A DNA stretch of 32,989 nucleotides. Source: Candidatus Poribacteria bacterium. Its GTDB lineage: Bacteria > Poribacteria > WGA-4E > WGA-3G. The position numbers were made by a program, and so were the translations under genes. Shown here piece by piece: positions 1-32,989 of this stretch; position 1 is the stretch's first letter, and every line of letters begins with the position of its first letter. The notes beneath the pieces are model-generated. The model worked only from the letters and a program-made list of their open reading frames with translations, was not told the origin of the DNA and ran no database searches. The stretch spans positions 1-32,989 of the forward strand of contig JAJECK010000026.1 of assembly GCA_022822085.1 (NCBI GenBank), written 5' to 3'.

Positions 1-470
1 ATGTTCTTTCACGATTTTATTCAAAAATATAGTCTAAATTGCTGTGATTTCAAACAGAAAATGAGAAGCAAAAGTGTTTACACAACTATTTTCTTCCCTG
101 TTGAAAGTCTTGACGGGTTTAAACTGTCCAAACTATAGTAAGTATTAAAATAAAGAATTATTATAATTTGACAAGTTTATTATGTTAAAGTTTAGACAAT
201 TTTTTGAATTGTGTTGAGAAACGTTGCTTGTGGTGTTTGTTAGTGGTTTTGGGGATCACATCAGTGTTGAAGAATGAATCAACATCCGATATAAACGGAA
301 ACGATTGAATATCAACTTGAAAATATTAATTGTATGAGAGGTTTACCGTTATATTCTACCCAAACATATAATTGATTCTTAAGACCAATCTTATCACGTA
401 TTATATATATTTGAAATTTGTATGTCAATAAAAAAATGTAATTAATTTGTATGCTGGCGATAAGATTTAG
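1..470. other. Left-edge region with no supported gene
   Basis: This stretch is very AT-rich. The only open frame I see on the plus strand runs from the first base to a TAG at 136-138 (45 codons). It may be the tail of a gene entering from the left or may be chance, because it has no recognisable motif and its true start cannot be seen. A TTGACA hexamer lies at 168-173 without a convincing -10 at the right distance. I find no RNA gene or clear terminator here. Confidence 0.4.
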
Positions 471-947
471 TTATTCACGAACTATTTGTAGTAGAATTTC
501 TTTCGTATCAGAGAGTATTTGTGTATCAGTTTTTATATCGGAAGCACCGACCGAAACGACTTCACTAATCACAGTCACAACAAGTTGTAGCACTTCAATC
601 CGAATGTTATCATCTCCTATTGTATTTGGGGCAGTCCAGGTAATCTGTGTTTCGTTAGTTGCGGAAAGTGTTCCATAACCCGTGATGTTCAGCCAATTTA
701 TAACAATGCTTGTTCCCCGAACGCCTTCAACAGAGGCGGTTAATTCAACCTGTTCACCCGGTTTCACAGTTTTTCTTGTTACGGTAACCGAGACGCTAAG
801 TTCACCCGCTTCTTCCTCATCTGCCTCTGTTTGATCGGTGTCAGAGACAGGGTTATTCATGTTACTTCCACCGCATCCTGAATGACTCAGTACCATGACA
901 ACAAAAACAATATAACAGAATAGTCCGAAAAATCGACATGTCCGCAT
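471..947 (-). CDS. Small secreted lipoprotein, function unknown
   Basis: The 158-aa product begins with an Arg-containing N-region and a hydrophobic stretch ending in the lipobox-like HSGC, so it is probably cleaved and lipidated at that Cys. An Asp/Glu-rich linker follows, then one Ig-like beta-sandwich domain. The phrases KPGEQVELTASV and ITWTAPNTIGDDNIRIEV resemble bacterial Ig-like/PKD-type domains of surface proteins. I chose the ATG at 947 because a GGAGGA SD lies just upstream; an in-frame GTG at 959 overlaps that SD and is unlikely to be the start. A nine-codon leader ORF with a very strong SD precedes the gene. No enzymatic motif is visible, so an adhesion or scaffold role is only inference. 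Confidence 0.7.
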   Translation of the reverse strand: MRTCRFFGLFCYIVFVVMVLSHSGCGGSNMNNPVSDTDQTEADEEEAGELSVSVTVTRKTVKPGEQVELTASVEGVRGTSIVINWLNITGYGTLSATNETQITWTAPNTIGDDNIRIEVLQLVVTVISEVVSVGASDIKTDTQILSDTKEILLQIVRE

Positions 948-960
948 GACTTCCTCCACT

Positions 961-987
961 TTATTTTGTCAAGGAGATGGAACGCAA
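961..987 (-). CDS. Possible leader peptide upstream of the lipoprotein
   Basis: On the minus strand an AAGGAGGTGAT element (1001 down to 991), fully complementary to the usual 16S rRNA 3' end, sits seven bases before TTG at 987. The frame reads Met-Arg-Ser-Ile-Ser-Leu-Thr-Lys and stops at TAA (963-961). The lipoprotein SD and ATG follow 13 bases later. The spacing would allow translational coupling or attenuation. It may instead be a chance purine-rich stretch. Confidence 0.3.
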   Translation of the reverse strand: MRSISLTK

Positions 988-1044
988 ATTATCACCTCCT
1001 TATATATTTATCTTTGCAGAAAAATATTTCCGGTTTTAATCATT

Positions 1045-1092
1045 AATGTAATATTGCTTTATAATAAAATTATCTTGATACAATATTACATT
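1045..1092. promoter_or_regulatory. 12-bp perfect inverted repeat in the lipoprotein promoter region
   Basis: AATGTAATATTG at 1045-1056 is repeated exactly inverted at 1081-1092, separated by 24 bases of A/T. On the minus strand a possible promoter for the lipoprotein gene (TTGATC then GATAAT with an 18-base spacer) overlaps the upstream arm. This arrangement suits a dimeric regulator or two operator half-sites. It is not a terminator because the stem is almost pure A/T. Confidence 0.4.
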
Positions 1093-1142
1093 GATCAATA
1101 CGGATAAAGCGGAAGACGGTTACAAAATTGACGAGATTTGAA

Positions 1143-1176
1143 AATACGGTAGAAATAGTGCTATCCCTACCGTATT
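1143..1176 (-). terminator. Hairpin just after the cytochrome gene
   Basis: AATACGGTAG at 1143-1152 and CTACCGTATT at 1167-1176 form a 10-bp perfect stem, with a further ATAG/CTAT palindrome in the loop. It begins 5 bases past the cytochrome stop codon. Read on the minus strand it is followed by only a short T-run (TTTT overlapping the stem end). It is therefore a plausible but weak intrinsic terminator or an mRNA-stabilising hairpin. Confidence 0.45.
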
Positions 1177-1181
1177 AAAAG

Positions 1182-1964
1182 TTATCTTGCAGTAGCTTCC
1201 ATTTGTTCGCGTAGAAATGCGAGAATGTCGGCTATATCTTGGTCGCTGAGGATATCAGAGGCATAGAAGGGCATAAGTGATCCACCCCCTCGTATTTTTG
1301 TAGCCCACCGGGTCATAGTTGTATCTATATTACGTGGTGGTCTGCTTCTAACGAGTTGACTACCGATACCAGCTTTTTTCGGTGTAGGGTGACAAACGAC
1401 GCAGGCGCGTCCAAAAAGCTGCCATCCATTTTTTGAATCACCTTTCATCGCAGCAATTTTTTCACCTGCTGCAGCTTTTGCATCATTATCTAACATCTCT
1501 ATTTTAAACTGAGGGCCTTCTTTGTCTCCAGTAATAGCCTCAAAATAAGCCATGAGAGCTTCTGCATGTTCTTCTGGAATTGCGGTTGGATTAACATCTG
1601 CGGGGGCAACTCTTTGTAAAAAATGTTCATAACAGAACCCACCGCCACCAGCGGCACGTGCGAAATTAGCACCTGCAATCATTCCACCTTTTGCAGAACC
1701 ACGTTTTGGAACACCGATGACACTATGTCCAGCACGGATTAATCCGTCCGGTTTTTCAGTTTCATCAAAATCAGCGTGGCAATTAGCACAAGATAGACCT
1801 GTTGCTGCTTTTTTCCCTGTCGGACTTAGGGTTCCTTTAAAAGTTGGATCGTGAAATAGTTCGCGTCCAAGTTGCGCTTTGTCTGACATCTGTTGTGCTT
1901 GTGTAAAAAACACTACCGATGCAATCAACAGCGCGGCAACTGAAAACGAAACAAACTTACGCAT
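1182..1964 (-). CDS. Periplasmic diheme cytochrome c
   Basis: The 260-aa protein has a Sec signal peptide (about residues 1-24, ending in TQAQ) and two CxxCH heme c sites, CANCH at 59-63 and CVVCH at 188-192. The second domain ends with a Met-Pro-Phe segment near residue 231 and a LSDQDIADILAFL helix, typical of class I cytochromes in which Met is the distal ligand. The first domain resembles MauG/cytochrome-c-peroxidase-type folds, but I cannot assign a catalytic reaction. An electron-transfer or peroxidase-like role in the periplasm is the safe reading. The ATG at 1964 has GGAG seven bases upstream; an in-frame TTG three bases earlier is too close to that SD. It has its own promoter and stands alone. 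Confidence 0.85.
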   Translation of the reverse strand: MRKFVSFSVAALLIASVVFFTQAQQMSDKAQLGRELFHDPTFKGTLSPTGKKAATGLSCANCHADFDETEKPDGLIRAGHSVIGVPKRGSAKGGMIAGANFARAAGGGGFCYEHFLQRVAPADVNPTAIPEEHAEALMAYFEAITGDKEGPQFKIEMLDNDAKAAAGEKIAAMKGDSKNGWQLFGRACVVCHPTPKKAGIGSQLVRSRPPRNIDTTMTRWATKIRGGGSLMPFYASDILSDQDIADILAFLREQMEATAR

Positions 1965-2006
1965 CAAAATTCTCCTTCATGTATTAATATACTGTAACCT
2001 ATTGGC

Positions 2007-2035
2007 AGTTTAGCAAATTATAATTTTGTTGTCAA
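2007..2035 (-). promoter_or_regulatory. Promoter of the cytochrome c gene
   Basis: On the minus strand TTGACA (2035-2030) is followed after 17 bases by TAAACT (2012-2007). Transcription should start near 2000, giving a leader of about 36 bases that contains the GGAG ribosome site. Confidence 0.6.
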
Positions 2036-2070
2036 GAGAAATGTTAATATATTTTAACCTAAGTTGCTAC

Positions 2071-2086
2071 GAACAATATATTGTTC
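2071..2086. promoter_or_regulatory. 16-bp perfect palindrome, possible operator
   Basis: GAACAATATATTGTTC is a perfect palindrome about 35 bases upstream of the -35 box of the cytochrome gene. The GAAC/GTTC ends recall Gram-positive LexA boxes, but those have four central bases rather than eight, so I do not call it LexA. An activator or repressor site for the cytochrome gene is possible. Confidence 0.35.
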
Positions 2087-2138
2087 AATTAACCACATTT
2101 TTAAGAAAAATAAGGATTTACTGATTATGGTGATCTTA

Positions 2139-2170
2139 CGGTATAAATCGGGGTTAGCCTCCCTACAAGA
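2139..2170 (-). repeat. Copy 1 of a dispersed intergenic repeat (TTGTAGGRMGG)
   Basis: The minus strand reads TTGTAGGGAGG followed by CTAACCCCGATT. The same 11-base core with two variable positions occurs at 11302 (plus strand) and near 28978 (minus strand), always between genes. It lies just downstream of hpt. Confidence 0.4.
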
Positions 2171-2229
2171 TCATTTTCCAAATAGGCAGTAACTTGAATT
2201 ATTTACTATTTATATTTCTAAATCTGTAA

Positions 2230-2799
2230 TTATACGTTTGTTGAAGGTTGTGATGTGTTTTCAGAAGTAGCTTCTAAAACAGCAATGTATGGTAGATTTC
2301 TATACATCTGACTATAGTCAAGACCGTAACCTATTACAAATACGTTTGGAATCTCAAAACCGATATAATCAACAGAAACAGAAAATTGACGGCGAGAGGG
2401 TTTATCAAGTAGTGTGCAGATCTTGATTGTTCTCGGGTTTAAGGATTGAAGATGATCGACAAGAAACTTCAATGTTTGCCCTGTGTCAATTATGTCCTCT
2501 ATTATAAGGACATGTTTATGTTTAATATAGTTGTCACCTGCACGAATAAACTCAATATTTTTGGATGGTTCAGTACTATCGTTGTAGCTTGAGGTTTGCA
2601 AGAATTCAAACGTTAGTGGTAGAGATATTTCTCGCACGAGATCAGCAAAAAAGAGTGTCGCACCTCTGAGTACACAGACCAAGACGAGCTCTTGATTTTT
2701 ATAGTCTTGGGATATTTGCTTCCCAAGTTCCTGAATCCGATCTCGAATTTGTGTTTCAGAGATAAGGACATTGTTAAGAGCTGATTTCTCTATTTCCAT
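2230..2799 (-). CDS. hpt: Hypoxanthine phosphoribosyltransferase
   Basis: This cytosolic purine-salvage enzyme joins hypoxanthine or guanine to PRPP. The 189-aa length is normal for the family. The PRPP-binding loop VLIIEDIIDTGQT spans residues 97-109 with the adjacent acidic pair. The LRG of loop I is at 44-46, SSY of the flexible loop at 70-72, and the base-binding segment GYGLDYSQMYRNLPYI is near 157-172. It overlaps the end of tilS by 26 bases and has no strong SD of its own, so translation is probably coupled to tilS. The tilS-hpt pairing is common in bacteria. It is the last gene of the operon that starts with the CAU tRNA. Confidence 0.95.
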   Translation of the reverse strand: MEIEKSALNNVLISETQIRDRIQELGKQISQDYKNQELVLVCVLRGATLFFADLVREISLPLTFEFLQTSSYNDSTEPSKNIEFIRAGDNYIKHKHVLIIEDIIDTGQTLKFLVDHLQSLNPRTIKICTLLDKPSRRQFSVSVDYIGFEIPNVFVIGYGLDYSQMYRNLPYIAVLEATSENTSQPSTNV

Positions 2800-4189
2800 A
2801 ATATAAATGAAGAACTCGTTGTGTATGATGGTCTACTTTGTATCTTTCACTGGTTGTGAAACCGATTACCCACATAATATCATTTCCACTTATGAGTATC
2901 GGTATTCGGTCTCGATCCCTACGTGGCACTTTTGAATCCATCAAATAATCTTTTATCTTTTTAGTGCCTTCCATTCCATGAGGTTGAAATCTGTCCCCTG
3001 CTATACGATTACGAACTTGCAAAGGTAATTGGATGGCATTATAATCAAACATCGCCTCATTAATTCCATCAGGTACGGAAGTCACACATCCTCGCGGGAT
3101 GTCGTATACTGCTGCTTCAATTTCTGCATCTAATTCGCAGATATACGTTTTGCCTGGTATGTTCAGCAGATAAGAAAAATGTCCCACATCAACAGGTGTC
3201 TTCTCAATAATGAGTTGCTGATATGCCCGTCTAAATCGTAGACCGTTTGGTAATGTGATCTCTGCATTCGGTTTGTCCCTTTTGATAATGTTGAGAATAG
3301 CACGGCAGTGCTCATAAGTGAAATCATTGACATGGCCGACTAATTCAGAGATGCTGTGCCTTATAATCCTTCTTTGCAGGACAATGTGATTTTGTAAAAA
3401 TTGTGTTCTATCTAATGTAATGCATTTTGACTCAGAAAACGGAAGCTTACAAGTATTATAAACTTCCCGTGTTATTTCATCCAGATATGCCGATTCAGTT
3501 CCTAATATATCTGCTGTTCGGTTTAATCCTGTTTTTATATTTGGGTTATATTTTTGTTCAAGTAGGGGTATCAACTCATGACGGATTCTGTTTCGGAGAA
3601 AACGCATATCTGTGTTTGTTGAATCCTGTCTTGGTCCAACGTCTATTGATGCGATATAGGTTTCAATGTCTGTGCGAGTGAATCGTAAGAGTGGTCGAAT
3701 AAACTTTCCATCTCTAATGGGTTCAATACCTGTTAAACCTTTAGAACCACCCCCACGAATTAGGTTCATTAAAAGCGTTTCGGCAACATCATCTTGATGG
3801 TGCCCTAATGCCACTTTGGTCGCTCCTATCTGTGCAGATACAGATTCATAAAATTCGTAACGTGCTTTGCGCCCCGCTGCTTCAAGAGATAGTTTCCACT
3901 GTTTATTCAAGCCATATAAATCTACAGTGTGACTTGTGAAAGGCAAATCTAACTTTTTGGAGTGTTCGTGGACAAATTCAGCATCGGAGACAGAATCTTG
4001 GCGAAGACCATGATTTAGGTGAACGACGTGGAAATGGCATTTTAGATGTGTCTGTAGGGTGTGTAACCCGTATAGCAGCGCAAGGGAATCAGCACCGCCT
4101 GAGACTGCAACAAGTACGGTCTCTCCATCCTCAATCATCGTGTGCTGTGAAATGAATTTATGCATTTCTTGCACAAAACAAGTATCCAT
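2774..4189 (-). CDS. tilS: tRNA(Ile)-lysidine synthetase
   Basis: TilS converts C34 of the CAU-anticodon tRNA(Ile2) to lysidine using ATP and lysine, so that the tRNA reads AUA as Ile. With the start used here the protein is 471 aa. The N-type ATP pyrophosphatase loop SGGADS is at about residues 30-35, and the family signature LGHHQDDVAETLLMNLIRGG follows. The C-terminal substrate-binding domain is complete, with RFQPHGMEGTKKIKDYL and VPRRDRDRIPIL. I chose the ATG at 4189, which has AAGG eight bases upstream; an in-frame TTG at 4204 lacks an SD. The gene begins only 22 bases after a CAU tRNA on the same strand, in a shared transcript, and runs into hpt. Confidence 0.95.
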   Translation of the reverse strand: MDTCFVQEMHKFISQHTMIEDGETVLVAVSGGADSLALLYGLHTLQTHLKCHFHVVHLNHGLRQDSVSDAEFVHEHSKKLDLPFTSHTVDLYGLNKQWKLSLEAAGRKARYEFYESVSAQIGATKVALGHHQDDVAETLLMNLIRGGGSKGLTGIEPIRDGKFIRPLLRFTRTDIETYIASIDVGPRQDSTNTDMRFLRNRIRHELIPLLEQKYNPNIKTGLNRTADILGTESAYLDEITREVYNTCKLPFSESKCITLDRTQFLQNHIVLQRRIIRHSISELVGHVNDFTYEHCRAILNIIKRDKPNAEITLPNGLRFRRAYQQLIIEKTPVDVGHFSYLLNIPGKTYICELDAEIEAAVYDIPRGCVTSVPDGINEAMFDYNAIQLPLQVRNRIAGDRFQPHGMEGTKKIKDYLMDSKVPRRDRDRIPILISGNDIMWVIGFTTSERYKVDHHTQRVLHLYYGNREISS

Positions 4190-4211
4190 GAGGTGGACCT
4201 TCAAGGAACAA

Positions 4212-4283
4212 TGCCGGTGCGGAGAGTCGAACTCCGGACAGCACGATTATGAGTCGTGCGCTCTACCACTGAGCTACACCGGC
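4212..4283 (-). tRNA. tRNA with CAU anticodon (elongator Met, or Ile2)
   Basis: The 72-base cloverleaf has a 7-bp acceptor stem (GCCGGTG/CACCGGC), D stem GCTC/GAGC, anticodon stem CACGA/TCGTG with loop CTCATAA, and T stem CGGAG/CTCCG with loop TTCGACT. The discriminator base is A and CCA is not encoded. The G1-C72 pair excludes an initiator tRNA. Elongator Met is my first choice from the overall acceptor and D-arm pattern. The C-G and G-C pairs next to the anticodon loop resemble known Ile2 tRNAs, the substrate of TilS, so identity is unresolved. It is transcribed directly into tilS from a consensus promoter. Confidence 0.93.
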
Positions 4284-4302
4284 ACGTTATAAACTTTAAT
4301 TA

Positions 4303-4331
4303 AGTATAACACATGATTTCAAGAGTGTCAA
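4303..4331 (-). promoter_or_regulatory. Consensus promoter of the tRNA-tilS-hpt operon
   Basis: On the minus strand TTGACA (4331-4326) and TATACT (4308-4303) are separated by exactly 17 bases. The predicted start near 4296 is about 13 bases before the mature tRNA 5' end. No terminator is visible between the tRNA and tilS. Confidence 0.75.
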
Positions 4332-4339
4332 ACATATTT

Positions 4340-4537
4340 TCAGAGCCATTCTATTGTCACGCGTCTGTATTGTTGGATGGGTTCCAACTCCGATTTAGAT
4401 GCCCAGAGTGAAATATCGCGGTTAGAAACCCCTTCAACAATAAGAAGTCCGTAGAAATCGGGGTTTGGAATACTTCTGAGAAATGCGAATCGTGATAATT
4501 GAATGCCTGTGCACTCTCCAGATATAGTTATTGCCAA
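4340..4537 (-). CDS. Doubtful small protein, 65 aa
   Basis: The frame ends with well-formed protein-like sequence (DFYGLLIVEGVSNRDISLW, then a Glu/Pro segment and ITIEWL-like end) without low complexity. It fills the gap between the tRNA promoter and argG. Its only start candidate is a TTG at 4537 with no SD, overlapping the divergent argG -35 box. I recognise no family. It may be a real small gene, a remnant, or chance. Confidence 0.3.
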   Translation of the reverse strand: MAITISGECTGIQLSRFAFLRSIPNPDFYGLLIVEGVSNRDISLWASKSELEPIQQYRRVTIEWL

Positions 4538-4560
4538 ACTATCTATAATCGTGATATAAT
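4531..4560 (+). promoter_or_regulatory. argG promoter placed for a leaderless mRNA
   Basis: TTGCCA at 4531-4536 and TATAAT at 4555-4560 have an 18-base spacer. The -10 box ends only seven bases before the argG ATG, so transcription should start at or next to the start codon. A second TATAAT at 4544-4549 would give a leader of about 12 bases. Confidence 0.6.
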
Positions 4561-4567
4561 TCTACTT

Positions 4568-5809
4568 ATGAACATACACGATTTACAAGGCAAAACCGTC
4601 GGAGCAGCTGTCTCTGGTGGACTTGATAGTTGCACAATAACAAAGTGGTTAGTGGATAACGGTGTTAACGTAGTCTGCTTTACCGCAGACCTTGGGCAGC
4701 CCGATGAGCGCAACGTTGACGAAATTCGGGAGCGGATGTTGGCATGTGGTGCCAAAGAAGCAGTCATCGTTGACGCAAAGGATGCACTTGCTGAAGAAGG
4801 AATACGACTAATCCAATGTCAGGCGATGTATGAAGGCGGATATTGGAATACGACTGGCATTGCACGGCATGTTACTGTCAAAGCATTGTTGCCAGAAATG
4901 GAAAGTCGTGGCATCTCTATTTTAACGCATGGTGCCACTGGACGGGGTAATGACCAAGTCCGTTTCCAACTTGCTACCAATATGCTTAACCCTAGCTTCT
5001 CTGTTTACGCACCGTGGCGCGATGCGGAATTCCTTAGCAAGTTCGGTGGTCGGAAAGAGATGATAGATTTCTGCCAAGAACGGAAACTACCTATTACTGC
5101 TACACATGAAAAACCCTACTCTACGGACGCAAATTTGTTGGGGTTAACACATGAGGCTGGTAGGTTAGAATCATTGAAAACGCCAGCTGGTTTCATCACA
5201 CCAGGAATGGGTGTGCACCCTAAAGATGCCCCTGACGAAATAGAACACTTCACCGTTACTTATGCTCGTGGAACACCTATTGAAGTCAATGGTAGTCTCG
5301 GCACGCCGCTAATGAGTTTGTTAGAAGCAAATCGCATTGGCGGACGTAATGGAGTCGGTATCGGTATTCATACTGTTGAAAACCGTTTCGTTGGAATTAA
5401 AAGCCGTGGAGTCTATGAATCCCCAGGAATGGAACTACTTGGCACCTGCTACGAATATCTTTTACAATTAATTTTAGATAGACGTGCCAGAAAACTATAT
5501 GATGGTATTTCCTCGTATATTGCGGAACAAATATATCAAGGTTACTGGTTCGATTCCGCTACACATTCTATGTTAGCATCGATTGAACAGTTTACAAATT
5601 TAGCAAGCGGAACGATTACGGTTGCACTCTATAAAGGGAATGTTGCCTTTCATGCTGCTGGTGGTGTTCCACATTCGCTTTACTCTGAAGAAACTGCATC
5701 AATGGAAGATATCGGTGATTTCGATCATGCGGATTCGGAAGGATTTTTGGCAGTGCTGGGTGTCGGTGCCCGAGCTGCTGCTGTTGCTGGACAGACAGAG
5801 GAGTTATAA
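4568..5809 (+). CDS. argG: Argininosuccinate synthase
   Basis: The enzyme condenses citrulline and aspartate with ATP, the penultimate step of arginine synthesis, in the cytosol. The 413-aa protein opens with the ATP pyrophosphatase loop AAVSGGLDS (residues 13-21). LGQPDE, the GATGRGNDQVRF segment, EKPYSTDANLLGLTHEA and LEANRIGGRNGVG follow, all diagnostic. The LGQPDE, YWNTTGIAR and EANRIGGR features resemble the longer E. coli-type ArgG branch more than the AYSGGLDT branch. The start at 4568 is fixed by homology; a TATAAT lies seven bases upstream and no SD is present, which suggests a leaderless transcript. No other arginine gene is adjacent, and argG converges on the DprA-like gene. Confidence 0.95.
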   Translation: MNIHDLQGKTVGAAVSGGLDSCTITKWLVDNGVNVVCFTADLGQPDERNVDEIRERMLACGAKEAVIVDAKDALAEEGIRLIQCQAMYEGGYWNTTGIARHVTVKALLPEMESRGISILTHGATGRGNDQVRFQLATNMLNPSFSVYAPWRDAEFLSKFGGRKEMIDFCQERKLPITATHEKPYSTDANLLGLTHEAGRLESLKTPAGFITPGMGVHPKDAPDEIEHFTVTYARGTPIEVNGSLGTPLMSLLEANRIGGRNGVGIGIHTVENRFVGIKSRGVYESPGMELLGTCYEYLLQLILDRRARKLYDGISSYIAEQIYQGYWFDSATHSMLASIEQFTNLASGTITVALYKGNVAFHAAGGVPHSLYSEETASMEDIGDFDHADSEGFLAVLGVGARAAAVAGQTEEL

Positions 5810-5834
5810 AAACTCGCCTGATTGACAACTCAGT

Positions 5835-6818
5835 TCACAAGCTAGCTATATATTTTTCTAATGTTAGATTCTGATTGTCAATCTGCTTTGAACCAGGGAC
5901 AGACTTCTTTGTATTTCTTGATATACATTCAACAATTTGTTCTATACCATTTTTACCGTCAAGGGGTGTTCCACCCAAATTTATCAAGGATGTATTACCA
6001 GCAAGTTGGCTATCAAGGTAATTGGAATCAAGAACAAATAGCGGTATATTCATATTAAGGGCGGTTTTGGCAGTGTTGAATGTTCCACTCATTTTACCTT
6101 GAGCATCTCGTTCAGGTCCTGATTCAATTACAACAACCGCTTTTGAGAGTGCACACACAAGTTTATTCCGAATCATCGCGTTGTATGCAACCCATTTGAC
6201 AGATGGGTCGAATTGCGACACAACCAGGACATCTTGCTTCCAATTGTATTCCTTGAATGCTTTTTTCTGATGCAATTCCTTAATCCCATAAGGTAGGACT
6301 ATTGTCGTTGTTCCCTCTGCTTCTAACGCACCTAAGTGCGCTGCAGAGTCTACGCCTTTTGCATATCCTGAAACAACATTGAATTCTGATCCCGCGAGAT
6401 CTCCAGCTAGTTTTTTCGCAATGTGTGTTCCTTTGTTTGATACATCCCTTGATCCTACAATAGCAATACTGTTGTCTGACTTAAGGAGTTTTTTTTGTCC
6501 TTTGACGAACAATATAGGTGAAGTTTCAAGTAGATGTATTGGGTAATCGGTATGACCTGGATAGATAATTTCGACTTTTAACTTTTTGAGTTGTTCATAC
6601 TCTTCCGCTATGTTCACTGTATCATCTTCATGAATCTTACCATTTAATAATCTTGCCAACTCAGGTAATTCTTTTGTGAGTTTACTCTGACTGCTCGGTA
6701 ACTTTTCAGGTTCAAGTTTTTGCGTTTCTAAAATTTTGGCAATGGATATGAGAAGTTTCGGTCCTATTCCAGGTGTTTTAAAGAGACGAAACCAGAAGTA
6801 ATCATTTGGTAACTGCAT
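5835..6818 (-). CDS. Divergent DprA/Smf-family (SLOG fold) protein
   Basis: DprA family proteins have a Rossmann-like SLOG domain; canonical DprA loads RecA on incoming single-stranded DNA. In this 327-aa protein residues 121-124 are VGSR, 150-161 SGYAKGVDSAAH, 217-219 RNK and 244-250 SGTFNTA, matching the four conserved DprA blocks. The spacing and text differ: there is no GG.LLSE segment, SQFDPSVKW replaces it, and the SGS loop is SGT. The N-terminal 60 residues include a GIGP helix-hairpin-helix-like segment. AAGGA precedes the ATG by seven bases. It follows a phosphoribosyltransferase gene after 32 bases in the same operon. This is more likely a specialised DprA-like paralogue (nucleotide signalling or defence) than the housekeeping DprA, but that is inference. 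Confidence 0.8.
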   Translation of the reverse strand: MQLPNDYFWFRLFKTPGIGPKLLISIAKILETQKLEPEKLPSSQSKLTKELPELARLLNGKIHEDDTVNIAEEYEQLKKLKVEIIYPGHTDYPIHLLETSPILFVKGQKKLLKSDNSIAIVGSRDVSNKGTHIAKKLAGDLAGSEFNVVSGYAKGVDSAAHLGALEAEGTTTIVLPYGIKELHQKKAFKEYNWKQDVLVVSQFDPSVKWVAYNAMIRNKLVCALSKAVVVIESGPERDAQGKMSGTFNTAKTALNMNIPLFVLDSNYLDSQLAGNTSLINLGGTPLDGKNGIEQIVECISRNTKKSVPGSKQIDNQNLTLEKYIASL

Positions 6819-6850
6819 TCTTGTATCCTTACAATCAGTGTAAATATATA

Positions 6851-7471
6851 TTAGAACAATATGTCCTCTTCGTATTTCCGTGACCGTGTTCGAGTTAGTG
6901 TTAGAACAAAGACAGATTTGACACCACCTTGGTCATATAGGACTTTGGTAACTTCAGTCAAAGTTGAACCCGAGTCATAAAGATCGTCAAACAACATTAC
7001 ACGACAATCTCTGTATTCTTGAGTTTGGTGGACAACGAAAGCACCTTGAATATTCTTTCGTTTCCTTTGTACATCAGTAAGACTTTTATGCTGTATCGTC
7101 TGTCTTGTTTTTGTTAAATAATCTGTTCTAACAGGTAGATTCAGGAGCTTTCCAATTTCATGTGCAATTTCGGTAACAGGTTGAAAAACCCTATTCGGAT
7201 CCGATGGTGGAATCGGAATAATCACCTTAAGATACGGAAGTATAAGATGTCCATCAACCGAAAATTGTTCTCGTACGTATTTTGCGGCCTCCCTTGCGAT
7301 TGGTTCAATTTTGCTTCTGTCATTTTGATATTTTACCTGATAAACCAATTCACCCATTTCCGTTCTATCCGTGTCATATCCTCCGACCAGTGGACGACTT
7401 GAGATAGAATGGATATCCAATGCCCTTCCAGCACGCCAATTTCCATTTATATGTTGTGAATTAATATTCAT
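6851..7471 (-). CDS. ComF-like phosphoribosyltransferase
   Basis: The 206-aa protein has the type I PRTase PRPP loop as FDDLYDSGST at residues 161-170. An upstream VIIPIPPSDPNRVFQPV segment (83-99) corresponds to the ComF VPVP...R.RGFNQ region, and LVYQVKYQ at 42-49 to the ComF ALKY element. The N-terminal zinc finger of ComF is absent. It is the first gene of a two-gene operon with a DprA-like gene, driven by its own promoter. ComF and DprA are both competence proteins, but the divergence of both partners suggests a dedicated pair. The substrate is unknown. The SD is weak. Confidence 0.8.
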   Translation of the reverse strand: MNINSQHINGNWRAGRALDIHSISSRPLVGGYDTDRTEMGELVYQVKYQNDRSKIEPIAREAAKYVREQFSVDGHLILPYLKVIIPIPPSDPNRVFQPVTEIAHEIGKLLNLPVRTDYLTKTRQTIQHKSLTDVQRKRKNIQGAFVVHQTQEYRDCRVMLFDDLYDSGSTLTEVTKVLYDQGGVKSVFVLTLTRTRSRKYEEDILF

Positions 7472-7526
7472 AACGTCTTATTTTTCAAAAAGTTTCCTAA
7501 AGATACTGTCAATATATCAAGTCAGT

Positions 7527-7555
7527 ATTGTATGTAGTAAAAGCATAATTGTAAA
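7527..7555 (-). promoter_or_regulatory. Promoter of the PRTase/DprA-like operon
   Basis: On the minus strand TTTACA (7555-7550) and TACAAT (7532-7527) are 17 bases apart. The predicted leader is about 50 bases. Confidence 0.5.
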
Positions 7556-7723
7556 TAGGCACTTCTATATACACAAGAAAATATTTGTTATTCTGACAGC
7601 ACAAGTCCGTTTCTATTGTAATTTCTTTAAGATTACCATAAATAATATCTATAATGCAATCTAATTGTTTATCATTATGATATGATTCATAGTATGAACG
7701 TGAGAAATGACACTTTAGAGAAA

Positions 7724-9913
7724 CTATCTAAGTATAATAAATTTTCCGATATTTCTTGCAACCATATCTTCCTGCGTTGCTATAATTTGGTAAATATAGA
7801 TGCCGGGGGCAAGAGGATTTCCATTCTGGTTTGCGCCGTTCCAAAGAAACTTTCCTGAACCAACAACCCCTGAATGTGTCTCACCGTAGACCTTCTCTCC
7901 CTTAGTGGTAAAGAGATTTAAAGATACTGTTTCAGCCGATTGGGATATGGAAAGTTGATATGCAAAAGTCATACCTATCGCTGCAGGTCGGAACGGATTC
8001 GGGTAAACGCGGGTTTCTGCAATTGCAAATGGTTCTGGTTCGAGCTGTTCTACAGATAATCTATATGACTCAATACTGCTAAATCCTCCATCTGATGATA
8101 CTAATAGGTATAAAGTTTGTTGTATCGTAGGTTGGTATAGGATTTGATAGCCGAGTTGAGCAGGGGCTTTTTCTCCAATTGCTAATAATTCCCCGGTTGT
8201 TGAGAGGAGAGACAAGCGATAATTACTATCCTCTGGAATCTCTGTTAGCAAAACACGAAATGTTTTTGCAGCTGCAACTTGGACTTGATAAAAATCTTGT
8301 GTATCATCAGCATCGTATAGGAATGAGTAGTATGCTTGACTGTAAAAGATTGGAAATGCTGTGTCTATAGTGTTATTGGGTTCGTAGGTGTCGCCAAAGG
8401 ACACCAACATCTTCATGATTAACCCTTCAGGACCGATGTTTGTAATAGATATGCCAGAGGATCGTCCTTTATTATCACTACTGTTCGGTAGAGTGCCAGG
8501 TGTAAAAGCGGTTTGGTCGTCATCTGCAGAATAAGCTGCTCCTTCAGTGACAGTATTGATGTCAATATAGTTAGGGTCATCAGGACTGATACCGAAGTGT
8601 TCAGGGTCATTAGGATCTTCCAACCAAATTTGTCCACCAGCATCAAAACTTCCAGCACTACGTACATTGGTCTCATCAATGTGCCAAATGAGGATGCCTG
8701 ATTCGGGAAGATATGTATCAAAAGTCGCACCAGAGTCTTTATATCGGTTTTCAATGAGAAAAAACTCTCTGTTAAGAGCAGTATTTGGTAGTTGGAAGTC
8801 ATTACCAAAGGTTGTATGTGCATCGCGTGTAAGTGGAATGTCAATTTTGAAGAGTTTGTCGGTTTTGGGAGGTAGTTCAAAACTTGGAACTGATACCTCT
8901 CCAGATCGTGTGATGTTAACGGGTTCAATCCATCCGAGTCGTCCATTTTCGGGTCGCGCATCAAAATCCCATTTTAGGTATCCCATGATGTGACTTGGAG
9001 CTAGTCCGTTTCCAATATCGTCAACTATCGGACCTTGGAAGGGCCCAAATTGCCCCATCAATCCCCACTTGTGATCGCGAGCATCTGCAATGTTTAGTCC
9101 ATAGACATCCGGTGCTCCGAAGTCGTGGAAAAATTCATGGAAATAGATACCTAAGTGTGGTTTCTCAAAACCAGGTTCTTCACCGACAACGACTGCAGTA
9201 TCAACGCGAACACCATCAACAACGACATTAACGCTTGGTGTTAAAATTGACCAAATATCATCCTTTGCTTTTGACGTAGCTTCGTCATTACCAGCATGAA
9301 TTATGAAAACATGGTCAACGATCCCATCTTTATCACGGTCATACTTAGAAAAGTCAACTAATTCATCCACACCACGACATGCCTCTGCGACGAGTTCTCG
9401 GTAACGTTGCACAAATCTGCCAAATTCACCAGGATTTTCACCGTAATATGTCATCGGTTTTTTTGCACGGACCCATGAGTTTCCAGCAGGAAGGACACCA
9501 CCAGCGGGACCCGGTTGCACATCCATCTGTCCATAGGAGTTTTCACGGAAGTATGTTTTTAGTGAAACGCCTTTTTCAGCAAATAGGTATTCGTTGAATT
9601 CTGCACCTGTTCGTCTTCCGGGTTGATCGCTGAAATCAATTTTAATTGCCAATACATATTCAATACCATCAGGTTGGACTATGCTCTGTGGTTTCGCAAA
9701 GCAGCATCCATCCAGTGCTTTCAGATAATTTGATAGCTGCGATCCAGAACTATTTTCAGTATCAGGTTTTGGATTTATTTCACCTGTGACAGGATCGATG
9801 TCAAAATACAAGTAAGGACTTGGCGGAGCTGCGGAGGTAGATGGTGTCAGTATTAGGAGGGACACCAAACAGAAAAGCAGGAAAACAGAGAACTTCTTAA
9901 TCAAATTCGCCAC
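7724..9913 (-). CDS. Secreted M6-family (immune inhibitor A-like) metalloprotease
   Basis: A signal peptide with Lys-Lys, a long hydrophobic core and PSTSA is followed by an M6 peptidase domain. The zinc site HEFFHDFGAPD is at residues 259-269: His259 and His263 with Glu260, and Asp269 as the likely third ligand. DRDKDGIVD just upstream looks like a calcium loop. A PPC domain spans about 508-625 (DTYEPNNTIDTAFPI), and a FlgD-like or type IX-sorting-like domain spans 636-729 (VYPNPF...FLWNGANQNG...GIYIYQI). The start is uncertain. An ATG at 9949 has no SD and its first codons duplicate the end of the upstream gene out of frame; GTG 9913 has AGGA six bases upstream; TTG 9904 is also possible. 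It likely degrades external protein. It is probably cotranscribed with the zinc-ribbon gene whose end it overlaps or abuts. Confidence 0.88.
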   Translation of the reverse strand: MANLIKKFSVFLLFCLVSLLILTPSTSAAPPSPYLYFDIDPVTGEINPKPDTENSSGSQLSNYLKALDGCCFAKPQSIVQPDGIEYVLAIKIDFSDQPGRRTGAEFNEYLFAEKGVSLKTYFRENSYGQMDVQPGPAGGVLPAGNSWVRAKKPMTYYGENPGEFGRFVQRYRELVAEACRGVDELVDFSKYDRDKDGIVDHVFIIHAGNDEATSKAKDDIWSILTPSVNVVVDGVRVDTAVVVGEEPGFEKPHLGIYFHEFFHDFGAPDVYGLNIADARDHKWGLMGQFGPFQGPIVDDIGNGLAPSHIMGYLKWDFDARPENGRLGWIEPVNITRSGEVSVPSFELPPKTDKLFKIDIPLTRDAHTTFGNDFQLPNTALNREFFLIENRYKDSGATFDTYLPESGILIWHIDETNVRSAGSFDAGGQIWLEDPNDPEHFGISPDDPNYIDINTVTEGAAYSADDDQTAFTPGTLPNSSDNKGRSSGISITNIGPEGLIMKMLVSFGDTYEPNNTIDTAFPIFYSQAYYSFLYDADDTQDFYQVQVAAAKTFRVLLTEIPEDSNYRLSLLSTTGELLAIGEKAPAQLGYQILYQPTIQQTLYLLVSSDGGFSSIESYRLSVEQLEPEPFAIAETRVYPNPFRPAAIGMTFAYQLSISQSAETVSLNLFTTKGEKVYGETHSGVVGSGKFLWNGANQNGNPLAPGIYIYQIIATQEDMVARNIGKFIILR

Positions 9914-11222
9914 CACATTTCCTGCACAAGATGTAGAATTGGATGTCATCGGAATGTGCGTGTTGTTTGATAAGGTCTACGGCTTGGTCCGGTAGGTCTT
10001 GTTCACACTTATGGCATTTGAAGAGTGAACCTTCATGTTTAGGAAATTGTCTGATATCACCCCAGATGTCATCAAGCCAGTATTTGAATTCCCATGGAAA
10101 TTCTGTTTCAACGGCTTTGGAGATCTCTACTGCATGCTGAATTAATTCTCTGCATTCATCAAAGGTTGCGGGTTGGTATGGGTGTGGTATAGTGAAAATA
10201 GGTATCAGCTCACCTTCAGAGGCATTTTGCGGATTAAATCGGCGTGAACGTGTGAGTAGGATTTGATCTAACCGAGTTCCCTGTTCTCTACCCTTGGACC
10301 AGAGTCGATAGTACCCCTTACGCTTAATTCGGAAGTATCCGGGAGCAGACTTTCCGTTTGGGTCAGTAGAAGTGTCCCATAGCCAACGATTCCATTTTGA
10401 GTCATCTCCGGGAACAGCCCATATTTTGATGGCATTCGGTCCACCTTCTTCATCCCACGGCATCGGTTCAGCATCATCAATGCCGATCCAATATGAATCC
10501 TGGCTACCCGATTTATAGAATGTGCGTATCCACACATACCATTTGCCTGTTTTTGGAATATAAACATCGTAAATAGCGCGTGCATTCCTTGCACTTTCAA
10601 TGGATTTCCTATTTGAAGCTGCCTCGTCTTCAACGATTTTGACACCGTTATCATAATGTAATGCAGTTTCTGCTTCAACGATAAGTGTGTTTCTTGGAAG
10701 ACGTACAAACTCCGGTTTCTTTTCTTTTTCTTCCTGTTCGCGTTCTTCTTCCTTCTCTTCCTCTTCTTCGGGGATTGCATGTTCTGGTTCAGTGAAACTA
10801 TTTCCAAACCGTTGACATGCTCGTTCAAACTGCTTTTCTGTAAGATTTGCATCGTAGAAACAGTCTCGGATGCCTTTCTTCCAAAGATCAAGTAGAAGAA
10901 ACATGGCTTTTATGTTTCCATCAGGACGTTTTCGTGTTCCGACGACGATTAACATACCAGTGTCTTTGGAACGACTAACGAGGCATATATGAAGCGGATA
11001 TTCGGGACGTGCCCCTCTTCTACTACTGACAATGAGAGGACTGTAGTATCTGCAATGATGATCGCAGCCGGGAATTTTTGCACGTTTGGCACTACAGCAT
11101 TCTGGACAAATTATAAGGTTGCCGAGGGCAGGACAGGCACGCTTTCCATTATTGGAACTGCATGTACGGCATCTTTGTGTTTTGATACGTCTTTGTCTTG
11201 TAGGATGTCTCTGATGTCGCAT
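9897..11222 (-). CDS. Multidomain protein: N- and C-terminal zinc-binding clusters flanking a beta-sandwich module
   Basis: I recognise no named family for the whole 441-aa protein. Residues 18-57 hold a cysteine cluster (C18, C21, C30, C39, C42, C43, C53, H55, H56, C57) that looks like one or two zinc sites. A region near 80-140 follows, then a Glu/Lys run (about 148-168). The stretch from about 175 to 330 (VEAETALHYDNG, WYVWIRTFYKSGS, YWIGIDD, YYRLWSKGREQG) resembles carbohydrate-binding-type sandwiches usually found in secreted proteins. The C-terminus has a classic zinc ribbon, C403xxC406...C433xxC436. There is no signal peptide, so a cytoplasmic location is likely. The last codons overlap the region where the downstream M6 protease starts. 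Confidence 0.75.
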   Translation of the reverse strand: MRHQRHPTRQRRIKTQRCRTCSSNNGKRACPALGNLIICPECCSAKRAKIPGCDHHCRYYSPLIVSSRRGARPEYPLHICLVSRSKDTGMLIVVGTRKRPDGNIKAMFLLLDLWKKGIRDCFYDANLTEKQFERACQRFGNSFTEPEHAIPEEEEEKEEEREQEEKEKKPEFVRLPRNTLIVEAETALHYDNGVKIVEDEAASNRKSIESARNARAIYDVYIPKTGKWYVWIRTFYKSGSQDSYWIGIDDAEPMPWDEEGGPNAIKIWAVPGDDSKWNRWLWDTSTDPNGKSAPGYFRIKRKGYYRLWSKGREQGTRLDQILLTRSRRFNPQNASEGELIPIFTIPHPYQPATFDECRELIQHAVEISKAVETEFPWEFKYWLDDIWGDIRQFPKHEGSLFKCHKCEQDLPDQAVDLIKQHAHSDDIQFYILCRKCGGEFD

Positions 11223-11301
11223 TGCTTACTGACTTTCTATTCATTGTCCTGTTCAGAAGACTATATATGGTAGTTATTAGAATTAAAGGCACATTATGGA
11301 A

Positions 11302-11368
11302 TTGTAGGAAGGAACTTCGATTCCCGACTATCACGAGTTAAGTCGAGATTAGGAAATCGCTCTTACAA
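11302..11368 (+). repeat. Copy 2 of the TTGTAGGRMGG repeat, with inverted arms
   Basis: TTGTAGGAAGG begins at 11302 and an imperfect inverted counterpart ends with TTACAA at 11363-11368. The inner segments CGATTCCCGACT and AAGTCGAGATT also pair. It could form a hairpin about 65 bases long. It lies in the 244-base gap between flotillin and the zinc-ribbon gene, where no coding sequence is apparent. Confidence 0.45.
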
Positions 11369-11466
11369 GTGAGGTGTAGCATCATTTTCATAATTCACCA
11401 TATATGTTTAGGTAATAGAATCTGTGTGGTATACCAACGAACCCTAAAACCGAGTTCAATTATGAA

Positions 11467-13533
11467 TTAACTGTTTGGGTTATTGGGCCGGTTAACAAGG
11501 TCAGCAAGGTATTCGGCGATTTTATCAGTTATCTGTTCAGCATCTACATCTGCAAAGTTAAAGAGTTCCTTTAACATAGGCGAAATCGCGCCTGTATCAA
11601 GCAACGCATTTGCGAGTCTTCCCATACTACTTCGGTTGATGCCGCCTTGTCCATCATTATTTCCCATATCAAGGATCTTGATACTATCGACTTTCTCTAC
11701 GGGACGCATGAGTTGTTCAACGATGTCTGGTGCTTCTTCAATCAGTTCAAGGATAGCTTCTTGTACGAGGACACGTTGTTCAGCGACATTTCGTGCTTCG
11801 TATTCAGCCATCTCACCTTGTGCTTTAGCACGTGCTTCGGACAACACCGCATCAGCGAGCCGTTCAATCGGTTGTGCTTGTGCTTCTGCGCCAATGATTG
11901 CGACATCGCGTTGCCATTCAGCTTCTTTTGTCTTTTCAGTTGCAGTTACATTAACTTCTGCTCCAACCCGTTCAGCCTCAGCCTCCAATTTTTCTTTTTC
12001 TGCCAGTGCTGTGATCTGCTGTTTGTTGGCGACATCTATTTTCCTATCTTCATCGGTGATGGCGACACGGAGTTCTTGGTTGATGCGGGATTGTTCAACC
12101 GTCAACATCTTGGCAATTTCAGTGAGTTCAACATATTTGTTTTGGTCAATCTGTGCGGTTTCAACGACAAGGTTCTTTTCAATCTCACGCTGCTGCACCT
12201 GTTGTTCTTGTGCTAACTTAGCAACTTGGACAGTCAATTCTCGTTCAACATCTCGCAACTGCACGCCCTCTTCTTGTGCAATCTTGGCTTTTTCAACGAA
12301 GAGTTCTTTTTCTATTTCACGAACTGCGATTTCTTGTTCCTGACTAATTTTCTCCAATTGAACAGTGAGATGTTGTTGTATTTCTGCGAGCTGGACGACT
12401 TTATTTTGCTCAATTTGCGCGGTTTCAACAACGACATTCTTCTCAATTTCGCGTTGTTCAACTTGTTGTTCTGTAGCGAATTTCTCGGTCTGTACAGCTA
12501 ACTCTTGTCCAATTTCTCTTAGCTGTACACCTTCTTCTTGAGCGATTCGGGCCCGTTCCACCTCAAGTTTCATCTCATATTCACGTTCTTGGATACTCTG
12601 ATCCATCTCATATTGGAATTTGATGGTGTCAGCTTCCCTGTCAGCGGCGTATATTGCGATATTCTTCTGTTGATCAGATTCCCCCCATGCCCTATCTTGT
12701 TCTTGTTCAAATTTCTGAAGATCTGCTTCAACATGTATTTTTACGATTGCGACTTCTTTTTCTTGTTCAATACGTTCTTTTTCGCGTTCGGCATCTGCTG
12801 TAATTTCGGTAATTGCCCGTATACCGACAGCATCAAATCGGTTGGTGGGATCTAATGTGCTTATCGGTGTTTGATCAACACGGACGATGGATACAGTATC
12901 AAGTGTAAGACCGTTATGTAGTTTTAGATCGCTTCCACAAGCCTCTTTCACATCATCAGCGAATTCCTGTCGTTTTTGTAACAGGTCTTGAATTTCACTT
13001 GCGGCAGCAACGCTTCTTAAAGCACCATCCAACATAGGTTCAATCAACTCACGGATTGTTTCTGGTGTCATTGATTTATCACCGAGTGCTTGTGCTGCTT
13101 TTAACACATCTATATTATCGTCATCATCAGGTGTAACCTTAAGATAGAAGACAACTTCCACATCTGCGCGGTTGAAATCGACTGTAATCAGGGAATCGGA
13201 TTGTTCACGGAGTACTTCAAGTCGCATAGTATTAAGTGAAATCTCTTTCACTTCATGGATAATCGTATTGACCCAGAGACCGCTTGTAATAACGATCTTT
13301 TCCTTTGCTCCCCCTGTTCTGACCAGTGCAATATCAGATTTTGGTTTCCGATAGCGTATAACAGAACCTATAAAAGCTGCTATCCCGGCAAGTAGAATAA
13401 TGGCAATAACCCCCATCCAACGCAAAGCAGCAGTTTGGTTATTGTCATCACCCTGAATCAGTATTTGATACGCGTAATAACCGATGACACTTGCAACAAG
13501 AATAAAAACAATTACAGCAATAATGAGACGCAT
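11467..13533 (-). CDS. Flotillin/YqiK-like membrane protein with a 22-residue repeat coiled coil
   Basis: Two N-terminal membrane segments (about 3-25 and 37-60) precede an SPFH/band-7 domain (about 66-240, SDIALVRTGGAKEKIVITSG...). A very long charged coiled coil follows, and a conserved flotillin-type C-terminus (VLVQEAILELIEEAPDIVEQL) is near 588-608. At 688 aa it is longer than E. coli YqiK (about 550). Residues 322-497 are eight tandem 22-residue units that themselves form two blocks of four. Flotillins assemble membrane microdomain scaffolds. GGAG lies seven bases before the ATG. The gene follows the beta-gamma-crystallin fusion after 37 bases and probably shares its promoter. Confidence 0.92.
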   Translation of the reverse strand: MRLIIAVIVFILVASVIGYYAYQILIQGDDNNQTAALRWMGVIAIILLAGIAAFIGSVIRYRKPKSDIALVRTGGAKEKIVITSGLWVNTIIHEVKEISLNTMRLEVLREQSDSLITVDFNRADVEVVFYLKVTPDDDDNIDVLKAAQALGDKSMTPETIRELIEPMLDGALRSVAAASEIQDLLQKRQEFADDVKEACGSDLKLHNGLTLDTVSIVRVDQTPISTLDPTNRFDAVGIRAITEITADAEREKERIEQEKEVAIVKIHVEADLQKFEQEQDRAWGESDQQKNIAIYAADREADTIKFQYEMDQSIQEREYEMKLEVERARIAQEEGVQLREIGQELAVQTEKFATEQQVEQREIEKNVVVETAQIEQNKVVQLAEIQQHLTVQLEKISQEQEIAVREIEKELFVEKAKIAQEEGVQLRDVERELTVQVAKLAQEQQVQQREIEKNLVVETAQIDQNKYVELTEIAKMLTVEQSRINQELRVAITDEDRKIDVANKQQITALAEKEKLEAEAERVGAEVNVTATEKTKEAEWQRDVAIIGAEAQAQPIERLADAVLSEARAKAQGEMAEYEARNVAEQRVLVQEAILELIEEAPDIVEQLMRPVEKVDSIKILDMGNNDGQGGINRSSMGRLANALLDTGAISPMLKELFNFADVDAEQITDKIAEYLADLVNRPNNPNS
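12043..12570 (-). repeat. Eight 66-bp (22-codon) tandem repeats inside the flotillin gene
   Basis: Units start at residues 322, 344, 366, 388, 410, 432, 454 and 476 and follow the pattern xLxVExAxIxQExxVxxREIEK. Units 1-4 and 5-8 correspond pairwise (units 1/5 share IAQEEGVQLR, 2/6 share EQQV.QREIEK, 3/7 share VVETAQI.QNK). An 88-residue (264-bp) block was therefore duplicated. A weaker ninth unit may precede at 300-321. Confidence 0.85.
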
Positions 13534-13570
13534 GAAATTCTCCTATGGTAAAACACACTTTCAGACGTAG

Positions 13571-14989
13571 TTATGATTGAAACATAAGTTCAGTATTTTC
13601 GTTTGTCCTATAACGTCCTCTCAGAGGTTGGCGTGGAGATGTTTGCCACGCAAGGTTTGCTAAATAACAGAGACTATTTTCTATGAGAGGCTTTGCGACT
13701 GCTGTGCGATGTGCATCCCGCGTATCAATAGCAAATCCGACATAGTAACCTTCACCCCAGGGCAGCACAATACTGACAGCATCGCCATTATCTTCTCTGA
13801 CAGCCAATTTTCTGTAACTTGGGTCGTTTGTAACCCAATGGTCGTCAGTGACTAAATTGTCAACGTCAATCTTATGCGGCCAGGTAAACATACCTGTTCT
13901 ATTTCCGTCTTCAGTGATGTTTACATTTGAATCGTCTGAATTGGTGACGGTAATTGGATGACGGTCTACTGGCATCCAGTCTCCTCGCCAAACAGGTTCA
14001 GGATGATGCACGCCATCAGCCGGTACGATGTTGTTATCCATTGCGGATGCCCATACAATACCCCCTTGGCGGACAAATTCTTTGATGTCTTCATCAGCAT
14101 CTTCAACGAAATATTCTCCATCGTGCCCAGGTCCGTTCCAAGTAAACCAGATGATGTCGTAATTTGACAGTACAATGCTGGAGAGTTTTATAGCATTTTT
14201 AGGGTCGCCCCGGTTATCGGGATTGTCGTTTATTTTGACTGTCGTAAATTGAAATCTTAAACCTTCAAGATGCGCAAGGGACTCCAAAACAGCGGGTTCA
14301 CCTGTTAGATTGTCACTCACAACAACTAATACACGGAAAATACCTAAGGGCACTATTTTTATTGAGGAGATAATATCTGAAAAAGATTGTGAGTTTGGTA
14401 GTGCACGAAGATTCCTAATGTTATGTTGAAATTGCCGTGAGTCAAGGATTATATCAAACCTGCGTCCTTCAAAATTTACATGTTCGTATAAGATGATATG
14501 GCAACCATTAAAAGGAAAGTTAGGTCCGCGCTGAATACGTATAGAAGAGATAACATCATTCATGCCAACCTCAAACATTGAACTGACATCACGGAGAACA
14601 ACACTTCTGTTTCCGTTAAAATCTATGTCTCGAAATACTTCAATGATGATAGGGACTGCTCCATATTCCGGTGGAGTCGGGTGCGCAGCAGGACTAAAAC
14701 TTACAGACGATATTGCGTCACCAAAATTGTAAGGAATCTCATGAATATTTGGATAGAATCCCGGTGCTAAAACCAATCGTCTACCTGCAAAACTCGCGTG
14801 CTCATGAAAAATTGCTTTGTAGTTTGGAGACGCATTGAAACTCGGTCCCTTATATATCTTGATTGAAGATATTACATCTTGGGCACCAATTTCAATGGTA
14901 TTTGGAACGGAATCTATAAGTGTTATCTTACGTCCATGATAGTTGACATGTTCAAAAACTTCAACAACTAACCTCGGTCTGCTCGACAT
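13571..14989 (-). CDS. Double beta-gamma-crystallin protein fused to a ThuA/glutamine-amidotransferase-like domain
   Basis: The 472-aa protein has no signal peptide. Residues 1-215 hold four Greek-key motifs forming two beta-gamma-crystallin domains. Each begins with an aromatic/Gly-Arg strand (YHGRK, FAGRR, FNGNR, FEGRR) and ends with a calcium-type signature (QDVISS at 37-42, GDAISS 90-95, NDVISS 144-149, SDIISS 204-209). From about 218 a Rossmann-like domain follows (FRVLVVVSDN, YDIIWFTWNGPGHDGE, FVRQGGIVWASA), similar to ThuA-like or class I amidotransferase-like folds. I see no clear catalytic Cys. AAGGG precedes the ATG. It is the first gene of an operon with flotillin. A calcium-binding, stress-related or membrane-microdomain function is inference. 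Confidence 0.85.
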   Translation of the reverse strand: MSSRPRLVVEVFEHVNYHGRKITLIDSVPNTIEIGAQDVISSIKIYKGPSFNASPNYKAIFHEHASFAGRRLVLAPGFYPNIHEIPYNFGDAISSVSFSPAAHPTPPEYGAVPIIIEVFRDIDFNGNRSVVLRDVSSMFEVGMNDVISSIRIQRGPNFPFNGCHIILYEHVNFEGRRFDIILDSRQFQHNIRNLRALPNSQSFSDIISSIKIVPLGIFRVLVVVSDNLTGEPAVLESLAHLEGLRFQFTTVKINDNPDNRGDPKNAIKLSSIVLSNYDIIWFTWNGPGHDGEYFVEDADEDIKEFVRQGGIVWASAMDNNIVPADGVHHPEPVWRGDWMPVDRHPITVTNSDDSNVNITEDGNRTGMFTWPHKIDVDNLVTDDHWVTNDPSYRKLAVREDNGDAVSIVLPWGEGYYVGFAIDTRDAHRTAVAKPLIENSLCYLANLAWQTSPRQPLRGRYRTNENTELMFQS

Positions 14990-15043
14990 AGCTTTGCCCT
15001 TCGCTGAAGGTCATTATTATATGTATCGGGTCATTGGTAACTT

Positions 15044-15072
15044 ATTATATCATTGATTTAAGGGATTGTCAA
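15044..15072 (-). promoter_or_regulatory. Perfect-consensus promoter of the crystallin-flotillin operon
   Basis: On the minus strand TTGACA (15072-15067) and TATAAT (15049-15044) are both exact and 17 bases apart. The start is predicted near 15037 with a leader of about 48 bases. It is the best match to consensus in the window. Confidence 0.75.
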
Positions 15073-15097
15073 GGAAAAAGAGAATGCAATTGTTTTT

Positions 15098-15127
15098 TTG
15101 CACTTGACACTCCAAAAAAAATATGAT
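15098..15127 (+). promoter_or_regulatory. Possible promoter of the SdiA-regulated-like gene
   Basis: TTGCAC at 15098-15103 and TATGAT at 15122-15127 are 18 bases apart. A better TTGACA at 15104-15109 has no -10 at ideal spacing. It is divergent from the crystallin-operon promoter. Confidence 0.4.
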
Positions 15128-15178
15128 AGTGTTTAACGTAAAGTGACACTTCATTACACAAGATTTAGGGTGGCACCG

Positions 15179-16051
15179 ATGCGTTATTACAGAATAATTG
15201 TCCTACTATGTTTTCTGGGAATCAGTGCGTTGATTTTTTACTTTCTGATGCGGATGGAGGAAACCGAAAGAAAAGAAAGAGCATCTGTTGTTGCGATTGA
15301 ACTTCCATATACTTGGGTAGGCAATATTAGCAAAACACCGATTGCTGAACCATCTGGAATAACGTACCATCCGCTGCGAAAAACACTGTTTGTGGTGGAT
15401 GATGGTGGTTTTATTCATGAAATCCGACCAGATGGAACATCTGCAAAAATGAAAAATTGTAAAGAGCTCGACCTTGAAGGGATTACGACTCACCCTATAA
15501 CTGGAAATCTTTATGTTGTGGTTGAAGATGATGAATTAATATTAGAAATTAATCCTGAAACATTCGCTATTCAGAGAGAATTTAAAATCAACCGTATTTT
15601 TGAGGGGAAACCGCTTCTGAAAGAGGGTGGGATGGGTGTCGAGGCGATTGCTTTTGTCCCGGATAATTCTCATCCCGAGGGCGGTACGTTTTGGATCGGC
15701 AATCAGACCATAAACCTTAAACCGAGTGGAGAACGTTCCGTTGTATGTGAAGTAGAAGTGCCGCTTATCTCTTCTGATGCAAAAGTATCCGATTGCAAAA
15801 TTGTCCGTTTCTTTGAGATGGATTTTGTTGATATTTCTGGACTAACTTATGATTCCCAAGCAGATTCTCTTGTTCTCATAAGCGATACAACTAACCTTTT
15901 AGTTGAACTCAAACGAGATGGTAGCAGGCTACATAAATATCTATTGCCGGGAAAAGACCAAGAGGGTGTTACTTTAGATGGACTCGGTTATATGTATATA
16001 TCGCAGGAAAGCGGACAGATAATCAAATTGGCAGATAGTCGGCTGCGTTAG
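15179..16051 (+). CDS. Membrane-anchored SdiA-regulated/YjiK-like beta-propeller
   Basis: The 290-aa protein has one N-terminal membrane segment (about 4-24) followed by a periplasmic beta-propeller. The family text is clear: AEPSGITYHPLRKTLFVVDD, then ELDLEGITTHPITGNLYVVV, VEAIAFVPD, DISGLTYDSQADSLVLISD and KDQEGVTLDGLGYMYISQE. YjiK-like proteins have no firmly established activity; the propeller resembles phytase/esterase-like sensors. I chose the ATG at 15179, with AGGGTGG six bases upstream, over an in-frame GTG at 15143. It ends one base from the convergent 67-aa gene. Confidence 0.85.
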   Translation: MRYYRIIVLLCFLGISALIFYFLMRMEETERKERASVVAIELPYTWVGNISKTPIAEPSGITYHPLRKTLFVVDDGGFIHEIRPDGTSAKMKNCKELDLEGITTHPITGNLYVVVEDDELILEINPETFAIQREFKINRIFEGKPLLKEGGMGVEAIAFVPDNSHPEGGTFWIGNQTINLKPSGERSVVCEVEVPLISSDAKVSDCKIVRFFEMDFVDISGLTYDSQADSLVLISDTTNLLVELKRDGSRLHKYLLPGKDQEGVTLDGLGYMYISQESGQIIKLADSRLR

Positions 16052-16052
16052 T

Positions 16053-16256
16053 TTAGTCTGGCTCAATGAGACGTAACACAGTTACACCTGGCATCAAATC
16101 TAATATTGGATTGAGAGATGCATATTGTTCTGCCGTGTAACCGCAATCAACCCGCCACAGAACCTGAACGTTTCCCTCATCATAGATGACACCCGTGGCA
16201 AGTTTGTTGCCTTTGTCATCTTCTAACTGAAAACTTCTGCGGCGTTTTTCGTCCAT
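16053..16256 (-). CDS. Small conserved-looking protein, 67 aa, function unknown
   Basis: The product is soluble and rich in charged residues (KRRRSFQLEDDKGNK, then VQVLWRVDCGYTAEQYASL). A C-terminal beta-rich end VTVLRLIEPD follows. AAGG lies eight bases before the ATG at 16256; an in-frame GTG at 16262 is too near that SD. It lies 55 bases downstream of mqnD on the same strand and may be cotranscribed. I do not recognise its family. Confidence 0.6.
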   Translation of the reverse strand: MDEKRRRSFQLEDDKGNKLATGVIYDEGNVQVLWRVDCGYTAEQYASLNPILDLMPGVTVLRLIEPD

Positions 16257-16311
16257 AACCACACCTTCGGATGAAGCGGATGATATATCTCTGTCAAGAA
16301 TTTAGTACACA

Positions 16312-17148
16312 TCATAGTGTTACAAAGTCAGCATCAACTTTGTGTGCAATTACACCAGCATCGTGTCCACGGTTGAGCAATTCTTGTACTGCTTTTCTCC
16401 CGTTTTCTCCGTAATCCAAAGTATAATCATTTACATACATGCCAACGAACTTATCAGCGAGATCGGTTTCCATATCTCTTGCGTAGGTCATTGCATATTC
16501 AAGTCCGAGCTCACGATGGTCAAGTGAATATTGGATGCTTTGCTTTAAGAGGGAGGTGATTGTCCGGATTTTCTCAGAACCGAGATTACGCCTAATAACG
16601 TTTGCACCAAGCGGTAATGGCAATCCAGTTTCTTCGTACCACCATTCCCCTAAATCCACTATTTTGTGAAGTCCTTCGCGTGCGTAGGTAAGTTGTCCTT
16701 CATGAATGATGAGACCCGCGTCAACTTTACCATCCTGCACTGCATCAATAATCTTATCAAAACGATATGTTCCGGTTTCAACATTCGGTTGGTAAAGTTT
16801 CATCGTCAGATATGCAGTAGTCATTTCCCCTGGGACTGCGATCTTTTTCCCTGTAAGATCTTCTATCGGTGATTTAGAAACCATTAACGGCCCATAGTTG
16901 TCTCCGATGCTTGCCCCACAAGGCATAAGTACATAATCATTTGCAACATAAGCATACGCGTGAACGGAAATAGCAGTTACTTCAAGTTCTGCTGCTAATG
17001 CACGCTTGTTTAGTGTTTCTATGTCTTCTATAACGTGGACAATTTCATAAGGTTCAGTGTTGATAATGTCTTTCGCAAGGGCATAAAACATGAAGGCATC
17101 ATCAGAATCTGGACTATGTCCGATCCTAATTATCTCTGTTTCTGGCAT
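16312..17148 (-). CDS. mqnD: 1,4-dihydroxy-6-naphthoate synthase (futalosine pathway)
   Basis: MqnD makes 1,4-dihydroxy-6-naphthoate from cyclic dehypoxanthine futalosine, a step of the alternative menaquinone route. The 278-aa protein has the periplasmic-binding-protein-like fold of the MqnA/MqnD family. The N-terminal SPDSDDAFMFYAL (residues 11-23) is the MqnD hallmark, followed by ISVHAYAYV, GDNYGPLMVS, KIAVPGEMTTAYL and IIHEGQLTYA. AGGAG lies seven bases before the ATG. Other mqn genes are not in this window. It is divergent from the Trm11-like gene with only 54 bases between them, in which AT-rich -10-like boxes for both directions overlap. Confidence 0.9.
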   Translation of the reverse strand: MPETEIIRIGHSPDSDDAFMFYALAKDIINTEPYEIVHVIEDIETLNKRALAAELEVTAISVHAYAYVANDYVLMPCGASIGDNYGPLMVSKSPIEDLTGKKIAVPGEMTTAYLTMKLYQPNVETGTYRFDKIIDAVQDGKVDAGLIIHEGQLTYAREGLHKIVDLGEWWYEETGLPLPLGANVIRRNLGSEKIRTITSLLKQSIQYSLDHRELGLEYAMTYARDMETDLADKFVGMYVNDYTLDYGENGRKAVQELLNRGHDAGVIAHKVDADFVTL

Positions 17149-17167
17149 TCTGTTCTCCTGTCAATTA

Positions 17168-17196
17168 TTGTTGATTTAGTCTGTCTGTGGTATTAT
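17168..17196 (+). promoter_or_regulatory. Promoter placed for a leaderless methyltransferase mRNA
   Basis: TTGTTG at 17168-17173 and TATTAT at 17191-17196 are 17 bases apart, and the ATG begins at 17203, the expected transcription start. On the opposite strand TATAAT (17197-17192) may serve mqnD, so the two promoters would share this segment. Confidence 0.45.
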
Positions 17197-17202
17197 AAAG
17201 TC

Positions 17203-18138
17203 ATGTCAGTAAAAAAATATCTCTATCTAATTGCAATTCCGTTTCAACTAAACGAACTGGTATCCGCAGAGTCGGTTGCATTGACAGGTTCTGCTCCAGA
17301 TGTGCATGGTATCACGGTATCAGACACATGTGTAGATGCCCGTCGTGGTGCTTACCTAAAAAGCTGCACCGAAATACTCTTTGAAACTACAAGTATAAGC
17401 GAACTCTGTGCTAAACTCCGCTCTGCAGATTTATATGCAGACGATTTTCGTGTCTCTGTGGTAAAAAAGCCTCGCAATCTTGAACTCGACTCTATGGAGT
17501 TAGCACGAAAGATAGGCAGTTTCATAGGGGGCAAACCGAATTTATCATCCCCGCGAATTGTCTATTTGGCGGTTGTTACCTCTGAAAAAATATGGTTCGG
17601 TCATGTTCTCTCAGAAACTGATGCAATTTGGCAAACATTTAATAAACGTCCTCATGTGACTTCCAGTTCACTTCCTTCAAGATTAGCACTTGCCCTTGTC
17701 AATTTGGTCGCATCACCTGGGGAACAACTTCTTGACCCTTGTTGTGGAACTGGAACGATTGTGATGTCAGCAGCCTATTACGGCATCCAGGCAACAGGTT
17801 CGGATATAAATCGGCGTATGGTCGGTGCTACGACAAAAAACCTTCAGCATTTTGGGCTCAAAGCGGATGTGCGATTAGAAGATGCGCGGACTATAGCAGG
17901 TAAATTTGATGCAGTTGCCACAGATTTACCTTACGGAATTAGCCTCGTTAAGGACACTGTAGCAGCTGCAGAAATACTTGCCAATTTACGAACCTGTTCA
18001 CCGAAAGCTGGATTTATTGATACACGCGACCTATCCCAACAACTGGAGGATTTGGGATATGAAGTTGAAAAGATTATCCCCGTGCCGAAGTTGCGTCTTA
18101 TTCGGCGTATCTTTATTGCCTCCAATAACGATCAATAA
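17203..18138 (+). CDS. Trm11/UPF0020-like RNA (guanine-N2) methyltransferase
   Basis: The 311-aa protein has an N-terminal region with a THUMP-like segment (about 60-125) and a C-terminal SAM-dependent methylase domain. Motif I is LDPCCGTGTIVMSAA (from about residue 177) and the amino-methylase motif IV is TDLPYGIS (240-247). The RPHVTSSSLPSRLALALVN linker is typical of the Trm11/TrmG10/UPF0020 branch, which makes N2-methylguanosine in tRNA. Motif IV is DLPY where DPPY is usual. The ATG at 17203 is chosen because the region upstream in frame has promoter-like rather than coding character; no SD is present. The gene end overlaps the convergent GcvH-like gene by seven bases. Confidence 0.8.
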   Translation: MSVKKYLYLIAIPFQLNELVSAESVALTGSAPDVHGITVSDTCVDARRGAYLKSCTEILFETTSISELCAKLRSADLYADDFRVSVVKKPRNLELDSMELARKIGSFIGGKPNLSSPRIVYLAVVTSEKIWFGHVLSETDAIWQTFNKRPHVTSSSLPSRLALALVNLVASPGEQLLDPCCGTGTIVMSAAYYGIQATGSDINRRMVGATTKNLQHFGLKADVRLEDARTIAGKFDAVATDLPYGISLVKDTVAAAEILANLRTCSPKAGFIDTRDLSQQLEDLGYEVEKIIPVPKLRLIRRIFIASNNDQ

Positions 18139-18563
18139 TCGTCTATATCTTCAAAAAAATCAGTTTCGGGTAAATATTCATCTTCGTCAATCTCTTCTTC
18201 TTCGTAATCTTCATAGTCTTCTAATTCCAGCAACGAATCAAGTTCATTTGGATTGTCTATTTTCATTTTACATATCCAACCATCACCTTCCGGGACACTG
18301 TTGACAATATCTATATCATCTTCAATTGCAGGATTGACTTCGTATATTTCTCCTGCAACGGGGGCATATAGATAAAAGTTACCGCCGGTTTCGGTTTCAA
18401 TTCTGCCAATAATTTCACCTTGTTCACATTCTTGTTCTGCTGAAACATCTATATATATAATCTCACCGTAAATGAGTTTCGCGCGCTCTGTGATTCCAAC
18501 AGTTCCCTCTGAGTCATCAAACTCAATCCATTCATGTGTTGTTGTATATTTCACTGTGCTCAA
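18132..18563 (-). CDS. GcvH-like protein lacking the lipoylation lysine
   Basis: The 143-aa protein aligns along its length with glycine-cleavage H protein: YTTTHEWIE near residue 6, VGITERAKLIYGEIIYIDV, LYAPVAGEIYEVNPAI, GWICKMKI, ELDSLLELEDYEDY. The hairpin that normally carries the lipoyl-Lys (ESVKA) here reads IETETGGNFY (55-64), with Thr59 in place of Lys and no Lys nearby, so it cannot be a normal lipoyl carrier. The C-terminus is extended by an acidic tail (about 115-143). GGAGG lies eight bases before TTG at 18563, which I take as the start rather than GTG at 18593, which lies before the SD. No glycine-cleavage genes are adjacent. A decoy, regulatory or structural role is inference. 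Confidence 0.75.
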   Translation of the reverse strand: MSTVKYTTTHEWIEFDDSEGTVGITERAKLIYGEIIYIDVSAEQECEQGEIIGRIETETGGNFYLYAPVAGEIYEVNPAIEDDIDIVNSVPEGDGWICKMKIDNPNELDSLLELEDYEDYEEEEIDEDEYLPETDFFEDIDDY

Positions 18564-18851
18564 AGTGCATTCCTCCGAAAAAATATAACTCACAGTAAAT
18601 CTGTTTATGGGTTTCTATACCTTTAAATTGTTCCATAAAGTCAGTCAAATTTTTCTTCTGAATCCGAATTTTTATGATTTTTTTACGATATGTTTTGATT
18701 CAGCAATTCCAACGATTGTTTGGTAATCAGATGACATCATACTCTACAATTGGTTTAGATTGAACACTATTCTTATGAAGAACTAACTTGTTATCAATTC
18801 AATACGCATTTTATAGATATAAGGTTTAACCAAAATTCTTGACATACAACA

Positions 18852-20009
18852 TTAGAAAACTTGTCCGATAGAAAAAGAATAGATAGAAGTTCCTTGAACG
18901 ATATGAATTCGCTCATCTTCGGATACAGTCGGTTTGAACTGCGGTGTATAGGAAGCATTGAATATAAAATTTACAACTCGAAGGCCTAAACCTAAGCAGA
19001 GTCCCTCTGCTTTCCAAGTTCGCTTCTCCATTTCATAAGTCAAATCTTCTAAAAGATAGACCGATGCATAACGACTTTCAGTATCTCTAAGATAACCTAT
19101 TCTTCCACCGATTCGGTCACGATACCATATCTCCGCACCAAGGTTGGTACGTACCCCATCAGGAAATGGTGGGTGAACATCAAACCCGAGACGTAAGGTT
19201 ATATCAGAGATATCCCGCTGATAAGTAAGACCTGCGATAACATCACGGTGGATACTGTCTGGAATAGCATGGTCAACGAACGATAAGCCATTGCTTAAAT
19301 TACGTATGACGATACCCAATTGTAATGTATTACTTATATGTTGAATGAGTCCGATATTATATGTGTACCCATGTCCGAAATGTTCTGTTCCAGATGTATC
19401 TGTGATTTTTGATCTTAACCACCGAGCGTCAAATCCTAACACTGTTCCTCCAAAACAATTTATACCGTAACCCATTCCGATTGCAAGATTATTTTCAGGG
19501 AAGTTGTTAAGAGCTTTCCCCTGATGATTAACGCGGCGAAAAGGGCCAGCATGTGCCATTGCAAATGCAAGTCCTATAGTTCCATATTTTCCCATTGGAA
19601 AAGCCCAATTCAATGTCTCAATTCCAGAAGCGCGCTGGTCAAATTTACTATAATCCTCGTAATCGATATTGAAATTAGGTTTAGATAGTAGTGCGATTGT
19701 ATGTGGAAACCGTGTCATGTGAAGGACAAACCTGTCCCCTTTTGTAGTAGTGATCCCAGCCGGATTATTACCAAGTGCGTTTGCCCCTGCGATTCCTCCA
19801 ACAAAACTACCACCCATTCCGCGCTGCTCAGCACCAAGTAACTGCTTGAGAAATCTGTCTGCTTCCGCTGTTGTGTTTGTTTCTGATAATGCTTCAGTCG
19901 TGATGGAAAAACTGAATATTAGGAGGATAGTCCAAATTTTCAACCAAACTTTATCATAATATCGGATAGAAATAATCGTATTATTTATTGATTTCAATCT
20001 TACTTTCAC
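18852..20009 (-). CDS. PorV/PorQ-like outer-membrane beta-barrel protein
   Basis: The 385-aa protein has a basic N-terminus and hydrophobic signal segment (about residues 20-42). The family start block QLLGAEQRGMGGSFVGGIAG...NNPAGI follows, then alternating amphipathic strands rich in Gly and aromatics to a terminal aromatic residue (SFSIGQVF). PorV/PorQ-type and UPF0164 proteins are FadL-like barrels; PorV is a type IX secretion component in Bacteroidota. Here the exact role is not known. GGAGG lies seven bases before GTG at 20009, chosen over an ATG at 20048 that precedes the SD. It stands about 100 bases after acpS. Confidence 0.8.
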   Translation of the reverse strand: MKVRLKSINNTIISIRYYDKVWLKIWTILLIFSFSITTEALSETNTTAEADRFLKQLLGAEQRGMGGSFVGGIAGANALGNNPAGITTTKGDRFVLHMTRFPHTIALLSKPNFNIDYEDYSKFDQRASGIETLNWAFPMGKYGTIGLAFAMAHAGPFRRVNHQGKALNNFPENNLAIGMGYGINCFGGTVLGFDARWLRSKITDTSGTEHFGHGYTYNIGLIQHISNTLQLGIVIRNLSNGLSFVDHAIPDSIHRDVIAGLTYQRDISDITLRLGFDVHPPFPDGVRTNLGAEIWYRDRIGGRIGYLRDTESRYASVYLLEDLTYEMEKRTWKAEGLCLGLGLRVVNFIFNASYTPQFKPTVSEDERIHIVQGTSIYSFSIGQVF

Positions 20010-20110
20010 TTTATTACCTCCTCCAGGGATAGATATAGATGATGACATTTGAATAAGAGTGAATATTGAAATGGCAACGTTCGTGTTGAGTTTTGTGGCA
20101 TTATAGCTTG

Positions 20111-20506
20111 CTATTCAGTGGAACATAGTGTAACTTGTGCGACTGCGTATTCTGCAGTGTGTGATAGACTAACAAAGGTACTGACAATTCCGATTTCTGA
20201 AGCACGTTGTCTAACTTTTCCGTGTAAAATGAGTGACGGTTTCCCGACAGAATCAGCACAAATTTCAACATCCTGCCAATTCATTCCAACTGTAAGACCA
20301 GTACCGAGTGCTTTCAGAGTAGCCTCCTTTGCAGCGAACCGAGCAGCGAGTCTTCCATACCGTGTGGGTGTTGGTCCACAATATTCAAGCTCACGCAGTG
20401 TATAGACACGGTTTTCAAACCGACTTCCCCATTTAAGAGAAAGTCGTTTAATCCGTTCTACTTCAATAATATCTATGCCGATGCCTTGAATCTTTTGTTG
20501 ATGCAT
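20111..20506 (-). CDS. acpS: Holo-[acyl-carrier-protein] synthase
   Basis: AcpS transfers phosphopantetheine from CoA to acyl carrier protein. The 131-aa length is normal for a trimeric AcpS. GIGIDIIEVERIK (from about residue 9) contains the magnesium-binding Asp, and FAAKEATLKALGTG holds the catalytic Glu/Lys block. SLSHTAEYAVAQV near the end is also diagnostic. The ATG at 20506 is preferred to a TTG just before it. There is no clear SD, and it starts 24 bases after folP, so coupling to that operon is likely. Confidence 0.93.
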   Translation of the reverse strand: MHQQKIQGIGIDIIEVERIKRLSLKWGSRFENRVYTLRELEYCGPTPTRYGRLAARFAAKEATLKALGTGLTVGMNWQDVEICADSVGKPSLILHGKVRQRASEIGIVSTFVSLSHTAEYAVAQVTLCSTE

Positions 20507-20530
20507 CAATTTAGATGAGTCGGTTTTACT

Positions 20531-21358
20531 CTATCTGTGAAGGATATCAATCATCCGCGCTGCGCGGACAGTTGCTTTTACATCATGAACACGGACAACA
20601 TCTGCCCCATGTGCAATTGCCCAGCATACAGTAGCGAGCGTTCCTTCAACTCTATCGGTTACAGGAAGATCTAACAAGTTTCCAATAAAGGATTTGCGTG
20701 ATGTTCCGATTAGTATAGGTTTATTTAGATGTTTGAATTCTTCAAGTTTTTTTATTAGTTGTAAATTCTGTGTGGTAGTTTTGCCAAATCCGATACCCGG
20801 ATCTATAATTATTCGGTTAGGATCGATACTGTTTTGTATGGCGTTATCAATCCAAAGATCTAATGCGTCATATACCTCTTGCACGACATCCATATATTTC
20901 GGTTCGCGTTGCATAGTGCGTGGCGTACCCTTCATGTGCATCAAAATGACACCTGCTTCCATTTCGGCTGCGACGCGTGCCATATCCGCATCACCACGTA
21001 ATGCTGTAATGTCGTTGATGATGTGTGCACCATATTCAAGAGCCTGTTGTGCGACAACCGCCTTTGTTGTATCAATGGAGAGGAGGACATCTAAATGTTC
21101 AGAAGTTAGTCCGTTGATAACAGGTAAAACCCGTTCTAATTCTAAATTTTCAGGGACGGGTTCAGCCCCTGGACGTGAAGATTCTCCACCTATATCAATA
21201 ATAGTAGCACCCTCTGCTACCATATTTTTAGCGTGTGAAATCGCATTGTCAAGATTTTGATATTCACCACCATCTGAAAATGAGTCGGGAGTTATATTTA
21301 GAACACCCATGATATGGGTGATGTCGCCAAATTCGAGTTGTTTACCTCTGCAATTCAT
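20531..21358 (-). CDS. folP: Dihydropteroate synthase
   Basis: FolP condenses dihydropterin pyrophosphate with p-aminobenzoate in folate synthesis. The 275-aa protein has the two family signatures, [18 protein letters not shown] near the N-terminus and [16 protein letters not shown] at about 54-69. [14 protein letters not shown] and the C-terminal RVHDV follow. Its ATG overlaps the ftsH stop codon as ATGA, a standard coupling arrangement. The ftsH-folP order is common in bacteria. Confidence 0.95.
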
Positions 21359-23265
21359 GTGAGGGGGTTTGTTGGCAACTGTGGCCGGGGACCAAGGATT
21401 TCTTCAATCTCTTCAGTAATAAGTGTTTCACGTTCTAACAGAGCATCTGCAAGGTGCTTCAAACCGTCAAGGTTTGTCTCAATAATTTCTTTCGCATTTT
21501 CGTAACACTCCATGACGATGTCATGGACTGCTTTGTCAATTGCAATAGCAGTTTGTTCGCTGTAATCTTGGTGAACTGCTAATTCCTTCCCGAGAAAGAT
21601 TTGCTCATCTCTCCTGCCATACGTCAAAGGCCCTAAAGGGCTCATTCCCCATTGGGTGACCATATGCCGTGCAAGTCGTGTAGCGCGTTCAAAATCATTT
21701 TGTGCGCCAGTCGTCTGTTCACCGAAGATAGTCTCTTCTGCAACACGTCCACCTAAGAAAACGATAATATCTGCAATCAGTTTCTTTCTATTAGGATTAT
21801 GACGTTCTTCATCCGGGAGAAGCGCTGTGACACCGAGTGCCCTACCGCGTGGGACGATTGTACATTTATAATTAGGATCACTTTCCGGGACAAAGTGCGA
21901 TATGAGGGCATGTCCAGCTTCATGGTAAGCAGTGACGCGTCTCTCTTCATCACTAATGACTAAACTCCGACGTTCGGGCCCCATTAGGACTCTGTCTTTA
22001 GCTTCATCAAAGCATTCCATGTCAATATGTTCTTTGTCCTCTCTTGCAGCAAGGAGTGCAGCTTCGTTTGCCATATTTTTTAGGTCTGCCCCAGAGAATC
22101 CGGGTGTCGCTTTTGCCATAATCTCTAAGTTGACATCCTCTGCCAGTTTGTAGGGTTCTTTTGTGTGGACATCAAGAATCGCTTTTCTACCACGGACATC
22201 CGGTAAATCAACGATAATTTGCCTGTCAAATCTACCGGGGCGTAATAATGCTGGGTCCAGAACATCAGGTCGGTTTGTTGCGGCAATCATAATTACAGTT
22301 TCGGAATCCTCAAATCCCTGCATTTGAACAAGAAGTGCGTTTAACGTTTGTTCTCGTTCATCGTGGCCTCCACCGATACCTGCACCTCGATGCCGACCTA
22401 CAGCATCAAGTTCATCAATAAATATAATACACGGCGCGTTCTTTTTTCCTGTTTCAAATAGGTCCCGAACTCTTGATGCCCCAACACCTACAAACATCTC
22501 AACAAAATCGGAACCACTGATACTAAAAAAGGGCACATCTGCTTCACCGGCAACAGCTTTTGCCAACATTGTTTTACCAGTACCGGGTGGCCCCACCAAC
22601 AACACACCTTTAGGGATTGTTCCACCAAGTCGTTCAAACTTACTGGGGGCTTTGAGAAATTGGATTACCTCTTCAAGGGCATCTTTTGCCTCGTCTACAC
22701 CAGCGACATCATCAAAGGTGACCGGTTTATCTGTTTCTGTATGGAGTCTTGCCTTACTTTTACCAAAAGAGAGTGCACGGTTTCCACTTCCCTGCATCTG
22801 ACGCGATAGAAAAATCATCAAACCCAAGAAAATCAATAGCGGTACGACTGTCGTACCGATCACAAGTAACCAGTCTGGAAAATTTGATCCGGGCTTTATA
22901 TTAAAAATGATGCCCTGTGTGTTCAGTTTCTCCTGTAACCCATAATCTTCACTTGTGTCCCGACTTGTTTTAAAATTTCCATTCCAATTTTGAGGAAATA
23001 TAGGATTTTCAACGGATTGTTCCTGTTTGTTTATTGCGACGAATTCTTCACGAAACTTACCTTCAACCCACTCATCATCAAGAATAAGATAACCCTCAAA
23101 AGGATTACCATTATCTTTTATGTATTTCTCAGAAATATAACTATGAAAATCTGATGTTGGCATCTCGTAAACTTGGTCACCACGGTTGATGATTTGGTAG
23201 ATAGTGACAACAACGACCAAACCCAAGATAAACCACACGAACATGTTTTTTGTATTCTTGTTCAA
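21355..23265 (-). CDS. ftsH: ATP-dependent zinc metalloprotease FtsH
   Basis: FtsH is a membrane-anchored hexameric AAA+ protease that degrades misfolded membrane proteins and regulators. The 636-aa protein has membrane segments at about 8-27 and 133-154, with an enlarged periplasmic part between. Walker A GPPGTGKT is at 225-232, Walker B IIFIDEL near 280-286, the second region of homology ends in RPGRFDRQI, and the zinc site is HEAGH at 448-452 with Asp524 as the third ligand. All catalytic residues are present. The start is TTG at 23265, with GAGG eight bases upstream; the next ATG (residue 8) has no SD. It heads ftsH-folP-acpS. A leader of about 165 bases leaves room for regulation. Confidence 0.96.
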
Positions 23266-23434
23266 ACCAATCGCCTCGTTTTCATTATCAAAGTTTATTA
23301 AACTTTTAAGGATGCTGCAGACTTAAGCATACATCAAGGATAGGCACTCAAATTGAGTTCGTTCAAGCAATTTAATGTAAACCTGCTTGCTCCGTGTCTG
23401 TTATAGTAGTATGTAGGTGATATTTTATCAACAA

Positions 23435-23463
23435 ATTATAACACACTTTTTACTTAATATCAA
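23435..23463 (-). promoter_or_regulatory. ftsH promoter
   Basis: On the minus strand TTGATA (23463-23458) and a perfect TATAAT (23440-23435) are 17 bases apart. The predicted start near 23428 gives a leader of about 160 bases. Confidence 0.65.
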
Positions 23464-23609
23464 CTGAATTTGAAAGAATCCTGCCTGAATTAGTGTTAAG
23501 ACCTAAACTCATGATGTTTTGTTCGCATTGACATTGTTCAGGTGTGTGTAAGAATCGTCCAAAACAATCTCCCAGCCAATTGATGTTTACATCGCCCCAG
23601 TAAATTCAT

Positions 23610-23639
23610 TTGACATCTATAAATTCACTATGATATACT
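23610..23639 (+). promoter_or_regulatory. Promoter of the CBM9-like gene
   Basis: TTGACA at 23610-23615 and TATACT at 23634-23639 are 18 bases apart. The leader of about 26 bases contains the AGGAGG ribosome site. Confidence 0.65.
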
Positions 23640-23671
23640 AATTATAATCATGTCTAAAGGAGGAATCTTAA

Positions 23672-24376
23672 GTGCGTAAACAGATTCTTTTTACTGGTAT
23701 ACTGTTGTTGACTGTATTCTCCTATGCTTTAGGGCATCTAAGAGATGAAAATCTCCAAAATTTCCAATATAATGCGGAACTTGTTTCCGTTGCACCTATC
23801 GTAGATGGGTATCTTGATGACCCAGTGTGGGAGGACGTATTGCCAGCTAAACTAAAACAAGAGATCATTACCGGAAATGAATGGCATGAATCCTACGACT
23901 TTACCGGCTCCTTCAAAGCGGTTTGGCGTAGCGGATTCCTTTATGTCGCAATAAAAATACAAGATGATAAATTTGAAAAATATCAATCTAAACTATTTAG
24001 AGAAGATCAACTTATCCTCTATATTGACCAATATCACGATCAACTTAAGGATGAACTATACCGTTATGAAATTCCAATTGGAACAGAAGAAGGTGTCTTG
24101 AGATCACCTTTAACATCAGTTGCCTGGGGAAATGATGGACAGACGTGTGAACTCAGTTTTCGCCTTGGCGATATTGCAAGTAAAGACAATTCAATTGGTT
24201 TTTTTATCGCCTATGATGATGTGGATAACGGTCAATTACAAAATACAATAGCTTGGGCACCAGATGGTTATACAGATCGAGACAATATGTTACCTGATCT
24301 CGTTTTCACCGCAAGTATTAATCCGAATGCCCAACAAAAATTGATCAGATGGGGACAAATTAAAAGACTCTACTAA
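23672..24376 (+). CDS. Secreted CBM9-like carbohydrate-binding protein
   Basis: The 234-aa protein starts at GTG with AGGAGG nine bases upstream. A signal peptide (about 1-21, ending SYALG) precedes a single CBM9/DOMON-like beta-sandwich. The usual opening VAPIVDGYLDDPVWEDV is near 38-55, then LYVAIKIQDDKF, EDQLILYID, the Trp/Glu-rich AWGNDGQTCELSFRL, and IAWAPDGYTD near the end. In other bacteria this fold binds glycans or heme; there is no catalytic domain here. It stands before a small membrane-protein gene on the same strand. Confidence 0.8.
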   Translation: MRKQILFTGILLLTVFSYALGHLRDENLQNFQYNAELVSVAPIVDGYLDDPVWEDVLPAKLKQEIITGNEWHESYDFTGSFKAVWRSGFLYVAIKIQDDKFEKYQSKLFREDQLILYIDQYHDQLKDELYRYEIPIGTEEGVLRSPLTSVAWGNDGQTCELSFRLGDIASKDNSIGFFIAYDDVDNGQLQNTIAWAPDGYTDRDNMLPDLVFTASINPNAQQKLIRWGQIKRLY

Positions 24377-24452
24377 TAACATATTGGGCAGTTCCTACAA
24401 AAACACATCAAGTGAAATTGTTGGAATTGCCTTTTTATATTTTGAGGACCGT

Positions 24453-24635
24453 GTGTATTATATTGGTAAAACCTTAGAACTCATGGGGATAACTTGCCTT
24501 GCTGCTGCACTGTTTTTAGGCATTTTTAATCCTTTTGGATATAGTGAAACTAAAGCTATGGGGGTTGAGATGGGTTTCTTGGCACTCGGTGTTGTCATAT
24601 TTTTTGTTGGGAGACTGATAGAAAAACAAGAATAA
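24453..24635 (+). CDS. Small two-helix membrane protein
   Basis: The 60-aa product begins YYIGKTLELMG and has two hydrophobic helices (about 8-26 and 38-54) joined by a short polar loop, ending GRLIEKQE. I chose GTG at 24453, with GAGG five bases upstream. An in-frame TTG at 24384 would add 23 residues but lacks an SD. The style matches short conserved membrane proteins found in many uncultured bacteria, function unknown. It follows the CBM9-like gene after 76 bases. Confidence 0.6.
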   Translation: MYYIGKTLELMGITCLAAALFLGIFNPFGYSETKAMGVEMGFLALGVVIFFVGRLIEKQE

Positions 24636-24756
24636 CTATCCTCTGCATCCCGCCACAAGTCATATTTTATCCATTTGAAAGTTTAAATTACAATACTACA
24701 TATCTATATCAGACTTATTTCTGTCCACTACCTTGGCCTGAAGAAGGATTCGTTAG

Positions 24757-25821
24757 TTAGTCTGACTGGATATATCCGTAGACCGGAATAAGAATTTGAG
24801 TAGGAGATGCTGATGTTTTTATTTGGATATTATCACGTAAAAGCGTCAGTGATTTTGTTGTATCCAAAGTAACCTCAAAATGTATCTCGCTATACAAGAG
24901 ATCCTTATCCTGACGATTTGGATCTGGATTTGGAACTTCCAACACCTTCAAATAATCCGGCACCTGAAGTTCTAAGACTTGAATAGGATTTTTGGATATT
25001 AGTTTAAATCTTAGCGAAGGTGTCGTGTGTGTGTTTACGATGCCATAGGTGATGCTTTCAGGTTTCGAGACTACAGGTTCAACGATTTTGGCTATAATTG
25101 GTAATGTCAATGTTCTATCATTTGGGAAAGTGATTGTCAACGAAGTTGAAAATAGTTCAGCAGCATTGTGTGAGCGAGTTTGAACTACATCAGTTTTATC
25201 TCTTTTTGGGAACCGCAATTGGATTGAGATTGCATAGCAATCTGTATTTTGAATACGTGTAATTTTCCATCTTAATAGCTTATGTTTTATAGGTAGGATA
25301 CGGATATTTTCTTGATGTAGGGGTTCGTTAACACACATCTTTATTTCCTTCTCAGGCATCTGTTCAAGTAGGATTTCACCGAAATCACATATCTCTGCAC
25401 TCAGTGTTGCAAAACGTGTTGCTTTTGCAACAATTGTAAGATAGACTTGTGGTGTCTTAGGACTGTCAGTAAAGATAATTGCTGTTGCTGTGCTTGTCCG
25501 GTCAGGAAGAAATTGTGGATCAAGTAAGACCTTGAACGTAGCATCAGAATCGGAGGAAATCACCTTTGGTCCTTCTATATCAACATAACTACATCCTGTT
25601 TGAATTTTGGTAATGTGTATTTCTTTTGGACCGATATTTCGTGCTAAAACCGTTTGTATCACCTGACCTTTCCATTCTGGAACATTTCCAAAATCAAGTC
25701 GCTCATTAGAAAGCACTAACTCCCCAGGGAACTCTCTTCGATTATTAATTAGAAAGATAATTAAACCTGATATCAGTAGAATGGGTATGATGATGGTTGT
25801 GAGAATAGTCCGTTTTGACAT
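24757..25821 (-). CDS. Membrane-anchored DUF1573-like protein
   Basis: The 354-aa protein has one N-terminal membrane helix (about 6-25) and an exported remainder. Residues about 33-135 form a DUF1573/Hydin-type Ig-like domain (LVLSNERLDFGNVPEWKGQ, then IQTGCSYVDIEGP). A second similar domain (CDFGEILLEQMPEKEIKM) and further beta-sandwich sequence follow. No catalytic site is visible. Such domains are common in surface proteins of FCB bacteria. There is no clear SD before the ATG. The gene is divergent from the sulfotransferase-like gene. Confidence 0.75.
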   Translation of the reverse strand: MSKRTILTTIIIPILLISGLIIFLINNRREFPGELVLSNERLDFGNVPEWKGQVIQTVLARNIGPKEIHITKIQTGCSYVDIEGPKVISSDSDATFKVLLDPQFLPDRTSTATAIIFTDSPKTPQVYLTIVAKATRFATLSAEICDFGEILLEQMPEKEIKMCVNEPLHQENIRILPIKHKLLRWKITRIQNTDCYAISIQLRFPKRDKTDVVQTRSHNAAELFSTSLTITFPNDRTLTLPIIAKIVEPVVSKPESITYGIVNTHTTPSLRFKLISKNPIQVLELQVPDYLKVLEVPNPDPNRQDKDLLYSEIHFEVTLDTTKSLTLLRDNIQIKTSASPTQILIPVYGYIQSD

Positions 25822-25897
25822 AATTAAGAGATGTATATGTATGTTCTGTAGGATTGTGTGGTTACTCGATCTGTATTTTTATGAAATATATTAACAG

Positions 25898-25926
25898 TTG
25901 ACACCTATATTAGCAAGGATTATACT
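25898..25926 (+). promoter_or_regulatory. Consensus promoter of the sulfotransferase-like gene
   Basis: TTGACA at 25898-25903 and TATACT at 25921-25926 are exactly 17 bases apart. The predicted start near 25933 leaves a leader of about 14 bases containing AAGGA at 25936-25940. Confidence 0.7.
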
Positions 25927-25946
25927 ATATGTAGTAAGGAAATCAC

Positions 25947-26675
25947 ATGCAAACGCAAAGAATCTGTCTCTGGTCGGGACCAAGAAACGTATCAACAGCA
26001 TTGATGTATGCCTTCGGACAACGAAGTGATACCGAAATCGTTGATGAACCCTTATACGCACATTACCTACATGTCACGGGGGCATTGCATCCAGGGCGAA
26101 AAGAGGTAATGGCATCTATGCCGGTAGACGGTAAAGAAGTCATTCGTGATGTTATCCTCGGACCTTGTGCGAAACCTGTTCTCTTCATGAAACAGATGGC
26201 ACACCACCTTGTTGATATTGACAGGTCTTTTATGCGTGAAACATATAATATATTACTGGTCCGCGACCCGAAAGAGATGCTGCCATCTTTAACAAAAGTT
26301 ATCGGTATTCCACAACTAAAGGATACAGGTTATAAATTACAAACTGAATTGTTATCAGAATTGCGCGAAGCAGGCCAATCCCCGCCAATATTGGATGCCC
26401 GGGAATTGTTGCTCGCACCGAAGGATGTATTAACTAAACTGTGTCGCCGATTAGATCTTTCATTTGAAGAAGAAATGTTGTCCTGGCAACGTGGTGGCCA
26501 TCCATCTGATGGGGTGTGGGCACCATATTGGTACCACAACGTACATCAGAGTGTCAGTTTCACACCATATCAACCGAAAATTGAACCGTTTCCAGATGAA
26601 TTAAACAGTGTCCTATCCGAGTGTTTACCGTATTATGAACTTCTACGTGCTGATGCAATATGTGGTAATTCGTGA
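25947..26675 (+). CDS. Sulfotransferase-like P-loop protein
   Basis: The 242-aa soluble protein begins with ICLWSGPRNVSTALMYAF, the 5'-phosphosulfate (PAPS) binding loop of the sulfotransferase family (SGPRNVST at 10-17). The 3'-phosphate element LLVRDPKEMLPSL is near 103-115. Homologues are sometimes labelled branched-chain aminotransferase-like, without evidence for that reaction. The acceptor is unknown. AAGGA precedes the ATG by six bases. The gene has its own promoter, and its stop overlaps a GTG of the next frame as GTGA; the downstream HtrA-TPR gene is probably in the same transcript. Confidence 0.8.
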   Translation: MQTQRICLWSGPRNVSTALMYAFGQRSDTEIVDEPLYAHYLHVTGALHPGRKEVMASMPVDGKEVIRDVILGPCAKPVLFMKQMAHHLVDIDRSFMRETYNILLVRDPKEMLPSLTKVIGIPQLKDTGYKLQTELLSELREAGQSPPILDARELLLAPKDVLTKLCRRLDLSFEEEMLSWQRGGHPSDGVWAPYWYHNVHQSVSFTPYQPKIEPFPDELNSVLSECLPYYELLRADAICGNS

Positions 26676-26719
26676 AAGCAACCGTCTTGCAGTTTTTTAT
26701 TGACGAAGAGGAAATAAAT

Positions 26720-28903
26720 ATGGATATGAAAATAGATGAAAAACTACACCAAATTGGAGAAGATACCTTACAGAATTCAGTCGTCCGTATTATGTGGCAA
26801 AAAACTGGCAAGAAAAAGGATGAAGATAATATCACGCCTCGCGGAAGTGGATTCTTTGTCGGTCAGAACTTAGTTGCTACCAACATTCATTGTATTGTGG
26901 ATAAAGAAATTGTGTTCACAGAACTTCTCAGTAAAAATTCAAGATATGCTGTTGAAGGTGTCGTGGCTTATGATATTGAAAATGATCTTGCAATATTAAA
27001 AGTTGATGGTAGTGCTGAACCTATACCACTTGGAAACAGTGATAGTGTTCAAGTCGGAGATGTTGTATGTGCGGTAGGTTTCCCTGGGGGTGAAGGTGGT
27101 GTCATTACTCAGGGCACTATCCATGAAATCAAAGAAAGCGACAAGCGGTTACAAATAGATAAGTATTTAAAACCTGGATATAGCGGTGGACCGGTAATCA
27201 ACAGTGATGGCGAGGTAATTGGTGTTGCTGCTAATATATTCATCGGACTTGCCTCATATATCGGTGAAGGGATGTCAGCTAATAGTCAGGCAATTCCAGT
27301 AAGTAGAGTTCAAAACTTACTATCAAGAACCCAAGAAGCGGAACTGATGGAGAAATGGAACAAAAATCCTCACATTCAAGGTTATGCAAAAGGCTTCATT
27401 GAAGGACAAACAAAACTGAAACAAGGAAAACTCAACGAGGCACTTGAATGTCTTAATGCTGCAATTGAAGTCAATCCAGATTTAGCGGAATTATACATTA
27501 ATAGAGCGGGATTAAAGATTTTGACGGATGAACCAGAAGCTGCAATTAAAGACTGTAATGCTGCCATAAAACTTAAACCTGACTTTGTTGAGGCATACCT
27601 CAACAGAGCTGGTGCAAACTTAACTTTAGAACAATACGATAAGGCAATTGCTGACTGTGATGTCGCTCTCAGTCTAATTCCTAATTTAGTTCAAGCTTAT
27701 GTTTGCAGAGCAACTGCAAAATCTGAAATCGGACAACATGAAGAAGCACTTGCTGATTTTGATGTCGCACTAAATTTTAACCCAGCTTCCGAGGAAATTT
27801 ATCTTTCACGAGCAAGTTTGAGATACGAACATAAAGATTATGATGGCGCAATAGAAGATTTTGACAAGCTTATTTCTATAAATCCTGAATTCAGTAATTT
27901 TTTCGGAGTTTACGCAAGCCGAGGACTTGCAAAATACTATCACAAAGACTATGAAGGTGCTATTAAAGACTATGATAATGTGATAGAAACCAGTCCAAAA
28001 GAGGCTGTAGGATACTATAATCGGGGTATGGCAAAGTATAAGATAGGCAGTTCTCATGCAAACAAAAGGAACAAAACTACATCTCGTAAATACTATAATG
28101 ACGCGATTGATGATTTTAATGAGGCTATCAAAATAGACCCTAAAGCAGATTATGTCTATTATGATCGTGGTCTTACAAAACGGCAACTCAGTGAATTCGA
28201 AGAAGCACTCAAAGACTTGGATATATTCATTGAACTTAATCCTAAACATTGTTGTGCATACTTCAATCGTGGACTTGTGAAACGAAATCTCGGTTCATCA
28301 AAATTAAAGAAAGGCGATATATTCGGTGGCAGAAAATTACTACAAGAGGCAATTGACGACTACACACAAGGCATTAAACTAAATCATCATAAATCAATAT
28401 CATACCATAACCGTGGTTATGCAAAGTATCGCCTTGGGAAATCTTATGCCGATCAGCGTAATATAAAGGAAGCACGGGGGCAATATCAGGAGTCCATTGA
28501 CGATTATACCGAAGCGATTAAGACAAACCCGAAATACACCTTGGCGTATGAACATAGAGTCTTGTCAAATTATTTGTTGGGAAAGTGTGAAGACGATTTG
28601 GGTAATTCAGATGCAGCTGCAAAACTTTATCGCGCGACAATTGCCGACAGTGATGAATACATTCGTTTAAGATCAAAGAAACTTAATGCCGACATCATTC
28701 ACAAACGCGGTGCCGCAAATGCTGCCCTTGGCGAATATGGACAGGCAGTTGAAGATTTCAATCATGCGATACAGATTAAACCGAAACACGCCTTATCCTA
28801 TTATGACCGTGGTATTGCAAAGCAAGCACTTGGGCAACACAAGGCAGCCGAAGACGACATGGCAAAAGCCAAAGAATTAGATCCTGATATTGATGCACAT
28901 TGA
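26720..28903 (+). CDS. HtrA-type serine protease fused to a long TPR array
   Basis: The 727-aa protein has no signal peptide. The N-terminal 190 residues form an S1C/HtrA protease domain with all triad positions: His57 in TNIHCIV, Asp89 in DIENDLAILKVD, and Ser155 in GYSGGP. From about 220 to the end there are roughly a dozen tetratricopeptide repeats (patterns such as AYVCRATAKSEIGQHEEALADFD), with no PDZ domain. Some repeats are lengthened by insertions (for example near 28060 and 28460). I chose the ATG at 26720 with GAGG eight bases upstream; a GTG at 26672 overlapping the previous stop would add 16 residues. The TPRs probably bind partners or substrates. A cytoplasmic location is suggested by the missing export signal. 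Confidence 0.85.
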   Translation: MDMKIDEKLHQIGEDTLQNSVVRIMWQKTGKKKDEDNITPRGSGFFVGQNLVATNIHCIVDKEIVFTELLSKNSRYAVEGVVAYDIENDLAILKVDGSAEPIPLGNSDSVQVGDVVCAVGFPGGEGGVITQGTIHEIKESDKRLQIDKYLKPGYSGGPVINSDGEVIGVAANIFIGLASYIGEGMSANSQAIPVSRVQNLLSRTQEAELMEKWNKNPHIQGYAKGFIEGQTKLKQGKLNEALECLNAAIEVNPDLAELYINRAGLKILTDEPEAAIKDCNAAIKLKPDFVEAYLNRAGANLTLEQYDKAIADCDVALSLIPNLVQAYVCRATAKSEIGQHEEALADFDVALNFNPASEEIYLSRASLRYEHKDYDGAIEDFDKLISINPEFSNFFGVYASRGLAKYYHKDYEGAIKDYDNVIETSPKEAVGYYNRGMAKYKIGSSHANKRNKTTSRKYYNDAIDDFNEAIKIDPKADYVYYDRGLTKRQLSEFEEALKDLDIFIELNPKHCCAYFNRGLVKRNLGSSKLKKGDIFGGRKLLQEAIDDYTQGIKLNHHKSISYHNRGYAKYRLGKSYADQRNIKEARGQYQESIDDYTEAIKTNPKYTLAYEHRVLSNYLLGKCEDDLGNSDAAAKLYRATIADSDEYIRLRSKKLNADIIHKRGAANAALGEYGQAVEDFNHAIQIKPKHALSYYDRGIAKQALGQHKAAEDDMAKAKELDPDIDAH

Positions 28904-28944
28904 TGTTCGTGTATTTAGTCTCGCCTAATGCCAATTGTGCATTT

Positions 28945-28980
28945 GGTATTCGGCGGACCAGGAATACCGCCCTACAATGA
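28945..28980 (-). repeat. Copy 3 of the TTGTAGGRMGG repeat
   Basis: The minus strand reads TTGTAGGGCGG followed by TATTCC and a GGTCCGCC stretch. GGTATTC/GAATACC and GGCGG/CCGCC give alternative stems. A CCAA..TTGG near-palindrome flanks it at 28931-28946. It lies about 40 bases after the HtrA-TPR stop and might also help end transcription. Confidence 0.45.
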
Positions 28981-29100
28981 TTATAGTAAAATCCAAAATA
29001 TATTTAGAATACCATACAGAGAATTATGCAAAATGCCAGAAGCGTATTCTGTCAATACCTCTGATAACGCTGGAATATCCCTGCCCCTCGAAAACCCAAT

Positions 29101-29130
29101 TTGACAAATACATCCGTAATCTGTTAAAAT
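29101..29130 (+). promoter_or_regulatory. Possible promoter of the Omp85-like gene
   Basis: TTGACA at 29101-29106 and TAAAAT at 29125-29130 are 18 bases apart, giving a leader of about 105 bases. Confidence 0.45.
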
Positions 29131-29242
29131 AGTTTTCATCATATCATCACATCAGTTTTCTTGTTCTAATCATAATCCATCAAAACATAATTATAATAAA
29201 CAACCTGTCAGCCAATAAATTAAGGCTGAGGTTCTATCTATA

Positions 29243-31546
29243 ATGAGATATCACATATTTATTTTCTTACTTTTACTATCTGGAATTGTGCCAACACTTG
29301 CACAAAACCAAGTTGGTCGTATCCCATACGATTGTCCAGATGTCGCTCCACCAACTTTTGAGTTTAACTTAACTCAGGAACTAATAGCACTTATATCCAC
29401 CACTGACGTGTTTAACTCAGTTGAGGACATATATATCCACACATACCAAAAGAGTGATGAAGTCTTTGACATACTACATAACTATTATGACAATATATTG
29501 TTGAACAATGGATGGGATGAATTTACAGATGATGTAAACTACAGAATATACTATCTTGTTAATACTGATGAAAACGATGAAAAGGTTGTTGGTATCTTTG
29601 CTATTGTCAGAACCAATATGTCGGTCTATCTGCTCAATATCGTTGGACAAATACCACAAAAACAGATAGGGACATTGTTGGCAAATTTGAATCTATTGGG
29701 GATATGGGTACCAGAGTTAAGATCGCTTGGAGAACAGATTGAAACAGAAAAACCAAGTACTGAGTCAATCGTTTGGAACGTCAACGACACAGTTTTAAAC
29801 AATAATTCAACAATACTCCGAATTTTTAATGATTCCACCAAATCACTAACAAAGTTTTCTGGTACAATGCAAGAGACCCACCTCGGTGACTGGACATACA
29901 ATTCACATCCAATTTCAAGGATCGAAATTAAATCACACACAAGAAGTAGAGGAGACTCTCAGAAACAGCAAATTAATGCGGTAAAGGATATTCTGTTCGA
30001 TGGGAATATACATCGAGATGGACCAGTAGACTTTGCCATTTTGCTGAATAGATTGTTAAATTCAGAAGCAGCGGTTTATATACAGAAAGTCACCGTGGAT
30101 ACGGACGAAAAGCAGATCCAATTATATTTGGAAGAAGTTCAGGACGATGATCATATTAAGCTCTCACAACAGTTCCGCACGCAAGAAGATGACCCAATAC
30201 ATGAAATACAACTATACGGTAATCTGGAATTTGATTTGGAGATACTCAAGTCTGTCCTTGAAAAAGGTCCATCAGAAATTGACTATTTTATGAAAACATT
30301 ACCTAACACATTTCCAGAAATTGATACCGCAAGCATTGAAACAGTGGAGTTTGGTCAACAGAGGATAGCAAAAATCACAGTCTTAATGGAAAAACCGATT
30401 GTACAAAATCCTTATGTGAATGCTATTCCACGTATAGGATTTAATCGTGTCTCAGGTTGGGAACTGGGTGCGCGTGTTGAAACAGGTTTCCGCTCGCAGC
30501 CATCAAGGGATGCAACACCAATTGACTATGATTGGAACAGGGAAGTACCACTCACAAGAGACAATCCAAAATTATTTGCACAATTCGGTTACGGATTTGG
30601 AAATAAACAACGTTATTACTCAATAGGGGGAAACCAAATCTGGGGGAAAAGAGAAAAATGGAACTTAGGGTTTAGTGCACGTTACCAACGCGCAATTACA
30701 ACTTTATCATCGGACATTTATGCTGGATATGAAGAAAGAGGATTATTCCTCTTAAGATTGGTTGGGGTCCCAGACCATCAAGACTACTATCTGCGAAAAG
30801 GCACAGAAGTGTCTTTCCATTGGCAACCTTCGTGGTCAAATAGGGTAAGGATTTCTCTGGCTTCAGAAAAGCATGAAAACCTTCATAAAACAACCGATTG
30901 GCATTTCTTGAATTGGCGTTCCACTTCAAAAGTACGTGATAACCTTGACGTAACACCTGCAAACATCCGAAGTATTACTTTGAAATCTGACTTCAACAGT
31001 AGAAGAAACTACCTCGGTTGGCATAATACATATCTTATTGAACATTCTAATTCAATATTTGGTTCAGATTATGATTGGACACGTGTACAGATGCATTTGC
31101 GGTATGCATATCCATTTGGACGAAATCAAATAAGAAACAGGTTTGTAATGAGTTCTGTATTGGGTAATAAGACAGAGGATCAAGTAATTAATACCCTATT
31201 GCCAATTCAAAAACAATTTATTATTGGAGGACTTGGCACACTCAATGGGTATCCACTCAACACATTTATTGGTGATAAAGGTTACCTTTATAATGCAGAA
31301 TTAATTTTAGGTCTACCTGTAATCAATCAACTTGATTTTCTAAAGGATTTGCATGCTGTGCTATTCGTTGATATAGGCCAGGTTTGGAACGAATATAGAG
31401 ATAAATGGAATTTTGATCCAAAAGGCAGTGCGGGTATAGGATTACAGATTTCTTCAGATGTAGATATTTTCCGATTTAATGTAGCAAAAGCTTTTGATTC
31501 AGATCAAGACATACAATACAATCTAATGTTTTTTTATAGTTTTTAG
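29243..31546 (+). CDS. Omp85/BamA-like outer-membrane barrel with an atypical N-terminus
   Basis: The 767-aa protein has a signal peptide (1-20, ending LAQ). Residues 1-370 do not look like POTRA domains. Part of them (LLNIVGQIPQKQIGTLLANL, near 132-152) resembles DUF4252-type sequence. From about 395 to the end there is a barrel with the Omp85/surface-antigen D15 signature: FIIGGLGTLNGYPLNTFIGD, LFVDIGQVW, GSAGIGLQIS, FRFNVAKAF and a final aromatic (MFFYSF). It could insert or translocate outer-membrane or secreted proteins, but without POTRA a different function is possible. The start has GAGG about 12 bases upstream. The PA14/TonB-like gene follows after 58 bases. Confidence 0.8.
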   Translation: MRYHIFIFLLLLSGIVPTLAQNQVGRIPYDCPDVAPPTFEFNLTQELIALISTTDVFNSVEDIYIHTYQKSDEVFDILHNYYDNILLNNGWDEFTDDVNYRIYYLVNTDENDEKVVGIFAIVRTNMSVYLLNIVGQIPQKQIGTLLANLNLLGIWVPELRSLGEQIETEKPSTESIVWNVNDTVLNNNSTILRIFNDSTKSLTKFSGTMQETHLGDWTYNSHPISRIEIKSHTRSRGDSQKQQINAVKDILFDGNIHRDGPVDFAILLNRLLNSEAAVYIQKVTVDTDEKQIQLYLEEVQDDDHIKLSQQFRTQEDDPIHEIQLYGNLEFDLEILKSVLEKGPSEIDYFMKTLPNTFPEIDTASIETVEFGQQRIAKITVLMEKPIVQNPYVNAIPRIGFNRVSGWELGARVETGFRSQPSRDATPIDYDWNREVPLTRDNPKLFAQFGYGFGNKQRYYSIGGNQIWGKREKWNLGFSARYQRAITTLSSDIYAGYEERGLFLLRLVGVPDHQDYYLRKGTEVSFHWQPSWSNRVRISLASEKHENLHKTTDWHFLNWRSTSKVRDNLDVTPANIRSITLKSDFNSRRNYLGWHNTYLIEHSNSIFGSDYDWTRVQMHLRYAYPFGRNQIRNRFVMSSVLGNKTEDQVINTLLPIQKQFIIGGLGTLNGYPLNTFIGDKGYLYNAELILGLPVINQLDFLKDLHAVLFVDIGQVWNEYRDKWNFDPKGSAGIGLQISSDVDIFRFNVAKAFDSDQDIQYNLMFFYSF

Positions 31547-31604
31547 AAACAAATACAGATTTAATATATGATGTGATTCATACAAATAAAGAGGTAGAAA
31601 TATT

Positions 31605-32702
31605 ATGAAAAGTAATAGAAGCAGAATATCATTACTCGTCTCCTTATGTGTTCATTTCGTTGTGGTTCTAACTATATCACCATTTATCGTAAGACATCTC
31701 AATGAATCAGACAACCCTCTAACGCTTGAGTTCTTTAAGGTAGAATCACCTAATCGTATACAACGAAGAACAAAGCTTGAACATCAGTCTGTGAAGCCGA
31801 AAATCAGAACAGATAGCGGTTCCCCATCAATTTCTCGTGCAGCCCCGAAGTATGCTCCTGAGATGAACCCACCAAAAGCCCCAATATATGATGACCTTGC
31901 ACCAGAAATAGTAACATTTGCAAAATTGCCACAAACCGATACATCTTCGTTAGCCAATGCCAGTTTTGGAAAAGATGTTGATGCGGCTGGACCTGTTGTA
32001 ATTCCAGAATTTCGTGGAGCAGGCGGGAACAAACGGGGTGTAGGTCGCGGTGGGACAGGTACAGGTAAGGGGGACGGCATGGGAAAAAGATTAGTAGGTA
32101 TCACCAATACAGATGATCTCCCTTCTATTGGATATACTGAGGGCGATGTTGGACTCGGTATCTTTAACACTGATGTAATGCCCGGTCACGGATTAGTTGG
32201 TCAAGTCTACATTTCCGAATCTCCTATCCATCGACTGCCAAATTTCAAGATAATGACACCTGTTTATACCTTTACCACAGCGAAATTGGATGTTTCTGCC
32301 AGGCATTATACAGAAGGCTTTCCTACGCCAAAAAAACAGGAAGTGCTTGAGAATTTCGCAATTCACTTCCGTGGGAAACTTGCAGTAGATACACCTGGTG
32401 TATATAAGTTTGAGATGCTCTCTGATGACGGTTCTAAGTTATACATCAATGGGAAGTTGGTTGTTGATAATGATGGAACTCACGGACCACTAAGTAGGAG
32501 TTCCTCCATTAGATTGACTGCTGGATTTCACCCGGTTGAGATTCACTATTTCCAAGGTCCGCGTTTCCAAATTGCCCTACAATGGTTTTATAAACCACCT
32601 AACCGTCCGAGACAAATTGTACCAGAAACAGTTATTTTTCATCCAGGTAAACCTGAAGTGCCAGACGCATTGAAATCATTAAAACAAAGATTGAAGAAAT
32701 AG
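31605..32702 (+). CDS. TonB-like-anchored protein with a PA14 domain
   Basis: The 365-aa protein has an N-terminal membrane segment (about 9-29, LLVSLCVHFVVVLTIS) like those of TonB-type energy transducers. A Pro-rich linker (about 80-95) and a Gly/Lys-rich segment (about 138-161) follow. A PA14 beta-barrel spans about 198-335 (LAVDTPGVYKFEMLSDDGS, LYINGKLVVDNDG, HPVEIHYF, IALQWFY). PA14 domains bind glycans. The C-terminus is basic and does not look like the TonB C-terminal domain. AGAGG lies ten bases before the ATG. It follows the Omp85-like gene, and a truncated secreted-protein gene comes next. Confidence 0.78.
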   Translation: MKSNRSRISLLVSLCVHFVVVLTISPFIVRHLNESDNPLTLEFFKVESPNRIQRRTKLEHQSVKPKIRTDSGSPSISRAAPKYAPEMNPPKAPIYDDLAPEIVTFAKLPQTDTSSLANASFGKDVDAAGPVVIPEFRGAGGNKRGVGRGGTGTGKGDGMGKRLVGITNTDDLPSIGYTEGDVGLGIFNTDVMPGHGLVGQVYISESPIHRLPNFKIMTPVYTFTTAKLDVSARHYTEGFPTPKKQEVLENFAIHFRGKLAVDTPGVYKFEMLSDDGSKLYINGKLVVDNDGTHGPLSRSSSIRLTAGFHPVEIHYFQGPRFQIALQWFYKPPNRPRQIVPETVIFHPGKPEVPDALKSLKQRLKK

Positions 32703-32721
32703 TTCTATAATTCTGAAAATT

Positions 32722-32883
32722 ATGAAAAACAAAATAATGGTCCTTTTTATCCTACTAATATGTTCTGCTGCAAGTGCACAGATCAACGGTGGAAAAGTTG
32801 CTTTCAAATGGCACAACTCACCTTCTCCACTATTTACATTTGATTTAGATAACGACTTGTGCCAGTTATTTCTTTTTATGTAA
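32722..32883 (+). pseudogene. Truncated gene for a secreted protein
   Basis: ATG at 32722 opens a good signal peptide (MKNKIMVLFILLICSAASAQ). About 25 mature residues follow (INGGKVAFKW, then SPLFTFDLDNDL) before a Phe/Leu tail and TAA at 32881-32883. A signal sequence followed by so short a mature part, beside a long inverted repeat, suggests the gene was cut by an insertion or deletion near 32855-32880. It starts 19 bases after the PA14 gene and was probably the next gene in that operon. A genuine 53-aa secreted peptide cannot be excluded. Confidence 0.5.
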
Positions 32884-32918
32884 TATTAGATTTCACATAT
32901 TTAATTTTTTTCTTTTCC

Positions 32919-32985
32919 TAAATCCACCCTTATGTTATCCTTTATAGTAAATCCCTTCACTAAAGGAAACATAAGGATGGATTTA
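32919..32985. repeat. Long imperfect inverted repeat at the right edge
   Basis: The arm at 32919-32944 (TAAATCCA..CTTATGTT..CCTTTA) pairs with 32961-32985 (TAAAGG..AACATAAGG..GGATTTA) with one mismatch and one bulged base, around a 16-base loop. The arms are too long for a typical terminator. They resemble the end of a miniature element or the subterminal hairpin of an insertion sequence. A possible start ATGGATTTAAAGG lies at the very end of the window. Confidence 0.6.
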
Positions 32986-32989
32986 AAGG

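What the first reader, a model, noticed from the sequence alone, without database searches (positions are those of the whole stretch)
5835..7555. Dedicated DprA-like plus phosphoribosyltransferase operon
A divergent SLOG/DprA protein and a ComF-like PRTase without zinc finger form a compact two-gene unit with its own promoter. Both are altered from their competence relatives. A nucleotide-binding SLOG protein paired with a PRPP-using enzyme suggests nucleotide-derived signalling or phage defence rather than plain DNA uptake. I cannot match it with certainty to a named system.
Basis: partly seen in the sequence, partly recalled or inferred. Interest (0 to 1): 0.6.

Follow-up and report, generated by a model that had tools for sequence, protein, structure and literature searches.

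The report
Toxin–antitoxin-like PRTase and DprA pair
Two neighbouring genes in a sponge-type bacterium (Candidatus Poribacteria) look like a self-poisoning enzyme and its DprA-like neutraliser, a distant relative of the known anti-phage toxin–antitoxin systems ShosTA, PsyrTA and RqlHI, and not part of the DNA-uptake machinery.

Summary
6851-7471(-) encodes a 206-aa ComF-like phosphoribosyltransferase (PRTase) without zinc ribbon. 5835-6818(-), 32 nt downstream, encodes a 327-aa DprA/SLOG protein without the DprA winged helix.

In trees the DprA falls in a fully supported Poribacteria clade of 46, apart from canonical dprA. The PRTase groups with RecQ-fused and plasmid PRTases, away from ComF. 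All 17 intact PRTase loci found in 85 genomes carry the DprA downstream on the same strand. The reverse fails: 23 full-length DprAs lack the PRTase yet evolve under purifying selection, and decayed or relic PRTases occur at five loci. No intact PRTase lacks a DprA at its locus. That one-way loss is what a toxin (PRTase) and antitoxin (DprA) would show, as demonstrated for RqlHI and ShosTA.

Verdict: a new variant of the ShosTA/PsyrTA/RqlHI kind, with a stand-alone PRTase toxin. Toxicity, neutralisation and phage defence are inferred, not shown. A promoter-like site exists but is no better than chance.

The parts
6851..7471 (-). Stand-alone ComF-like phosphoribosyltransferase, 206 aa; proposed toxin
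   Evidence: ORF; PsyrT C-terminal domain 4.6e-21, ShosT 2e-8, comF 3.9e-11 below cut-off; tree; dN/dS 0.175
7328..7471 (-). PRTase N-terminal family signature (GNWxxGxALDxHxxSS...YDTxRTExGELVYQVKY) in place of the ComF zinc ribbon
   Evidence: alignments; shared, with variation, by RecQ-fused, plasmid and prophage relatives; absent from ComF
7175..7222 (-). Putative pyrophosphate-loop region, IIPIPPSDPNRVFQPV (ComF has PLHxxRxRxRGFNQ here)
   Evidence: alignment; residue numbering
6962..7000 (-). PRPP-binding loop, VMLFDDLYDSGST, acidic residues intact
   Evidence: D162, D163, S167, G168, T170 invariant; lines up with the loop mutated in RqlH (DIVD663), which abolished most toxicity
6819..6850 (-). 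32-nt spacer between PRTase stop and dprA start; -11 to +49 nt across the 17 intact loci
5835..6818 (-). DprA-like SLOG protein, 327 aa; proposed antitoxin
   Evidence: PsyrA 3e-51, ShosA 1.9e-40; own clade 100/100; dN/dS 0.289
5973..6590 (-). DprA Rossmann (SLOG) domain, PF02481; no winged helix follows it
   Evidence: own dprA carries PF17782
7527..7555 (-). Promoter-like hexamers TTTACA-17-TACAAT upstream of the PRTase
   Evidence: not above chance expectation

Best explanation
A two-gene toxin-antitoxin-like module of the ShosTA/PsyrTA/RqlHI kind. The upstream gene makes a PRPP-using PRTase that, when free, harms the cell's nucleotide pool or DNA. The downstream DprA-like protein binds or counteracts it. 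When a phage or another DNA insult draws the DprA-like protein away or inactivates it, the PRTase is released and the infected cell stops growing or dies. Shown here: the genes, the conserved co-orientation, the separation from competence orthologues, the intact PRPP loop, and the one-way loss of the PRTase. Inferred from relatives: toxicity, neutralisation, the nucleotide/DNA target, and activation by phage.
For: (1) All 17 intact PRTase loci in 85 genomes of the phylum carry the DprA downstream on the same strand, spacing -11 to +49 nt. (2) Loss is one-way: 23 full-length DprA loci lack the PRTase; a PRTase relic remains in G016 and another in G023, where dprA is also truncated; the PRTase is frameshifted in G034 (dprA intact) and in G040 (dprA also broken), and truncated in G035; no intact PRTase lacks a DprA at its locus. 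(3) The solo DprAs stay under purifying selection (dN/dS 0.12-0.28). (4) The PRTase groups with RecQ-fused PRTases of the PsyrT/RqlH type and with plasmid PRTases, split from ComF by a 100/99 branch. (5) In relatives, mutating the PRPP loop of RqlH abolishes most toxicity and RqlI binds RqlH only when the PRTase domain is present (PMC4670107); DprA+PRTase of a P2-like phage protects against T7 and lambda (PMC9122126); ShosT acts on purine metabolism and ShosA counters it (Pu et al. 2025, as summarised in PMC12593503). (6) Plasmid and prophage relatives of the PRTase are followed by a second gene with a SLOG-like domain, in two cases beside CBASS genes.
Against: No experiment. The pair is not in a defence island: no PADLOC system was recognised among ten neighbouring genes scanned. 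PADLOC models do not discriminate on one gene: the genome's own comF scores PsyrT 6e-13 and its own dprA scores ShosA 3.8e-67. The DprA is not specifically close to the solved ShosA. The isolated PRTase domain of RqlH was not toxic on its own, and this PRTase stands alone. Some PRTase frameshifts could be MAG assembly errors.
Confidence: 0.75

Rival explanations
1. A DNA-repair or recombination helper pair: the DprA-like protein handles single-stranded DNA and the PRTase makes or salvages a nucleotide at the repair site, without toxicity.
For: DprA family and RqlH are tied to DNA processing; the solo DprAs persist under purifying selection, so they do something without the PRTase; RqlHI was first modelled as a DNA-modifying and resolving pair.
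Against: Solo DprA is common but solo PRTase was not found, which favours a dangerous PRTase; the distribution is patchy (17 of 85 genomes intact) and the chromosomal site differs between genomes, unlike housekeeping repair.
Confidence: 0.12
2. A nucleotide-signalling pair: the PRTase makes a nucleotide-derived signal that the SLOG domain senses, as SLOG domains sense signals in Thoeris ThsA.
For: SLOG domains bind nucleotide ligands in other systems (established knowledge); plasmid/prophage PRTases of this clade pair with minimal SLOG-like proteins that lack the rest of DprA, so the SLOG fold may be the shared functional part.
Against: No third effector is conserved beside the pair; a signal needs an output and none is visible; RqlI co-precipitates RqlH only when the PRTase domain is present, which favours direct inhibition.
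Confidence: 0.08
3. Displaced or duplicated competence genes (ordinary dprA and comF) that happen to lie together.
For: Both belong to the same superfamilies as DprA and ComF.
Against: Canonical dprA, comF and comEC exist elsewhere in the genome; both genes fall outside those clades with strong support; no winged helix, no zinc ribbon, altered pyrophosphate loop.
Confidence: 0.03

Closest known systems
RqlHI (E. coli) / PsyrTA
   Same: ComF-like PRTase encoded upstream of a DprA homologue in one operon; intact PRPP loop of the kind needed for RqlH toxicity; RecQ-PRTase + DprA of this type also occur in two genomes of the phylum (L115 in G015; L116 and L117 on separate contigs of G005)
   Different: No RecQ helicase: the window PRTase is stand-alone, 206 aa; its DprA forms a separate clade from the DprA beside RecQ-PRTase in G015
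ShosTA (E. coli P2-like phage P2_4C9, Pseudomonas Pf phage)
   Same: PRTase paired with a DprA-like antitoxin; the DprA shares the SLOG core with solved ShosA 9vzo/8zva
   Different: Those ShosT proteins carry an N-terminal HAD domain and in P2 the DprA gene comes first; the window PRTase aligns with them only over the PRPP loop
Plasmid and prophage PRTase + minimal SLOG pairs (apparently unnamed)
   Same: Stand-alone PRTase of the same clade with the same N-terminal signature, about 30-38% identical over most of its length, followed at once by a SLOG-like gene
   Different: Partner is a 173-286 aa SLOG-like protein, with a C-terminal HTH in Rhizobiales/Xanthomonas, and not a full DprA; homology to DprA is weak
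Competence DprA and ComF
   Same: Same superfamilies and core folds
   Different: Lacks the DprA winged helix and the ComF zinc ribbon; separate clades; canonical copies present elsewhere in the genome

Membership tests
ShosTA | PRTase gene adjacent to DprA-like gene | tested here: met
   conserved in 17 genomes
ShosTA | ShosT with HAD + PRTase domains, as in the P2 and Pf phage examples | tested here: not met
   206-aa PRTase only. Whether the first described ShosT has a HAD domain could not be checked (paper not held)
ShosTA | DprA groups with ShosA | tested here: not met
   Separate clade, (long branches make the deep order unsure)
PsyrTA / RqlHI | Toxin is a RecQ-like helicase fused to a PRTase domain | tested here: not met
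   No helicase; PsyrT model matched only over positions 537-687 of 689
PsyrTA / RqlHI | PRTase domain groups with RecQ-fused PRTases, not with ComF | tested here: met
   branch 100/99
PsyrTA / RqlHI | PRPP-loop acidic residues needed for toxicity are present | tested here: met
   FDDLYDSGST; mutant data in PMC4670107
PRTase/DprA toxin-antitoxin systems (general) | Toxin never kept without the antitoxin; antitoxin can be kept alone | tested here: met
   23 solo DprA, no intact solo PRTase, five decayed or relic PRTases
PRTase/DprA toxin-antitoxin systems (general) | PRTase toxic alone, neutralised by the DprA | not testable with these tools
   needs expression experiments
Anti-phage defence system | Protects against phage | not testable with these tools
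   needs a plaque assay; no defence-island context in the window
Competence dprA/comF | Orthologue of canonical dprA/comF (clade, winged helix, zinc ribbon) | tested here: not met

The most novel reading that the evidence does not exclude
The pair marks a broad, mostly unnamed PRTase-toxin family in which the SLOG fold itself is the neutraliser. The toxin is used bare (here, plasmids, prophages) or fused to interchangeable domains (WD40 propellers, RecQ, HAD). In one Poribacteria lineage the antitoxin has become a stand-alone, selected gene, possibly giving immunity against incoming copies of the toxin.
Probability: 0.3. Interest if true: 0.6.

Novelty: new variant of a known kind. Interest (0 to 1): 0.42.

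Why it matters
It extends PRTase/DprA toxin–antitoxin systems to an uncultured, sponge-associated phylum with a minimal, helicase-free and HAD-free toxin. It also supplies natural comparisons for an open question, what part of DprA neutralises the toxin: full DprA here, minimal SLOG-like proteins on plasmids and prophages, and solo DprAs retained after the toxin was lost.

Tried and rejected
PADLOC hits alone were rejected as proof, because the genome's own comF and dprA also match ShosT/PsyrT and ShosA/PsyrA models. A clean empty site could not be shown: in most congeners the upstream M6 peptidase and argG lie next to other conserved genes. An early impression that the M6 peptidase flanks the pair in the related genus g4 was wrong; that neighbour is a different protein cluster. 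A conserved third gene next to the pair or the solo DprAs was sought and not found; the frequent upstream 341-aa gene also occurs at paired loci and looks like plain synteny. The AlphaFold model of the DprA was too poor to use (pLDDT 39.6, two sequences). The PRTase model (pTM 0.71) matched PurF, HGPRT and H. pylori ComF, which only confirms the PRTase fold. The DprA profile found no relatives in viral contigs. The Sberro 2013 paper was not held and the primary ShosTA mechanism paper was not found; the latter is cited through a review.

Full report
What is there. On the minus strand, a 206-aa ComF-like phosphoribosyltransferase (7471→6851) is followed after 32 nt by a 327-aa DprA-like protein (6818→5835). 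The upstream neighbour is an M6-type peptidase ending at 7724, and argG converges from the other side, ending at 5809. The genome belongs to Candidatus Poribacteria: the closest match is the MAG chromosome OY282386.1. G046, placed in the same genus, has a contig of the same length, 5,337,261 bases, so it is probably the same record.

Not the competence genes. The genome holds three DprA-family genes. The one on contig C36 is canonical, 404 aa with helix-hairpin-helix and DprA winged helix. The one on C54 is a shorter third paralogue with no PRTase within the stretch examined. The third is the window gene, which lacks the winged helix. A separate zinc-ribbon comF lies on C63 and comEC is present. 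In a tree of 80 DprA proteins the window protein sits in a clade of 46 proteins of the phylum with 100/100 support on a long stem; canonical dprA (95/83) and the third paralogue (100/98) form clades of their own. In a tree of 40 PRTases, ComF is split by a 100/99 branch from a set that contains the window clade, RecQ-fused PRTases and plasmid PRTases.

Match to known systems. PADLOC's best hits are PsyrA (3e-51) and ShosA (1.9e-40) for the DprA, and PsyrT C-terminal domain (4.6e-21) and ShosT (2e-8) for the PRTase. These models are not specific for a single gene: the genome's own comF scores PsyrT 6e-13 and ShosT 1e-9, and its own dprA scores ShosA 3.8e-67. The assignment therefore rests on the pair, the trees and the loss pattern. 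In published work, DprA homologues are antitoxins in shosTA, psyrTA and rqlHI, and a P2 prophage DprA+PRTase pair protects against T7 and lambda (PMC9122126). In RqlHI the PRTase domain causes genotoxicity, loop mutants lose most of it, and RqlI binds only when that domain is present, although the isolated domain was not toxic (PMC4670107). ShosT is reported, via a review, to be a PRTase and pyrophosphatase that disturbs purine metabolism, countered by DNA-binding ShosA (PMC12593503).

Differences. ShosT-type proteins fetched here (P2_4C9 and Pf phages, and a Piscirickettsia plasmid) are HAD-PRTase fusions, and the window PRTase aligns with them only over the PRPP loop. PsyrT/RqlH has a RecQ helicase; the window PRTase does not. 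A RecQ-PRTase followed by a DprA does occur in G015 (L115), and in G005 a RecQ-PRTase (L116) and a short DprA (L117) sit on separate contigs. The window PRTase has an N-terminal signature GNWxxGxALDxHxxSS...YDTxRTExGELVYQVKY where ComF has its zinc ribbon, a changed pyrophosphate loop, and an intact PRPP loop FDDLYDSGST.

Pairing and one-way loss. In 85 genomes of the phylum, 17 loci hold an intact PRTase, each with the DprA downstream on the same strand, spaced -11 to +49 nt. Two genomes carry a PRTase fused to WD40 propellers: in G069 it is followed by the DprA at 49 nt, and in G029 the fusion lies 2.4 kb upstream of a second, stand-alone PRTase and its DprA. By contrast 23 loci hold a full-length DprA of the clade and no PRTase. 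A C-terminal PRTase relic sits directly before the DprA in G016; an N-terminal relic remains in G023, where dprA is also 5'-truncated. The PRTase is frameshifted in G034 with dprA intact, and frameshifted in G040 where dprA is broken too; it is truncated in G035. No intact PRTase of the clade lacked a DprA at its locus. Most solo DprAs form one lineage sitting at the same kind of site as some paired loci. Pairwise dN/dS is 0.12-0.28 for solo and 0.10-0.29 for paired DprA, and 0.08-0.21 for the PRTase, so the solo copies are maintained. This asymmetry is what a toxin and antitoxin predict. It does not prove toxicity, and some frameshifts may be assembly errors.

Wider family. Outside Poribacteria the nearest PRTases are on plasmids (Rhizobium, Agrobacterium, Xanthomonas, Klebsiella, Citrobacter, Acinetobacter, Listeria) and in four viral contigs. 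In the loci examined the next gene, overlapping or within about 15 nt, encodes a SLOG-like protein of 173-208 aa, or about 285 aa with a C-terminal HTH. In Rhizobium and Agrobacterium it lies near CBASS genes. The link of these small proteins to DprA is weak (Pfam E 1.4e-4 to 0.04 in four of seven tested; hhalign probability 18%), so the idea that the SLOG core is the common neutraliser is an inference.

Mechanism. Most likely the PRTase is a PRPP-dependent toxin acting on the nucleotide pool or DNA, held in check by the DprA-like protein, and released on phage attack or DNA stress. The genes, the pairing, the clades, the intact loop and the one-way loss are shown; toxicity, direct inhibition, the trigger and defence are inferred from relatives.

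Structure work. The PRTase model (pTM 0.71, mean pLDDT 62.6) matches PurF, HGPRT and H. pylori ComF, as expected for the fold. The DprA model was not usable; by sequence its nearest solved relatives are DprA 3uqz/3maj and then ShosA 9vzo/8zva.

Verdict. Interest is moderate: the kind is known, while the stand-alone toxin form, the retained solo antitoxins and the WD40 fusions add to it.

Noticed in passing
L077 7321-10506(-) in G069; L074 9764-12688(-) in G029: PRTases of this clade fused to long WD40 beta-propeller regions (1061 and 974 aa); in G069 followed by the DprA, in G029 separated from a PRTase-DprA pair by a TnpB-like gene.
   Followed up: partly
L122-L128 and L130 (plasmids), L197-L200 (viral contigs): PRTase of the same clade followed at once by a small SLOG-like gene, in Rhizobiales/Xanthomonas with a C-terminal HTH; looks like an unnamed plasmid/prophage toxin-antitoxin pair, near CBASS genes in two cases and next to integrase- or terminase-like genes in some viral contigs.
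   Followed up: partly
L082, L087, L089, L090, L092-L095, L097-L111: Solo DprAs of the window clade without a PRTase, kept under purifying selection; function unknown.
   Followed up: partly
L119 6128-7123(-) (G000 C54) and relatives L147, L149-L153, L155: A third DprA paralogue, HhH plus SLOG without winged helix, forms its own clade across several genera of the phylum.
   Followed up: partly
L115 3202-7261(+) in G015; L116 and L117 in G005: RecQ-helicase-PRTase fusion of the PsyrT/RqlH type; followed by a DprA in G015, on a separate contig from a short DprA in G005.
   Followed up: partly
window 26672-28903(+): Trypsin-like protease with a long run of TPR-like repeats (743 aa); the protease part matches the PADLOC RT-Protease_XI models (1.9e-22).
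   Followed up: no
window 13571-14989(-): 472-aa protein with two beta/gamma-crystallin stretches.
   Followed up: no
window 11467-13533(-): Flotillin-like protein with repeated segments (IAQEEGVQLR..., EQQVQQREIEKN...) in its coiled region.
   Followed up: no
window 4212-4283(-): A tRNA gene between tilS and argG (Rfam, 72 bits).
   Followed up: no
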